DNA from: Mycobacterium decipiens
GTDB taxonomy: Bacteria; Actinomycetota; Actinomycetes; Mycobacteriales; Mycobacteriaceae
DNA: 64,000 nt
Assembly (NCBI RefSeq): GCF_963853665.1
Contig: NZ_OY970459.1
Location: forward strand, 1,178,001-1,242,000
Reading direction: 5' to 3'
Within the stretch, counting starts at the first letter, position 1, and each line of letters opens with the position of its first letter. A program made the position numbers and the translations under genes. Below, one piece after another: positions 1 to 64,000 of the stretch. The notes beneath the pieces are model-generated. The model saw only the letters and a list, made by a program, of their open reading frames with translations, made no database searches and was not told the DNA's origin.

Positions 1-750
1 GTTTTCGACGCCGACGGCGCGGTGATCGACGACGCCACCGTGCTGCCCAGCGGCTCCAGCGTCTACCTCTATCGCGACCTGCCTGACGAAGTGCCGGTGC
101 CTTTCGATATCCCGGTGCTCCACCAAGACGGCAACGTCGTGGTCGTCGACAAGCCGCACTTCTTGGCGACCATGCCCCGGGGGCGGCACGTCGCGCAGAC
201 CGCGCTGGTGCGGCTCCGCCGGGACCTGGGATTGCCCGAACTGAGCCCGGCCCACCGGCTGGACCGGCTGACCGCAGGGGTATTGCTGTTCACCACCCGG
301 CGCGAGTTGCGCGGCAGCTACCAAACGCTGTTCGCCCGTGGTCTGGTGCACAAGACCTATCTGGCTCGGGCGGCCGTTGACCCGGGTCTGGCGTTGCCGT
401 GCGTGGTCCGCAGCCGCATTGTCAAGCGCCGCGGACATCTGCAGGCGGTCTGCGAGCCCGGCGTTCCCAACGCCGAGACGCTGGTGGAGCTGATCTCACG
501 CGACGGTCTGTACCGGCTGACGCCGCGCACCGGACGCACCCACCAGCTACGGGTGCACATGGCGTCGCTGGGGGTACCGATCGTGGGTGATCCGCTGTAT
601 CCCAACGTGATACCCATGTCCGATCAAGACCTCGGCGACTTCAGCGCGCCGCTGCAGTTGCTGGCACAGCGCATCGAGTTCGACGATCCGCTGACCGGAT
701 CACACCGCGAGTTCGTCAGCTGCCGACAGCTAGGAGGAGTTTCACTATGA
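1..750 (+). CDS. RluA-family RNA pseudouridine synthase, 5' partial (Rv3300c-like)
   Basis: Isomerises specific uridines in rRNA or tRNA to pseudouridine. The frame is open from base 1, so the start lies upstream; about 249 codons are visible of a protein I remember as about 300 aa. The RluA signature is present as AHRLDRLTAG, with the catalytic Asp in HRLD. A later RTGRTHQLRVHM block followed by VGDPLYP is also typical of the family. No S4 RNA-binding domain is visible in this part. The stop overlaps the start of atsB (ATGA), so the two are probably cotranscribed. The RNA target cannot be told from sequence. Confidence 0.9.
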   Translation, partial: VFDADGAVIDDATVLPSGSSVYLYRDLPDEVPVPFDIPVLHQDGNVVVVDKPHFLATMPRGRHVAQTALVRLRRDLGLPELSPAHRLDRLTAGVLLFTTRRELRGSYQTLFARGLVHKTYLARAAVDPGLALPCVVRSRIVKRRGHLQAVCEPGVPNAETLVELISRDGLYRLTPRTGRTHQLRVHMASLGVPIVGDPLYPNVIPMSDQDLGDFSAPLQLLAQRIEFDDPLTGSHREFVSCRQLGGVSL

Positions 751-3659
751 GTGAAGACAAGGCGTTGGTCATCGTTGCCGGATACCAGGACATCGATTCG
801 GCTCGGCACGACTTTCAAAACCTTACCGATCGAGCCAAGGACAAGAGCATCCCGCTGCAGGGTGCGGTGTTAGTCGGCAAGGACGGCGAGGGCAATCCCG
901 TCTTGGTCGACACCGGAAACCGACTCGGCCGGCGCGGCGCGGCATGGGGCGCCGGGGCGGGCCTGGCGATCGGTCTGTTCTCGCCTGCGCTGTTGGCCTC
1001 GGCAGCGGTTGGCGCCGCGGCGGGAGCATTGGCAGGCACCTTCGCTCACCATCGGATCAAGAGCGGGCTGGCCGACAAGATTGGCGAAGCGCTATCGGCG
1101 GGCCGTGCTGTGATCATCGCGGTGACGGAGGCGCAGGGACGCCTGAAGGCGGGACAGGCGTTGGCTGGCTCACCAATGAAATCTGTTGCGGAGATCAGTC
1201 GTTCAACGCTGAGAAGCCTGGGTGCAGCGTTGCAAGAGGCGATGGGAAAGTTCAACCCGGACCGCACCCGGCTGCCGCTGCCGCAGCGCAGCTTCGGCGG
1301 CACCATCGGAAGCACCATGGCGGAGTCGGTGGGCGACTGGTCGATCGTTCCGGGTCCCTTTCCGCCCGACGACGCACCAAACGTGCTGATCGTGCTGATC
1401 GACGACGCCGGGTTCGGCGGCCCGGATACTTTCGGCGGCGCCATCCGGACCCCGACGCTATCCCGAGTGGCACGGAATGGACTGACCTACAACCGTTTCC
1501 ATGTCACCGCGATATGCTCGCCGACCCGTGCGGCGCTGCTGACCGGACGAAACCATCACCGGGTGGGCTTCGGATCGGTCTGCGAACTCCCGGGCCCATT
1601 CCCCGGCTACTCGACGGTCAAGCCGCGTAGCTGCGCCGCGCTGCCGCGAATTCTGCGCGACAACGGTTATGTGACTGGCGCTTTCGGCAAGTGGCATCTG
1701 ACCCCGGACAACGTCCAGGGAGCGGCGGGGCCGTTCGACAATTGGCCGCTGGGTTGGGGATTCGACCATTTCTGGGGCTTCCCGAGTGGCGCCGCGGGCC
1801 AGTACGACCCGATCATCAGTCAGGACAACTCCGTCATCGGCATACCTGAGGGTTCTGGAGGAAAAGACGGTCGCCCCTACTACTTCCCGGACGACCTCAC
1901 CGACAAAGCCGTCGAGTGGCTACACACCGTGCGAGCGCAGAACGCCGAGAAGCCATGGATGCTGTACTACTCGACCGGTGCCACCCATGCGCCGCACCAC
2001 GTATTCTCCGAGTGGGCCGATAAGTACCAGGGACAGTTCGACGAGGGCTGGGATGTGTATCGGCAGAAGACATTTGAACGGCAAAAGCAGCTCGGGATCA
2101 TTCCACCCGACACCGAACTAACCGAGCGCCCCGATCTATTCCCCGCGTGGGACAACTTGTCGGAGACCCAGCGAAAGCTCTATGCCCGCCAGATGGAGGT
2201 GTTCGCCGGGTTCGCGGAGAACGCGGACTGGAATGTCGGCCGGCTGCTGGACGCGATCGAGGGTCTCGGCGAGACCGACAACACGCTGGTGTTCTACATC
2301 TGGGGCGACAACGGCGCCAGCATGGAGGGCACCAACACCGGTTCGTTCAACGAGATGACGTTCCTCAATGGCCTGGATCTCGACGCCGACCGGCAACTGG
2401 AGCTCATCGAACGGTATGGCGGGATCTCCGCACTCGGCGACGAGTTCACCGCACCGCACTTCGCCTCCGGGTGGGCGCACGCGAACAACACCCCATTCCA
2501 GTGGGGCAAACAGATGGCCAGCCACCTGGGTGGCACGCGCGATCCCTTGGTGGTCGCCTGGCCGGCCCGGATCCGGCCGGATGGTCATGTTCGTGGCCAG
2601 TTCACTCACTGCATCGACATCGCGCCAACCGTGTTGGAGGCCGTCGGTTTACCCGAGCCGACCAGTGTCGACGGCTTCGAGCAGGAACCGATGGACGGAA
2701 CCAGTTTCCTGCACACCTTCGACGACGTGGCGGCCGAAGAGCGCCACACGGTGCAGTACTTCGAGAACTTTGGTAGCCGCGCCATCTACCAAGACGGTTG
2801 GTGGGCGTGTGCTCGGTTGGACAAGGCGCCGTGGGACCTCTCGCCGGAGACGATGCAGCGATTCGCGCCGCAAAACTACGACCCCGACCAGGATGTTTGG
2901 GAGCTGTACTACCTCCCCGACGACTTCTCCCAGGCCGTAAACCTGGCCGCCAGGCGTCCGGACAAGCTGGCCGAGCTTACCCAGTTGTGGTGGCAGGAGG
3001 CCGAACGAAACCGGGTGCTGCCGCTGCTGGGTGGGCTCGCGGTCATGTTCGGCGATCTGCCGCCCCTTCCCACCACGGCTCGGTTCAGTTTCAAAGGAAA
3101 CGTGCAAAACATCCAGCGCGGCATGGTCCCACGTATCTCGGGCCGCTCCTACGCGATCGAGGCACGGCTGCATGTCCCCGACAGCGGCGCGGAGGGAGTG
3201 ATCGTCGCCAACGCCGACTTCATGGGCGGGTTCGCGGTGTGGGTCGACGGACAGCGGCGACTGCACCACACCTACTCCTTCCTGGGCGTCGAGACCTATC
3301 GGCAGGTATCCACCGAGCCGATCCCCACTGGTGATGTCACGGTGCGGATGTTGTTTGATTCCGCTCGGCCCGTCGCCGCGTCGGGTGGCCGGGTGACGCT
3401 ATGGGCCAACGACCGGCTGATCGGCGAGGGTGAGATGCCCCAGACAGTGCCGTTGGCCTTCACGTCGTACGCGGGGATGGACATCGGCCGCGACAACGGC
3501 CTGGTCGTCGACCGCGACTATGAGGACAAGGCACCCTATGCGTTCACCGGAACCGTCGCAGAGGTCATCTTCGACCTCAAACCCGTTCACCCTGAAGCGG
3601 AAAAGGCGTTGCACGAGCATGCATCTGTCCAAGCGGTCGGACAGGGCGCGGCGGGCTGA
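747..3659 (+). CDS. atsB: Arylsulfatase AtsB with N-terminal DUF1269-like membrane domain
   Basis: Type I sulfatase expected to hydrolyse sulfate esters. The maturation motif C-S-P-T-R is at residues 257-261; Cys257 would be converted to formylglycine. Metal-site Asp residues lie near 215-220 (VLIDDAGFG). The GKWH segment and the C-terminal sulfatase fold follow, so the catalytic part runs from about 205 to 780. The first 140 residues are a separate module with a Gly/Ala-rich hydrophobic stretch near 66-100, resembling DUF1269 membrane proteins. At 970 aa it equals the M. tuberculosis length I remember. A clear AGGAGGAG ribosome site lies just upstream, and the start overlaps the preceding stop by ATGA. 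The natural substrate is unknown. Confidence 0.93.
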   Translation: MSEDKALVIVAGYQDIDSARHDFQNLTDRAKDKSIPLQGAVLVGKDGEGNPVLVDTGNRLGRRGAAWGAGAGLAIGLFSPALLASAAVGAAAGALAGTFAHHRIKSGLADKIGEALSAGRAVIIAVTEAQGRLKAGQALAGSPMKSVAEISRSTLRSLGAALQEAMGKFNPDRTRLPLPQRSFGGTIGSTMAESVGDWSIVPGPFPPDDAPNVLIVLIDDAGFGGPDTFGGAIRTPTLSRVARNGLTYNRFHVTAICSPTRAALLTGRNHHRVGFGSVCELPGPFPGYSTVKPRSCAALPRILRDNGYVTGAFGKWHLTPDNVQGAAGPFDNWPLGWGFDHFWGFPSGAAGQYDPIISQDNSVIGIPEGSGGKDGRPYYFPDDLTDKAVEWLHTVRAQNAEKPWMLYYSTGATHAPHHVFSEWADKYQGQFDEGWDVYRQKTFERQKQLGIIPPDTELTERPDLFPAWDNLSETQRKLYARQMEVFAGFAENADWNVGRLLDAIEGLGETDNTLVFYIWGDNGASMEGTNTGSFNEMTFLNGLDLDADRQLELIERYGGISALGDEFTAPHFASGWAHANNTPFQWGKQMASHLGGTRDPLVVAWPARIRPDGHVRGQFTHCIDIAPTVLEAVGLPEPTSVDGFEQEPMDGTSFLHTFDDVAAEERHTVQYFENFGSRAIYQDGWWACARLDKAPWDLSPETMQRFAPQNYDPDQDVWELYYLPDDFSQAVNLAARRPDKLAELTQLWWQEAERNRVLPLLGGLAVMFGDLPPLPTTARFSFKGNVQNIQRGMVPRISGRSYAIEARLHVPDSGAEGVIVANADFMGGFAVWVDGQRRLHHTYSFLGVETYRQVSTEPIPTGDVTVRMLFDSARPVAASGGRVTLWANDRLIGEGEMPQTVPLAFTSYAGMDIGRDNGLVVDRDYEDKAPYAFTGTVAEVIFDLKPVHPEAEKALHEHASVQAVGQGAAG

Positions 3660-3685
3660 TCAAATGCGATCGGTACCTTGACGAT

Positions 3686-4600
3686 ATGCCCTGGGCGCGA
3701 TTGCTGTCGCTTGCCGTTCTCGTGGCTTGTCTGGGCGGGTGCGGCGGAGGCCGAATGCTGGCTGGCGACGGCAGTCAGGTTGGGACGTTCGAATTCGGAG
3801 GCCTGACCCGAAGTTATCGCTTGCACGTGCCTCCCGCTGAGCCCACCGGGCTGGTGATCAGCCTGCACGGTGGCGGCGGCACCGGAGCCGGGCAGGAGGC
3901 CCTCACCGATTTCGACGCCGTTGCCGACACCGCCGACCTGCTAGTCGTCTATCCCGACGGCTATGACAAAAGCTGGGCCGACGGGAGAGGGGCATCCCCG
4001 GCGGACCGCCGTCATCTCGACGACGTCGGGTTCCTGGTCGCGTTGGCAGGAAAGCTGGTGCACGACTTCGACATTGCTCCCGGGCACGTATTCGCCACCG
4101 GCATGTCCAACGGAGGCTTCATGTCCAACCGGTTGGCGTGTGAGCGCGCCGACATCTTCGCCGCGATCGCGCCGGTGGCGGGCACCCTGGGGGTAGGTGT
4201 GAAGTGCAACCCGTCGCGGCCGGTGTCGGTGCTGGAGGCACACGGTACCGCCGACCCGCTGGTTCCGTTCAAAGGCGGGTCGGTGCGCGGTCGCGGCGGG
4301 CTCAGTCATTCCATCTCGGTTGCGGGCATGGTGGACCGATGGCGGGCGGTCGATGGCTGTGCGGGCGATCCGTCGGCGGAGGTGCTACCCAACGTCGGGG
4401 ACGGAACCGTTGTGCACCTATTCGATTCCAGCTCATGCGTGGCCGGCACCGAGGTGATCTTCTACCGGATCGACAATGGCGGGCATACCTGGCCGGGCGG
4501 CAAGCAGTATCTGCCGAAGGCGGTCATCGGGCCGACCACGCGCGCGTTCGACGGGTCGCAAGTCATTGCGCAGTTCTTCGCCACACACGGGCGCGATTAG
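3686..4600 (+). CDS. lpqC: Esterase lipoprotein LpqC (PHB depolymerase-like)
   Basis: Predicted secreted lipoprotein and alpha/beta hydrolase. The N-terminus is a signal peptide ending in lipobox L-G-G-C, giving acylated Cys19. The nucleophile elbow G-M-S-N-G places Ser141 as the catalytic serine; the oxyanion region is SLHGGGGTG near residue 60, and a late GGHTWPGG segment supplies the likely catalytic His. This layout matches the polyhydroxybutyrate depolymerase/feruloyl esterase family. The physiological ester is unknown. The gene sits 26 bp after atsB on the same strand and converges with nei, overlapping it by 4 bp. Confidence 0.9.
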
Positions 4601-5370
4601 GCCGCGTGTTGGCAGGCCGGGCACCAGTACCGCACCCGCTCGTTGGTGTTGTCGAAGGCGATCAGCGTGCCGCAGCGACGGCAACCCCGACCGGCCCGCC
4701 CGTAGACCCACAGTTGTCTGCCGGCCCGGGTATCGCCAGTGGTGCAGCGGTTCCAACGCCACCGGTTGGCCCAAAGCATGTCTCGGGCGCGGGTGACCAG
4801 ACGGCGCGGGTCGTCGATCGCGCTGACCGGTGCGGTCGGCAAAAGTCCGCTGACGAAACACAATTCGTTGCAGTACACGTTGCCGATCCCGGCTATCACC
4901 CGCTGGTCGAGTAGCGCCTCGGCGATGGGCCGGTCGGGGGCAATGATCAGGTTGGCGGCTGCAAGCTGCGGGTCCCAATCGTCGGCTAGCAGGTCGGGCC
5001 CCAGGTGCGCGACGACGGTACCGTCATTGTCCCGGTCGAGGACCTCCAACACGCCCAGGTCGGCGCCGACCGCTCGGATAGCCTCCTCTCCTTGGTTGGC
5101 TTCCAAGATGATTCGCGTCCGGTGATCCACCCGAACCGACCGGTTGCCGACCTTCCAACCGCCGTCCATCTTCAGATGGGAGTGGATGCTGGCCGTCCCG
5201 ACTCGGATGAACAGATGCTTGCCCCGACTGAGCACCTCGTCCACCACCTGGCCGGTGAGGTCGACGGTGGCAAACCGGGGCACTCGGATATCGCACCGTG
5301 TCAATGGGCGACCGGCCAGATGCCGCCGCAGGATCGCCGCGGTGTGCCAGACGGTGTCACCCTCGGGCAT
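4597..5370 (-). CDS. nei: Formamidopyrimidine/endonuclease VIII-type DNA glycosylase (Nei2)
   Basis: Base-excision repair enzyme that removes oxidised bases and nicks abasic DNA. It begins Met-Pro-Glu-Gly-Asp; after Met removal Pro2 is the Schiff-base nucleophile and Glu3 the partner, which fixes the start codon. The C-terminus holds a four-cysteine zinc finger (CRRCGT...CPAC, residues about 229-254). The H2TH region includes [11 protein letters not shown] near 160. At 257 aa the length fits the family. The gene follows lhr directly on the minus strand with only 3 bp between, so the helicase and glycosylase are likely one transcript. It corresponds to Rv3297, one of two nei genes in M. tuberculosis. 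Confidence 0.93.
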
Positions 5371-5373
5371 GGC

Positions 5374-9975
<4,602 letters not shown>

Positions 9976-10019
9976 CTAGCCATCGTGCCAACAAGCACCG
10001 ACAAAAAGCGTCCCCCCGC

Positions 10020-10685
10020 TCACAATCGCGCGGTTGCCATCGCCTCGGCCAATTCGGGCGGAATCTCGGGCACCCGGGAGATGGCGTCCAGCAGCGCGTG
10101 CGCGCAGGCGTCGGCGAGCCGCTCCGCGTCGGTCGACGGGTCCATGATCCGCTGCCGGCACAGCTCGAAGGTGAACGCGATCCAGCCGAAAATGATCACC
10201 CGCAGGTCACGCTCGACCTCCGGCTCCAGCGTTGCGCTCCCCGGGATCCCGCTGACGACCTCGCCGATGCGGGAAATGATGTGTTCCATCTGGCGGTTCT
10301 TGGCTTCGTCGTCGATGCCGAGCAGAACCGGGTCGGACCGGCCCAAGCCGACGTAGGCGGCCCACGCGGCCTCGGGGTTCTGCTGGTGATAGGCCATGTA
10401 GGCCAGCACGCCGGTCCGAATCTCTTCGAACATCGTCAGCCCGGGGGCGGGCAGCTTGTTGGTGGCCGCGTACAGCCGGTCGGCTTCGTCCTTGACGACC
10501 GCGGCGAAGAACGCGCGCTTGTCCGGAAAGTAGTGATACATCAGTGCCCGCGACACCCCGGCTCGCTCGGCGATCTCGTCGATGCGGACCTCGTCGTACG
10601 GCCGCTTCCCAAAGACCTCCGCCCCCAGGGCGAGCAGTTCAGCGCGGCGGTCCTCTGGGGATAACCGCCTTCTGGCTGTCGCCAT
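10020..10685 (-). CDS. TetR-family transcriptional regulator (Rv3295-like)
   Basis: DNA-binding repressor of unknown ligand. A TetR helix-turn-helix fills roughly residues 25-60 (RIDEIAERAGVSRALMYHYF), followed by an all-helical ligand domain. The frame could start 11 codons upstream, but the Met at 10685 (MATARRRLSPEDRR) gives 221 aa, the length I remember for Rv3295. Position between lhr and the pcd gene gives no firm target; autoregulation or control of the adjoining genes is possible. No operator was identified with confidence. Confidence 0.88.
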   Translation of the reverse strand: MATARRRLSPEDRRAELLALGAEVFGKRPYDEVRIDEIAERAGVSRALMYHYFPDKRAFFAAVVKDEADRLYAATNKLPAPGLTMFEEIRTGVLAYMAYHQQNPEAAWAAYVGLGRSDPVLLGIDDEAKNRQMEHIISRIGEVVSGIPGSATLEPEVERDLRVIIFGWIAFTFELCRQRIMDPSTDAERLADACAHALLDAISRVPEIPPELAEAMATARL

Positions 10686-10733
10686 GTGACAGATACTACT
10701 CACCGAGACCGGACGCACCGGCAGGACGCACGG

Positions 10734-12254
10734 TTAGCCGAACTTCACGCCCTGCGCCAGTGGCAGCTCGCTCGAGTAGTTCACGGTGTTGGTGGCTCGG
10801 CGCATGTATGCCTTCCACGCGTCCGAACCGGACTCGCGGCCGCCGCCGGTCTCCTTTTCGCCGCCGAAGGCACCGCCGATCTCCGCACCCGACGTGCCGA
10901 TGTTGACGTTGGCGATACCGCAGTCGGATTCGTCGAGGAAGCACTCGGCCTCCCGCAGGTCGGTAGTGAATATTGCCGACGAAAGTCCTTGTGGTACAGC
11001 ATTGTTGAGCGCTATCGCCTCGTGGAAGTCGTCGTAGGTTAGTACGTACAGGATCGGTGCGAACGTTTCGGTCGCCACGATGGCCGTCTGGGAGGGCATC
11101 CGGACCACAGCGGGCGTGACATAGTAGGCGCCCGGTGGGCCCTGGCGGCGGTCACCGCCGATGACCTCGCCGCCGTCGGCGAGTGCCTGTTCCAGTGCTC
11201 CCACCATGTCGCGGTAGGCGGTTTCGTGGATGAGTGGGCCGACCAGCGTGTCCGGGGCCGACGGGTCACCGATCGCCAGCTGGCGATAGGCGGCGACGAC
11301 GCGGGTCACCACATTGTCGGCCACCGAGCGGTGCACAATCAGCCGGCGCAGGCTGGTGCAGCGTTGCCCGGCGGTGCCGGCGGCGGCGAACACGACGGCG
11401 CGCACCGCCAGCTCCAGGTCGGCCGACGGCGCCACAATTGCCGCGTTATTGCCGCCCAACTCCAGCAGCACCCGTCCGAAGCGCCGGGCAACGCGTGGAC
11501 CGACCTGCTGGCCCATCCGCACCGAACCCGTCGCCGACACCAAGGCAACCCGCGGATCATCGACGAGTTGCGCACCAAGCTCGGCGCCGCCCAGCAGCAG
11601 GCCGCCCACCGCGGAAGGCGCACCGACATCGGCCGCGGCGCGGGTGAGCAACACCTGGCAGGCCAGCGCCGTCAACGGCGTCAACTCCGAGGGCTTCCAC
11701 ACCACCGTGTCGCCGCAGACCAGTGCCACCGCGGCGTTCCACGCCCAGACCGCGACCGGGAAGTTGAATGCGGTGATCACGCCCACCACCCCGAGTGGAT
11801 GCCAGGTCTCCAGCAGCCGGTGCCCTGGGCGCTCGGAAGCGATGGTGCGGCCATAGAGCTGGCGTGACAGACCGACCGCGAACTGGCAGATATCGATCAT
11901 TTCCTGCACTTCGCCGCGTGCCTCGGAGGTGATCTTGCCCGCTTCGATCGTGACCAGTGTCGCGAGGTCGTTCTGGTGTGCGGTGAGTAGCTCGCCGAGC
12001 CGGGCCACCAGGGCGCCGCGCCGCGGGGCCGGGGTGCTTCGCCATGTCGTAAAGGTGCCGGCCGCCTCGGCGATCGTGCGATCAGCCTGCTCCGAGGTGG
12101 TCGGCGCGACGGTGAACAGTACCTCGCCGGTGATCGGTGTGCTCGCGGGCAGGCCGTGGTTGCCCGGCTCGCCAAGGGTGACCCCTGATCCGTTCGAGGC
12201 GCCGATCGCTTCGAAGGCGGCGAGCACCCGGGCACGCAACTGGTCGGACGTCAT
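10734..12254 (-). CDS. pcd: Piperideine-6-carboxylate / alpha-aminoadipate semialdehyde dehydrogenase Pcd
   Basis: NAD(P)-dependent aldehyde dehydrogenase predicted to oxidise alpha-aminoadipate semialdehyde (in equilibrium with piperideine-6-carboxylate), the Lat product, to 2-aminoadipate. Catalytic Cys299 lies in GQRCT and general-base Glu265 in LLELGGNN; the ITAFNFPVAVW and VVWKPSE cofactor motifs are present. The frame is open far upstream, but the start at 12254 (MTSDQLRARV, 506 aa) follows a GAGGAG ribosome site contributed by a MIRU relic. The HglS-like gene ends 13 bp upstream, so translation is probably coupled. Aldehyde dehydrogenase identity is certain; the substrate is inferred from neighbours. 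Confidence 0.9.
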   Translation of the reverse strand: MTSDQLRARVLAAFEAIGASNGSGVTLGEPGNHGLPASTPITGEVLFTVAPTTSEQADRTIAEAAGTFTTWRSTPAPRRGALVARLGELLTAHQNDLATLVTIEAGKITSEARGEVQEMIDICQFAVGLSRQLYGRTIASERPGHRLLETWHPLGVVGVITAFNFPVAVWAWNAAVALVCGDTVVWKPSELTPLTALACQVLLTRAAADVGAPSAVGGLLLGGAELGAQLVDDPRVALVSATGSVRMGQQVGPRVARRFGRVLLELGGNNAAIVAPSADLELAVRAVVFAAAGTAGQRCTSLRRLIVHRSVADNVVTRVVAAYRQLAIGDPSAPDTLVGPLIHETAYRDMVGALEQALADGGEVIGGDRRQGPPGAYYVTPAVVRMPSQTAIVATETFAPILYVLTYDDFHEAIALNNAVPQGLSSAIFTTDLREAECFLDESDCGIANVNIGTSGAEIGGAFGGEKETGGGRESGSDAWKAYMRRATNTVNYSSELPLAQGVKFG

Positions 12255-12290
12255 GCGCCGCTCCTCCTCATCGCTTCGTAGAGATCGCTT
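12251..12290 (-). repeat. MIRU-like relic at the hglS-like/pcd junction
   Basis: On the minus strand the junction reads GAAGCGATGAGGAGGAGCGG and continues to the pcd start. This matches the 3' half of the 53-bp MIRU unit seen at 28421. It carries the stop of the upstream gene overlapping an ATG (ATGA), a 6-codon micro-ORF, a GAGGAG ribosome site, and a second ATGA overlap with the pcd start. A short tandem (GAAGCGATCTCTACGAAGCGAT) extends into the last codons of the upstream gene. Confidence 0.7.
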
Positions 12291-13533
12291 CGTAGAGCGC
12301 GTAGGGATCGTGAATGTCGCGGCCGATGGCCCCGGCCAACCAATCGATGTCATAGCCGGAATCGTCGGGTCCGTCACCGGTCTGCGAGTCGCGGTCCAGG
12401 TTGGAGCGGAAGATGCCGGCCGCCGAAGCGGGCAGGAAGTCTTCATAGACGATGGGTGCCGACGGGTCTCCGCCTCGGTAGTACGCCAAGCCTTGGCTGG
12501 CCATCTCTTCATCGGTTGAGGGGAAGTACCGGTTCCACACTGCGGCGGCCACCGGGGCCGGGTCGCGGCCCCCGACCAGCTGAGCCATCGCGGCGTCGTA
12601 GCGTTCGCGCCCCCGTGGGGTCAACGCGACACCGCGCGCCTCTACCTCGCCGAACCGCACCCGCAGGTCCCCCGGCGCGCGGGTGCCGTCCTCGTCGCGA
12701 AACATGCGTGGTTCGGCAAGCGCCCGAAATGAGGTCTGCCGCAACAGGACATCGGGTCCGTCGGTGCGGGGAGGCCCTTGGATGGTGTCGATCATGGTGA
12801 TGCCGCGTTCGGTCATCCGGCGGTACAGATCGTCGATGTCGAGCACGCGAGGCGTCAGATGGTTGATGTGCGTGGACCCGACTCCAGCGATGTCAGCGGC
12901 CACCGCCGATACCCGCGACAACTCGTCGTACCAGGATTTTTCGATCGGTTCCCGAGACAGGGCGAACGCTGCCACCGCCGCAGCGACGAAAGCCTGCGCC
13001 TCGTCGGCGTCGCAGCCGCCATCGGCCGCGATCGTCCGGGCTTGGGCGAGCAACGCGGGTTTGAAGAGTTGCCGACGCTCGAGGAAGGCCTGCACGCGGG
13101 TGCGCAGGCTGGCATCGAAGTACCGCCGATCCTCGATCGCCAGCATCGACGTGAACACCCGAAACGGGTTGCGCGCCAGCTCGTTTGCATCGATAGGGCG
13201 GAAAGCGGTGGACACCACCGGAATTGGTGAGTCAGCGCAGCGCAGGTCGTAGTAGCCCACCGGCAGCATCCCGAAGGCGGCGAACAGGTCGGCGACGGCT
13301 GCAAGTTCGGCCGGGTTGCCCACTCGGATGGCGCCGTGGCGCTCGGCGGTGACTCGCTGAAGCGAGCCGAGCCGCTCGGCTCCCGGGTGGCACGTCACGT
13401 AGTCGGAGTTGACCTGTGCGCTCACCTCGACCAGCGTCCCGTAGGCGGGAACCTCGGCGGCATACATGGCCGACAGCCCAGCGGCGAAGCTCGCACGCAG
13501 CTGCCAGGTCGCCACCTTTTTCGGCCGACTCAT
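12268..13533 (-). CDS. 2-oxoadipate dioxygenase/decarboxylase, HglS-like (DUF1338; Rv3292-like)
   Basis: Member of the DUF1338/HglS family, Fe(II) VOC-fold enzymes that convert 2-oxoadipate to D-2-hydroxyglutarate in bacterial lysine catabolism. Family blocks I recognise are SAMYAAEVPAYGTLVEV near 21-37, ERHGAIR with His66 and Arg70, HINHLTPRVLDID with His222, and FGEVEARGVALTPRGR with Glu296; His66, His222 and Glu296 are the likely metal ligands by comparison with Pseudomonas HglS. It is commonly annotated only as a conserved hypothetical. The neighbours lat, pcd and lrpA supply the preceding lysine steps. Its start lies 30 bp from the divergent lrpA start. Confidence 0.85.
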   Translation of the reverse strand: MSRPKKVATWQLRASFAAGLSAMYAAEVPAYGTLVEVSAQVNSDYVTCHPGAERLGSLQRVTAERHGAIRVGNPAELAAVADLFAAFGMLPVGYYDLRCADSPIPVVSTAFRPIDANELARNPFRVFTSMLAIEDRRYFDASLRTRVQAFLERRQLFKPALLAQARTIAADGGCDADEAQAFVAAAVAAFALSREPIEKSWYDELSRVSAVAADIAGVGSTHINHLTPRVLDIDDLYRRMTERGITMIDTIQGPPRTDGPDVLLRQTSFRALAEPRMFRDEDGTRAPGDLRVRFGEVEARGVALTPRGRERYDAAMAQLVGGRDPAPVAAAVWNRYFPSTDEEMASQGLAYYRGGDPSAPIVYEDFLPASAAGIFRSNLDRDSQTGDGPDDSGYDIDWLAGAIGRDIHDPYALYEAISTKR

Positions 13534-13563
13534 AGTGCGCTGCCGCTGCGATAGTCTCCGGCC

Positions 13564-14016
13564 ATGAACGAGGCGCTCGACGATATCGATCGAATTCTGG
13601 CGCGCGAGCTGGTCAGCGACGGACGTGCCACGCTGTCAGAGTTGGCCAGCAGAGCCGGCCTGTCGGTCTCGGCGGTCCAATCGCGGGTGCGTCGGCTGGA
13701 GTCTCGTGGTGTGGTCCGGGGATATTCGGCCCGGATCAACCCCGAGGCGGTTGGGTATGTGCTGTCGGCGTTCGTGGCCATCACTCCTCTCGATCCGTCT
13801 CAACCAGATGATGCTCCCGCGCGGCTGGAACATATCGAGCAGATCGAGTCGTGTCACTCGGTGGCCGGCGAAGAGAGCTACGTCCTGCTGGTGCGCGTCG
13901 CTTCCGCCCGGGCGCTTGAGGATCTGCTGCAACGGATCCGGACCACGGCGAACGTGCGGACTCGAAGCACGGTCATTTTGAACACTTTTTACAGCGATAG
14001 GCAGCATATACCGTAA
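13564..14016 (+). CDS. lrpA: Lrp/AsnC-family regulator LrpA
   Basis: Feast/famine regulator that binds DNA as an oligomer and senses amino acids. An N-terminal helix-turn-helix (LSELASRAGLSVSAVQSRVRRLE, roughly residues 22-45) precedes a RAM ligand-binding domain of about 80 residues. The 150-aa length is standard. It sits between the divergent HglS-like gene and lat, so lysine or a related amino acid is the plausible effector. A possible -10 element TAGTCT (13552-13557) ends 6 bp before the ATG, suggesting a leaderless mRNA. The M. tuberculosis counterpart Rv3291c is reported to respond to amino acids and starvation. Confidence 0.93.
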   Translation: MNEALDDIDRILARELVSDGRATLSELASRAGLSVSAVQSRVRRLESRGVVRGYSARINPEAVGYVLSAFVAITPLDPSQPDDAPARLEHIEQIESCHSVAGEESYVLLVRVASARALEDLLQRIRTTANVRTRSTVILNTFYSDRQHIP

Positions 14017-14067
14017 TTTATACAGCCTGAGCGTCAGGATTCCGTAAAATCCCGCTATCATGGCGTC
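14010..14067 (+). promoter_or_regulatory. lat promoter and candidate LrpA operator
   Basis: The lrpA-lat gap is 51 bp. It contains a perfect dyad CCTGA-GCG-TCAGG (14026-14038), flanked by two similar elements, ACCGTAATTT (14010) and TCCGTAAAAT (14041). A -10-like TATCAT (14056-14061) ends 6 bp before the lat ATG, which would make the lat message leaderless. The dyad sits where a -35 region would be, so it could be an LrpA operator. A short lrpA terminator is the alternative. Confidence 0.45.
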
Positions 14068-15417
14068 ATGACCGCCGCCGTGAAGTCGACTCGCCTTGCC
14101 GTTACGCAACCAGAACCGGACCGAGTCCATGAGGTGCTGGGGCGCAGCATCCTGGTCGACGGTTTCGACATGGTGCTCGATCTGACCCGTTCCGTCGGTT
14201 CATGTCTGGTCGACGCTAGAACGGGTCGGCGCTATCTGGACATGTTCTCGTTCGTTGCATCGTCGGCGCTGGGTATGAATCACCCGGCGCTGGCCGACGA
14301 CGAGGAGTTCCATGCCGAGCTCATGGCGGCCGCACTGAACAAGCCCAGCAATTCCGACGTGTACTCGGTGGCGATGGCCCGCTTCGTCGAGACCTTCGCC
14401 CGCGTCCTGGGTGACCCGGAACTGCCGCACCTGTTCTTCGTCGAAGGGGGCGCCCTGGCGGTGGAGAACGCGCTCAAAGTCGCGTTCGACTGGAAAAGCA
14501 GGCACAACGAGGCACATGGAATCGACCCCGCACTGGGTGCTCAAGTGCTCCACCTGCGCGGAGCATTTCACGGCCGCAGCGGCTACACCCTCTCGCTGAC
14601 CAACACCAAGCCGGTCATTACGGCTCGCTTCCCGAAGTTCGACTGGCCGCGCATCGACGCGCCGTACACGCGGCCCGGACTGGACGGGCCCGCGATGGAC
14701 GAGCTGGAAGCCGAGTCGCTGCGCCAGGCCCGAGCGGCGTTCGAGAGGCACCCGCACGACATCGCGTGCTTCGTGGCCGAACCCATCCAGGGGGAGGGGG
14801 GTGACCGGCATTTCCGGCCCGCGTTCTTCGCTGCGATGCGCGAGCTGTGCGACGAATACGACGCACTGCTGATCTTCGACGAGGTGCAGACCGGTTGCGG
14901 GTTGACCGGAACCCCCTGGGCCTACCAGCAACTGAGTGCCGAACCCGACGTCGTGGCGTTTGGCAAGAAGACGCAGGTCTGCGGAGTAATGGCCGGTCGC
15001 CGGGTCGACGAGATCGCCGACAATGTGTTCGCGGTCCCGTCACGGCTCAACTCGACGTGGGGCGGCAACCTTGCCGACATGGTGCGCTCGCGCCGCATCC
15101 TGGAGGTGATCGAAGCCGAGGGCCTGTTCGAGCGGGCGGCCGAGCAAGGCAGCTATCTGCGCAGCCGGCTCGACGAACTCGCCGATGACTTCCCGGCAGT
15201 CGTACTCGATCCGCGCGGCCGGGGCCTGATGTGTGCGTTCAGCCTGCCAACCACCGCCGACCGCGACGAGTTGATCCGCCAGTTGTGGCAACGCGCGGTG
15301 ATTGTGCTGCCGGCCGGTGCAACCGGCGTTCGGTTCCGCCCCGCACTGACCGTTTCGCGTGCTGATATCGACTCCGCGATGGCCGCGGTGCGCAGCGCGT
15401 TGTCGGCGGTGACGTAG
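14068..15417 (+). CDS. lat: L-lysine epsilon-aminotransferase Lat
   Basis: PLP-dependent class III aminotransferase moving the epsilon-amino group of L-lysine to 2-oxoglutarate, giving alpha-aminoadipate semialdehyde and glutamate. The PLP lysine is Lys300 in FGKKTQVCG, the same number as the structurally studied M. tuberculosis enzyme. The cofactor Asp is in IFDEVQTGCG near residue 271 and the FHGRSGYTLS motif lies near 170. Length is 449 aa, as known. Lat is strongly induced in starved or persisting M. tuberculosis. Here it feeds the pcd and HglS-like steps encoded just upstream. Confidence 0.96.
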   Translation: MTAAVKSTRLAVTQPEPDRVHEVLGRSILVDGFDMVLDLTRSVGSCLVDARTGRRYLDMFSFVASSALGMNHPALADDEEFHAELMAAALNKPSNSDVYSVAMARFVETFARVLGDPELPHLFFVEGGALAVENALKVAFDWKSRHNEAHGIDPALGAQVLHLRGAFHGRSGYTLSLTNTKPVITARFPKFDWPRIDAPYTRPGLDGPAMDELEAESLRQARAAFERHPHDIACFVAEPIQGEGGDRHFRPAFFAAMRELCDEYDALLIFDEVQTGCGLTGTPWAYQQLSAEPDVVAFGKKTQVCGVMAGRRVDEIADNVFAVPSRLNSTWGGNLADMVRSRRILEVIEAEGLFERAAEQGSYLRSRLDELADDFPAVVLDPRGRGLMCAFSLPTTADRDELIRQLWQRAVIVLPAGATGVRFRPALTVSRADIDSAMAAVRSALSAVT

Positions 15418-15427
15418 GCAACGCCCC

Positions 15428-15452
15428 GTTTACCTCTGCTCAGAGGGGGTAT
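15428..15452 (+). promoter_or_regulatory. SigF-type promoter upstream of Rv3289c-usfY
   Basis: GTTT (15428-15431), a 15-bp spacer and GGGTAT (15447-15452) match the mycobacterial SigF consensus (GGTTT then GGGTAT/A). Transcription would start near 15459, about 32 nt before the Rv3289c start. This fits an operon controlled by the sigma factor encoded downstream. Confidence 0.65.
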
Positions 15453-15490
15453 GCGGATGCTGTACCACGACCAGGATTCGAGGTTCGCCG

Positions 15491-15859
15491 ATGCACGAAG
15501 TCCGTGGGCCGTCACGCGGTGATCGCTTGGGGCAGCAGGACGGCGAGGTCCATGCCGCGACCCGGTTCGCCGTGGCGGCCGCGGGTGCCGGGGTCGGCTT
15601 TCTCGTCATCGCCGCGTTGTGGGTGAGCACATGCAGCGGCGTTGACACAGCGGCCTGCGGCCCGCCTCAGCGGACCCTGCTGGCGTTAGGGAGCCCGCTG
15701 ATCCTGTTCGCCACCGGGCTGTGGGCGTTTCTGCGCACTTACCGGGTGTGGCGCGAGGAAGGTAGTTGGTGGGGATGGCACGGTGCCGGCTGGTTCTTGT
15801 TGACGCTGATGGTGCTGACGCTCTTCATGGGCGTACCCGCGATCGCCGCCTGGTCATGA
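15491..15859 (+). CDS. Small membrane protein of the sigF operon (Rv3289c-like)
   Basis: Function unknown. The 122-aa product has about three hydrophobic segments: residues 27-45 (FAVAAAGAGVGFLVIAALWV), about 63-80 (TLLALGSPLILFATGLWAF) and 98-118. The N-terminus is charged and probably cytosolic. There are two cysteines in the first loop (TCSGVDTAACG). It is the first gene after a SigF-type promoter and precedes usfY, rsbW and sigF, suggesting an envelope role in the SigF stress response. No catalytic motif is visible. Confidence 0.75.
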   Translation: MHEVRGPSRGDRLGQQDGEVHAATRFAVAAAGAGVGFLVIAALWVSTCSGVDTAACGPPQRTLLALGSPLILFATGLWAFLRTYRVWREEGSWWGWHGAGWFLLTLMVLTLFMGVPAIAAWS

Positions 15860-15878
15860 CGCCGTGACGGATTTTTTG
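15853..15878 (+). terminator. Weak hairpin plus T-run after Rv3289c
   Basis: A GTCA-N8-TGAC stem overlapping the Rv3289c stop is followed within 4 bp by ATTTTTT (15871-15877). The stem is only 4 bp, so it may act as partial attenuation between Rv3289c and usfY or be chance. Confidence 0.25.
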
Positions 15879-15976
15879 GGAGCTATCCCTGCACAACCTG
15901 TTCGACGAGTTCTACCGTTGATGGTAATGCCTGGTAATGGGCAGATAGTGGCGGAATAGAACGAAAGGAGGATGCC

Positions 15977-16288
15977 ATGGGGGACACCTATCGTGACCCG
16001 GTCGACCACCTGCGGACGACACGGCCACTTGCCGGCGAGTCGCTGATCGACGTGCTGCACTGGCCTGGGTACCTCTTGATCGTTGCCGGTGTGATCGGCG
16101 GCGTCGGATCTCTTGCGGCGTTCGGTACCGGACATCACGTCGAGGGCATGACTTCTGGCGTGGTGGCGATTTCCCTTGCGGTGGTTGGGTTGGCGTGGCT
16201 GGCGTTCGAGCATCGGCGGATACGCAGAATCGCCAATCGTTGGTACGCCGAACATCCCGAAGTCAGGCCGCAGCGGCTGGCCAGCTAG
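15977..16288 (+). CDS. usfY: UsfY, SigF-operon membrane protein
   Basis: Protein of unknown function encoded upstream of rsbW-sigF in mycobacteria. The 103 residues carry two hydrophobic helices (about 29-48 and 56-76), with a basic C-terminal tail from a segment FEHRRIRRIANRW. A very good ribosome site (GAAAGGAGG) precedes the ATG, so the start is firm. I remember a longer H37Rv annotation (137 aa); the extra residues are probably an annotation difference. Cotranscription with Rv3289c from a SigF promoter is likely. Confidence 0.82.
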   Translation: MGDTYRDPVDHLRTTRPLAGESLIDVLHWPGYLLIVAGVIGGVGSLAAFGTGHHVEGMTSGVVAISLAVVGLAWLAFEHRRIRRIANRWYAEHPEVRPQRLAS

Positions 16289-16348
16289 TCCCGTTACCGC
16301 AGGTCGCCCGCGGCGCCCAAAAATCTCGCGAAAAGCCCCACGTCGCGG

Positions 16349-16374
16349 GGTTATTGGTAGCTCGGAACGGGTAT
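16349..16374 (+). promoter_or_regulatory. SigF-type autoregulatory promoter for rsbW-sigF
   Basis: GGTTA (16349-16353), spacer, then GGGTAT (16369-16374), with the same 15-bp gap between the GTTN box and GGGTAT as the upstream SigF-type site. Transcription would start near 16381, giving a leader of about 295 nt before rsbW. The leader runs antisense to the small ORF at 16420-16569. M. tuberculosis sigF is known to be transcribed from a SigF-dependent promoter upstream of rsbW. Confidence 0.55.
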
Positions 16375-16419
16375 TACGTCTACACCATGACGAATGCCGG
16401 CCAAGTTGCGTTAGCGTGG

Positions 16420-16569
16420 TTACCCCATCATCGGGGAAAGAATCACGAAGGCGCCGACATAGATCCCTACTGCGACCACGATCAACGCGCCCAAGGTTAT
16501 CCCGGCGATCACCGCGATGCGCTTGAGTCGACGCGTCCGGAGCGGGTCGGTCACGGCTGTCTTGTCCAT
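16420..16569 (-). CDS. Putative 49-aa single-pass membrane microprotein, antisense in the sigF locus
   Basis: A clean ORF of 49 codons lies on the minus strand in the otherwise empty 388-bp gap between usfY and rsbW. It starts ATG at 16569 (MDKTAVTDPLRTRRLKR) and ends TAA at 16420. After a basic, cytosolic-looking N-terminus, one long hydrophobic helix covers residues 18-44 (IAVIAGITLGALIVV then AVGIYVGAFVIL), ending SPMMG. A SigF-like promoter on the same strand ends 10 bp before the ATG, so the mRNA would have a very short leader and no Shine-Dalgarno. No family is recognised. Evidence is coding-like amphipathic design plus promoter; conservation is untested. Confidence 0.55.
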   Translation of the reverse strand: MDKTAVTDPLRTRRLKRIAVIAGITLGALIVVAVGIYVGAFVILSPMMG

Positions 16570-16579
16570 GTCCGGTGGC

Positions 16580-16605
16580 ATACCCGGTGTCGATCATGAC
16601 CAACC
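16580..16605 (-). promoter_or_regulatory. SigF-like promoter for the 49-aa minus-strand ORF
   Basis: Read on the minus strand, GGTT (16605-16602), 16 bp, then GGGTAT (16585-16580). Counted from GTTG the gap to GGGTAT is 15 bp, the same as at the two plus-strand SigF-type sites in this locus. The predicted start point is about 16573, 4 nt from the ATG. Confidence 0.45.
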
Positions 16606-16676
16606 GGCTTGAAGGCGAGACCCGGGGCGAGACTCAGGGCGAGGGTAGTGTCGACCGAAGATTGCCGGGAGGCCAC

Positions 16677-17114
16677 ATGACCGATGCGGATCTGCGCACC
16701 AACAGACGCCAACGAGGTGCCCGCGCCGTTGAGCTGAATGTTGCTGCACGCCTGGAGAACCTGGCGCTGCTGCGCACCCTGGTTGGTGCCATCGGTACTT
16801 TCGAGGACTTGGATTTCGACGCGGTGGCAGACCTTAGGCTGGCGGTTGACGAGGTGTGCACCCGGTTGATCCGCTCGGCCTCGCCGAACGCCACCCTCAG
16901 CCTGGTGGTCGATCCGCGAGACGACGAACTTGTGGTCGAGGCTTCTGCTGCCTGCGATACCCACGACGTGGTGGCGCCGGGCAGCTTCAGCTGGCATGTG
17001 CTGACCTCGCTGGCTGATGACGTCCAGACGTTCCACGACGGTCGTCAGCCTGATGCAACCGGCAGTGTCTTCGGCATCACGTTGACCGCCCGACGGGCGG
17101 CCTCCACCCGGTGA
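16677..17114 (+). CDS. rsbW: Anti-sigma F factor RsbW/UsfX
   Basis: Serine-kinase-type (HATPase_c) anti-sigma factor that binds and holds SigF inactive. The start at 16677 follows GGGAGG and gives 145 aa, the length known for UsfX; the frame is open further upstream without a better site. The N-box region reads AVDEVCTRLIRSA: the Mg-binding Asn of canonical ExxxN kinases is Arg63, and no normal G-box is visible, so ATP-dependent kinase activity may be altered. The stop overlaps the sigF start (GTGA), ensuring matched synthesis of sigma and anti-sigma. Confidence 0.93.
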   Translation: MTDADLRTNRRQRGARAVELNVAARLENLALLRTLVGAIGTFEDLDFDAVADLRLAVDEVCTRLIRSASPNATLSLVVDPRDDELVVEASAACDTHDVVAPGSFSWHVLTSLADDVQTFHDGRQPDATGSVFGITLTARRAASTR

Positions 17115-17899
17115 CGGCGCGCGCTGCCGGCGGTTCTGCGTCGCCACATAGCGAATACGCCGACGTTCCGGAGATGTTTCGTGAGCTGGCCGGTTTCGCT
17201 GGCGACTCGCTGGAATTCCAGCGGCACCGGGACAAGATCGTGGAGCGGTGTTTGCCGCTGGCCGATCACATCGCGCGCCGTTTCGAGGGCCGCGGCGAAC
17301 CACGCGACGACCTGGTTCAGGTCGCGCGGGTCGGGTTGGTCAACGCCGTGGTTCGCTTCGATGTCGAGACCGGATCCGACTTCGTCTCCTTCGCGGTTCC
17401 GACCATTATGGGCGAGGTTCGACGACACTTCCGCGACAACAGCTGGTCGGTCAAGGTTCCCCGGCGTCTTAAGGAACTGCATCTGCGGCTGGGCGCCGCC
17501 ACCGCCGATCTGTCGCAACGGCTCGGGCGTGCGCCCACCGCATCGGAACTCGCGGTGGAACTCGGGATGGACCGCGCCGAGGTTGTCGAAGGTCTGGTGG
17601 CGGGCAGTTCCTACAACACCTTGTCCATCGACAGTGGTAGCGGCAGCGACGACGACGCCGCCCGGGCAATCGCAGACACCCTGGGTGACGTGGATGCGGG
17701 TCTCGACCAGATCGAGAATCGCGAGGCGCTTCGTCCATTGCTCCAGGCACTGCCCGAGCGGGAACGAATGGTGTTGGTGCTCAGGTTCTTCGAGTCGATG
17801 ACGCAAACGCAGATCGCCGAGCGGGTCGGCATCTCACAGATGCACGTATCCCGGCTGTTGGCGAAGTCGCTAGCGCAACTGCGGGATCAGCTTCAGTAG
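17111..17899 (+). CDS. sigF: Alternative RNA polymerase sigma factor SigF
   Basis: SigB/SigF-type group 3 sigma factor for stress and stationary-phase genes. Region 2 spans about residues 45-115 (DDLVQVARVGLVNAVVRFD, then FVSFAVPTIMGEVRRHFRD), region 3 about 125-185 and region 4 about 200-255 with helix-turn-helix TQTQIAERVGISQMHVSRLL. It starts at GTG 17111 overlapping rsbW, and has 262 aa against 261 in M. tuberculosis; remembered sequence differs at many positions, supporting a different species. The last 30 bp overlap a convergent STAS gene. Confidence 0.96.
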   Translation: MTARAAGGSASPHSEYADVPEMFRELAGFAGDSLEFQRHRDKIVERCLPLADHIARRFEGRGEPRDDLVQVARVGLVNAVVRFDVETGSDFVSFAVPTIMGEVRRHFRDNSWSVKVPRRLKELHLRLGAATADLSQRLGRAPTASELAVELGMDRAEVVEGLVAGSSYNTLSIDSGSGSDDDAARAIADTLGDVDAGLDQIENREALRPLLQALPERERMVLVLRFFESMTQTQIAERVGISQMHVSRLLAKSLAQLRDQLQ

Positions 17900-18265
17900 C
17901 CGCGGCTGTCTTTGTCCGGCCCCGTTTTCCGGTTCCGCTGTCGGCAGCGCGCCGTCGGGGTCGCAGATCCGCAATAGCCGGCACACTGCCTGGCTAGGTA
18001 CCATTCCCCAGTGCACGTCTGCGGCCGAGCACATGACGTTGATCCGGTGGAGTGCCGAAAAGCCGGCAGTACCAATGAAATCCACGCCACGCAGATCCAG
18101 CACCAGCCAGCTGCAATTCCGGGCGCAGCGCTGGACGTAGTTGGCGAGCTGATCGGCGTTGGTGGCGTCGAGCTCACCGGATACGCTGACCAAAGCGACT
18201 GAGGGTCCCCAACGGGCGGTGAACTCAGCGGTGTGGCTCTTTTGCCAAGATTGGGTCACAGGCAT
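17870..18265 (-). CDS. STAS-domain anti-anti-sigma factor-like protein
   Basis: STAS-domain protein of the SpoIIAA/RsbV type, expected to bind an anti-sigma factor and release its sigma factor. The fold is seen from VALVSVSGELDATNADQLANY near 25 through LVLDLRGVDFIGTAGFSAL near 55-73. At the phosphoacceptor position the usual D-S-S/T-G is G-T-A-G, so only a Thr is available. Start 18265 (MPVTQSW) has GGAG 6 bp upstream; an ATG at 18277 is possible. The 3' end overlaps sigF by 30 bp in convergent orientation, so it may act on RsbW. I do not recall this gene here in M. tuberculosis. Confidence 0.85.
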   Translation of the reverse strand: MPVTQSWQKSHTAEFTARWGPSVALVSVSGELDATNADQLANYVQRCARNCSWLVLDLRGVDFIGTAGFSALHRINVMCSAADVHWGMVPSQAVCRLLRICDPDGALPTAEPENGAGQRQPRLLKLIPQLR

Positions 18266-18476
18266 TGTTGGCTCCATCAGTTGACGAGCATTCGTTGCTG
18301 TGGATTACGTCAGGCGCGCGGAAAAGCCTTTCGTGGCAGCGAATTCGCCAACGCAATCCCGGGCGGCTGTGAACTCAACCTTCCTCAAACCCTACTCGCG
18401 CTGTGCGAGGTCGACAAACGTTCTCCAATCTAATTCACAGAATCACTGGTCAGATGGGAGCAGCCGTTGCCTGGTT

Positions 18477-18503
18477 AGCCGGCAGCGTTCTGATTGCCGG
18501 GCT
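18477..18503 (-). terminator. Hairpin after accA3
   Basis: An inverted repeat AGCCGGCA / TGCCGG(G)CT with a 10-nt loop lies at the accA3 stop codon. There is no T-run, which is usual for mycobacterial terminators. It may end the long carboxylase transcript before the convergent STAS gene. Confidence 0.4.
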
Positions 18504-20307
18504 ACTTGATCTCGGCGAGCACCGTACCTTGGGTGATGGCGGCACCGGCCTCGACCGCCAGTCCGGTGATGGTGCCGTCCTTGTGCGCGGTGACTGGGTT
18601 CTCCATCTTCATCGCCTCAAGGACCACAACGAGGTCGCCGGTTGCGACCTCCTGTCCTTCTTCGACCGCTACCTTCACCACGGTGCCCTGCATAGGTGCG
18701 GTCACCGCGTCTCCCGAGGCGGCCGCGCCGGCGTGCGCACCCCGCTTACGTGGCTTGGGCTTGCGCCGAACGACACCGCTCGTACCGACCGGGTCGCAAC
18801 CGCCGCCGTTGGACAGCGCGAGATCGGCGGGCAGCGAAACCTCGATCCGCCGGCCATCGATTTCGACGACCACCTTCTGCCGCGGCCGGGCGTCCTCGTC
18901 GTCGAGCGGTTCGCCGCCGGTGAAGGGTTCGACGGTGTTGTTCCACTCGGTCTCAATCCAGCGGGTGTGTACCGCGAAGCCGCTGTCGTCACCGATGAAT
19001 GCCGGGTCGGACACCACCGCGCGGTGGAACGGGATGACGGTGGCCAGGCCTTCGACCTTGAACTCGTCCAGCGCGCGTCGGGCCCGCGCCAGCGCCTCGG
19101 TGCGGTCGGCGCCGTACACGATCAGCTTGGCCAGCATCGAGTCGAATTGGCCACCGATCACCGAGCCGGTTTCGACACCGGAATCCACCCGCACACCCGG
19201 GCCGCTGGGCGGATGGAACATCGTCACCGGTCCGGGGGCGGGCAGGAAGTTGCGTCCCGCGTCCTCGCCGTTGATCCGGAATTCGATGGCATGCCCGCGG
19301 GGGGTGGGGTCCTCGGCCAGGTCCAACTTCTCGCCGTTGGCGATCTTGAACTGCTGCAGGACCAAGTCGATGCCCGCGGTTTCCTCGGTGACCGGGTGTT
19401 CGACCTGGAGGCGGGTATTGACCTCCAGGAAGGAAATCAGTCCGTCCTGGCCGACCAGGTACTCGACGGTTCCGGCGCCGTAGTAGTGGGCCTCTTTGCA
19501 GATCCGTTTCGCCGATTCGTGGATCTCCTTGCGCTGCGCGTCCGTCAGGAACGGGGCCGGCGCCTCTTCGACGAGCTTTTGGAAGCGGCGCTGCAATGAA
19601 CAGTCCCGGGTGCCGGCGACGATGACGTTGCCGTGCTGATCGGCGATCACCTGCGCTTCGACATGGCGGGGTTTGTCCAGGTAGCGCTCCACGAAGCACT
19701 CGCCGCGGCCGAACGCGGCGACGGCCTCACGGGTGGCCGACTCGAACAGTTCGGGGATCTCGTCGATGCTGCGGGCCACCTTCATGCCCTTGCCGCCGCC
19801 GCCGAAGGCCGCCTTGATCGCGATCGGCACGCCGTACTCGTGGGCGAAGGCCACCACCTCGTCGGCGTTCTTGACCGGGTCGGGGGTCCCGGGCACCAGT
19901 GGAGCCTGGGCGCGGGCCGCGATGTGACGGGCGGTGACCTTGTCGCCGAGGTCACGGATCGACTGCGGGCTGGGGCCGATCCAGATCAGGCCGGCATCGA
20001 TCACGGCCTGGGCGAACTCGGCGTTCTCCGCCAGGAAGCCGTAGCCGGGGTGGATGGCGTTGGCGCCGGACTTGGCGGCCGCGTCGAGGATCTTGGCGAT
20101 GTCGAGGTAGGACTCCGCCGAGGTCTGACCGCCCAGGGCGAACGCCTCGTCGGCCAGACGAACGTGCGGAGCCTCGGCGTCGGGTTCGGCGTAGACGGCC
20201 ACGCTGGGCAGGCCGGCATCGCGGGCCCCCCGGATCACCCGGACTGCGATCTCGCCGCGATTGGCGACGAGAACCTTGGAGATCCTCGAGCTGGCGTGAC
20301 TAGCCAC
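18502..20307 (-). CDS. accA3: Acyl-CoA carboxylase alpha subunit AccA3 (biotin carboxylase + BCCP)
   Basis: Shared alpha subunit of mycobacterial acyl-CoA carboxylases, making malonyl-CoA and methylmalonyl-CoA for fatty and mycolic acid synthesis. Biotin carboxylase ATP-grasp domain occupies about residues 8-455 ([39 protein letters not shown]). A linker follows, then a BCCP domain with biotinyl Lys567 in [12 protein letters not shown] start at 20307 follows AGGAGG. Length 601 aa matches M. tuberculosis (600). The accD5/accE5 partners and birA, which attaches the biotin, are encoded nearby. Confidence 0.97.
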
Positions 20308-20335
20308 TGCGCCTCCTGTAGGGCTGTTTCGTCTC

Positions 20336-20350
20336 TAAGAGAATTTCTTA
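20336..20350. promoter_or_regulatory. Inverted repeat upstream of accA3
   Basis: TAAGA-GAATT-TCTTA is a perfect 5-bp-arm dyad in an AT-rich patch 29-43 bp upstream of the accA3 start, in the 104-bp gap after the sufE-like gene. The position suits an operator or promoter element. No regulator can be assigned. Confidence 0.3.
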
Positions 20351-20411
20351 CAAGTCTTTGTCGGGGAAGTTTATGCGGAGCGCCCACGGCCCGGTCACGC
20401 GGTTCCCCAAT

Positions 20412-20831
20412 TCAGCCCGCTTCGCGCACTCGTCGCTTGATCCGGGCCAGCATCGCCGACATGCCCCGCAACCGCAGCGGACTGATCAGCGCGGCCAGAC
20501 CCAGGTCGGTGTAGAAATCCTCGGGCACCGCCAAGATGTCGGCGGCGGGTTGCTCGTCCAGACCGGCGGCGAGGATCGAGGCGAACCCACGGGTGGTTGG
20601 CGCTTCGGCCGGCGCGCTGAAGTGCAGGCGCACCCGGTTCGGATCACTCACGTCGACATGCAAAAACAGCGGGGACTGGCACTCGGGGACAGGCTCCATA
20701 GCGGACTCGACCAGGTGCGAAGGAAGCGCCGGCAGCTCGTTCGCGAATTCCAGCAGCAGCGTCAGCTTGTCCTGGCCCTGGACTTCGGCGAAGTCGGACA
20801 CCACCTCGGCCAGCGGCGCGGGCAGACTCAT
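20412..20831 (-). CDS. SufE-like cysteine desulfuration protein (Rv3284-like)
   Basis: SufE/CsdE-fold protein that normally accepts sulfane sulfur from a cysteine desulfurase on a conserved Cys. Residues [11 protein letters not shown] near 49-59 carry the single acceptor Cys51, and a C-terminal [19 protein letters not shown] segment is typical. It is 139 aa. Its ATG overlaps the sseA stop (ATGA), so it is made together with a sulfurtransferase, which suggests a sulfur-relay pair. The recipient is unknown; iron-sulfur assembly is one possibility. Confidence 0.87.
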
Positions 20832-21721
20832 CAGACCGGTACAGCTCCCGGTTCTTCGCCGGCAACGATCGGCACTCGCACGGTATTACCCCACTCGGTC
20901 CACGAGCCGTCGTAGTTCCGCACGTCGGGTTTGCCCAGCAGGTGGGTGAGCACGAACCAGGTATGGCTGGACCGTTCCCCGATGCGGCAATAGACAACGG
21001 TCTTGTCGTTCGGGTCGAGGAAGCCGTAGAGCTCGTCGAGCTCGCCGCGACCGCGGAACCGACTGGTTTCGTCGACCGCCATCCCCCACGGGATTGACCT
21101 CGCGGTGGGAATGTGGCCCGCGCGCAGCGCCCCTTCCTCAGGGTAATCGGGCATGTGGGTGCGCTTGCCGGTGTACTCGTCGGGGGAGCGGACGTCGATC
21201 AGCGGCTGGCTGCCCAGGATGGCCAGCACGTCGTCCTTGAACGCGCGGATCGGGGCGTCGTTGCGCTGCACGACGGGATAGCCGGTGGACGTCTTGGTCG
21301 GCACCGCGAGCGTGGTCTCCCGGCCTTCGCCAAGCCATAGGTCACGTCCGCCGTTGAGCAGTCGCACATCGGCGTGGCCGAACAACGTGAATACCCACAA
21401 CGCGTAGGCCGCCCACCAGTTGCTCTTGTCGCCGTAGATCACCACGGTGTCATCGCGGGCGATGCCCTTGCGGTCCATCAGTTCGGCGAACTGTTCGCCG
21501 TTGATGTAGTCACGCACCCTCGGGTCGTTGAGATCAGTGTGCCAGTCGATCTTGACCGCGCCGGGGATGTGGCCGACGTCGTAGAGCAGAACGTCCTCGT
21601 CGGATTCGACGATCACCAGGCCGGACGAACCCATATTGGCCGACAGCCAGTCAGCGGTGACCAACCGTTCGGGGTGGGCGTAGGCCGACAGGGTGGGGCT
21701 TGGATCTGGGGGTAGCGGCAC
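20831..21721 (-). CDS. sseA: Thiosulfate/mercaptopyruvate sulfurtransferase SseA
   Basis: Two-domain rhodanese that transfers sulfane sulfur to a thiophilic acceptor. An inactive N-terminal rhodanese domain (about 20-140) precedes the catalytic one, whose active-site loop is C-R-I-G-E-R with Cys245. GTG at 21721 gives 296 aa; the frame runs 33 codons further upstream but those residues do not look like the family. In M. tuberculosis SseA has been linked to redox homeostasis together with the sufE-like neighbour. The stop overlaps the sufE-like start. Confidence 0.92.
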
Positions 21722-21755
21722 ATCATTGAGCCTACCGCCGGAGATTGCGATGTCA

Positions 21756-22244
21756 TCAGTGCTTGCGCACCACCCGTTCGGGCCCGCCCGGGTTCCAGAC
21801 GGTGATGTCCAGATGGCCATCTCGAACCTCTACCGCCGATGCTCCGGTGATGTCGGTTCCAAAGAGGGCGAAGGCTTGCCCGCGCAGATCGAATCCGGTC
21901 TCGTCGAACAACGCCGCGGCGAAGCGTTGACGTAGTGCATCGTCGGGACAATCGTGCGCAAGACCGTATAGCTTCGCGTCGCCGTCGGTCACCTGGGTGT
22001 CGATGGTTGCGGTGTGCAGGCAGAACCTCGGGTCGCGCACGATATCAGCGAATTTGGTGGTGCCGGGCATGCCTGGGAGCCACAACCGGTCCTCGAATAG
22101 TCGCGGCTCCATCGGGCTGATCCGCGGGAACCCATCAGACCGGAGGGTGGCCAGCAGGCAGAGGTTGCCGGCGGCGTGATGGCGACGGGTGAAGATCGTC
22201 GTGATGTGCGGCGCTTGGGTGGCGAAATCTATCCAGGCAGTCAT
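21756..22244 (-). CDS. Pyridoxamine 5'-phosphate oxidase-fold (PPOX) flavin/F420-binding protein
   Basis: Split-barrel PPOX-family protein of 162 aa. The N-terminal part [31 protein letters not shown] is the family's flavin/F420-binding strand set, followed by [12 protein letters not shown]. Many mycobacterial members use F420 rather than FMN, and the window also encodes F420 synthesis genes, but the cofactor cannot be decided here. It sits between sseA (34 bp) and maf on the same strand. I do not remember a gene in this position in M. tuberculosis, so it may be a gain here or a loss there. Confidence 0.8.
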
Positions 22245-22376
22245 GGTCCGACACTACGGTTGGCTCGGCGAACGAGCCGCGGTCACGAAGATCGCGACAC
22301 TGCAACCAGGCACAAGACGCGCCGGGCGGGGTCGCCGGGGATTCATTCTCGAGGCTGTCGACGTCGACGAGCACCC

Positions 22377-23018
22377 TCAGTTGCCAGCGTTTGGCGCCCA
22401 CAGTGCGCTGACCGACAGCCCCATCCGCGCCAACAGCGACCGCAGCAGTGGCAGGCTCAGGCCAATCACATTTGACGGATCGCCATCGACACCGTCGATG
22501 AACCAACCACTCAGGCCGTCGAGGGTGAATCCGCCAGCGACCCGCAATGATTCCCCGCTTGCTAGGTAGGCCTCCAGGTCCTCCGGCGTCGGCGTTCCGA
22601 AACGCACTGTGGTTATTGCTGTTTCAGCAGCGTGGCAGGTGATTTTGTTGTCCAGCAATCGGATAACGCAGTGACCCGTGTAGAGTTCGCCGGCGCACCC
22701 TACCATCGACTGCCACTGTTGCCGTGCGTCGCGGATGGATTCCGGCTTGCCGCATAGCCGGCCATCCTTGTAGAGCATCGAATCGCAGCCGATGACAACG
22801 CAATCCGCCGCGACTCTGTGGTCCACAGCCGTTGCGACTTGCTCGGCCTTGGCCCGGGCCAGTGCAGCCACGACGTCGACCGGCGTGACATCTGACCCCA
22901 GCGCCGCGGTGGCCGCATCCTCGTCGACTCCAGAGACCACCACCAGCGGGTCGATGCCCGCCTGGCGAAGCACTTTGAGCCGACCGGGTGACGCGGACGC
23001 GAGCACCAGCCGGGTCAT
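22377..23018 (-). CDS. maf: Maf-like nucleoside triphosphate pyrophosphatase
   Basis: Maf/HAM1-type enzyme that hydrolyses non-canonical nucleoside triphosphates and can influence septum formation. The N-terminus [19 protein letters not shown] carries the defining SxSPxR motif. [22 protein letters not shown] is the second conserved block with the catalytic Asp. It is 213 aa. The start overlaps the accE5 stop by ATGA, so it is translated as part of the accD5-accE5-maf operon. Which nucleotide it prefers cannot be told from sequence. Confidence 0.92.
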
Positions 23019-23338
23019 CGGCGCATGTGCATCATTTCCTGCAGCGTGATCCGCTGCCAGCTAAAGACGGGATAGCGCAACATATCGACCGGCAGCCCCC
23101 ATCGGGCGGACTCGGGCGCCGCGGAGGGGGCCGGACTTGTGATGCTGCCCAACACCGCAATCAACGCGGCCAACTCCTGATCGGTGGGTCGTCCCTTGAG
23201 TATCTCGATATGCGGCTGGTGCGGGTGCGCAGCCGGTGCTGCGGTCACGGTCTCGTTCCCGTCGCTCACTTCGTTGGTTCCGCTCACTCGACTCAGGATC
23301 GGATTGTTCGTCTCTTTCCCGTCACTCACTCGACTCAC
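23015..23338 (-). CDS. accE5: Acyl-CoA carboxylase epsilon subunit AccE5
   Basis: Small subunit that stimulates the AccA3-AccD5 propionyl/acetyl-CoA carboxylase. The conserved part is the C-terminal 65 residues ([22 protein letters not shown], then [23 protein letters not shown]). GTG at 23338 overlaps the accD5 stop (GTGA) and gives 107 aa; the longer upstream frame is a shadow of accD5. The N-terminus is low-complexity with imperfect repeats (SRVSDGKET and [15 protein letters not shown]) encoded by a DNA repeat. M. tuberculosis, as remembered, has 177 aa with more copies, so the repeat number varies. Confidence 0.9.
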
Positions 23339-24975
23339 AGCGGAATGTTCCCGTGCTTCTTGGGGGGCAGCTGCGCGATCTTGCGTTCCAGCAGGCGCAG
23401 CGCTGTGCCAATGTAGCCGCGGGTGTGCGACGGCGGGATCACCGCGTCGACGTATCCGCGTTCGGCGGCCACGTACGGGTTGACCAAGGTGTCCTCGTAC
23501 TCCTGTTGCAGCTGCAGCCGCAGCGCGTCGACATCCTGCCCGTTCGCGGCTGCCTCGGTCAGCTGCTGGCGGTATACGAAGCCGACCGCGCCGGACGCCC
23601 CCATCACCGCGATCTGCGCGGTCGGCCACGCCAGGTTGACGTCGCAGCCCATGTCTTTGGAGCCCATGACGCAGTACGCGCCGCCATAGGCCTTGCGGGT
23701 GATGACGGTGATCTTCGGGACAGTGGCCTCGCCGTAGGCGTAGAGCAGCTTGGCGCCGCGCCGGATGATGCCGTTGTATTCCTGGCCGGTGCCCGGCAGG
23801 AAGCCCGGAACGTCGACCAGCATGACGATGGGGATATTGAAGCAGTCACAGGTCCGCACGAACCGGGCGGCCTTCTCCGAGGCGTCGATGTCCAAGCAGC
23901 CGGCGAAGTGTGTCGGCTGGTTGGCGACAATGCCCACCGGCCGGCCTTCGATGCGCCCGAACCCGACCACGATGTTCTGGGCGTAGCCGGCCTGAATCTC
24001 GAGGAACTCGTCCTCGTCTAGGAGGCGGGTTATCACCTCGTGCATGTCGTAGGGCTGGTTGGGTGAGTCCGGGATCAGCGTGTCCAACTCGAGGTCCTCG
24101 TCGGTGAGGTTCTCCTCGATGGGCCCGGTTGCAGCGGCGGCCTGGTAGCGCGGCGCGTCGGAAAAGTTGTTAGGCGGCAGGTAGCTCAGCAGCTCGCGAA
24201 CGTAGTCGAAAGCGTCCTGCTCGCCCGATGCGGCGTAGTGCGCTGTGCCCGACTTAGCCATGTGGGTGTGGGCGCCGCCGAGCTCCTCCATAGTGACTTC
24301 CTCGCCGGTGACGGTCTTGATCACGTCGGGGCCGGTGATGAACATCTGGCTGGTCTGATCGACCATGATCACGAAGTCGGTCAGGGCAGGGGAGTAGACG
24401 TGCCCACCTGCGGCGGCTCCCATGATCAGCGAGATCTGCGGGACGACACCGGAGGCCAGGATGTTGTTGCGGAAGATCCGGCTGTACAGGCCCAGCGAGA
24501 CGACACCTTCCTGGATGCGCGCACCCGCACCGTCGTTGATGCCGATGAGCGGACGGCCGGTCTTGATCGCGAGTTCCTGGACCTTGACGATCTTCTCGCC
24601 GTACACCTCGCCGAGGCTGCCGCCGAACACTGTGGCGTCTTGGCTGAAAATGCACACGTCGCGGCCGTCGATGGTGCCGTAGCCGGTGACCACGCCGTCG
24701 CCGAGCGGGCGCTTTTCGCCGAGGTTGAAGTTGGTGCTGCGGTGCCTGGCCAGCGCGTCCAACTCGACGAACGAGTCCTCGTCCAGCAACGCGTAGATGC
24801 GTTCACGAGCCGTCAGCTTGCCCTTGGCGTGTACCCGCTCGACGGCATCCTCGCCGACTGGGTGCAGCGACTCGTCCCTGCGCTTGTGCAACTCCGCCAG
24901 CTTGCCCGCGGTGGTGTGGATGTCGATGGTGTGCTCGGCAGCGGGCTCAGCGGTGTGGTCGGTAACGCTTGTCAT
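23335..24975 (-). CDS. accD5: Acyl-CoA carboxylase beta subunit AccD5 (propionyl-CoA carboxylase)
   Basis: Carboxyltransferase subunit that, with AccA3 and AccE5, makes methylmalonyl-CoA for methyl-branched lipids. N- and C-terminal crotonase-like halves are complete: [14 protein letters not shown] and [13 protein letters not shown] in the first, [27 protein letters not shown] and [17 protein letters not shown] in the second. Start 24975 ([11 protein letters not shown]) gives 546 aa versus 548 remembered for M. tuberculosis; ten further codons upstream are possible. It begins the minus-strand operon and faces birA across 153 bp. Confidence 0.96.
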
Positions 24976-25128
24976 GGGAGACGATGGTATCGGCACGGTA
25001 GCCAACGGTCGGCTCGGTGCCCGCTACGAGTTCGTCAAACGCCTGATGAGCTTGCGCCGACCGCGATGTCATCCGCGACATTCCCGCGTCGAATGGGCCG
25101 TTGTTCGGCGCCTGCCTAAGCTGACCGG

Positions 25129-25926
25129 ATGACCGACCGCGATCAGCTCAGGCTGCCCATGGACGCCACGGCACTGCGTGCCGACGTGACCGGATCGTTT
25201 TGGCGGCAACTCGAGGTCGTCCAGCAGACCGGTTCCACGAACGCCGACCTGCTCGCACGCGCGGCGTCCGGGGCCGATATCGACGGTGCGGTGCTGATCG
25301 CCGAACATCAGACCGCCGGGCGTGGGCGGCATGGCCGCGGCTGGTCGGCCACTCCCCTTGCACAGATCACCATGTCGGTCGGCGTGGGTGTCGGCGACGT
25401 ACCGGTCGAGGCGTGGGGCTGGGTGTCGCTGGCCACCGGGCTGGCCGTGGTTGACACGGTCGCCCCCCTCATCGAGGTGACCGGGGTCGAAGCGACCCTC
25501 AAGTGGCCCAACGACGTGCTGGCCGGGGGTGGCAAGCTGGCGGGCATCCTGGCCGAGGTCACTCGGCCGTTCGTGGTGATCGGCGTGGGACTCAACGTCA
25601 CCCAGGCCCCCGAGGAGGTCGACGGCCCGGGGGCGACCTCACTGCTGGACGTCGGGGTGGCGGCACCGGACCGCACGCGCATCGCGAGCACGCTGTTGCG
25701 CGAACTCGGAGCCCGGATCGCCCAGTGGCGCAACGCCGATCCTCAACTGGCGGCCGACTACCGTGCTCGCAGCCTGACCATCGGCTCGCGCGTGCGCGCC
25801 GAACTCCCCGGCGGACAGGAAGTCATCGGGCTCGCGCGTGACATCGATGATCAGGGCCGGCTGTGCATCGAAGCGGATGACGAAATCGTGGTGGTTTCCG
25901 CCGGCGACGTGGTGCATTTGCGCTAA
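25129..25926 (+). CDS. birA: Biotin protein ligase BirA
   Basis: Activates biotin to biotinyl-AMP and attaches it to carrier lysines such as that of AccA3. The biotin/ATP motif GRGRHGRGW lies near residues 64-72 and the catalytic lysine region is TLKWPNDVLAGGGKLAGIL near 123-141. A C-terminal SH3-like domain covers about 217-265. There is no N-terminal helix-turn-helix, so it is a ligase without repressor function. It is divergent from accD5, placing biotinylation next to its substrates. Length 265 aa is normal. Confidence 0.95.
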   Translation: MTDRDQLRLPMDATALRADVTGSFWRQLEVVQQTGSTNADLLARAASGADIDGAVLIAEHQTAGRGRHGRGWSATPLAQITMSVGVGVGDVPVEAWGWVSLATGLAVVDTVAPLIEVTGVEATLKWPNDVLAGGGKLAGILAEVTRPFVVIGVGLNVTQAPEEVDGPGATSLLDVGVAAPDRTRIASTLLRELGARIAQWRNADPQLAADYRARSLTIGSRVRAELPGGQEVIGLARDIDDQGRLCIEADDEIVVVSAGDVVHLR

Positions 25927-25967
25927 CTCGCGCGGGCCTGACGGATCCTAGCGCTAGTGTCGCCACC

Positions 25968-26486
25968 ATGAGCTATCCGGAGAACGCTCTGGCCGCTGGT
26001 GAGCAGGTCGTTCTGCACCGACATCCGCACTGGAAGCGGTTGATCTGGCCCGTCATCGTCCTGATTGTGATGACCGGGTTGGCGGCGTTCGGGTCTGGGT
26101 TCGTCAACTCGACGCATTGGGAGCAGATCGCTAAGAACGTGATCCACGGCGTGATCTGGGGGATCTGGTTGGTGATTGTCGGCTGGCTCACCCTGTGGCC
26201 CTTCCTGAGCTGGCTGACCACACATTTCGTGGTCACTAACCGGCGGGTGATGTTCCGGCATGGCGTGCTGACCCGCAGCGGGATCGACATCCCGTTGGCA
26301 CGGATCAACAGCGTGGAGTTCCGGGACCGGATTTTTGAGCGGGTGTTTCGCACCGGGACGCTGATTATCGAGTCCGCGTCACAGGATCCGCTCGAGTTTT
26401 ACGACATTCCGCGCCTGCGGGAGGTGCACGCGCTGCTGTATCACGAAGTTTTTGACACCCTGGGCACCGAAGAGTCGCCCAGCTGA
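25968..26486 (+). CDS. PH-domain membrane protein (Rv3278c-like)
   Basis: Function unknown. Two transmembrane helices (about 25-46 and 58-82) are followed by a bacterial PH-like domain (bPH2/YdbT type) with hallmark FVVTNRRVMFRHGVLTRSGIDIPLARINSVEF near 87-118. Such proteins are membrane anchored with the PH fold in the cytosol. It is 172 aa and starts 41 bp after birA. It converges with the GtrA gene, overlapping its 3' end by 46 bp, which is unusually long for convergent genes. Confidence 0.85.
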   Translation: MSYPENALAAGEQVVLHRHPHWKRLIWPVIVLIVMTGLAAFGSGFVNSTHWEQIAKNVIHGVIWGIWLVIVGWLTLWPFLSWLTTHFVVTNRRVMFRHGVLTRSGIDIPLARINSVEFRDRIFERVFRTGTLIIESASQDPLEFYDIPRLREVHALLYHEVFDTLGTEESPS

Positions 26487-27100
26487 GCGACCCGGTTGGC
26501 CCGGTTGCGCCAGGCCCGCAGCAGGGTGACATTGCCGCCCTCGAGGGTGTCCTCGAAGACTTCGGCGATGCCGCCTGCCGTAAGGGCGGATTCCAGGGCC
26601 TTGTCGGGGTTACGGGCGAACTCGTCGGGAAATACCCAGCGCCGAAACGCCCAGAAGCGGAACCCCATTTGCAGCAGGTTGCCGATGATGTAGGCGGAGA
26701 TGAAGTCGGCGATGTTCTCCATGGTCAGGGACACCATCGGCACCCGCAGCTGCAGGATGTAGCTGGAAAACCACAGCGGCGCCATGCTCAGCAGCACCCC
26801 CACGCCGCTGAACGCGAAGAACAGCAGCGCCTCATGGTGGCGCTCGCGGCCGCCGCGGTCGCGGAAGCTCCACTCCCTGTTCAACACGTAGGACGCGATG
26901 ACCGCGACAATGCCGGCGATCACCTTCGCGGTTACCGGCTTCGGCTCGAGAATCGTCAGCTTCAGCGTGTAAAAAATCACCGTGTCGATGATGAATGTGG
27001 TCCCGCCAACGATGGCAAATTTGATCAGCTCATGGTGGCGCTGCGCATAGGGCTGGACCACCCCGGGTAGACGCGCGATCGTGGCATCGGCAAAGGACAC
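26441..27100 (-). CDS. GtrA-family polyprenyl-sugar flippase-like membrane protein (Rv3277-like)
   Basis: GtrA/DPMS-family protein with four transmembrane helices; members assist transfer of polyprenyl-linked sugars in cell-wall glycosylation. The core runs from ELIKFAIVGGTTFIIDTVIFY through ASYVLNREWSFRDRG, then two further helices. A hydrophilic tail of about 50 residues follows. The start is uncertain: GTG 27100 gives 219 aa with the usual short N-terminus, but the frame is open to 27232, overlapping the purK start, and I remember a 272-aa annotation in H37Rv. Confidence 0.82.
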   Translation of the reverse strand: MSFADATIARLPGVVQPYAQRHHELIKFAIVGGTTFIIDTVIFYTLKLTILEPKPVTAKVIAGIVAVIASYVLNREWSFRDRGGRERHHEALLFFAFSGVGVLLSMAPLWFSSYILQLRVPMVSLTMENIADFISAYIIGNLLQMGFRFWAFRRWVFPDEFARNPDKALESALTAGGIAEVFEDTLEGGNVTLLRAWRNRANRVAQLGDSSVPRVSKTS

Positions 27101-27200
27101 AACAGGGGAGTCTACGGATGAACACAAAATCGGTGCAAAATGATACATAACGATTTGGTTCCATAGCCGGCCAAACACGCCGGTCAGGTCGCATGACACC

Positions 27201-28460
27201 ATGATGGCCGTGCCGAGTTCACGCACCCCCATGGTCGCCCCTCTAGTCGCGATGGTCGGCGGCGGTCAGCTGGCCCGGATGAGCCATCAGGCCGCCATCG
27301 CGTTGGGTCAGAACCTCCGTGTGCTGGTCGATTCCGCCGACGACCCGGCTGCGCAGGTCACACCCAATGTAGTGATCGGTTCATGCACCGATCTGGAAGA
27401 CCTGCGCCGCGTCGCGGGTGGAGCCGACGTCCTGACTTTTGACCACGAGCACGTTCCGGGCGAGCTGCTGGACAAGCTGGTCGCCGAAGGCGTCAATGTC
27501 GCCCCGCCTCCGCATGCCCTGATACACGCCCAGGACAAGTTCGTCATGCGGCAGCGGCTGGATGCAGTGGGCGTCGCCGTGCCGCGCTACGCCGCCATCA
27601 AGGACCCCGACAGCCTGGACGAAATTGACGCCTTCGTTGCCCGTGTCGGTGGCCCGATCGTGGTCAAAACGGTGCGTGGCGGCTACGACGGCCGGGGCGT
27701 TCGGATGGCACGAGACCTGGCGGACGCCCGTGCCATCGCGGGCGAATACTTGGCTGCCGGCGTGTCAGTGCTGGTCGAGGAACGAGTGGAACTGCGCCGC
27801 GAATTGTCCGCGCTGGTGGCGCGGTCGCCCTTCGGCCAGGGTGCGGCGTGGCCGGTGGTCCAGACGGTGCAACGTGACGGCATCTGTGTGCTGGTGATCG
27901 CGCCCGCGCCGGCGCTGCCCGACAATCTGGCCACCGCGGCGCAACAGTTGGCGTTGCGATTGGCCGCCGAACTCGATGTGGTTGGCGTGCTCGCCGTCGA
28001 GCTGTTCGAGACGAACGATGGGGCCCTGCTGGTCAACGAGCTCGCGATGCGGCCGCACAATTCCGGACACTGGACGATGGACGGGGCTCGTACCAGCCAG
28101 TTCGAGCAGCATCTGCGTGCGGTCTTGGACTACCCGCTCGGCGATACCGACACCGTCGCGCCCGTGACGGTAATGGCCAATGTGCTCGGGGCCGCGCAGC
28201 CGCCGGCAATGAGCGTCGACGAACGACTGCACCATCTCTTTGCGCGTATGCCCGACGCCCGCGTTCACCTCTACGGCAAGGCCGAGCGGCCCGGTCGCAA
28301 GGTGGGGCATATCAACTTCCTCGGCTCCGACCTGGCCGAGTTGCGTAGCCGCGCTGAGCTGGCGGCACACTGGTTGTCACACGGGCAGTGGACGGACGGA
28401 TGGGATCCTCACGCCGGCGACGATGCAGAGCGGAGCGATGAGGAGGAGCGGCGTAGATGA
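27201..28460 (+). CDS. purK: N5-carboxyaminoimidazole ribonucleotide synthase PurK
   Basis: ATP-grasp enzyme that carboxylates aminoimidazole ribonucleotide with bicarbonate and ATP in purine synthesis. GGGQLARM near the N-terminus, TFDHEHVP, and KTVRGGYDGRGV are the expected substrate and ATP motifs; VNELAMRPHNSGHWT is the metal-binding block. It is 419 aa. The last residues GDDAERSDEEERRR are encoded by a MIRU repeat rather than by conserved purK sequence. The stop overlaps the first micro-ORF ATG of the MIRU array that links it to purE. Confidence 0.96.
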   Translation: MMAVPSSRTPMVAPLVAMVGGGQLARMSHQAAIALGQNLRVLVDSADDPAAQVTPNVVIGSCTDLEDLRRVAGGADVLTFDHEHVPGELLDKLVAEGVNVAPPPHALIHAQDKFVMRQRLDAVGVAVPRYAAIKDPDSLDEIDAFVARVGGPIVVKTVRGGYDGRGVRMARDLADARAIAGEYLAAGVSVLVEERVELRRELSALVARSPFGQGAAWPVVQTVQRDGICVLVIAPAPALPDNLATAAQQLALRLAAELDVVGVLAVELFETNDGALLVNELAMRPHNSGHWTMDGARTSQFEQHLRAVLDYPLGDTDTVAPVTVMANVLGAAQPPAMSVDERLHHLFARMPDARVHLYGKAERPGRKVGHINFLGSDLAELRSRAELAAHWLSHGQWTDGWDPHAGDDAERSDEEERRR

Positions 28461-28562
28461 TTCACGCCGGCGGCGATGCAGAGCGGAGCGATGAGGAGGA
28501 GCGGCGTAGATGATTCACGCCGGCGGCGATGCAGAGCGGAGCGATGAAAAGGAGCGGCGCAC
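28411..28562 (+). repeat. MIRU minisatellite array, 53-bp units, between purK and purE
   Basis: The segment CGATGCAGAG recurs at 28421, 28474 and 28527, an exact 53-bp period, giving two full units and a third partial one with GATGAAAAGG in place of GATGAGGAGG. Each unit carries a stop overlapping an ATG. Two tandem micro-ORFs result: 28457-28513 ([18 protein letters not shown]) and 28510-28566 ([18 protein letters not shown]). These form an uninterrupted ATGA, ATGA, GTGA chain from the purK stop to the purE start. Internal AGGAGGAG sites could reload ribosomes. This is the mycobacterial interspersed repetitive unit family. Confidence 0.92.
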
Positions 28563-29078
28563 GTGACTGAACGGCCGCGCGTCGGGGTGATCATGGGCAG
28601 CGACAGCGACTGGTCGGTGATGGCCGATGCCGCCGAGGCGCTCGACGAGTTCGACGTTGCGGCCGAGGTTCGGGTGGTTTCGGCGCATCGCACCCCGGCG
28701 GTGATGTTCGACTATGCCCGCGGCGCGGCCGAGCGCGGGATCGAGGTGATCATCGCCGGCGCGGGCGGGGCCGCGCACCTGCCCGGTATGGTCGCCGCCG
28801 CGACGCCGCTGCCGGTGATCGGCGTGCCGGTTCCGCTGGCCCGGTTGGACGGCCTTGACTCGCTGCTGTCGATCGTGCAGATGCCGGCCGGGGTGCCGGT
28901 GGCCACGGTGTCTATCGGCGGCGCCCGCAACGCCGGTCTGCTGGCCGTGCGCATCCTAGGATCGTCGGACCCGCAGCTGCGGGCCCGGATCGTCGAGTTC
29001 GGCGACCGGCTGGCAGACACCGTGCGGGCCAAGGATGCCGCACTTCAGGAGCTTCGGGGTAAGTTAACCCGCGACTAA
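28563..29078 (+). CDS. purE: N5-carboxyaminoimidazole ribonucleotide mutase PurE
   Basis: Class I PurE, which moves the carboxyl group from N5 to C4 of the imidazole after Pur[13 protein letters not shown] near 9-20 and [12 protein letters not shown] near 38-49 hold the conserved Ser, Asp and His; [11 protein letters not shown] is the third block. GTG start at 28563 overlaps the second MIRU micro-ORF stop. It is 171 aa, normal for the family. Confidence 0.96.
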
Positions 29079-29091
29079 CAAGGAGGTCGAA

Positions 29092-30261
29092 ATGGTTGGG
29101 TGGGCCGGAAACCCGTCATTCGATGTATTCAAGCTGCCCGAGGAACACGACGAGCTACGAGCGGCTATTCGAGCTTTGGCGGAGAAAGAAATCGCACCGT
29201 ACGCCGCCGAGGTGGACGAGCAGCCCCGGTTTCCCGAGGAAGCGCTGGCGGCCCTGAACGCGTCCGGTTTCAACGCAGTCCACGTTCCAGAAGAGTACGG
29301 CGGTCAGGGCGCCGACTCGGTCGCGGCCTGCATCGTGATCGAAGAAGTCGCCCGCGTCGACGCGTCTGCATCGCTGATTCCCGCAGTGAACAAGTTGGGC
29401 ACCATGGGCCTGATCCTGCGGGGTTCGGAGGAGCTGAAGAAGCAGGTGTTGCCAACCCTGGCCGCCGAGGGGGCGATGGCGTCCTACGCATTGAGTGAGC
29501 GGGAGGCCGGCAGTGACGCGGCGTCGATGCGCACCCGGGCCAAGGCCGACGGGGATCACTGGATTCTCAACGGCGCCAAGTGCTGGATCACCAACGGCGG
29601 TAAATCGACCTGGTACACGGTGATGGCGGTGACCGATCCGGACCGGGGCGCCAACGGCATTTCGGCGTTCATGGTGCACAAGGACGACGAGGGGTTCACC
29701 GTCGGTCCGAAGGAAAAGAAGCTCGGGATCAAGGGTTCACCAACCACCGAGCTGTACTTCGAAAACTGTCGCATCCCCGGCGATCGGATTATTGGTGAGC
29801 CCGGTACCGGCTTCAAGACCGCGTTGGCCACGTTGGACCACACCCGTCCCACGATCGGCGCCCAGGCGGTAGGTATTGCTCAGGGCGCATTGGACGCCGC
29901 CATCGCCTACACCAAGGACCGCAAGCAATTCGGCGAGTCGATCAGCACCTTCCAGGCCGTTCAGTTCATGCTGGCCGATATGGCGATGAAGGTGGAGGCG
30001 GCGCGGCTGATGGTTTACACGGCCGCGGCCCGGGCCGAACGCGGTGAGCCGAACCTCGGCTTCATCTCGGCGGCCTCGAAGTGCTTTGCTTCCGACATGG
30101 CGATGGAGGTCACCACCGACGCCGTGCAACTTTTTGGGGGCGCCGGCTATACCACCGATTTCCCCGTCGAGCGGTTTATGCGCGACGCCAAGATCACCCA
30201 GATCTACGAGGGTACGAATCAGATTCAGCGCGTGGTGATGTCGCGGGCCTTGCTGCGCTGA
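29092..30261 (+). CDS. fadE25: Acyl-CoA dehydrogenase FadE25
   Basis: FAD-dependent acyl-CoA dehydrogenase for fatty-acid beta-oxidation or related acyl-CoA turnover. Signature AYALSEREAGSDAASMRTRA near 135 and the C-terminal QIYEGTNQIQRVVM, whose Glu373 is the catalytic base by alignment with the medium-chain enzyme, are intact. A strong AAGGAGG lies 5-6 bp before the ATG. It is 389 aa. It follows purE by 13 bp but is functionally distinct, and converges with the SulP gene with only 5 bp between. Chain-length specificity is not deducible. Confidence 0.95.
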   Translation: MVGWAGNPSFDVFKLPEEHDELRAAIRALAEKEIAPYAAEVDEQPRFPEEALAALNASGFNAVHVPEEYGGQGADSVAACIVIEEVARVDASASLIPAVNKLGTMGLILRGSEELKKQVLPTLAAEGAMASYALSEREAGSDAASMRTRAKADGDHWILNGAKCWITNGGKSTWYTVMAVTDPDRGANGISAFMVHKDDEGFTVGPKEKKLGIKGSPTTELYFENCRIPGDRIIGEPGTGFKTALATLDHTRPTIGAQAVGIAQGALDAAIAYTKDRKQFGESISTFQAVQFMLADMAMKVEAARLMVYTAAARAERGEPNLGFISAASKCFASDMAMEVTTDAVQLFGGAGYTTDFPVERFMRDAKITQIYEGTNQIQRVVMSRALLR

Positions 30262-30266
30262 GTGTG

Positions 30267-32513
30267 CTACGGGGTGCCGGCCGGTTCCGCCGGGCGCACG
30301 ATGCCGTTCTGGTTCACCTCGTACACCCGCGCGGTCGCGATATCGAAGAAGATACCGACAACCTGCAGATCGGCGGAAGCGACCGCCGGTGCCACGATCG
30401 GGTGGCGGGCAAGCCTTTCCACCTGAACGGCGACGTTCACCACGCTCAGTTGGTCGGCTTCCGGGTAGCCGCTGGCCTCGGCGCTTCGGCGGGCCGGATG
30501 GTGATCCCGGAATGCGACCAGACTGTCGCGGGCATGTTCGAGCCAATGGCCGATGGGCGTCGTCGCCTCGCCCGCGGTGTCCTCCAATACGGTCGTCATC
30601 GCGGCGCACGCCGAATGTCCGCAGACGACAACCGAACTCACGCCGAGCTGGTTGACGGCGAAATCCAGCGCGGCGTCGACCGATCCGTCGGTCGGAACGG
30701 TCGGGACCAGGTTGCCGAAGTTGCGGACGGTGTACAGGTCACCGGGCCCGCTGGCGGTGATGACGTTCGGCAGGATCCGTGAGTCGGCACACGTCAGGAA
30801 CAGTGCATACGGGTCCTGCTTGTCGGCAATGTGGGGGTGTAACACCGCCGCACCGTTGCGGTGGTACTCATTGACGCGGTCGAGAATCGACGCGTTGCCA
30901 TCGCCATTGCGGTCGCCGCGCGCGGAGCGCCAGGGAACGAGTCCGATCGGATCGGACGCGTAGTGGCGCTTCGGCGGGCTAGCGTGCGCGTGATGTAGCT
31001 TCGCGGGCGACGTTTCGACGATTGCTACCACCCCGCCCCGTGCCTCGTGGGCGCGTTTCCAGTCGGAGATGGCATCGGAAACGGAGTCGTCGATGTAGTC
31101 CGCGTTCAGGTTCAGCGTGACCTCGGCCCCTTCCGGCAGCGTCGACAGCACGGTGGTCAGGCGGGGCAGCAGCAAGAAGCTCAACGTGCCGTCGATATCG
31201 ATCCGCCATTGCTTCGACTGCTCGCCACCCACCGGTCTCACTTCGACGGGCGCGCGTACAACCCGGACCAGGAGGAATACAATCGCAACGGCAAGTCCAA
31301 TGGCCACACCTTCGAGCAGGTTAAGGAACACCACACACACGATGGTGATTGCGTAGATTGCGAAATTGCCTGTGCGCCAGGCCAGTTTGATGTGGGCCAG
31401 CGTGATGAGCTGGGCACCGATCACGATGAGCAAGCCGGCCAGCGCGGCCTTGGGAATGAGTTCCACCAGGTTGGTGAACAGGGACGCGAACAGCAGCACC
31501 CACACGCCGTGCAGCACCGCCGACATCCGGGTCCGGGCCCCGGCGGCCACATTGGCGGAGCTGCGCACGATGACACCGGTGATCGGCAACCCACCGAGCA
31601 ATCCGGATACCACGTTCGCGCTGCCCTGCCCGATTATCTCTCGGTTGAAGTCCGTGCGCGGGCCGTGATGCAGCTTGTCGACGCCGACCGCGCACAGCAG
31701 CGATTCGACACTGGCGATCAAAAAGATCGTGAGGGCGCCGACAACTATGGCGCCGATCTCGTTCGTCCATGGTTGCCCGCTCGGCAAGGTTTCGGGAAGC
31801 CGGGGCAGGCTAATGGCTTCGAAGAAGTTGCCCGAAAGGTTAATTCGCTCCACATGGAAGTCCACGACCAGCGATAACGTGGTCGCCCCGGCGATGGCTA
31901 TGAGTGGGCCGGGAACGATACGCACCTTGGCGGGCAGCTTCGACCACACCAACAACAGGGCGATGACCGTGCCGCCAATGATCACTTCATGCAGCTCGTG
32001 GTTGAGGATCCCGTTGGGCAACGCCACGATGTTCTGCCACGCCGAGCTATGCGCTGTGCCACCCAGCAAGACATGAATTTGCTGCAACGCGATGGTGATC
32101 CCGATGCCCGCCAGCATGGCGTGCACCACGACCGGCGCAATGGCCAGCGCAGCGCGAGCCAGCCGACTCAGGCCGAACACGATCTGCAGTACACCCGCGC
32201 CGATGGTCATCACGGCAAGCGTCGGCCAGCCGAGCTCCTGGATCAGCCCGGCGACCACCACGGTGAGACCCGCGGCCGGGCCGCTGACCTGAACCGACGA
32301 CCCACCGAGCGATCCGGCGACAATGCCGCCTACCACCGCGGCGATCAACCCGGCGATCAGCGGGGCCCCGGAGGCGATCGCGATCCCCAGCGAAAGTGGC
32401 AACGCGACGAGGAACACCACGAGTGATGCGGGAACGTCGTGCCGCAGATTGGCCAGGATCGACTGAGATCGAGATCCGGGCGTATCGGCCGAGCTGCTGA
32501 CAGCGGTGCTCAT
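30267..32513 (-). CDS. SulP-type anion transporter fused to beta-carbonic anhydrase (Rv3273-like)
   Basis: Three modules in 748 aa. Residues about 20-400 form a SulP permease with roughly ten or more hydrophobic helices. Residues about 425-500 are STAS-like, with TLSFLLLPRLTTVLSTLPEG. Residues about 520-740 are a beta-class carbonic anhydrase with zinc-site motifs CADSRIL and HSACAAM. The fusion suggests bicarbonate uptake coupled to CO2/bicarbonate interconversion at the membrane, as proposed for related proteins. ATG 32513 follows GAGGAG. The 263 bp upstream (32514-32776) contain no convincing gene. Confidence 0.92.
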   Translation of the reverse strand: MSTAVSSSADTPGSRSQSILANLRHDVPASLVVFLVALPLSLGIAIASGAPLIAGLIAAVVGGIVAGSLGGSSVQVSGPAAGLTVVVAGLIQELGWPTLAVMTIGAGVLQIVFGLSRLARAALAIAPVVVHAMLAGIGITIALQQIHVLLGGTAHSSAWQNIVALPNGILNHELHEVIIGGTVIALLLVWSKLPAKVRIVPGPLIAIAGATTLSLVVDFHVERINLSGNFFEAISLPRLPETLPSGQPWTNEIGAIVVGALTIFLIASVESLLCAVGVDKLHHGPRTDFNREIIGQGSANVVSGLLGGLPITGVIVRSSANVAAGARTRMSAVLHGVWVLLFASLFTNLVELIPKAALAGLLIVIGAQLITLAHIKLAWRTGNFAIYAITIVCVVFLNLLEGVAIGLAVAIVFLLVRVVRAPVEVRPVGGEQSKQWRIDIDGTLSFLLLPRLTTVLSTLPEGAEVTLNLNADYIDDSVSDAISDWKRAHEARGGVVAIVETSPAKLHHAHASPPKRHYASDPIGLVPWRSARGDRNGDGNASILDRVNEYHRNGAAVLHPHIADKQDPYALFLTCADSRILPNVITASGPGDLYTVRNFGNLVPTVPTDGSVDAALDFAVNQLGVSSVVVCGHSACAAMTTVLEDTAGEATTPIGHWLEHARDSLVAFRDHHPARRSAEASGYPEADQLSVVNVAVQVERLARHPIVAPAVASADLQVVGIFFDIATARVYEVNQNGIVRPAEPAGTP

Positions 32514-32776
32514 GGTAAGACTCCTCGGAACGGTCGGAACGTCATCGGCGGCGGTCCGCTAGCGCAAGCTGACGACCCTCCATGACCGGCGTGAACGTGG
32601 TGTATCAATGGGGTGTCCACCGGGGCGTCGTAATAGACGGGCCTCGCAGACAGCAAATGAATGTTGCCGCCCGCGAAAGGCGCATGAAAATCCTCCACGA
32701 GGGACTGGCTGATGCTATGAACCCGGCACGGATTCATTGACAACTCAAAGAAAGCCATTGTTCTTGACTGACGAAC

Positions 32777-33964
32777 TCAGGGGCGAGCCAGCAGCACGGC
32801 GTTGTGCGCACCGGCGGCAGGCGGCGCATCGGTGACCGCAGCGCGGAAGCTGGAGTAGCGCGCCGGAGTGCGGATCACCGTGACGGCGTCCGCACCGCTA
32901 CCGACATCGAGGGCGAGGTCGTTCTCGGCGAACAGGGGGGTGTCGACGACCTGTTTCCAGGTGTAGGCGAGGCAGGCCATGAGGCCGTTGGCCTGCAGCA
33001 GTTCTACCCATTCTGCAGCAGTCTTGCTGACCAGCGCGGATTCCAGCTCGTCGGTCAACTCGGAGTAGTTGATGGACCGCGCGCGTTGTTCGCTGAACCT
33101 CTGGTCGTCCAGGAGGTCGGGCCGACCGATGAGGTGACACAGCTTCTCCCAGTGCTTGGGCACATACGCGCTGATGACGATGTACCCATCGGCGGTGCGG
33201 AACGCATCCGATGGCTGGGTGGCGAAGCCGACTCCCTTGCGCCGCTTGCCCTTAGCTGCCGGTTCAGGTTTGGGCTGGTCGCCGTCGTCCGGCCGGTTGA
33301 GGTGCATGGTCAGCTGGTTGGCTTGCAGCCCCACCGCGACGTCGTACATCGCGACCTGTACGACGTCGGCCACTCCGTGTCGCTCGCGGTTGAGCAGCGC
33401 GGCCAGCACCGCCTGGGCCAGCACGTGACCGCTGGCGTTGTCGACGAGCTGGAACGGGATTATCTGAGGCTTGCCGTCCGGGGTGGGCATCCCGGTGGTC
33501 ATGCCGGCCTCGGCGGCCACCATCAGGTCGACGCCCGGCCGGCTGCCGTGCGGGCCATTGCCGCCGTAGGCCGTCAGGCGCGCGTAGATCAACTTGGGAT
33601 TGCGCGCGCGCAACTCATCGGGGCCCAGGCCCAGCCTTTCCATGGTGCCCGGCCGAAACGCCTCCAGGACGACGTCGGCGGTGTCGGCGAGCCGCAGTAT
33701 CTGCTGCTTGGCCTCGTCGGTGGTCAGGTCCACGGTCACCGATTTCTTGCCCCGGTTGTTGGGCAGGAAGTAGGTGGCCAGCGGCGGGCGTCCGGGCAGC
33801 ACCGAGGTAATCCGACGGGCCGCTTCACCGCCGGGCGCCTCGACCTTGATGACCTCGGCCCCCAGGTCGGCCAGCACCTGCCCGGCCAGCGGCCCGGCTA
33901 CGTTCTGGGTGAAATCCAGCACCCGAAATCCGTCAAGCGGTCTGGCGGGGTTGCTGTTCGGCAT
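32777..33964 (-). CDS. CaiB/BaiF family III CoA-transferase (Rv3272-like)
   Basis: Transfers CoA between carboxylic acids through an enzyme-bound anhydride. The N-terminus GFRVLDFTQNVAGPLAGQVLADLGAEVIKVE is the family signature. The catalytic Asp is probably Asp175 in QLVDNASGH, aligned with Asp169 of formyl-CoA transferase. There is an odd basic insertion AAKGKRRKGVG near 230. Length 395 aa fits. No neighbouring pathway indicates its acids. A 179-bp gap separates it from the divergent CDF-like gene; I see no clear promoter there. Confidence 0.9.
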   Translation of the reverse strand: MPNSNPARPLDGFRVLDFTQNVAGPLAGQVLADLGAEVIKVEAPGGEAARRITSVLPGRPPLATYFLPNNRGKKSVTVDLTTDEAKQQILRLADTADVVLEAFRPGTMERLGLGPDELRARNPKLIYARLTAYGGNGPHGSRPGVDLMVAAEAGMTTGMPTPDGKPQIIPFQLVDNASGHVLAQAVLAALLNRERHGVADVVQVAMYDVAVGLQANQLTMHLNRPDDGDQPKPEPAAKGKRRKGVGFATQPSDAFRTADGYIVISAYVPKHWEKLCHLIGRPDLLDDQRFSEQRARSINYSELTDELESALVSKTAAEWVELLQANGLMACLAYTWKQVVDTPLFAENDLALDVGSGADAVTVIRTPARYSSFRAAVTDAPPAAGAHNAVLLARP

Positions 33965-34143
33965 CGGCGGGGCCCTTCTCTAGCGTGCGGCGCTCTCCCT
34001 GTGCAGCGCCGCGGTCGCTGTCGGGTACGCCCCATCTTGTGATCCCCCCGACAGCCGGGAAGCTGCTCGTTAGTCAGCGTAACCATAGGGGCTCGCGACG
34101 CCGCAGCCACCGTCCGGCTCGTGTTGCCTCTACCATCGGCGGG

Positions 34144-34812
34144 ATGGAGACGACGACGGACCACTGCGGTGGATCCACGCTGGATTCGCCCCTGTCGGTC
34201 GCGCGAGACGCCGAGTGGCAGCGCAACGTTCGGTGGGCCCGACGGCTGGCGTGGGTCAGCCTGACCGTCTTGCTCACCGAGGGCGCCGTGGGGCTGTGGC
34301 AGGGTCTTGCGGTCGGATCCGTCGCGTTGACCGGGTGGGCGCTCGGCGGCGGATCCGAGGGCCTGGCCAGTGCGATGGTGCTGTGGCGCTTCACCGGCGA
34401 CCGGCTGTGGTCGGCGACCGCGGAGCGGCGCGCCCAGCGCGGAGTTGCGGTGTCGTTCTGGCTGGCGGCCCCCTATATCGCAGCCGAGTCCATCCGTCAC
34501 CTAGGCGGCGAGCATCGCGCCGAGACCTCGGTGATCGGCATCGGACTGACAGCGATCGCCCTGCTGCTCATGCCGATACTTGGCTGGGCCAACCACACGC
34601 TGGGCGCGCGGCTGGAGTCGGAGGCCACCGCGGGCGAAGGCACCCAGAACTATCTGTGTGCTGCGCAGGCCGCCGCCGTTCTGCTCGGCCTGGCCATCAC
34701 CGCCGCCTGGCCGGGCGGTTGGTGGATCGACCCCGCGATCGGGCTGGCTATCGCCGGTATTGCGGTCTGGCAGGGTATCCGCACCTGGCGTGGCCACGCC
34801 TGCGGCTGCTAG
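34144..34812 (+). CDS. CDF-like cation transporter membrane protein (Rv3271c-like)
   Basis: 222-aa protein with about six transmembrane helices, usually annotated only as a membrane protein. The pattern GAVGLWQGLAVGSVALTGWALGG, then YIAAESIRHLGG, LMPILGWANHTLG and WWIDPAIGLAIAGIAVWQGI follows the cation diffusion facilitator family. The usual first metal site Asp (as in DSxxE) is replaced by GGSEG, so transport may be altered. It ends GHACGC, possibly metal-binding. Start 34144 matches the remembered length; the upstream frame is unlikely coding. It converges with ctpC, supporting a metal role. Confidence 0.75.
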   Translation: METTTDHCGGSTLDSPLSVARDAEWQRNVRWARRLAWVSLTVLLTEGAVGLWQGLAVGSVALTGWALGGGSEGLASAMVLWRFTGDRLWSATAERRAQRGVAVSFWLAAPYIAAESIRHLGGEHRAETSVIGIGLTAIALLLMPILGWANHTLGARLESEATAGEGTQNYLCAAQAAAVLLGLAITAAWPGGWWIDPAIGLAIAGIAVWQGIRTWRGHACGC

Positions 34813-37031
34813 CGCGCCTCCAGCGTGGTTTGGTCCAGGCGGTAGCGGATCAACCGGGAACTGTTGGCCACCACCGCCACCGACGACGCGTTGTGCAGGA
34901 TGGCCGCCAGCACGGGCGACAGCGCACCGCCCGCGCCGATCAGCAGCCCAGCGGCGTTGACCGCGATGGACATGCCATAGTTCTGCCGGATTACATCCAC
35001 CGCCCGGCCACCCAGATCCCGCACGTCGAGCAGGCGGTGCAGGTCATCGTTGGCCAGCGCGACGTCGGCGGTCTCGACGGCCACGTCGGTTCCGGCCAGG
35101 CCCATGGCGATCCCGATATCGGCGGCCGCCAGCGCTGGGGCGTCGTTGATGCCGTCCCCGACCATCCCGACGACGTAGCCGTCGTCCTGCAGCTCGCGCA
35201 CCACCTCGAGCTTGTCCTCCGGCATCACCTCGGCGCGCCATTCATCGATCCCCAGCTCGCCGGCCACAACCTGGGCAATCTCCGGATGGTCGCCGGTGAG
35301 CATGACGATTCGGCGGACGCCGTTGGCCCGTAACTTCGTCAGCACCTGCGCCGCTTCGGGACGCACTTCGTCGCGCAGGCTGATCAGGCCGACCAGCGTG
35401 CCGTCCACCGCGAGCAACAGCGGTGTCTCCGCCTGGCGGCGCAGCTTGTCGACCCACTCCGACGCCTTCCGCGACACCTTCACCTTCTCGGCTCGCAGCA
35501 ACGACGGGCTGCCCAGCAACAGGGTCCGGCCGTCGGCCCAGGTCCGCATGCCCAGGCCGACCAGCACCTCGCACTCCTCATGCGGCGGAATGCTGATGCG
35601 GCGTTCCTCTGTCGAACGGATGACCGCCTCGGCCAGCGGATGACGGGAGTGGATCTCCGAGCTTGCGGCATAGGCCAGCACCTGCTCGGGCTCCCAATCC
35701 TTATGCATGGCAACGATATTGGTGACCACCGGACGCCCCACGGTCAACGTCCCGGTCTTGTCGAACACGATCGCGTCGACCCGGCCCGCCTGTTCGAGGT
35801 GGGATCCGCCCTTGATCAGGATGCCGCGGCGCGCGCCGTTGCCGATCGCCGCGCTGATCGCGGTCGGGGTGGACAGGCCCACCGCGCACGGGCATGCGAT
35901 CAACAGCATGGTCATCGCGCGGCGCACATCCCCGGTGATCAGCAAGGTGATGGCCGAGAGGATGAACGAAGTCGGAACGAAGCGGCGGGAGAAATTCTCG
36001 CCGACCGTCTGGATCGGAGCCCGGTCGAGCTGAGCCTCTTCGACCCTGGTGATGATGCGCCCGATGGTGGTCTGGTTACCCACCGCCTGGGCGCGTACCA
36101 CCACCCGGCCGCGCACCACGACCGAACCGGCGTGCACGCGCGTTCCGACCATGACGCTGACCGGCAAGTTTTCCCCGGTAATCGCGGACTGGTTGACGAT
36201 CGCTTCGCCGTCGACCACATCGCCGTCGACCGGGATCGCGACGTGGTCGTGGACCACCACCTCGTCACCGATCTGCACGGTATCGATCGGCACCTGGACC
36301 TCGGTGCCCGCGTCGGGGCCCTCGGTCAACCGGACCCAGGCCGTGTCCTGGTTGCCGCGCAGTAGCTCCGAAATAGCCCGTCGGGTCCGCCGCAGCGTCA
36401 GATCCTGTAGGTACTCACCGATATTGAGCAACCACAGCACGGTGAGCGCGACCACGTTCTCGCGCAGGATGAGGCTTGCCACGGTCGCCGCGGTGACCAG
36501 TGCATCGGTGCCGGCCTTACCGGAGCGGAGTGAGCGCAATGCGCCGCGCAGGAACGGGTAACCGGTGAAGACGGTGACGCCAGTGGCCACCAGCTGGGCG
36601 CTCGACCCGAGCAACGGCGGTTGTTTCAACACGTAGCGGCGCATACCGAGCAAGGCCAGCGCCGCACCACCGAGGACCATGCGAAGCACATCGGTGTTGC
36701 GGATCTCGGACGAATGCGGTGGTCGCGCCGGGATCAGTTCGGCGGCGACGTGCGCGGCACCCGAGATCGCCGCCAGCACCGCCGAGCGGTCGCAGCGTCT
36801 GGGCGAATACCACACCACGACCGACCCGGTACGTGGGTAGGCGTGCACGACGCGCACACCGGTCTGCTTGGCGACAGCCTCCTCGACCGCGACTGCGCGC
36901 CGGGAATTGCAGCGGACCCATGCGACCTTTACCCGCATGCGTCCGGCCGCATCCGATACCACTTCCAGGGCGGGGTCGTCCGGGGCAGCGTCGTCGGATC
37001 CGACCACGTCTGGTGCGATAGCGAGGGCCAT
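34809..37031 (-). CDS. ctpC: P1B-type metal-transporting ATPase CtpC
   Basis: Heavy-metal P-type ATPase; M. tuberculosis CtpC protects against zinc and has also been assigned manganese export. An N-terminal HMA-like domain (about 20-90) lacks a CxxC. The membrane metal motif is CPC in LLIACPCAVGLSTPT near 380. The phosphorylated Asp424 is in DKTGTLT, and hinge GDGINDAPAL lies near 640. It is 740 aa, with a slightly longer N-terminus than the remembered 718. It follows pacL1 by 10 bp on the same strand, forming the pacL1-ctpC operon. Confidence 0.95.
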   Translation of the reverse strand: MALAIAPDVVGSDDAAPDDPALEVVSDAAGRMRVKVAWVRCNSRRAVAVEEAVAKQTGVRVVHAYPRTGSVVVWYSPRRCDRSAVLAAISGAAHVAAELIPARPPHSSEIRNTDVLRMVLGGAALALLGMRRYVLKQPPLLGSSAQLVATGVTVFTGYPFLRGALRSLRSGKAGTDALVTAATVASLILRENVVALTVLWLLNIGEYLQDLTLRRTRRAISELLRGNQDTAWVRLTEGPDAGTEVQVPIDTVQIGDEVVVHDHVAIPVDGDVVDGEAIVNQSAITGENLPVSVMVGTRVHAGSVVVRGRVVVRAQAVGNQTTIGRIITRVEEAQLDRAPIQTVGENFSRRFVPTSFILSAITLLITGDVRRAMTMLLIACPCAVGLSTPTAISAAIGNGARRGILIKGGSHLEQAGRVDAIVFDKTGTLTVGRPVVTNIVAMHKDWEPEQVLAYAASSEIHSRHPLAEAVIRSTEERRISIPPHEECEVLVGLGMRTWADGRTLLLGSPSLLRAEKVKVSRKASEWVDKLRRQAETPLLLAVDGTLVGLISLRDEVRPEAAQVLTKLRANGVRRIVMLTGDHPEIAQVVAGELGIDEWRAEVMPEDKLEVVRELQDDGYVVGMVGDGINDAPALAAADIGIAMGLAGTDVAVETADVALANDDLHRLLDVRDLGGRAVDVIRQNYGMSIAVNAAGLLIGAGGALSPVLAAILHNASSVAVVANSSRLIRYRLDQTTLEAR

Positions 37032-37041
37032 GTCGAGGCGA

Positions 37042-37323
37042 TCAGTGGTCGTGGTCGTGGACGTCGCCGATCGCGGGAGTGGGCGCTTCCTCGCCGATGC
37101 GCTCGCGCGCTTCGGCCATCACATCGGCCACCCTGAGGCGGGCCGATTCCGCGGCCTCCTCGGCCTTGCGGGTTCCGCGCAGGCCCAGCTCGGCGGCCGA
37201 TACCGCGGTCGCACGAAGCGGCGCCTTGGCCGCGGCCTTGCGCACAACGTCGTAGGCGGCTGCGCCGACCACCCCGTGGACTACCAATGTGGCCGCCTTC
37301 GCCAAAAATCCGTACGCCGCCAT
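37042..37323 (-). CDS. pacL1: PacL1 metal-binding membrane partner of CtpC (DUF1490; Rv3269-like)
   Basis: Small protein reported in M. tuberculosis to associate with and stabilise CtpC and bind zinc. It has 93 aa: an N-terminal hydrophobic helix (about 3-25), an Ala/Glu-rich amphipathic stretch resembling coiled coil, and the C-terminal metal motif D-V-H-D-H-D-H at residues 87-93, which matches the remembered PacL1 motif apart from one conservative change. It lies immediately upstream of ctpC. A GGAAGG ribosome site precedes the ATG. A promoter with a dyad in the spacer is found upstream. Confidence 0.92.
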   Translation of the reverse strand: MAAYGFLAKAATLVVHGVVGAAAYDVVRKAAAKAPLRATAVSAAELGLRGTRKAEEAAESARLRVADVMAEARERIGEEAPTPAIGDVHDHDH

Positions 37324-37372
37324 TGCTTGAACCTTCCTTCCGGTCTATCACTGTGAATACGTGTTGGCCACG

Positions 37373-37401
37373 ACATTAACATCAAAATATCGCTATATCA
37401 A
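37373..37401 (-). promoter_or_regulatory. pacL1-ctpC promoter with dyad in the spacer
   Basis: On the minus strand TTGATA (37401-37396), a 17-bp spacer and TAATGT (37378-37373) form a sigma-70-like promoter 50 bp before pacL1. The palindromic ATAT-CGCT-ATAT (37387-37398) overlaps the -35 element and spacer. That is where an ArsR/SmtB-type metal sensor would block transcription. Confidence 0.5.
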
Positions 37402-37442
37402 CATGGATTCGAGCCGGTCGTCGTGGGGATTTATCGTTCGCG

Positions 37443-38186
37443 TCAGAGGACGCGGGTGACCTTTTCGGTTTCAATCCGGCGCTGCAGCACGGTCGGATCG
37501 GGATTGGCGACCTGCACCAACGACGCCCCGGCGGCCAGCACCGCGAGCAGGCCGTCTACCAATTCATCGGGTCCGGCCCACGAAGCGGTGGACAGCACCC
37601 GATCAGCTGCCGTCAAACCCCTTGCCGCCGCGGACGTCTCACAGTCGCGCAGGATCTGCTCGACAGATCGGCCAGCGAGCGCCGGACCCGGTTTGGGCTC
37701 GGGAACTATCTGGTCGCCGTGCACCCGCACCGCGGTCGCGTAGTCGGTCACGCCGACCGGTAGGTCGGCAGCCGGCCGACCGAACGGATCCAGCGACAGC
37801 ACCGCCACCTCGCCGCCCGGCGCCGTGCTGCTCAACGCCGAGTCCGCCTCGTCCAGGCGTTCGGCGGTGCACAGCGCAATATCGACTGGGGAGCCGGCTG
37901 GGGAATCGTCGAGTATCGCCTCGGCGCCAATCCACCACACGCCGAACAAGACCGCCGCGGTCTGCCAATGGGCCGGCAATAGGATCGCAATCCGGCTGGT
38001 CGGCGTGGCGGCCAGCTCGTCGCGCAACAGGTTGCCGGTTTTGGCAGCCCAGTTGGCCAGCGTCACGGCGGATAGTTCGATGCGCTCGCCGGTGGCGTCG
38101 TCGTAGTAGGTGATGCGCGGGCCGACCGGGTCGGCGCGCAGCATCGGATCCAGGATCGCCGCGCTAAGGGTGGTCAGTTGATGCAT
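37443..38186 (-). CDS. TIGR03089-family protein (Rv3268-like), AMP-ligase-related
   Basis: Conserved actinobacterial protein of 247 aa that resembles the N-terminal part of AMP-forming ligases (ITYYDDATGERIELSAVTLANWAAKTGNLL; IAILLPAHWQTAAVLFGVWWIGAEAI). It stops well short of the adenylation core, so catalysis is doubtful. Its start overlaps the lcp1 stop region by 13 bp, indicating cotranscription with the cell-wall ligase. The role is unknown. A 119-bp gap to pacL1 holds that gene's own promoter. Confidence 0.82.
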   Translation of the reverse strand: MHQLTTLSAAILDPMLRADPVGPRITYYDDATGERIELSAVTLANWAAKTGNLLRDELAATPTSRIAILLPAHWQTAAVLFGVWWIGAEAILDDSPAGSPVDIALCTAERLDEADSALSSTAPGGEVAVLSLDPFGRPAADLPVGVTDYATAVRVHGDQIVPEPKPGPALAGRSVEQILRDCETSAAARGLTAADRVLSTASWAGPDELVDGLLAVLAAGASLVQVANPDPTVLQRRIETEKVTRVL

Positions 38187-39676
38187 TCCGGTGCGTCAGA
38201 GCCGGCGGTAAGGATCGGCGAGGGCGGGGGAGCGGTGTCGTCAGGGGACCCGAGGTTCGACGCGCGGGCCGGCGATACCATGCCGTTCGGGTCGCCACCC
38301 CCCAGGCCGGAGCCGGGGCCACTGTAATCGTCGGCCAGCACTACTCGCACCGATCCGGCCGGGATGGACGCGTCGGCGACCACCGGCAACCCGCCCAGTT
38401 CCTTTGCGACCTCCTGTGCGCCCAGGTCGTCGTCCTTGGCGGCACGCACCTGGCTGCCCTTCACGTGGCCGCCGTCGTTGTTGCCCACAGATCCGGCAGT
38501 AAACCCCTTGGCGCTCAACACTTTTGAAACAGCCGTCGCCAGCCCGTTGATGTCGGTGTCGTTGACCACGTTTGCCGTGGTCTTGGCGGGCGCGTAGGCC
38601 AGCTCCTCGGTTTTGCCCTGGTCCTGCTCGTGTAGCAAGCCGGCGACCCAGTCCTGGACCTGACGCGGATCCACTCGCACCACGCTTTGCATGCCGTCGT
38701 CGCTCCAGCCGGACCCGTCGAGCACCGGGATGGTGGCGAAGGCGACGTTACCGCCGGCGAGCTTCTGTAGTTGGCGGACGAAATCCATGACGTTCCACCC
38801 GGAAGAGAGCACCACCGAGCGCTGCACCGCCTGCTCCAGCCGTTTCAGGGTGGCGGGGCTGGACAGCGTCTGCCCGGAGATGACCCGGTGGGCCAGCGAG
38901 GCCATCACTGCCTGCTGGCGCACCACCCGGTCCAGGTCGCCGCGGGGCAGGTCGTGACGCTGGCGAACGAAGCTGAGCGCTTGTGGACCGTTGAGTTTCT
39001 GCTGGCCGGCTGGGAAGTCGGCACCTGAAAGTGGTTCGTACACCGGATCTTTGAGGCAGACGTCGACGCCGCCGAGCGCGTCGGCGATTAGTGAGAAGCC
39101 GAGCAGCCCGATCTCGGCGTAGTGGTCGACGGTAACGCCGGTGAGGTCGGCAACGGTCTTGATCAGAGCTTCACGACCGGCCTCGGTGCCCGCGGCCGCT
39201 GCTTCGGTCGCCGAAGCACCAGCCTGAACCAGGTTGGCCCGCTTGGTCTCTCTGGTTTGGCCGTAGACGCCGTTGATCTTGGTCTTGCCGAGGCCGGGGG
39301 CCTGAACGTAGGAGTCCCGCGGTATCGAGATTGCGGTAGCCGACTTCCCGCTGTTGGGTATCCGGATCAGGATGATGGTGTCCGTGTTGGTGGCTTCCTC
39401 GTCGCCGGCATGCAGTGTCGCCAGTTCCTCGGCCGACAAAGGGTTGCCGTGCGCATCGGTGCGGCTGTCGAGGCCCACCAGCAAAATGTCGATCGCGCCG
39501 TCCTCGCCGCCGTGTCCCAGCGAGGGCGCGGACATATGGAAGATGCCGTCTTCGAACGACCGGACGCTGCTCCACGCCACCCCGGTGCCAAGGACGATCG
39601 TAATTGCCAGTGCCGTGAAGATCGCCCGAGCGGTACGAGCCGCACGAACCGCACCAGCCACATATTGCACAGGCAT
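38174..39676 (-). CDS. lcp1: LytR-CpsA-Psr ligase Lcp1 (Rv3267-like)
   Basis: LCP-family phosphotransferase; the M. tuberculosis counterpart attaches arabinogalactan to peptidoglycan. One N-terminal membrane helix (about 15-37) anchors an extracytoplasmic LCP domain, about 60-300, with DILLVGLDSRTD near the start and ISIPRDSYVQAPG and the VDHYAEIGLLGFSLIADALGGVDVCL segments. A C-terminal LytR_C domain covers about 360-460. It is 500 aa. It stands divergently to rmlD, whose pathway supplies the rhamnose of the same linker unit, a consistent grouping. Confidence 0.92.
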   Translation of the reverse strand: MPVQYVAGAVRAARTARAIFTALAITIVLGTGVAWSSVRSFEDGIFHMSAPSLGHGGEDGAIDILLVGLDSRTDAHGNPLSAEELATLHAGDEEATNTDTIILIRIPNSGKSATAISIPRDSYVQAPGLGKTKINGVYGQTRETKRANLVQAGASATEAAAAGTEAGREALIKTVADLTGVTVDHYAEIGLLGFSLIADALGGVDVCLKDPVYEPLSGADFPAGQQKLNGPQALSFVRQRHDLPRGDLDRVVRQQAVMASLAHRVISGQTLSSPATLKRLEQAVQRSVVLSSGWNVMDFVRQLQKLAGGNVAFATIPVLDGSGWSDDGMQSVVRVDPRQVQDWVAGLLHEQDQGKTEELAYAPAKTTANVVNDTDINGLATAVSKVLSAKGFTAGSVGNNDGGHVKGSQVRAAKDDDLGAQEVAKELGGLPVVADASIPAGSVRVVLADDYSGPGSGLGGGDPNGMVSPARASNLGSPDDTAPPPSPILTAGSDAPECIN

Positions 39677-39754
39677 CTCACTAGATTACTTGCGTAACGG
39701 CGTCAAGCCGGGTAGCCAGCCCCGGCGTGCCCGAGGCGTGCCAGACTCAAGCGC

Positions 39755-40669
39755 ATGACGGGCAGGTCAGGAAGGCTAGTGATCACCGGGGCGGGCGGGC
39801 AGCTGGGTAGCCATCTGACCGCACAGGCCGCTCGGGAAGGCCGCGACCTGCTGGCACTGACTTCCTCGCAGTGGGACATCACCGACCCCGCGGTGGCCGA
39901 ACGGATCATCCAAAACGGTGACGTGGTGGTCAATTGCGCCGCCTACACCGACGTGGACGGTGCCGAGAGCGACGAGGCAACCGCCTATGCGGTCAATGCC
40001 ACCGGCCCGGAAAACCTAGCCCGCGCGTGCGCGCGGGTGGATGCTCAGCTAATCCACGTCTCCACCGACTATGTATTCAATGGCGACTTCGGTGAGGCCG
40101 AGCCCAGGCCTTACGAGCCCGCCGATGGAACAGCCCCGCAGGGCGTGTATGCCCAGAGCAAACTCGCTGGCGAACAGGCTGTGCAGGCGGCGTTCCCGGC
40201 TGCCGCCGTGGTGCGGACCGCTTGGGTCTACACCGGTGGGACCGGCACGGATTTCGTCGCCGTTATGCGCCGGCTGGCCGCCGGAGACGGTCCGGTGGAT
40301 GTGGTCGACGACCAGACCGGCTCGCCCACCTATGTCGCCGATCTGGCCGACGCTCTGCTGCAGCTGTCTGACGCGGGCGTGCGTGGGCGCCTGTTGCACG
40401 CCGCCAACGGGGGCGTGGTCTCCCGGTTCGGTCAAGCCCGCGCGGTGTTCGAAGAATGCGGTGCCGACCCGCTGCGGGTGCGCCCGGTCAGCAGCGCACG
40501 ATTTCCACGGCCGGCGCCGCGTCCGAGCTACTCCGCGCTGTCCGGCAAGGACTGGGCTGCGGCGGGTTTGACGCCGCTACGGCACTGGCGCAGTGCACTT
40601 GTCGCGGCGCTGGCCCTAGCTCAGGGCCCAGCTTTGGCCGATCGACGGTTACCCTCGACGCGTGACTGA
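39755..40669 (+). CDS. rmlD: dTDP-4-dehydrorhamnose reductase RmlD
   Basis: Last step of dTDP-L-rhamnose synthesis, providing rhamnose for the arabinogalactan linker. It is an extended short-chain dehydrogenase: nucleotide motif TGAGGQLGSHL near 12-22, STDYVFNG near 105, and catalytic YAQSK near 134. The length of 304 aa equals the M. tuberculosis protein. It overlaps wbbL by 8 bp, so synthesis of the donor sugar and the transferase that uses it are coupled. Essential in mycobacteria. Confidence 0.96.
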   Translation: MTGRSGRLVITGAGGQLGSHLTAQAAREGRDLLALTSSQWDITDPAVAERIIQNGDVVVNCAAYTDVDGAESDEATAYAVNATGPENLARACARVDAQLIHVSTDYVFNGDFGEAEPRPYEPADGTAPQGVYAQSKLAGEQAVQAAFPAAAVVRTAWVYTGGTGTDFVAVMRRLAAGDGPVDVVDDQTGSPTYVADLADALLQLSDAGVRGRLLHAANGGVVSRFGQARAVFEECGADPLRVRPVSSARFPRPAPRPSYSALSGKDWAAAGLTPLRHWRSALVAALALAQGPALADRRLPSTRD

Positions 40670-41585
40670 CTTCCTGCCGGTCGTAGCGGTGACCTACTCG
40701 CCGGGGCCGCATCTGGAGCGGTTCCTGGCCTCGCTGTCGCTGGCCACCGAGCGGCCGGTCAGCGTTCTGCTGGCGGACAACGGCTCCACCGACGGAACTC
40801 CGCAGGCCGCGGTCGAGCGCTACCCCAACGTGCGGTTGCTCCCGACCGGGGCCAACCTCGGCTACGGAACCGCGGTGAACCGGACGCTCGCCCAGCTCGG
40901 TGACATGGCGGGCGACGCTGGCGAAGCCTTCCTCGATGACTGGGCGATCGTGGCCAACCCGGACGTGCAGTGGGGCCCGGGCAGCATCGACGCACTACTG
41001 GACGCCGCCGCCCGGTGGCCCCGCGCGGGCGCACTGGGCCCGCTGATCCGGGACCCCGACGGATCGGTGTACCCGTCGGCGCGCCACCTGCCGAGCCTGA
41101 TCCGCGGTGGCATGCACGCGGTCCTCGGGCCGTTCTGGCCGAGCAATCCTTGGACGACGGCCTACCGGCAGGAGCGGCTGGAACCCAGTGAACGGCCGGT
41201 GGGTTGGTTGTCGGGGTCCTGCCTGCTGGTGCGCCGGGCGGCGTTTAGCCAGGTTGGCGGATTCGACGAGCGCTACTTCATGTACATGGAGGATGTCGAC
41301 CTCGGTGACCGGCTCGGTAAAGCCGGTTGGCTCAGCGTGTATGTGCCGTCAGCCGAAGTTCTGCACCACAAGGGCCACTCGACCGGCCGCGACCCCGCCA
41401 GCCACCTGGCGGCCCATCACAAGAGCACCTACATTTTCCTGGCCGACCGGCACTCCGGTTGGTGGCGGGCCCCGCTGCGCTGGGTGCTGCGGGGATCGTT
41501 GGCGGTTCGTTCGCACTTGATGGTGCGCAGTTCGGTGCGCAGGACTCGCAGACGGAAACCGAAACTGGTTGAAGGGCGGCACTGA
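40662..41585 (+). CDS. wbbL: Rhamnosyltransferase WbbL (arabinogalactan linker)
   Basis: GT2 glycosyltransferase that adds L-rhamnose from dTDP-rhamnose to decaprenyl-PP-GlcNAc, forming the cell-wall linker. The GT-A fold starts VVAVTYSPGPHLERFLASL, with LADNGSTDGT near 35 and metal/acceptor motif YMEDVDLGDR near 209. The C-terminus is very basic (RRTRRRKPK), fitting membrane association. GTG start at 40662 overlaps rmlD. It is 307 aa. The GDP-mannose gene begins 1 bp after its stop. Confidence 0.95.
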   Translation: MTDFLPVVAVTYSPGPHLERFLASLSLATERPVSVLLADNGSTDGTPQAAVERYPNVRLLPTGANLGYGTAVNRTLAQLGDMAGDAGEAFLDDWAIVANPDVQWGPGSIDALLDAAARWPRAGALGPLIRDPDGSVYPSARHLPSLIRGGMHAVLGPFWPSNPWTTAYRQERLEPSERPVGWLSGSCLLVRRAAFSQVGGFDERYFMYMEDVDLGDRLGKAGWLSVYVPSAEVLHHKGHSTGRDPASHLAAHHKSTYIFLADRHSGWWRAPLRWVLRGSLAVRSHLMVRSSVRRTRRRKPKLVEGRH

Positions 41586-41586
41586 G

Positions 41587-42663
41587 TTGGCAACTCACCA
41601 AGTTGATGCGGTGGTCCTGGTCGGCGGCAAGGGCACCCGATTGCGGCCGCTGACACTTTCGGCGCCCAAACCCATGCTGCCTACCGCCGGACTGCCGTTC
41701 CTCACCCATCTGCTGTCGCGGATAGCCGCGGCGGGCATCGAGCACGTGATCCTGGGTACGTCATATCAGCCCGCGGTGTTCGAGGCCGAGTTCGGCGACG
41801 GTTCCAAGCTGGGTCTGCAAATCGACTATGTGACCGAGCAGACCCCGTTAGGCACCGGCGGAGCGATCGCCAACGTCGCCAGCAAGCTGCGCCACGACAC
41901 GGTGATGGTGTTCAACGGCGATGTGCTCTCCGGCGCCGACCTCGGCGCTCTGTTGGACTTCCACCAGATCAACGGGGCCAACGTCACGCTGCATCTGGTT
42001 CGGGTGGGCGACCCACGGGCATTCGGTTGTGTGCCCACCGAGGATGGCCGGGTCACCGCCTTCCTGGAGAAGACGCAGGATCCGCCGACCGACCAGATCA
42101 ACGCGGGCTGCTATGTCTTCGAACGCAAGATCATTGACCGGATTCCCCGGGGCCGCGAGGTCTCGGTCGAGCGTGAGGTGTTCCCGGCGCTGCTCTCCGA
42201 CCCGGGGGTCAAGATCTGCGGCTACGTCGACGCGACGTACTGGCGTGACATGGGCACCCCGGAGGACTTCGTCCGCGGATCGGCGGATCTGGTGCGTGGG
42301 ATCGCGCCGTCACCGGCCCTGCACGGGCACCGCGGCGAGCGATTGGTGCACGACGGCGCGGCGGTGTCGCCCGGCGCGGTGCTGATCGGCGGCACGGTTG
42401 TCGGGCGGGGCGCCGAGATCGGCGCCGGTGTCCGGCTGGACGGCGCGGTCATCTTCGACGGCGTCCGGGTGGAGGCCGGCTGCGTGATCGAGCGCTCGAT
42501 CATCGGTTTCGGCGCCCGCATCGGTCCGCGAGCGTTGATCCGCGACGGTGTGATCGGCGACGGCGCCGACATCGGCGCGCGCTGTGAGCTGCTGCGCGGC
42601 GCCCGGGTGTGGCCGGGCATCTCGATTCCCGACGGTGGGATCCGCTACTCGTCCGACGTCTAG
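41587..42663 (+). CDS. manB: Mannose-1-phosphate guanylyltransferase (Rv3264c-like)
   Basis: Makes GDP-mannose from mannose-1-phosphate and GTP for lipomannan and related glycans. The nucleotidyltransferase signature LVGGKGTRLRPLTLSAPKPMLP lies at about 11-32 and GDVLSGADL near 112. A left-handed beta-helix of hexapeptide repeats fills about 255-345. The symbol manB follows the H37Rv naming, though other bacteria use it for the mutase. TTG at 41587 gives ATHQVDAVV and 358 aa; an earlier TTG at 41569 is possible. It forms a tight operon with rmlD and wbbL. Confidence 0.93.
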   Translation: MATHQVDAVVLVGGKGTRLRPLTLSAPKPMLPTAGLPFLTHLLSRIAAAGIEHVILGTSYQPAVFEAEFGDGSKLGLQIDYVTEQTPLGTGGAIANVASKLRHDTVMVFNGDVLSGADLGALLDFHQINGANVTLHLVRVGDPRAFGCVPTEDGRVTAFLEKTQDPPTDQINAGCYVFERKIIDRIPRGREVSVEREVFPALLSDPGVKICGYVDATYWRDMGTPEDFVRGSADLVRGIAPSPALHGHRGERLVHDGAAVSPGAVLIGGTVVGRGAEIGAGVRLDGAVIFDGVRVEAGCVIERSIIGFGARIGPRALIRDGVIGDGADIGARCELLRGARVWPGISIPDGGIRYSSDV

Positions 42664-42717
42664 ACCAGCGCCTTGGCCCAGATCGACGCTAGCGGATGCT
42701 CGACGTCGACCGTCACG

Positions 42718-43302
42718 CTAGCGTCTCCCCCGCAAGCCGGAGGTGCCCCCAGCTCGATGTGTCGCCCGAGCGACCAGATGTGCCAGCGCGTAATCGCTAC
42801 CGGGTGGCAACGCGTCAACCGGCCACCACCGCAAGTCCTCCGACTCGTCGCTGACTGCGATCTGCGCCCCGGCCGGCGCGTGAGCCGCGAACTGCAAGTC
42901 GAGATGCCGCGTCGGTATGCCCAACGAGCACGTCACCGGGTGGACATGCACGGCCACCAATTCGGGCGCGATGCGCAGACCGGCGATACCCGATTCTTCG
43001 GTGGCCTCGCGCAGTGCCGCGGCGACCACGCCTTCATCGTCGTCCTCGCAGTGCCCGCCGAGTTGCACCCAGCGTCCAAGGCGCCGGTGCAGGCAGAGCA
43101 GCACCCGGTTGCCGCTGTGGTCGAGCACCAACGCCGAAGCGGTGACATGACCCGGCGCGCAGTCGCGACGGCAGGCGTCGGGGCGGCCGTGCACGAAAGC
43201 CAGCACGGCGTGCCGCAACGAGTCCTGCGCCGGATCGGGCGCCTGCCACTCGCTGAGCATCGTGATCACCGACACTCGAACGTTCGTCGGCTGACTGCTC
43301 AC
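42718..43302 (-). CDS. Nudix hydrolase
   Basis: Nucleoside diphosphate-linked-X hydrolase of unknown substrate, 194 aa. The Nudix box is recognisable at about 82-106 as GGHCEDDDEGVVAAALREATEESGI in two parts: GGHCEDDDE, then REATEESG. By strict spacing the first Gly is replaced by His, while the metal-binding REATEE core is intact. GTG start 43302 overlaps the mamA stop (GTGA), making it the last gene of the fbiA-fbiB-mamA chain. The upstream frame to 43794 is a shadow of mamA. I do not recall it as annotated in H37Rv. Confidence 0.82.
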   Translation of the reverse strand: MSSQPTNVRVSVITMLSEWQAPDPAQDSLRHAVLAFVHGRPDACRRDCAPGHVTASALVLDHSGNRVLLCLHRRLGRWVQLGGHCEDDDEGVVAAALREATEESGIAGLRIAPELVAVHVHPVTCSLGIPTRHLDLQFAAHAPAGAQIAVSDESEDLRWWPVDALPPGSDYALAHLVARATHRAGGTSGLRGRR

Positions 43303-44897
43303 CGGGATCCCCGCTTGGTCCGGCGATCCCGGAGTGCGACCCACGCTGCCCGGCAGGTCGCGACGACGTCGGGCGCCAAGCCGAGTCCGTCGATTAGGAC
43401 CCGACGATCCACCACGTCGAGCGCCTTGTCGACCTCGTTGGCCTTCAGTAGCAGGTCGACATCGCCGATCAATTCGGCGCCGGCATACGCCGGCGACGGA
43501 ACGGGTAGCTGCTCGGCTTCTGCTGGTTCCAACTCCAAGATGCCTCCGCCGTAACTGCGGCCCATGATCTCGGCAAAGGCGAACGTCGCGCTGTTGTGGA
43601 ACACCGCGGCAAGTGCGGCCGGCGCTGTCTGGGTGTGGGGGCCGTGGTCGACCCGAACTCTGTGCACCGTGTCCGTGCTCGTCGCCGCCGCGGCGTTGAC
43701 GGTCAGCCGCGGTGCCAGATGGATCTGGCGCAGCATGAACAGGTCGGGGACCCACAGCGACGGAGTGCTCCACCAGGGCGTGCGGATGGAGCACTTATAT
43801 CCCAGATGGACGCCGGCGGCTTCACCCGCGTCGATGTGCGCCACCAGCGCCGGGTCGGTCGGGTGGTGCGGAGCGTTGAGCAGCCAGGTGCGGTGCCCCG
43901 CGGCGACATCGGCCGTCCGGCAGTCGGTGTCGTAGACCAGGCCGGACAATTGGTTGCTGCGCGAAACGAGCGGGACGCAGTGCGGTGTCAGTCCCAGATC
44001 TTGGGCCTGGGTGTCGGTGAACGTGAAGAAGCTGTTGCGACCGGTCACGATGCCCACGTCCACCCCGGCCAGACGGCCCAGCGTTGTCATAACGTCGGAG
44101 TGCTTGAGCGTTCGAAGAGTCTGGATCTGAGCGGGGGCGAGAAAATACTTGGTCCACTTCTCCTTTTCGTGCAGGAGTGCGGGCCCCGGAAGACCGTGGT
44201 CCACATCGAGGTCGGCGTGAGTCAGCGCGTCGGGGGTGCGGAGATTGACCGTGCGCATCTGCGCCGGGCCCAATCCGACGACACCGCAGAACAGCACGAC
44301 CTCCTGCAGGACGCCGTCGAACACCAAGCGATCGAAGGTCACCAGCGTGATCTTGCAGAATCGGCTCAGCAGGTAGTCGCGCAACTGGGCGGCATAGCTG
44401 ACCTGGAGCAACTCGGCGGGCAGCACCAAACCCACGCGTCCGCCGTCGCGCACCAGGGTTGTGCTCGCCACGACGAACGGGACCCAGGCGTTGGTCAATC
44501 TGGTAGGCGCTAGTCCTTCGCTCCGCAGCAATTCCAGGGCCGGCTCACGCTGGTCCGTTGCCCAGTTGCCGAAACGGATGTAGGGGGGGTTGCCCGCGAC
44601 CCCATCCCAGCCACCAGCATCGGACCTGCTCAGCCAGGTGAACAGGTTTTCGGCGTCGACCGGTGCGAACTCCCGCGACTTCGCCGCTTCCGCTGCGATC
44701 AGCTCCACGCCATGAGCCCGGTCACTCAGTGCGGCCAGCTCGCGCAGGATTCGGCCGTCGCCACAGGAGGGCTCCAGGAGCTTTTGCCCCGCCCGACGAA
44801 CCCAGCCGGCAAGAAATCGGGCAACGGGCGCCGGCGTGTAGTAGCCGCCTCGAACCTTGTCTGCCGACGCGGCGGTCTTGCCCGCGAACGTCTTCAT
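43299..44897 (-). CDS. mamA: Orphan N6-adenine DNA methyltransferase MamA (Rv3263-like)
   Basis: Type I/IIG-like adenine methyltransferase without an adjoining restriction gene. The SAM motif is [12 protein letters not shown] near 40-51 and catalytic motif IV is N-P-P-Y at 103-106 ([10 protein letters not shown]). A C-terminal target-recognition region covers about 250-500. In M. tuberculosis MamA modifies CTGGAG and affects promoter activity and hypoxic survival; the same target is expected here. ATG 44897 overlaps the fbiB stop. It is 532 aa, slightly shorter than I remember for Rv3263. Confidence 0.92.
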
Positions 44898-46240
44898 TTG
44901 CGGATCAGCAAGTCGGCGACGCGCACCGGGGCACGTAACCCGGTCGGCTCGTCGGCGTAGCCGATCGCGATGGCGCCCAACGGCTCCCAGTCGGCAGGCA
45001 GGTCCAGCTCATCGCGGACCAGGTCGGCGGCGAAGATCGTCGAGCCGATCCAGCAACTGCCCAGCCCACGGACCGCCAGCGCGACCAGCAGGGCCTGCAC
45101 GGCCGCCCCGACCGCGACCGTGAACATGGTGTGTTCGGCGTCGGTGCGAGCGGCATCGGGGTAGCTGTGTGCGCCGTCGGGCACCAGCATTGGTATGACG
45201 ACCTCGGGTGCCTCGTAGAGGATCTGGCCGCGTGCCACCCGGCGTTCTATCGCGTCGGTGGGCTTGCCGTCACCGGCGAGGTCGGACCGCCACTTGTCTT
45301 TCATCCGGTCGAGCAGCCGGGTGCGGGCGGCGCGCGTCTGCAGCCACACGAATCGCACCGGCCGGGTGTGATGCGGGGCCGGCGCGGTGAGCGCCTCGGC
45401 GACGGCGGCCTCGACGAGGTCGGGCGGCACCGGATCGCCGCTGAACCGGCGGACCGACCTACGCAATAGCTGGGCCTGCTGGCGACCCAGCTCCAGGGCT
45501 TCGGCGGTACCGAGCCAGAACAGGTCGTCCGCACCCGTCCGCAACAGTTGCCGGGCGGTCGAGCCGTCGTCCGCCACGCTGAATCCGCGCACCACCGCCA
45601 CCGGCGTCGCGGTCAGTTTGCCTTTGACCAAGTCGGCGGCCGCGGCGAGCTCGTCGGCGACCGCGACCTCGGTGACGACCAACTCATTGCCGTATCGGTC
45701 GACGACACCCGCGTAGTTGTGCAGCACCGCCAGACCGGCAGCGCCGACCGCGGCGTCGGTCTGGCCGTTGCGCCAGGCGCGTCCCATCGTGTCGGTGATC
45801 ACCACGGCGACGGTGACGCCGAGTCGCTCGCGCAGCCCGGCGCGTAGGGTCGCGGCACTGGCATCAGGATCTACCGGCAGCAGCGCCAATTCGGACTGGT
45901 CGACGTTGGATCCGTCCACGCCGGCGGCCGCCTGAACCAGCCCGAGCCGATTCTCGGTGATCAACGTGCGGCCCTTGCGCGCCAGCACCCGCACAGCCTC
46001 ATCCTCGACCAGCTTGCGGCGCAATCGGTCTCTTCGCTCCGGCTCCTCGGGAGCCGGAACCAGCCGGCCCTCGCACTTGGACACCACCTTGCTGGTAACC
46101 ACCACGACGTCGCTGTCGCATAGCCACGGTGCGGCCGCGGCAACGGCGGCGCTCAGATCGTCGCCGGGACGGAACTCGGGAAGCCCGGTGACCGGCAGAA
46201 TCTCGAGCGTCGAGGCGGAGCCATGTTCGCGGCCGGTCAC
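44894..46240 (-). CDS. fbiB: Coenzyme F420 biosynthesis protein FbiB (glutamate ligase + nitroreductase-fold reductase)
   Basis: Bifunctional enzyme: the N-terminal domain (about 1-245) adds gamma-linked glutamates to F420-0, and the C-terminal nitroreductase-like domain (about 255-448) reduces dehydro-F420-0. N-terminal motifs [15 protein letters not shown] and [19 protein letters not shown] are typical of CofE. The C-terminal half shows [13 protein letters not shown] and [15 protein letters not shown] start at 46240 overlaps the fbiA stop. At 448 aa it equals the M. tuberculosis protein. Confidence 0.95.
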
Positions 46241-47238
46241 GCCACCACGCCCGCAAGATCCAGCCCGGCGCGAACCATCTCAGCCGTCGCCTTCGGGTCT
46301 CTCATCACCAGGGGTACCGACCGCACCGTGACCCCGTCTATCTCCGCGTGGTCGCCGTCGTGCACCAGCCAGCAGTCCAGTATCCCGGTGGTGCGGCGCG
46401 CGCCGTAGTGCCGGCCCACCGCGGCTGCGGTGGAATCCACCCCGATCACCGAAAGGCACGCATCGGCCATGCCGCGCAACGGCTTTCCACCGATGATCGG
46501 CGAGTAGCCGACGATCGGCGCGGTTGCCGCCCGCAACGCCGCGCGAATGCCGGGGACCGCCAGGATGGCGCCGATGCTGACCACCGGATTGGACGGCGCC
46601 AGCATGATGATGTCGGCGTCGGCGATCGCTGCGATCGCTTCGGTTGCAGCGCTGGACTTTTCAGCTCCGACAAAGGCAAAGCTGTGCGTCGGTACCTGGG
46701 CGTGATAGCGCACCCACCACTCCTGGAAATGGATCGCTCGGCGGGACTCGTCGACCGGATCGGTGATCACCACATGGGTTTCACAACGGTCGTCGGTGGC
46801 GGGCAGCAACCGTGCGCCCGGTTGCCAACGGTCGCACAAGGCCGTGGTGACCTGCGACAGTGCGTAGCCGGCCCGCAGCATCTGGCTGCGTACCAGATGG
46901 GTGGCCAGATCGCGGTCGCCGAGCTCGAACCAGTCGGGCTGCACCCCATAGCGCACCAGTTCCTCTTTGGCGTGCCAAGTTTCGTCACGGTGACCCCAGC
47001 CGCGCTGGAGGTCGACGCCACCGCCTAGGGTGTACATACAGGTATCCAGATCCGGGCAGACTCGCAGCCCGTGGATCCAGGCATCGTCGCCAACGTTTAC
47101 GACAGCGGTCAGCTCGTGGCCGGCGTCCGAGGGAATGGGAATGTGTGGTGGAGCAAACTGGCCCAGACCCAGCAGCTGCTGGACCCCGAGGAGGAAGCGA
47201 GCGCCGCCGACTCCACCGACCAGAACGGTGACCTTCAC
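46237..47238 (-). CDS. fbiA: Coenzyme F420 biosynthesis transferase FbiA (CofD family)
   Basis: Transfers the phosphoenolpyruvate/lactyl moiety from its guanylyl carrier to Fo, making (dehydro)F420-0. The N-terminus [20 protein letters not shown] is the CofD signature, followed by [51 protein letters not shown] near 205 is the third conserved part. It is 333 aa and heads the minus-strand chain fbiA-fbiB-mamA-nudix, all linked by 4-bp overlaps. It is divergent from whiB2. Confidence 0.95.
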
Positions 47239-47596
47239 ATCGCAGGACAGTACCTCCCGGGATCGGCGGGGGATGTCCGGCCGGGCGGGGGTGACCCTCG
47301 GCGGCGGACCCGGTTGGCCAACCGGTCACCATGCGTTGTGACGACTCGCACCCGACACGCCGGGACCCAACCACAACAGAACCGCGGAAATTTTATTACG
47401 AGATGATATGGAAATGCGCCACCACGCTTGACCCGAGTCCTCAACTTGTGTCTAATCACATCAGTGTCATTTCCCGGTTGGCCGGCCGGTTCCGGTGTCG
47501 CAGACCGAGATTCGATCACTTGTTCGAATTAGGTTGACTGTACATCAAAACAGTGGGAAATCATTTCACTATCTATTTCAGTGAGGAGGCGGAGGC
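47239..47596. other. 358-bp divergent intergenic region fbiA / whiB2
   Basis: No gene is convincing in this gap; short frames on both strands lack ribosome sites and family features. It holds promoters for both neighbours. GC falls clearly between about 47385 and 47600, as expected of regulatory DNA. A good promoter for whiB2 is listed separately. The fbiA promoter probably lies in the AT-rich patch 47390-47410 but was not resolved. Confidence 0.6.
47428..47456 (+). promoter_or_regulatory. whiB2 promoter with overlapping inverted repeat
   Basis: TTGACC (47428-47433), a 17-bp spacer and TCTAAT (47451-47456) form a sigma-70-like promoter with a leader of about 134 nt. The -10 lies inside the imperfect dyad TGTG-TCTAAT-CACA (47447-47460). 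The half-sites resemble CRP boxes, but the spacing is 2 bp short of the CRP consensus. Confidence 0.5.
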
Positions 47597-47983
47597 ATGT
47601 CCTATGAGCACCTTCGGGGTGTAATGGGAGGCACACCGCATACCACTACCGGCTCGGCGACCGTGTCAGCAATGGCCTCACCGATGGCAACTGTTCGACC
47701 GCATCTGAGTTTGGTTCCCGAGGCGTCGGTCCCGTTCGAGGCCGAACCCCTGCCGCCGGCAACGACCGACCAATGGCAGGACCGTGCGCTATGTGCGCAG
47801 ACAGATCCCGAAGCGTTCTTCCCGGAGAAGGGCGGCTCCACTCGCGAGGCCAAGAAGATTTGCATGGGCTGCGAGGTGCGGCACGAGTGTCTGGAGTACG
47901 CCCTTGCTCATGACGAGCGATTCGGCATCTGGGGCGGTCTCTCCGAGCGCGAGCGTCGCCGCCTCAAGCGCGGGATCATCTGA
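47597..47983 (+). CDS. whiB2: WhiB2 iron-sulfur regulator
   Basis: WhiB-family [4Fe-4S] protein needed for septation and division in mycobacteria (WhmD in M. smegmatis). Cluster ligands are Cys66, Cys89, Cys92 and Cys98, followed by the GIWGG turn at 110-114 and the basic tail RERRRLKRG. GAGGAGG lies 8-10 bp before ATG 47597, and MSYE matches the WhmD N-terminus, so the 128-aa form is preferred over the 89-aa H37Rv annotation. Long 5' leader and divergent fbiA noted above. Confidence 0.94.
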   Translation: MSYEHLRGVMGGTPHTTTGSATVSAMASPMATVRPHLSLVPEASVPFEAEPLPPATTDQWQDRALCAQTDPEAFFPEKGGSTREAKKICMGCEVRHECLEYALAHDERFGIWGGLSERERRRLKRGII

Positions 47984-48008
47984 CTCGGCCACTCGGTCGC
48001 CGCGAGGG

Positions 48009-48512
48009 TCAGTCGTCGATCGTCGGGTCGATGACGGAAGGTTCCACGTCCAGATAGATGGCCACCTGAGCCACCAGGATTTCGTGCAGCAGTTCGCCGA
48101 GTTCCTCGGTGTCCTTCGCTCGTCGTTCAATCGGCTTGCGAAACAAGACGATCCGTGCCCGCGTCGCATTGCCGCGGACATCTACGCCGGCGGGGATGAG
48201 CCGGGCCAGCGCGATCGGCCCGTCGGCGATGACTTCTGGCGGCCATTGCACAGTTTCGGGATCCTTGGCTGCGATCCGCGGAATCTCGTCGACCGCGATG
48301 TCGAGTTCCGAGACCCGTTCCTGCCAACGCCGCTCGATGGGTTCGTAGGCTTCCAGTACTGCCATGTCGAACCGCTCGGCCCGGCTGCGCCACCCCGGTA
48401 CCGTCGGCGGCAGCAGCGGACCGCGCAGATCACGGCCCCGCCGCCTGGCTCGGTGCGAAGCGGATCCGCCCCGCGGCCGACGGCTCCACGAGGAGCTGCG
48501 GGAATCGCTCAC
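48009..48512 (-). CDS. Metallopeptidase-family-like protein with degenerate zinc motif (Rv3259-like)
   Basis: Conserved actinobacterial protein of the zincin-like 'metallopeptidase family' group. The C-terminal helix ELLHEILVAQVAIYLDVEP stands where HExxH would be, but the second His is Val, so zinc catalysis is doubtful. The start is uncertain: GTG 48512 (167 aa) has a possible -10 TACCAT 6 bp upstream, consistent with a leaderless mRNA; ATG 48536 is 8 codons longer, and the H37Rv form is about 139 aa. The N-terminal 35 residues are Arg/Ser-rich. It is divergent from the DUF3499 gene. Confidence 0.78.
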   Translation of the reverse strand: MSDSRSSSWSRRPRGGSASHRARRRGRDLRGPLLPPTVPGWRSRAERFDMAVLEAYEPIERRWQERVSELDIAVDEIPRIAAKDPETVQWPPEVIADGPIALARLIPAGVDVRGNATRARIVLFRKPIERRAKDTEELGELLHEILVAQVAIYLDVEPSVIDPTIDD

Positions 48513-48601
48513 GCGCCGATGGTAACGGTTGAACATCGCGGCTTGGACGGATGCGCGTGTCCGGCGCTTCCGCGGGGTTTGTCCACGATAGCCTTTCGAT
48601 C

Positions 48602-49081
48602 GTGAACGTACCCCGTCGCTGCTGTCGGCCCGGGTGTCCGCACTATGCAGTAGCGACGTTGACGTTCGTCTACTCGGACTCGACGGCGGTGATCGGTCCG
48701 CTGGCTACTGCGCGGGAACCCCATTCGTGGGATCTGTGTGTCGGGCACGCCGGTCGCATCACCGCACCGCGCGGGTGGGAGCTGGTGCGGCACGCCGGGC
48801 CGCTGCCCACCCATCCCGATGAGGACGATCTGGTGGCTCTGGCGGACGCGGTGCGCGAGGGTGGCCCGAGCGAGCGCGCGTCTCACCCGAGCGGAACCGG
48901 CGCGCCACTGAACGGCTTCGACGACTTCCCCGCCGGAACAGCACGAGCCCCCGCCGATCCCCGCCTGCACCGCACCGGGGCGCATGCCGCCGCGCCGAGC
49001 GCTGGCGTGCTCGCGCCACCCGAGCCTCGGACCGGGCGTCGGCGAGGACATCTGCGGGTATTGCCCGACCCCGCTGACTAG
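48602..49081 (+). CDS. DUF3499 protein, putative zinc-binding (Rv3258c-like)
   Basis: Actinobacteria-specific protein of unknown function. The N-terminus NVPRRCCRPGCPHYAVATLTFVY carries three Cys; with a later Cys/His pair (DLCVGHAGRIT) it could form a zinc site. The second half is Pro/Ala/Gly-rich and probably disordered, ending HLRVLPDPAD. GTG 48602 is chosen because the conserved part begins there; the track of codons upstream lacks family sequence. A TAGCCT -10-like element ends about 10 bp upstream. It precedes pmmA by 101 bp. Confidence 0.82.
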   Translation: MNVPRRCCRPGCPHYAVATLTFVYSDSTAVIGPLATAREPHSWDLCVGHAGRITAPRGWELVRHAGPLPTHPDEDDLVALADAVREGGPSERASHPSGTGAPLNGFDDFPAGTARAPADPRLHRTGAHAAAPSAGVLAPPEPRTGRRRGHLRVLPDPAD

Positions 49082-49182
49082 TCTTCCCATACTGTTCGAG
49101 ACCGATTCGGCCGGTATCTTTCCCAGGCCGATAGGCTGGCGGCCAAGAGTCGCAGAAAACCTAGGTCGTCAGGAGCCCGCGC

Positions 49183-50589
49183 ATGTCTTGGCCCGCCGCG
49201 GCTGTCCACCGTGTCGTCAAGGCTTACGACGTGCGCGGGCTGGTCGGCGAAGAGATCGACGAGACGCTAGTTGCCGATCTCGGTGCGGCGTTCGCCCGGC
49301 TGATGCGTGCTGAGTACGCCCAACGGGTGGTGATCGGCCATGACATGCGGGACAGTTCGCCGCCGCTCGCCGCCGCTTTCGCGGCCGGAGTGACCGGCCA
49401 GGGCCTCGATGTGGTGCGAGTTGGGCTGGCGTCCACCGATCAGCTTTATTTCGCCTCGGGAGTGCTGGATTGCCCCGGAGCGATGTTCACCGCGAGCCAC
49501 AACCCGGCGGCATACAACGGCATCAAGATGTGCCGGGCGGGCGCCAAACCGGTCGGTGCGGATACCGGGCTGGCCGCCATCCGCGACGACCTGATCGCCG
49601 GCGTTCCAGGCCACTCGGAATATCAGGGACAACCTGGAACCCTGGCTGACCAGGATGTGCTGGGCGACTACGGGGTGTTCCTGCGGTCGCTGGTGAACAC
49701 CTCGGGGCTGCGTCCATTGCGGGTGGCCGTGGACGCCGGTAACGGCATGGCCGGTCACACCGCGCCGGCCGTGTTCGGTGCGATCGACTCGATCACCCTG
49801 TTGCCCTTGTATTTCGAGCTGGACGGATCGTTTCCCAATCACGAGGCCAATCCGCTTGACCCAGCAAACCTGGTGGACCTGCAGGCCTACGTGCGCGACA
49901 CCGGCGCCGATGTCGGGTTTGCTTTCGACGGCGATGCCGACCGCTGCTTTGTGGTCGATGAACGCGGCCAGCCTGTCTCGCCGTCGACGGTGACCGCGTT
50001 GGTGGCCGCGCGGGAACTCAACCGGGAGATCGGCGCCACCATCATCCACAACGTGATCACGTCCCGCGCGGTGCCCGAGCTGGTCGTCGAGCACGGCGGC
50101 ACCCCACTGCGTTCACGGGTGGGACACTCCTATATCAAGGCAATGATGGCCGACACCGGCGCGATCTTTGGTGGTGAACATTCGGCGCACTACTACTTCC
50201 GTGACTTCTGGGGCGCCGATTCCGGAATGCTGGCGGCACTGCATGTGCTGGCCGCCCTTGGTGGGCAAAGCCGACCGTTGTCGGAGTTGACCGCCGACTA
50301 CCAACGGTATGAGTCATCCGGTGAGATCAACTTCACCGTGGCCGACGCTCCGGCGTGTGTGGACGCCGTGCTGAAGTCTTTCGGCGGCCGGATTCATTCC
50401 ATCGATCATCTCGACGGGGTGACGGTGGACTTGGGCGACGACCGCTGGTTCAACCTGCGGAGCTCCAACACCGAGCCGCTGCTACGGCTCAATGTGGAGG
50501 GCCGCGGTGTCGAGGATGTCGACGCGGTGGTGCGGCAGGTCAGCGCTGAAATCGCCGCCCAGATGGCGGGCGCGAAGGCCGGACCGTGA
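49183..50589 (+). CDS. pmmA: Phosphomannomutase PmmA (ManB-type)
   Basis: Interconverts mannose-6-phosphate and mannose-1-phosphate on the way to GDP-mannose. The phosphoserine loop is TASHNPAAYNG with Ser105, the metal loop is DGDADR near 248, and the C-terminal phosphate-binding RSSNTEPLLRLN is near 426. It is 468 aa, close to the 465 of M. tuberculosis. It opens the pmmA-tobH-manA operon, overlapping the next gene (GTGA). A TAGGCT -10-like box lies about 60 bp upstream. Confidence 0.95.
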   Translation: MSWPAAAVHRVVKAYDVRGLVGEEIDETLVADLGAAFARLMRAEYAQRVVIGHDMRDSSPPLAAAFAAGVTGQGLDVVRVGLASTDQLYFASGVLDCPGAMFTASHNPAAYNGIKMCRAGAKPVGADTGLAAIRDDLIAGVPGHSEYQGQPGTLADQDVLGDYGVFLRSLVNTSGLRPLRVAVDAGNGMAGHTAPAVFGAIDSITLLPLYFELDGSFPNHEANPLDPANLVDLQAYVRDTGADVGFAFDGDADRCFVVDERGQPVSPSTVTALVAARELNREIGATIIHNVITSRAVPELVVEHGGTPLRSRVGHSYIKAMMADTGAIFGGEHSAHYYFRDFWGADSGMLAALHVLAALGGQSRPLSELTADYQRYESSGEINFTVADAPACVDAVLKSFGGRIHSIDHLDGVTVDLGDDRWFNLRSSNTEPLLRLNVEGRGVEDVDAVVRQVSAEIAAQMAGAKAGP

Positions 50590-51692
50590 ACGCCATTCGG
50601 GCGGTCGATCTCGAGGACGCCGCGGGCCTGATCGCTGCCGACCGGGCCGGTCTGCTGCGGGCCGCGTCGACGGCCGGCGCGCAGGTGCGTGCCATCGCCG
50701 CCGCGGCCGACGAGGGCGAGCTGGACCTGCTGCGCCGCAATGACCGTCCCCGCTCGGTGATCTGGGTGGCTGGCCGGGGTCCCGCCGAGACCGCCGGGGT
50801 GATCCTGGCCTCGACGCTGGGTGCCGCGGCCGCTGAGCCAATCGTGATCGCCAGCGCGGCCCCGCCCTGGGTCGGGCCGCTTGACGTGCTGGTCGTTGCC
50901 GGCGACGACCCCGGTGATCCAGCGCTGGTCGGCGCGGCCGCGACTGGGGTACGCAGGGGTGCGCGGGTTGTTGTGGTGGCGCCGTACGAGGGTCCGCTGC
51001 GGGACACCACGGCAGGTCGGGTCGCGGTGCTGGAACCTCGGCTGCGGGTTGCCGATGAGTTTGGTCTGTCCAGGTACTTGGCCGCGGGTCTGGCGGCTTT
51101 GCAAACCGTGGACCCCAAACTGCGTATCGATCTGGCCTCGCTCGCCGACGAGCTGGACGCCGAGGCACTGCGCAACAGTGCCGGCCGTGAGGTGTTCACC
51201 AATCCGGCCAAGGCACTTGCCGCGCGCGTGTCCGGTTGCCAAATAGCCCTGGCCGGCGACAACGCCGCAACGCTGGCGCTGGCCCGGCATGGGAGTTCGG
51301 TCTTGCTGCGGATCGCCCGCCAGGCCGCGGCGGCGACCGGGCTTTCGGATGCGGTAGTGGCGCTGCGTACCGGGCCCAATGGTTTCCAGGATGCCGGGTA
51401 TTCGGGGGAGGCCCTGTTCCACGACGAGGAAATCGACGGACCGCTGCCGCAGCGGCTGCGGGTGCTGGCACTGGCGCTGGCCGGCGAGCGGACGGTCGTG
51501 GCTGCTCGGGTTGCCGGGCTCGACGACGTCTATCTGGTCGCCGCTGATGACGTGCCGGAGGTGAGCGAATCACCCGGTGGGTCCGGGGGGTTGCTCGCGC
51601 CGGCGACTCCCGGTCGCGCGGAGCAGCAACTGGCAGTATTGGCCGTTCGGCTGGAAATGGCCGCCGTGTACATGCGACTGGTGCGGGGATAG
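50586..51692 (+). CDS. TobH/SIS-domain sugar-phosphate isomerase-like protein (Rv3256c-like)
   Basis: 368-aa protein related to TobH and bifunctional glucose/mannose-6-phosphate isomerases. It is Ala-rich with a SIS-like N-terminal half (SVIWVAGRGPAETAGVILASTLG; DVLVVAGDDPGDPALVGAAATG) and VVVVAPYEGP near 135. Catalytic residues cannot be identified with confidence. It lies between phosphomannomutase and ManA with an overlap at its start and 7 bp at its end, strongly implying a mannose-phosphate role, perhaps structural or regulatory. Confidence 0.8.
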   Translation: MNAIRAVDLEDAAGLIAADRAGLLRAASTAGAQVRAIAAAADEGELDLLRRNDRPRSVIWVAGRGPAETAGVILASTLGAAAAEPIVIASAAPPWVGPLDVLVVAGDDPGDPALVGAAATGVRRGARVVVVAPYEGPLRDTTAGRVAVLEPRLRVADEFGLSRYLAAGLAALQTVDPKLRIDLASLADELDAEALRNSAGREVFTNPAKALAARVSGCQIALAGDNAATLALARHGSSVLLRIARQAAAATGLSDAVVALRTGPNGFQDAGYSGEALFHDEEIDGPLPQRLRVLALALAGERTVVAARVAGLDDVYLVAADDVPEVSESPGGSGGLLAPATPGRAEQQLAVLAVRLEMAAVYMRLVRG

Positions 51693-51699
51693 ATCGCCG

Positions 51700-52926
51700 G
51701 TGGAACTGCTACGCGGAGCGTTACGGACGTACGCCTGGGGATCGCGCACCGCTATCGCCGAGTTCACCGGGCGCCCGGTGCCGGCCGCTCACCCGGAAGC
51801 TGAACTATGGTTCGGTGCACACCCGGGTGATCCGGCCTGGCTGGAAACGCCACATGGCGAAACCTCGTTGCTTGAGGCGTTGGTTGCCGATCCGGAGGGG
51901 CAGCTCGGCTCCGCGTCGCGCGCTCGGTTCGGTGATGTGCTGCCATTCTTGGTCAAGGTGCTGGCGGCCGACGAGCCGCTGTCTTTGCAGGCCCATCCCA
52001 GCGCGGAGCAGGCCGTCGAGGGTTACCTGCGTGAAGAGCGAATGGGCATTCCGGTGTCCTCGCCAGTCCGCAACTACCGCGACACCAGTCACAAGCCCGA
52101 ATTGTTGGTGGCGCTGCAACCAGTCGAGGCGCTGGCCGGGTTTCGTGAGGCGGCCCGGACCAGCGAGCTGCTGCGGGCGCTGGCCGTCTCCGACCTCGAC
52201 CCGTTCATCGATTTGCTGGGCGATCAGTCCGACGCCGACGGTCTGCGGGCCCTGTTCACCACCTGGATTACCGCACCCCAGCCCGATATCGACGTGCTGG
52301 TGCCTGCTGTGCTGGACGGCGCCATCCATTACGTCAGCTCCGGCGCAACCGAGTTTGCGGCCGAAGCCAGGACCGTGCTGGAACTCGGTGAACGCTATCC
52401 CGGCGACGCCGGCGTGCTGGCGGCGCTGCTACTCAACCGCATCAGCCTCGCCCCCGGGGAGGCCGTCTTCCTGCCGGCCGGCAACCTGCATGCATATCTG
52501 CGTGGTTTCGGTGTGGAGGTAATGGCCAACTCCGACAATGTGCTACGCGGTGGCCTCACGCCCAAGCACGTCGATGTGCCCGAGTTGTTGCGTGTGCTGG
52601 ACTTCGCCCCCACCCCCCAGGCGCAGTTGCGACCGCCGATCCGCCGCGACGGGCCGGGGCTGGTCTATGACACCCCGACCGATGAGTTCGCGGTCACGCT
52701 ACTGGTGCTCGACGGCGATCACCTCGGCCATGAGGTCGACGCGTCGTCGCGGCATGACGGCCCGCAGATCTTGTTGTGCACCGAGGGTTCGGCGACGGTG
52801 CACGGGAAGTGCGGGTCGCTCACGCTGAAACGAGGAATGGCGGCCTGGGTAGCGGCCGACGACGGCCCGATCCGGTTGGTCGCGCGCGAGCCCGCCAAAT
52901 TGTTCAGAGCTACTGTCGGGCTTTAG
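51700..52926 (+). CDS. manA: Mannose-6-phosphate isomerase ManA
   Basis: Type I zinc-dependent phosphomannose isomerase that links fructose-6-phosphate to mannose-6-phosphate. Zinc-site motifs are SLQAHPSAEQA near 94 and SHKPELLVAL near 128, with LPAGNLHAYLRGFGVEVMANSDNVLRGG near 257 completing the active site. The GTG at 51700 (MELLRGALRTYAWGSRTAI) gives 408 aa as in M. tuberculosis; the longer upstream frame overlaps the preceding gene and is not coding. The 3' end converges with the monooxygenase gene, overlapping 17 bp. Confidence 0.95.
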   Translation: MELLRGALRTYAWGSRTAIAEFTGRPVPAAHPEAELWFGAHPGDPAWLETPHGETSLLEALVADPEGQLGSASRARFGDVLPFLVKVLAADEPLSLQAHPSAEQAVEGYLREERMGIPVSSPVRNYRDTSHKPELLVALQPVEALAGFREAARTSELLRALAVSDLDPFIDLLGDQSDADGLRALFTTWITAPQPDIDVLVPAVLDGAIHYVSSGATEFAAEARTVLELGERYPGDAGVLAALLLNRISLAPGEAVFLPAGNLHAYLRGFGVEVMANSDNVLRGGLTPKHVDVPELLRVLDFAPTPQAQLRPPIRRDGPGLVYDTPTDEFAVTLLVLDGDHLGHEVDASSRHDGPQILLCTEGSATVHGKCGSLTLKRGMAAWVAADDGPIRLVAREPAKLFRATVGL

Positions 52927-54289
52927 CTGCCCGTCGCTCGTGAAGCCATAGCCGCATGTTGTGTGCTATCGTGCGACCGATAATGCGTGCGGGCGGCACC
53001 ATGTACAAGCTGTCCAGCAAGCTGAACCGGCGCAAAAACCATTCGGCGAGAACGGGATCGGTTTCCGCGGCACCCAGGAACTGATCGAACAGGTTGCCCG
53101 CCGCGCGCCACCAGCGGGCCGTGGGTTCGGCGGTCGCATGGTGAAAAGTGATGTCGCCGATGGCATTCATCATCCACACCGGAAACGTCGTCTTGGCGGT
53201 GGCCCTATTGAATTGCCGGGCGAGGTCGCCATCTTGCGCGCCGGCTTCCAGCGCGCGTCGCAGATGGCTGCCCTGCAGGGACGTCATGGTCATGCCCTGC
53301 CCGAAGGTGGGATTGAAGCTGGCCACCGCATCCCCGAAGGGGATGATTCCGGCGGGGAAGCGGTCCAGTTTGTGGTAGCGACGCCACCTACTGACTGGAA
53401 AAGCGTGGTATGCCGGGTCACCGAGGGGTTCGGCGTGCGCCAGCGCCGCGTTGAAGTGGTCCGGGAGTAACTCTTTGGCGAGCCCAAGCATTTCGGGAAA
53501 CGTTCGCGGCGGTTTGGCTTGGGCCACACCGAAGGTGGTCAGCACCCAGGTGCCGTCCTCGTAGCACAGCATCCCCAGCCCCAGCGATTGGTCGTGCGAC
53601 GCGCCCGCGACCACCACCTTCTCCTCGATCAGACCTTCCGGAATGCCGAACGCGTGGCTGGCGTAGTTGATGCCGATGTCCACGGTTGCCTCGGGTGCGC
53701 GCTGGTAGCCCCATTGCGTCAACCACACCGGTAGCCGAGTACCGCGACCCGCCGCGTCGACCACAAGGTCGACGGCGACAAACTCGGGGTTCTCGCCGCG
53801 AGCGGGGGGATCCAGGAGCACGCCGGTCACCCGCTGCAGCGGGTGCTCGTACCGGGGCTCGGCGACGCCGCGCTGCACGATCTCGACGTTGTCGATGTCG
53901 AGGACTCGCCGACGGATCTGCCACTCCAGATGCGGCCGACTGGGCACATAGGCGGTGAATTCATCGCGCAACGTTTGCCCGGTCCCCAGGACATGGCCCG
54001 CGGCGCCTAGATGGATGCAGTCCGGCCGGTTCTCCAGCATGGGCACACCCGCGGCCACCATGTCCTTCAGCAGGCCCGGGAACAGACTCTCGAACTCGTT
54101 TGCCCCGCGCGCCATCAGCATGTGTACGTGCCGGTCCTGGGGGACCGTGGCGCGGTTGGCCGGTGTGCGCGGCAGGTCGTCGCGTTCGTAAACCGTTACC
54201 CGGGCGAAGAAGTCGGAGAGCACCCGCGCGGCACAGAGCCCCGCGATGCTGGCCCCGATCACTACCGCGTGGTCACCCTTGTTTGCCAA
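52910..54289 (-). CDS. FAD-dependent monooxygenase (Rv3254-like)
   Basis: Group A flavoprotein hydroxylase-like enzyme of 459 aa with unknown substrate. The FAD Rossmann motif is VVIGASIAGLCAARVL at 9-24; the second FAD motif is IIPFGDAVASFNPTFGQGMTMTSLQG near 310-335. VDLVVDAAGRGTRLPVWL near 170 is the NAD(P)H/FAD-binding DG-like segment. The start is TTG 54289 (ANKGDHAVVIG) with GGAGGGGAG 7 bp upstream. A decayed paralog lies immediately upstream in the same direction, so this is the surviving copy of a tandem duplication. Confidence 0.88.
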   Translation of the reverse strand: MANKGDHAVVIGASIAGLCAARVLSDFFARVTVYERDDLPRTPANRATVPQDRHVHMLMARGANEFESLFPGLLKDMVAAGVPMLENRPDCIHLGAAGHVLGTGQTLRDEFTAYVPSRPHLEWQIRRRVLDIDNVEIVQRGVAEPRYEHPLQRVTGVLLDPPARGENPEFVAVDLVVDAAGRGTRLPVWLTQWGYQRAPEATVDIGINYASHAFGIPEGLIEEKVVVAGASHDQSLGLGMLCYEDGTWVLTTFGVAQAKPPRTFPEMLGLAKELLPDHFNAALAHAEPLGDPAYHAFPVSRWRRYHKLDRFPAGIIPFGDAVASFNPTFGQGMTMTSLQGSHLRRALEAGAQDGDLARQFNRATAKTTFPVWMMNAIGDITFHHATAEPTARWWRAAGNLFDQFLGAAETDPVLAEWFLRRFSLLDSLYMVPPARIIGRTIAHNMRLWLHERRAAKARQ

Positions 54290-54308
54290 CCCGTGGCTCC
54301 CCTCCGTT

Positions 54309-55336
54309 TCAAGCAGAGTACCCAGGCAAGGCGCGGAGCCACACCCGCACGTAGTTGACGATGGCGCAACCGATCATCGCGGGTGACGGCACCATGCACA
54401 GGCTGTCGCCACCAAAAGCGTGATGGACTGGCCGTCGCATTGTGATCACTGACATGGCAATCCCGTCGCTCATCCACACCGGGTAGATGGTCCGGGCGGT
54501 AGCCCGATTGAGCTTGCGGGCCAGTTTGCGGTCAGAAAATTCCAGCGCCCGTCGCAGGTGGCCGGCCTGCAGCGACGCCATCGTCATGCCCTGCCCGCAG
54601 GTGGGGTTAAAGCTGGCTACCGCATCACCGACCGGAACAATCCCGGTCGGGAAGCGGCGCAGCTTGTCATAGCGGCGCCATCTGCTCACCGGGTAGGCGT
54701 GGCTTGCCGCGCTACCGATGGGCTTGGCCTGCGCCAGCCCGGCCGCAAACCGCGCCGGCGGCAACGCGGCGGCCAGTTCACGCATCCCGTCGAAGGTCGG
54801 CGGCGGTTTGGCATTGGCCACGCCGAAGGCCGTGCCAACGATGACGATGCTCTCGTCGAGCAGGCCCTCGGGGATGCGAAGTTTCTGGGTGGAATAGGTG
54901 ATGCCGACGTCGACGGTTTGCTCGGTTGGCCGTCGGTATCCCCACTGCGATAGCCACACCGGCAACAGGGTGCCTCGGCCGGCCGCGTCGACAACGAGAT
55001 CCGCAGGGATGAACTCCGGTTGTTGGCCGGGTGTGGCCAACTCGAGTAGCACCGGTGACTCGGTTGAGCGTGGGCTCGAACCGCGGCTCGGAGACCGAGC
55101 GCTGGACGATCTCAAACAGGCCGGGGAAGAGGTTCTCGAGTTCGTTTGCCCCGCGCGTCATCAACATGTGCAGGTGCGGGTCCTGGGGGACCGCGGCGCG
55201 GCTGTCCGGGGTGCTTGCGACTTGTCGCGCTCGAATACCGTCACCGTGGAATAAAAGTCCGACAGCACCCGCGCGGCGCACAACCCGGCGATGCTGGCCC
55301 CGATGACCACCGCGTGGTTCTTCGGGTTTTCTGCAT
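54309..55336 (-). pseudogene. Decayed paralog of the adjacent FAD monooxygenase
   Basis: Three frames on the minus strand together align with the intact neighbour. The FAD motif HAVVIGASIAGLCAARVLSD (about 55330-55260) has lost its start. The frame then shifts near 55220, continuing PDSRAAVPQDPHLHMLM and NELENLFPGLF. About 90 residues are missing before EIVQRSVSEPRFEP. A second shift near 55055 leads into the remaining ORF (54309-55115 frame), which lacks about 22 residues before FGVANAKPPPTFDG and about 35 before LCMVPSPAMIG. Two frameshifts and three deletions make function very unlikely. Confidence 0.85.
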
Positions 55337-55399
55337 GCCCCGCCGTCCTCGCAGCGTACCCAGTACTGTGCGGTCACAACGAATGCGAGAGGACGGTGC

Positions 55400-56890
55400 A
55401 TGGCCGGTCGATGGCGCATGAAGTCGGTAGAACAGTCGATCGCTGACACCGACGAGCCCAGTACTCGTCTGCGCAAGGACCTCACCTGGTGGGACCTCGT
55501 TGTGTTCGGCGTCTCGGTGGTGATCGGGGCCGGCATTTTCACGGTCACCGCATCGACCACCGGCGATATCACCGGCCCGGCCATCTGGATCTCGTTTTTG
55601 ATCGCGGCGGGTACCTGCGCGCTGGCGGCACTGTGCTACGCCGAATTCGCTTCGACGCTGCCGGTGGCCGGCAGCGCGTATACCTTCTCCTACGCCACCT
55701 TTGGGGAGCTCCTGGCCTGGGCGATCGGCTGGAATCTCGTGTTGGAATTGGCGATGGGCGCGGCCGTGGTCGCCAAGGGCTGGTCGAGCTACTTGGGCAC
55801 GGTGTTTGGGTTCGCCGGTGGCACCGCCCGGCTGGGATCGCTGAATCTCGACTGGGGCGCGCTGCTGATCGTCGCGGTGGTGGCGTCCCTGTGTGCGTTG
55901 GGCACCAAGTTGTCGTCGAGATTCTCCGCGGTGGTCACCGGCATCAAGGTTTCGGTCGTGATCCTGGTCGTGGTGGTCGGCGCCTTCTACGTCAGGGCCG
56001 CCAACTACTCGCCGTTCATTCCCGAGCCGGAATCCGGGCCGCACGAAAGCGGCATCAACCAATCGGTGTTGTCGTTGCTGACCGGGGCGCAGGGCAGCCA
56101 TTACGGTTGGTATGGCGTGTTGGCGGGGGCGTCGATCGTGTTCTTCGCGTTCATTGGCTTCGACATCGTGGCCACCATGGCGGAGGAGACCAAGCACCCC
56201 CAGCGTGACGTTCCGCGCGGGATCCTCGCGTCGCTTGGGGTCGTCACCTTGCTCTACGTCGCGGTGTCGATCGTGCTGTCCGGCATGGTTCCCTACACCG
56301 CGCTGCGGACCGTTCCGGGCCGCGGCTCGGCCAACCTGGCGACCGCGTTCGCGGCCAACGGAGTGTATTGGGCCAGCGGCATCATTTCCGTCGGGGCGCT
56401 GGCCGGGCTTACCACCGTGGTGATGGTGCTGATGCTCGGGCAGTGCCGGGTGCTGTTCGCGATGGCGCGCGACGGCCTGCTGCCGCGGCAGTTGGCCAAG
56501 ACCGGTTCACGTGGCACCCCGGTGCGGATCACCGTGCTGGTTGCCGTGGTGGTAGCCGCCGCCGCATCGGTGTTCCCGATCACCAAGCTCGAGGAAATGG
56601 TCAACGTGGGCACGCTGTTCGCGTTCGTCCTGGTGTCCGCCGGCGTGATCGTGCTGCGCCGGACCCGGCCGGACCTGGTTCGGGGGTTTCGGGCTCCATG
56701 GGTGCCGGTCCTTCCGATCGCCTCGGTGTGCGCATGCCTGTGGCTGATGCTGAACCTCACCGCGTTGACCTGGATCCGGTTCGGCATCTGGCTGGTGTTG
56801 GGAGCCGTGATTTATGTCGGCTACGGGCGCCGGCACTCCGCGCAGGGCCTTCGGCAAGCGCGAGAGGCCAACCGGGGGGTCGTGAACTAG
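55400..56890 (+). CDS. APC-superfamily amino acid permease (Rv3253c-like)
   Basis: Cytoplasmic-membrane transporter with 12 predicted helices, 496 aa, of the cationic amino-acid transporter type. The first helix has the consensus GVSVVIGAGIFTVTAS; FFAFIGFDIVATMAEETKHPQRDVPRGI near 250-277 is the conserved loop; RVLFAMARDGLLP near 350 is another CAT-type block. The N-terminal SVEQSIADTDEPSTRLRKDLTWWDL is cytosolic. Substrate is inferred only at family level (amino acids, perhaps basic). It is divergent from the pseudogene. Confidence 0.9.
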   Translation: MAGRWRMKSVEQSIADTDEPSTRLRKDLTWWDLVVFGVSVVIGAGIFTVTASTTGDITGPAIWISFLIAAGTCALAALCYAEFASTLPVAGSAYTFSYATFGELLAWAIGWNLVLELAMGAAVVAKGWSSYLGTVFGFAGGTARLGSLNLDWGALLIVAVVASLCALGTKLSSRFSAVVTGIKVSVVILVVVVGAFYVRAANYSPFIPEPESGPHESGINQSVLSLLTGAQGSHYGWYGVLAGASIVFFAFIGFDIVATMAEETKHPQRDVPRGILASLGVVTLLYVAVSIVLSGMVPYTALRTVPGRGSANLATAFAANGVYWASGIISVGALAGLTTVVMVLMLGQCRVLFAMARDGLLPRQLAKTGSRGTPVRITVLVAVVVAAAASVFPITKLEEMVNVGTLFAFVLVSAGVIVLRRTRPDLVRGFRAPWVPVLPIASVCACLWLMLNLTALTWIRFGIWLVLGAVIYVGYGRRHSAQGLRQAREANRGVVN

Positions 56891-56911
56891 GCGGTTTACA
56901 AAAAGGCCATC

Positions 56912-56944
56912 TATGTCTAGACATAAGACGTAGACTGCTATATT
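56912..56944 (+). promoter_or_regulatory. alkB promoter with perfect 14-bp palindrome
   Basis: TATGTCTAGACATA (56912-56925) is a perfect palindrome. A -10-like TATATT follows at 56939-56944; a -35 placed 17 bp upstream (56916-56921) falls inside the palindrome. A repressor bound here would block RNA polymerase. The TetR gene at the end of the operon is the obvious candidate. The 5' leader contains a GAGGAGG ribosome site before alkB. Confidence 0.6.
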
Positions 56945-56986
56945 GTCAAACTCCGATGTGGTATCGCTCACGAGGAGGTTTGACAG

Positions 56987-58246
56987 ATGACCACACAAAT
57001 CGGCTTCGGCAGACCCGACGAGCCCCGGGCACTCGAAGTGGGGGAGTGGCGGGATAGGAAGCGCTACCTGTGGCTGATGGGTCTGATCGCCCCGACCGCG
57101 TTGTTCGTCATGCTGCCGCTCATCTGGGGACTGAACCAGCTCGGCTGGCAGGCCGCCGCGCAGCTGCCCTTGTGGGTGGGGCCGATCCTGGTCTACCTTC
57201 TGTTGCCGCTTCTCGACCTGCGCTTCGGGCCCGACGGCCAGAACCCGCCCGAGGAGGTGATGGAGTGGCTCGAGAACGACAAATACTACCGCTACTGCAC
57301 CTACATCTACATTCCGTTCCAGTACCTCAGCGTGGTCCTAGGCGCCTATCTGTTCACCGCCTCGGACCTCAGTTGGTTGGGTTACCCGGATTCCCATGGC
57401 GGATTGGGCTGGGCCGGCAAGATCGGTGTGGCGCTGTCGGTCGGTGTTCTCGGTGGCGTTGGCATCAATACCGCGCACGAGATGGGGCACAAGAAGGACT
57501 CGTTGGAGCGGTGGCTGTCCAAGATCACCCTGGCGCAGACGTGCTACGGGCACTTCTATATCGAGCACAACCGCGGTCACCACGTTCGGGTGGCCACGCC
57601 GGAGGACCCGGCTTCGGCGCGCTTCGGCGAGACGTTCTGGGAGTTCCTGCCACGTACCGTTGTCGGCAGCCTGCGTTCGGCAGTCCGGCTGGAAGCTCAG
57701 CGGCTGCGCCGGTCGGGAGTGAGCCCCTGGCATCCGAAGGCGTATTTGCGCAACGACGTGCTCAACGCGTGGCTGATGTCGGTGGTGTTATGGGGTGTGC
57801 TGATCGCGGTTTTCGGCCTGGCGCTCATCCCGTTCGTGATCACCCAGGCGGTCTTCGGCTTCTGCCTCCTCGAGGCGGTCAATTACCTCGAACACTACGG
57901 ACTGTTGCGGGAAAAGATGGCCAACGGCCGCTACGAGCGCTGCGCCCCGGTGCACAGCTGGAACTCCGACCACATCGTCACCAACCTGTTCCTGTACCAC
58001 TTGCAGCGGCACAGTGACCACCACGCCAACCCGACTCGCCGCTACCAGACCCTGCGCAGCATGGCGGGTGCGCCCAACCTGCCCAGTGGGTACGCGTCGA
58101 TGATCTCGTTGACCTACTTCCCGCCGTTGTGGCGCAAGGTGATGGATCACCGGGTGCTCGAGCACTACGACGGCGATATCACCAGGGTCAACCTGCACCC
58201 GCGGGTGCGGGAGAAGGCACTGGCCCGGTACGGAGCCCCGGCATGA
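56987..58246 (+). CDS. alkB: Alkane 1-monooxygenase AlkB
   Basis: Integral-membrane non-heme di-iron hydroxylase converting medium/long n-alkanes to 1-alkanols with electrons from rubredoxin. Histidine boxes are NTAHEMGHKKD (HExxH type), EHNRGHHVRVA and LQRHSDHHANPTRRYQ; NYLEHYGL is the extra alkane hydroxylase motif. About six transmembrane helices are present. It is 419 aa. It overlaps rubA by ATGA, so hydroxylase and electron carriers are translated together. The promoter has a palindrome. Confidence 0.96.
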   Translation: MTTQIGFGRPDEPRALEVGEWRDRKRYLWLMGLIAPTALFVMLPLIWGLNQLGWQAAAQLPLWVGPILVYLLLPLLDLRFGPDGQNPPEEVMEWLENDKYYRYCTYIYIPFQYLSVVLGAYLFTASDLSWLGYPDSHGGLGWAGKIGVALSVGVLGGVGINTAHEMGHKKDSLERWLSKITLAQTCYGHFYIEHNRGHHVRVATPEDPASARFGETFWEFLPRTVVGSLRSAVRLEAQRLRRSGVSPWHPKAYLRNDVLNAWLMSVVLWGVLIAVFGLALIPFVITQAVFGFCLLEAVNYLEHYGLLREKMANGRYERCAPVHSWNSDHIVTNLFLYHLQRHSDHHANPTRRYQTLRSMAGAPNLPSGYASMISLTYFPPLWRKVMDHRVLEHYDGDITRVNLHPRVREKALARYGAPA

Positions 58247-58449
58247 CCCGCGCCGGCAGCAACGGCTACCGGTGCCCGGTCTGCGACTACGTCTACGACG
58301 AGGCCAAAGGTGATGCCAGGGAAGGCTTCCCGGCCGGCACACGGTGGGAGCAGATTCCCGACGACTGGTGCTGTCCAGATTGCGCGGTGCGCGAGAAGCG
58401 AGATTTCACACAGCTTTCGAAAGCAGAAAGGACGAAGGCAAACAAATGA
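58243..58449 (+). CDS. rubA: Rubredoxin RubA
   Basis: Small iron protein carrying electrons to AlkB. Two CxxC pairs bind the iron: CPVC near residues 11-14 and CPDC near 44-47, with YVYDEAKGD and [17 protein letters not shown] between. It is 68 aa, with a lysine-rich tail ([10 protein letters not shown]) longer than the 55 aa I remember for M. tuberculosis. Its ATG overlaps the alkB stop and its stop overlaps the rubB start. Confidence 0.94.
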
Positions 58450-58628
58450 ATGACTACAAGTTGTTCCGCTGCATCCAATGCGGTTTCGAGTACGACGAGG
58501 CGCTGGGTTGGCCGGAAGACGGCATTGCGGCCGGCACCCGCTGGGACGACATCCCCGATGACTGGAGCTGCCCGGACTGCGGTGCGGCTAAATCCGATTT
58601 CGAGATGGAGGAGGTTGCACGATCATGA
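58446..58628 (+). CDS. rubB: Rubredoxin RubB
   Basis: Second rubredoxin of the alkane hydroxylase operon, 60 aa. CxxC pairs CIQC (9-12) and CPDC (42-45) frame [20 protein letters not shown]. As remembered it is nearly identical to M. tuberculosis RubB, much more conserved than RubA here. Both ends overlap neighbours by ATGA. AlkG1/AlkG2 pairs in other organisms differ in ability to support AlkB; RubB looks more like the functional type by its short, acidic form, but this is inference. Confidence 0.94.
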
Positions 58629-59260
58629 GCGCCCCAGGCACTATTGTCGCGCCTGTGAAGCGGGTTCCCTACGCCGAGGCATCGCGAGCACTGTTGCGTG
58701 ATTCGGTCCTGGATGCGATGCGGGATCTGCTGCTGATACGGGACTGGTCCGCCATCACGCTGTCCGACGTGGCCCGCGCTGCGGGCATCAGCCGCCAGAC
58801 CATCTACAACGAATTCGGCTCCCGGCAGGGCCTGGCGCAGGGATACGCGTTGCGCCTGGCGGACAGGCTGGTCGACAACGTCCACGCATCTTTGGAAGCT
58901 AACGTCGGCAAGGTCTACGAATCGTTCCTACAGGGCTTCCGGTCGTTCTTCGCCGAGTCGGCGGCCGACCCGCTGGTGATCTCGCTACTCAGCGGGGTCG
59001 CCAAGCCCGATCTGCTGCAACTGATCACCACCGAAAGCGCGCCGATCATCACCCGCGCGTCGGCCCGACTGGCGACGGCATTCACCGATACCTGGGTAGC
59101 CACCACCGACGACGACGCCAACGTGTTGTCGCGTGCGATCGTGCGGTTGTGCCTGAGTTACGTGTCGATGCCGCCTGAGGCCGACCACGACGTCGCGGCG
59201 GACCTGGCGCGGTTGATGACGCCGTTCGCGGAGCGCCACGGTGTGATCAACGTCCCCTGA
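58625..59260 (+). CDS. TetR-family regulator of the alkB operon (Rv3249c-like)
   Basis: TetR regulator with helix-turn-helix [22 protein letters not shown] at about 38-59 and an all-alpha ligand domain, 211 aa. It is translationally coupled to rubB (ATGA), making it the fourth gene of the alkB operon and a likely autoregulator acting at the palindrome upstream of alkB. The M. tuberculosis counterpart has been crystallised with a bound fatty acid and linked to mmpL gene control, which suggests a long-chain lipid ligand. Confidence 0.92.
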
Positions 59261-59363
59261 CCTGCGGGGCTGACTGCCGGCGGCTACAGTGGCTGAAGAG
59301 CGTACCTAGGCTAAGTAGCCCGCTCGGATCCCTATGAGCTCCCAAAGAAGGATGAAAGACCCT

Positions 59364-60842
<1,479 letters not shown>

Positions 60843-60871
60843 GGCTCCGGCCGGCGCAATAGGCTGGTGCC

Positions 60872-61516
60872 GTGCTGGTCGCGATCGAAGGGGTTGACGG
60901 CGCGGGCAAGCGAACGCTGTCGCATGGTCTCAGCAAGGCGTTCGCGGACGCCGGAAAGTCGGTGGCCACGCTCGCATTCCCGCGATACGGACGTTCGATC
61001 ACCGCTGACATCGCGGCAGAGGCTCTGCACGGTGAGCACGGTGACCTCGCCTCATCGGTTTATGGCATGGCGATGCTGTTTGCGCTCGACCGCGCCGGCG
61101 CGGTCGATGAGCTGCAGGGGTTGCGTGGTGACTACGACGTGGTGATCCTGGATCGCTACGTCGCCTCGAGCGCGGCCTACAGCGCGGCGCGCCTGCATGA
61201 GGACGCCGCCGGGGAGGCCGTGGCCTGGGTGCAACGGATCGAGTTCCAGAGATTGGGCTTGCCCAAGCCGGACTGGCAGGTGCTGCTCGCGGTGTCCGTC
61301 GAGCTCGCCGGGGAACGGTCCCGCGGCCGGGCCCAACGCGAGCCGGGCCGGGCCCGGGACAGTTACGAACGCGATGCCGAACTTCAGCGGCGCACCGGGT
61401 CGGTGTACGCCGAGCTGGCCGCCGCGGGGTGGGGCGGCCCGTGGCTGGTTGTCGATGCGGACGTCGATCCCGGCCGGCTAGCGGCGACTTTGACCGCACC
61501 GGACGGGCGAGTTTGA
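60872..61516 (+). CDS. tmk: Thymidylate kinase Tmk
   Basis: Phosphorylates dTMP to dTDP. The P-loop is VAIEGVDGAGKRTL at about 3-16, the DR motif is ILDRYVAS near 93, and the LID region is ERSRGRAQREPGRARDSYE near 146. GTG start at 60872; 214 aa equals M. tuberculosis TMK, an established drug target. It lies 29 bp after sahH and 69 bp before mtrA. Confidence 0.95.
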   Translation: MLVAIEGVDGAGKRTLSHGLSKAFADAGKSVATLAFPRYGRSITADIAAEALHGEHGDLASSVYGMAMLFALDRAGAVDELQGLRGDYDVVILDRYVASSAAYSAARLHEDAAGEAVAWVQRIEFQRLGLPKPDWQVLLAVSVELAGERSRGRAQREPGRARDSYERDAELQRRTGSVYAELAAAGWGGPWLVVDADVDPGRLAATLTAPDGRV

Positions 61517-61585
61517 CGGTAATTGCCCTAATCAAGCGAGAAACGCCCGTGTGGTGCGCCAGTTTTGTCCCGATGTGGTGACACC

Positions 61586-62272
61586 ATGGACACCATGAGG
61601 CAAAGGATTTTGGTCGTTGATGACGACGCTTCGCTAGCTGAGATGTTGACCATCGTGCTACGCGGGGAGGGCTTCGACACCGCGGTCATCGGCGACGGTA
61701 CTCAGGCGCTGACCGCGGTGCGTGAGCTGCGCCCCGACCTGGTGCTATTGGATTTGATGCTGCCCGGTATGAACGGCATCGACGTGTGCCGGGTATTGCG
61801 CGCCGATTCCGGTGTTCCGATCGTGATGCTGACCGCCAAGACCGACACCGTGGATGTTGTGTTGGGTCTGGAGTCGGGCGCCGACGACTACATCATGAAG
61901 CCGTTCAAGCCCAAGGAGCTGGTGGCTCGGGTGCGGGCGCGGCTGCGTCGCAACGACGACGAGCCCGCCGAGATGTTGTCCATCGCCGACGTAGAAATCG
62001 ACGTGCCGGCGCACAAGGTCACTCGTAACGGCGAGCAGATATCGTTGACGCCGCTGGAATTCGACCTGTTGGTCGCATTGGCGCGTAAGCCGCGCCAGGT
62101 GTTTACTCGTGATGTGCTCCTCGAACAGGTGTGGGGCTACCGGCACCCGGCGGATACCCGCCTGGTGAATGTGCACGTCCAGCGGCTGCGGGCCAAGGTC
62201 GAGAAGGACCCGGAGAACCCGACTGTGGTGTTGACCGTCCGAGGAGTGGGCTACAAGGCCGGACCCCCGTGA
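61586..62272 (+). CDS. mtrA: Response regulator MtrA
   Basis: OmpR/PhoB-class response regulator, essential in M. tuberculosis, controlling dnaA, division and cell-wall genes. The receiver domain has the acidic pair in VVDDD at 10-14, phosphoacceptor Asp56 in LLDLMLPG and the conserved Lys in IMKPFKPKE. A winged-helix DNA-binding domain fills about 125-228. Start 61586 (MDTMRQRILVV) gives 228 aa, identical in length to the known protein; seven upstream codons are discounted. Its stop overlaps a MIRU-derived micro-ORF leading to mtrB. Confidence 0.97.
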   Translation: MDTMRQRILVVDDDASLAEMLTIVLRGEGFDTAVIGDGTQALTAVRELRPDLVLLDLMLPGMNGIDVCRVLRADSGVPIVMLTAKTDTVDVVLGLESGADDYIMKPFKPKELVARVRARLRRNDDEPAEMLSIADVEIDVPAHKVTRNGEQISLTPLEFDLLVALARKPRQVFTRDVLLEQVWGYRHPADTRLVNVHVQRLRAKVEKDPENPTVVLTVRGVGYKAGPP

Positions 62273-62321
62273 CCCCCGGTGACGATGCAGAGCGTCGAGA
62301 GGAGGAGCGGCGCCTTTGATG
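62269..62321 (+). repeat. MIRU-like unit linking mtrA and mtrB
   Basis: The 46-bp gap between mtrA and mtrB reads GACGATGCAGAGCGTCGAGA followed by GGAGGAGCGGCGC, clearly MIRU-derived though lacking the centre. It forms a 16-codon micro-ORF, GTG 62269 to TGA 62319 ([16 protein letters not shown]). The micro-ORF overlaps the mtrA stop (GTGA) and the mtrB start (TGATG), and has an internal GGAGGAG that would serve mtrB. Confidence 0.75.
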
Positions 62322-64000
62322 TTGGGCTCGCGGCGACGCATTCGGGGTCGCTGGGGGCGCTCTGGACCTATGACGCGCGGCTTGAGTGCGCTGAGTCGAG
62401 CCGTGGCTGTCGCGTGGCGCCGATCGCTGCAGCTGCGAGTCGTGGCGCTGACCCTTGGCCTCTCGTTGGCGGTTATTCTGGCGCTTGGCTTTGTGCTGAC
62501 CAGCCAGGTCACCAACCGCGTCCTGGACATTAAGGTCAGGGCCGCGATCGACCAGATCGAGCGGGCACGCACCACCGTTAGTGGGATCGTCAACGGTGAA
62601 GAGACCCGCTCACTGGACAGCAGCCTGCAACTTGCGCGCAACACCCTGACGTCGAAAACCGACCCCGCCTCGGGCGCCGGTCTCGCCGGTGCCTTCGATG
62701 CGGTGTTGATGGTGCCGGGTGATGGGCCGCGCGCTGCCTCGACCGCCGGGCCCGTCGATCAGGTGCCCAACGCGCTGCGCGGCTTCGTCAAGGCCGGACA
62801 GGCTGCCTACCAGTACGCCACGGTGCTGACCGAAGGTTTCTCCGGGCCGGCTCTGATCATTGGGACTCCGACTTCGTCACGGGTGCCCAACCTGGAGCTT
62901 TACCTGATATTTCCCCTGGCGAACGAGCAGGCCACGATCACGCTGGTGCGCGGCACGATGGCCACCGGCGGCCTGGTGCTGCTGGTTCTGCTCGCCGGTA
63001 TCGCGTTACTGGTCTCGCGTCAGGTGGTGGTGCCGGTGCGGTCGGCGTCACGGATCGCCGAACGGTTCGCTGAGGGGCATCTGTCCGAACGCATGCCGGT
63101 GCGCGGTGAAGATGACATGGCCCGGCTGGCGGTGTCGTTCAATGACATGGCCGAGAGCCTGTCTCGACAGATCACCCAGCTTGAGGAGTTCGGCAACCTA
63201 CAGCGCCGCTTCACCTCCGATGTCAGCCACGAACTGCGCACGCCGCTGACCACCGTGCGGATGGCCGCCGACCTGATCTACGACCACAGCTCCGACCTCG
63301 ACCCGACCTTGCGGCGGTCCACCGAGTTGATGGTCAGCGAGCTGGACCGGTTCGAGACGCTGCTCAACGACCTGCTGGAGATTTCGCGGCACGACGCCGG
63401 GGTGGCCGAGCTGTCCGTCGAGGCGGTCGATTTGCGCACGACGGTGAAAAACGCGCTCGGCAATGTGGGCCACCTGGCCGAGGAGACCGGCATCGAGTTG
63501 TTGGTGGATTTGCCCGCCGAGGAGGTGATCGCGGAGGTCGATGCGCGCCGGGTGGAACGGATACTGCGCAATCTGATCGCCAATGCCATCGACCATGCCG
63601 AACACAATCCGGTGCGGATCCGGATGGCCGCCGACGAAGACACGGTCGCCGTCACGGTGCGCGACTACGGCGTCGGGCTGCGGCCGGGTGAGGAGAAGCT
63701 GGTGTTCAGCCGGTTCTGGCGCTCGGATCCGTCGCGGGTCCGGCGGTCCGGGGGCACCGGGCTGGGTTTGGCGATCAGCATCGAGGACGCACGACTACAC
63801 CAGGGCCGGCTGGAAGCGTGGGGCGAGCCGGGCGAGGGTGCTTGCTTCCGGTTGACGCTTCCCCTGGTCCGCGGCCACAAGGTCACCACCAGCCCGCTGC
63901 CCATGAAGCCGATCCCGCAGCCGGCTCCGCAACCGATCCCGCAGCCGAATCCGCAACCGATCGCACCTGCGCACAAGGAGCGTCAGCGCCCACGCGAGCA
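62319..64000 (+). CDS. mtrB: Sensor histidine kinase MtrB, 3' partial
   Basis: Membrane sensor kinase that phosphorylates MtrA. ATG 62319 ([14 protein letters not shown]) gives 560 codons before the window ends; I remember 567 aa for M. tuberculosis, so only a few residues are missing. There are two membrane helices (about 46-66 and 214-234) around an extracytoplasmic domain. A HAMP domain follows, then the H-box [11 protein letters not shown] with phospho-His304. The N-box is [14 protein letters not shown]; the G-boxes are [10 protein letters not shown] and [10 protein letters not shown]. The C-terminus is Pro/Gln-rich tandem repeats ([14 protein letters not shown]). Confidence 0.97.

Follow-up and report, generated by a model that had tools for sequence, protein, structure and literature searches.

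A candidate gene opposite the rsbW-sigF leader

What occupies the gap between usfY and rsbW-sigF in the sigF locus of Mycobacterium decipiens: a gene of its own, or an open frame held in place by the signals around it? A minus-strand ORF sits in this gap in the window (the whole 64-kb stretch of DNA that was analysed). The initial annotation had described a 49-aa frame with GGTT-N16-GGGTAT ten bases 5′ of its ATG, and its coordinates and spacing are as claimed. The minus-strand frame is open from 16420 to 16581, giving 53 aa counted from the first ATG; because that ATG (16581) overlaps the -10 hexamer (GGGTATG), the second (16569, 49 aa) is the plausible start. The features of the locus are as follows.

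15977..16288, plus strand: usfY (NCBIfam NF041247)
16349..16374, plus strand: facing sense SigF-type promoter of rsbW-sigF, GGTT-N16-GGGTAT (motif scan; equivalent box in 89/89 RTG-started loci)
16420..16569, stop included, minus strand: putative membrane microprotein ORF, 49 aa, MDKTAVTDPLRTRRLKRIAVIAGITLGALIVVAVGIYVGAFVILSPMMG (ORF, homologues, codon constraint, AlphaFold2 helix 9-48)
16580..16585, minus strand: SigF-type -10 (GGGTAT), with the ATG 10 nt further on (motif scan, conserved spacing)
16602..16605, minus strand: SigF-type -35 (GGTT), 16 nt from the -10, lying over codons 3-4 of the opposite-strand RsbW extension
16596..16676, plus strand: probable RsbW N-terminal extension, MTNRLE...LPGGH, which reads in frame into the ATG at 16677
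16646..16651, plus strand: TANNNT-type -10 (TAGTGT) just 5′ of the short RsbW start, a candidate SigF-independent promoter (alignments)
16677..17114, plus strand: rsbW (anti-SigF), short form (HATPase_c_2, PF13581)
17111..17899, plus strand: sigF (NCBIfam NF005514, RNA polymerase sigma factor SigF)

The sense transcription start of rsbW-sigF is estimated at about 16382. An Rfam scan of 15800-17200 returned zero matches at E<=1.

Codon constraint and gene loss

We collected 266 loci, of which 244 had a usable rsbW and 192 were non-redundant; fractions of these 192 are not prevalences, because 80 of the 120 sampled stretches were chosen around ORF hits. In this sample, enriched for carriers, the frame is open from the box-coupled position to the conserved C-terminus in 107 of the 192 loci, 89 of them RTG-started (81 ATG, 8 GTG) and 18 without ATG/GTG; the remaining loci are broken or box-less (32) or have no detectable ORF (53). 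At least two of the 18 start-less loci (L098 and L120) look misassigned, the GTG there following a weaker GGGAGT.

Across 47 sequences of 49 aa, the ORF frame has a median dN/dS of 0.38; the two shifted frames have 1.05 and 1.61, and the three opposite-strand frames 0.86, 0.52, and 1.81. This comparison across relatives, which the initial annotation had suggested as a check, leaves the ORF frame the lowest of the six, with the opposite-strand phase at 0.52 next and itself lowish. Variability at the three codon positions is 0.199, 0.122, and 0.290 in the same sequences. Within groups, named here by the species names of their member records, uncorrected pN/pS is 0.30 in the intact gastri/innocens-type loci (6 sequences), 0.40 in the intact group around L171-L184 (8 sequences), 0.49 in distant loci (40 sequences, last 36 codons), 0.69 in the intact scrofulaceum-type loci (8 of 12 listed), and 0.75 in the arosiense-type loci (7 sequences including one broken copy; bootstrap range 0.51-1.09). 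Codon constraint is weak or gone where the microprotein start or frame is broken: pN/pS is 0.96 in colombiense-type loci with a stop or lost start (11 sequences) and 0.87 in asiaticum/gordonae-type loci with a lost start (6 of 7 listed).

Stops or frameshifts in close relatives had been named at the outset as grounds for abandoning the ORF. They do occur in some groups, but constraint has been lost there as well, so that the broken copies fit gene loss and do not fit a spurious ORF. On a tree of rsbW there are 23 changes between intact and non-intact states, 11 of them forced by starred branches. Judged by these patterns, the microprotein looks like a real conserved protein-coding gene that is dispensable and has been lost in some lineages. 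Six colombiense-type loci (L068, L070, L079, L083, L086, and L095) share a common stop at the same ORF position and retain a perfect box.

Homologues and genomic context

A protein search with one query gave 64 homologues at E<=10, and for 56 of these E was below 1e-6; a 25-row profile found at least 740 proteins at E<=1 when the best 7991 candidates by shared words were scored. The frame is annotated in places, without a name: homologues called 'hypothetical protein' include those of M. marseillense, M. simiae, M. basiliense, and M. heidelbergense. When the profile was run against 396 genomes of the genus, 153 matched at E<=1e-3 and 115 at E<=1e-10, some copies holding stops; the 38 of the 153 that are weaker than E 1e-10 include helices in long frames and were left uncounted. 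A sample of 249 genomes of the order, with the genus among them, yielded no convincing relative outside the genus; the matches beyond it (E>=9e-6) are helices in mostly long frames, and we did not count them as relatives. M. tuberculosis does not appear among the 80 loci listed with names, nor among the names of the protein matches listed. The initial annotation knew of no description of this ORF, and our literature search, which did not extend to supplementary start-site and Ribo-seq tables, likewise found none.

The microprotein gene keeps company with rsbW, which is present in 116 of 116 loci retrieved around ORF hits (a redundant set that excludes the weaker matches L011-L030). UsfY went unrecognised in 44 of the 89 intact loci, many of the sampled stretches being short. 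We call loci 'close' when their RsbW is at least 78% identical to that of the window and 'distant' when it is less; the ORF extends beyond close relatives, to loci where this identity is as low as 61%. Many of the distant genomes are presumably fast growers. Distant loci vary in sequence and in N-terminal length, and most retain GTGT or GTTA-N16-GGGTAA-N9-ATG.

A predicted single-pass membrane protein

The RTG-started ORFs encode 39-73 aa (median 49). Of 89 loci examined, 88 have a run of at least 18 residues free of R, K, D, E, H, N, and Q, and in 86 of these 88 the run spans 29-33 residues. In 81 of the 88 the N-terminus carries a net positive charge; the eight residues preceding the helix contain 3.9 R/K on average, and an AlphaFold2 model built from the 25-row alignment consists of one helix (residues 9-48, mean pLDDT 84). 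The run and charge counts and the model thus agree with the basic N-terminus and single membrane helix that had been read from the window, and the protein is predicted to be a small single-pass membrane protein with a positive-inside flank. Pfam and NCBIfam gave sub-cut-off matches alone (GDT1, E 0.0096; MyrrCad, E 0.0057; SdpB, E 0.0073; others weaker), a PDB sequence search gave nothing below E 0.72, and Foldseek gave zero matches. These searches thus lend no support to the GDT1-antiporter name carried by two homologues (P0022 and P0026).

Promoter and start-codon spacing

GGTT-N16-GGGTAT occurs without mismatch at two sites in the 64 kb, at 16349 on the plus strand (rsbW) and at 16580 on the minus strand (the microprotein ORF). 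With up to one mismatch there are 5 boxes, compared with 1.46 +/- 1.25 in 100 shuffles, 2 of which reached 5; a perfect box would be expected about 0.05 times by chance, a proportion scaled from the shuffle figure. The box at 16580-16605 conforms to the mycobacterial SigF promoter consensus of the GGWWT/GTTT-N14-19-GGGTA type, as given in the promoter descriptions of PMC7693655 and PMC4694148.

The spacing between box and start codon is itself conserved. In each of 139 ORF-hit loci we took the exact GGGTA nearest the helix, chosen blind to start codons. An exact GGGTA lies near the start in 107 loci and is absent in 32, and the box is missing from some loci whose frame is otherwise long and open, such as L004 and L006. 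In this blind count, the in-frame codon 9 nt past the hexamer (GGGTA plus one base) is ATG or GTG in 44 of 45 loci and that 10 nt past it in 42 of 59, which makes 86 of 107 loci overall, and none has ATG or GTG at 6, 7, 12, 13, 15, or 16 nt. These figures replace an older count (60 loci at 10 nt and 47 at 9 nt, n=107), in which a 6-12 nt scan favoured ATG/GTG and assigned ties to 10. The perfect box and the blind start spacing support the proposal that the ORF has a SigF-type promoter of its own.

In mycobacteria, leaderless mRNAs begin with no codon other than ATG or GTG, and such a codon at the mRNA 5′ end suffices for translation, according to a part of PMC4633059, and leaders of 0-3 nt are described as functional in M. 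marinum (a passage of PMC8022548). Table 1 of PMC4694148 places the box 8-11 nt from the start in several M. smegmatis SigF genes. The spacing at the microprotein gene fits this leaderless layout, and a leaderless start may be inferred from it. MSMEG_1131, MSMEG_6515, and MSMEG_0670 in the same source resemble the microprotein gene in having a GTGT/GGTT-N16-GGGTA box 8-11 nt before the start codon. Those M. smegmatis genes are, in what that paper reports of them, annotated and reduced in expression in a sigF mutant, whereas here a putative microprotein gene lies antisense to the sigF-operon leader.

A probable N-terminal extension of RsbW shares the -35 region

The initial annotation had held that no neighbouring gene explains the ORF. 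The ORF body does lie outside the probable RsbW extension, but the -35 overlaps the start of that extension, a confound that had been missed. Of 192 loci, 100 have a motif like MTNRLE 5′ of rsbW; in 99 of these the motif is separated from the usual ATG by a stop-free multiple of three. Over codons 5-27 of 57 extensions of 81 nt, pN/pS is 0.68 in frame, compared with 1.02 and 0.96 out of frame; the in-frame value leaves out codons fixed by the search pattern and is 0.56 if they are kept. Among the 120 RsbW protein matches listed, 35 open with a start like MTNRLE and 51 are 144-146 aa long. These patterns suggest that RsbW is probably longer than the short form at its N-terminus. The short form comes with an SD-like GGGAGG of its own and with the TANNNT element, a type of SigF-independent promoter reported in M. 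smegmatis in a section of PMC7693655. With both the extension and these short-form signals present, RsbW may exist in two lengths, which would matter for cloning or annotating rsbW. By eye, a possible shorter in-frame upstream start of rsbW (MxN...WGNLA...PGGQ-M) can be made out in distant loci such as L009, L137, and L142.

Since the -35 and spacer are shared with RsbW coding sequence, their conservation in close genomes is weak evidence for an antisense promoter; the substitution of AAT for AAC in the extension, for example, changes the antisense GGTT to GATT. The extension does not reach the microprotein -10, and among 47 intact distant loci there are 41 that have the ORF and the box but lack the MTNR motif.

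Facing SigF-type promoters

A sense SigF-type box (GGTT, GTTT, or GTGT, a spacer of 15-18, and GGGTA) lies past the ORF in all 89 RTG-started loci, about 16-101 nt beyond the microprotein stop; it is perfect in 82 and has one mismatch in 7, compared with 0.3% perfect in shuffles. With SigF-type boxes facing each other in 89/89 loci, the microprotein and rsbW-sigF transcripts should overlap, by a predicted 134-253 nt (median 187) if starts are assumed 8 nt past each -10. The claim that the ORF is antisense to the leader of a SigF-type rsbW-sigF transcript is thereby borne out at the level of predicted transcripts.

A SigF-driven membrane protein as the likely product

We think it likely that the ORF encodes a protein and belongs to the SigF stress regulon, with a SigF-driven leaderless mRNA that would yield a single-pass membrane protein as the selected product. 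The points that we take from sequence are the codon constraint, the promoter-start spacing, the facing promoters, the rsbW neighbourhood, and the one predicted helix; dependence on SigF in the cell, the leaderless start, insertion into the membrane, a partner there, and an effect on rsbW-sigF are what we infer beyond them. Under stress that activates SigF, SigF-RNA polymerase would start on the ATG/GTG or no more than about 3 nt from it and produce a leaderless mRNA. Translation of this mRNA would give a small (39-73 aa) single-pass membrane protein with its basic N-terminus inside and its conserved end, Y-x3-F-x2-L-[SAG]-P-M-[ML]-[GQA], placed at the outer face. The protein itself, and not the RNA, would be the product under selection. 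During the stress response it would most likely contact a membrane partner in the inner membrane, acting as a SigF-induced membrane effector, with feedback on SigF signalling as one possible form of action.

As the microprotein mRNA is complementary to the predicted rsbW-sigF leader, the two SigF outputs would probably be coupled in cis. A full circuit in cis, in which facing promoters produce mutually limiting RNAs and the membrane protein gives a readout of the SigF response or damps it, seems to us rather unlikely; if true, it would be a stress-sigma counterpart, in actinobacteria, of an antisense-controlled membrane peptide module. Regulation of SigF in mycobacteria has been reported, in a portion of PMC8115616, to be partly unknown; this conserved microprotein gene, fixed in place next to the anti-sigma gene and with a SigF-type promoter that faces a second one, is a concrete candidate for a SigF regulatory step.

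Alternative explanations

The function could instead reside in the antisense transcript, a SigF-driven antisense RNA or head-on transcription limiting rsbW-sigF, with the ORF secondary. There is a precedent in AscarD, a SigF-dependent antisense RNA with a SigF-type promoter antisense to the transcript of a regulator, as at the microprotein locus (account in PMC8820732), and the predicted overlap with the sense leader covers the complete ORF in 89/89 loci. The box also often outlives the ORF. Of the close loci, 24 of the 42 with an intact ORF carry a perfect box, as do 15 of the 30 that are broken, 9 of the 17 without a start, and 5 of the 27 without the ORF; in a 14-locus asiaticum/gordonae-type dead group, pairwise differences amount to 2.4% in the -10 and 47% in the ORF (gaps counted). 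However, this retention has another explanation, because the box runs up to and into the beginning of the RsbW extension: the 10 nt that precede the extension show 0% differences in the same 14 loci, and in 12 colombiense-type loci the differences are 5.6% in the -10, 15.6% in the ORF, and 4.8% in those 10 nt. We therefore do not count the survival of the box in dead groups as proof that the antisense RNA has a function. A terminator-like hairpin on the antisense strand (16342-16327) was also discarded, being found in 8 of 89 loci against 3.7 expected and so not conserved. Codon constraint that is present in intact groups and absent in dead ones is a further argument against a purely RNA-level role. 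AscarD, as described in that source, acts on carD as an antisense RNA, whereas the microprotein locus has a protein frame under purifying selection, and we regard this explanation as unlikely.

We give little credence to a type I toxin-antitoxin-like pair, in which the mRNA of a hydrophobic membrane peptide would be silenced by the complementary rsbW-sigF leader. Such modules resemble this locus in combining a small hydrophobic peptide, here with a single helix and basic N-terminus, with a fully overlapping antisense transcript (predicted here), and repeated loss on the rsbW tree would suit them. Here, though, the antisense strand is a conserved operon leader, and the two promoters belong to one sigma type; both RNAs being predicted SigF products, the antitoxin would be induced together with the toxin. 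The fixed place beside rsbW is also unlike that of mobile toxin modules. A 2025 paper, in the part concerned with known type I systems, limits them to Proteobacteria, Firmicutes, and Tenericutes, and in the same part a cyanobacterial case is proposed (PMC12390103).

A role as a membrane tether for the stressosome protein RsbR, activating SigF in the manner of Prli42, is very improbable. The parallel is that Listeria Prli42, whose basic N-terminal tail binds RsbR in the account of PMC6614362, is a membrane-spanning mini-protein with a basic cytosolic N-terminus and a link to a SigB-type pathway; the microprotein is predicted to share these traits, has a basic tail and a position in the SigF locus, and occurs in a genome that encodes an RsbR-like protein. 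The presence of the microprotein, however, does not follow RsbR within the close group. In the 115 genomes that score best for RsbW, taken as the close group for this analysis, the ORF and RsbR occur together in 64, the ORF alone in 2, RsbR alone in 45, and neither in 4 (Fisher p=0.40). Outside this group the ORF is present in 49 genomes, and 38 of those lack an RsbR match at E<=1e-60. The strong association across the genus (75/40/58/223, p=6e-17) tracks the division into close and distant genomes. As co-occurrence fails within groups, anchoring RsbR is unlikely to be the general role of the microprotein. Stressosome-like genes in the window's genome lie at 4991822-4993538, where an RsbRD_N/STAS protein and a second STAS protein are encoded and a 137-aa ORF reads, from its sequence, like RsbT.

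An ORF that arose by chance and was preserved by the overlapping start of RsbW and by the promoters, which do constrain the neighbourhood, has a negligible probability given the frame-specific constraint on an ORF body outside the RsbW extension, the distant loci that retain both ORF and box in the absence of the MTNR motif, and the number of proteins found by the profile.

Neighbouring genes

Two further observations concern the flanks of the locus. A STAS-domain, anti-anti-sigma-like gene (17870-18277, minus strand; PF01740, E 5e-11) overlaps the end of sigF tail to tail, and the next ORF (18502-20307, minus strand) resembles an acyl-CoA carboxylase subunit gene. On the other side, a one-mismatch SigF-type box at 15427-15452 on the plus strand lies 38 nt 5′ of the ATG of a 122-aa ORF (15491-15859), a gene that, judged by this box, may also be SigF-driven.
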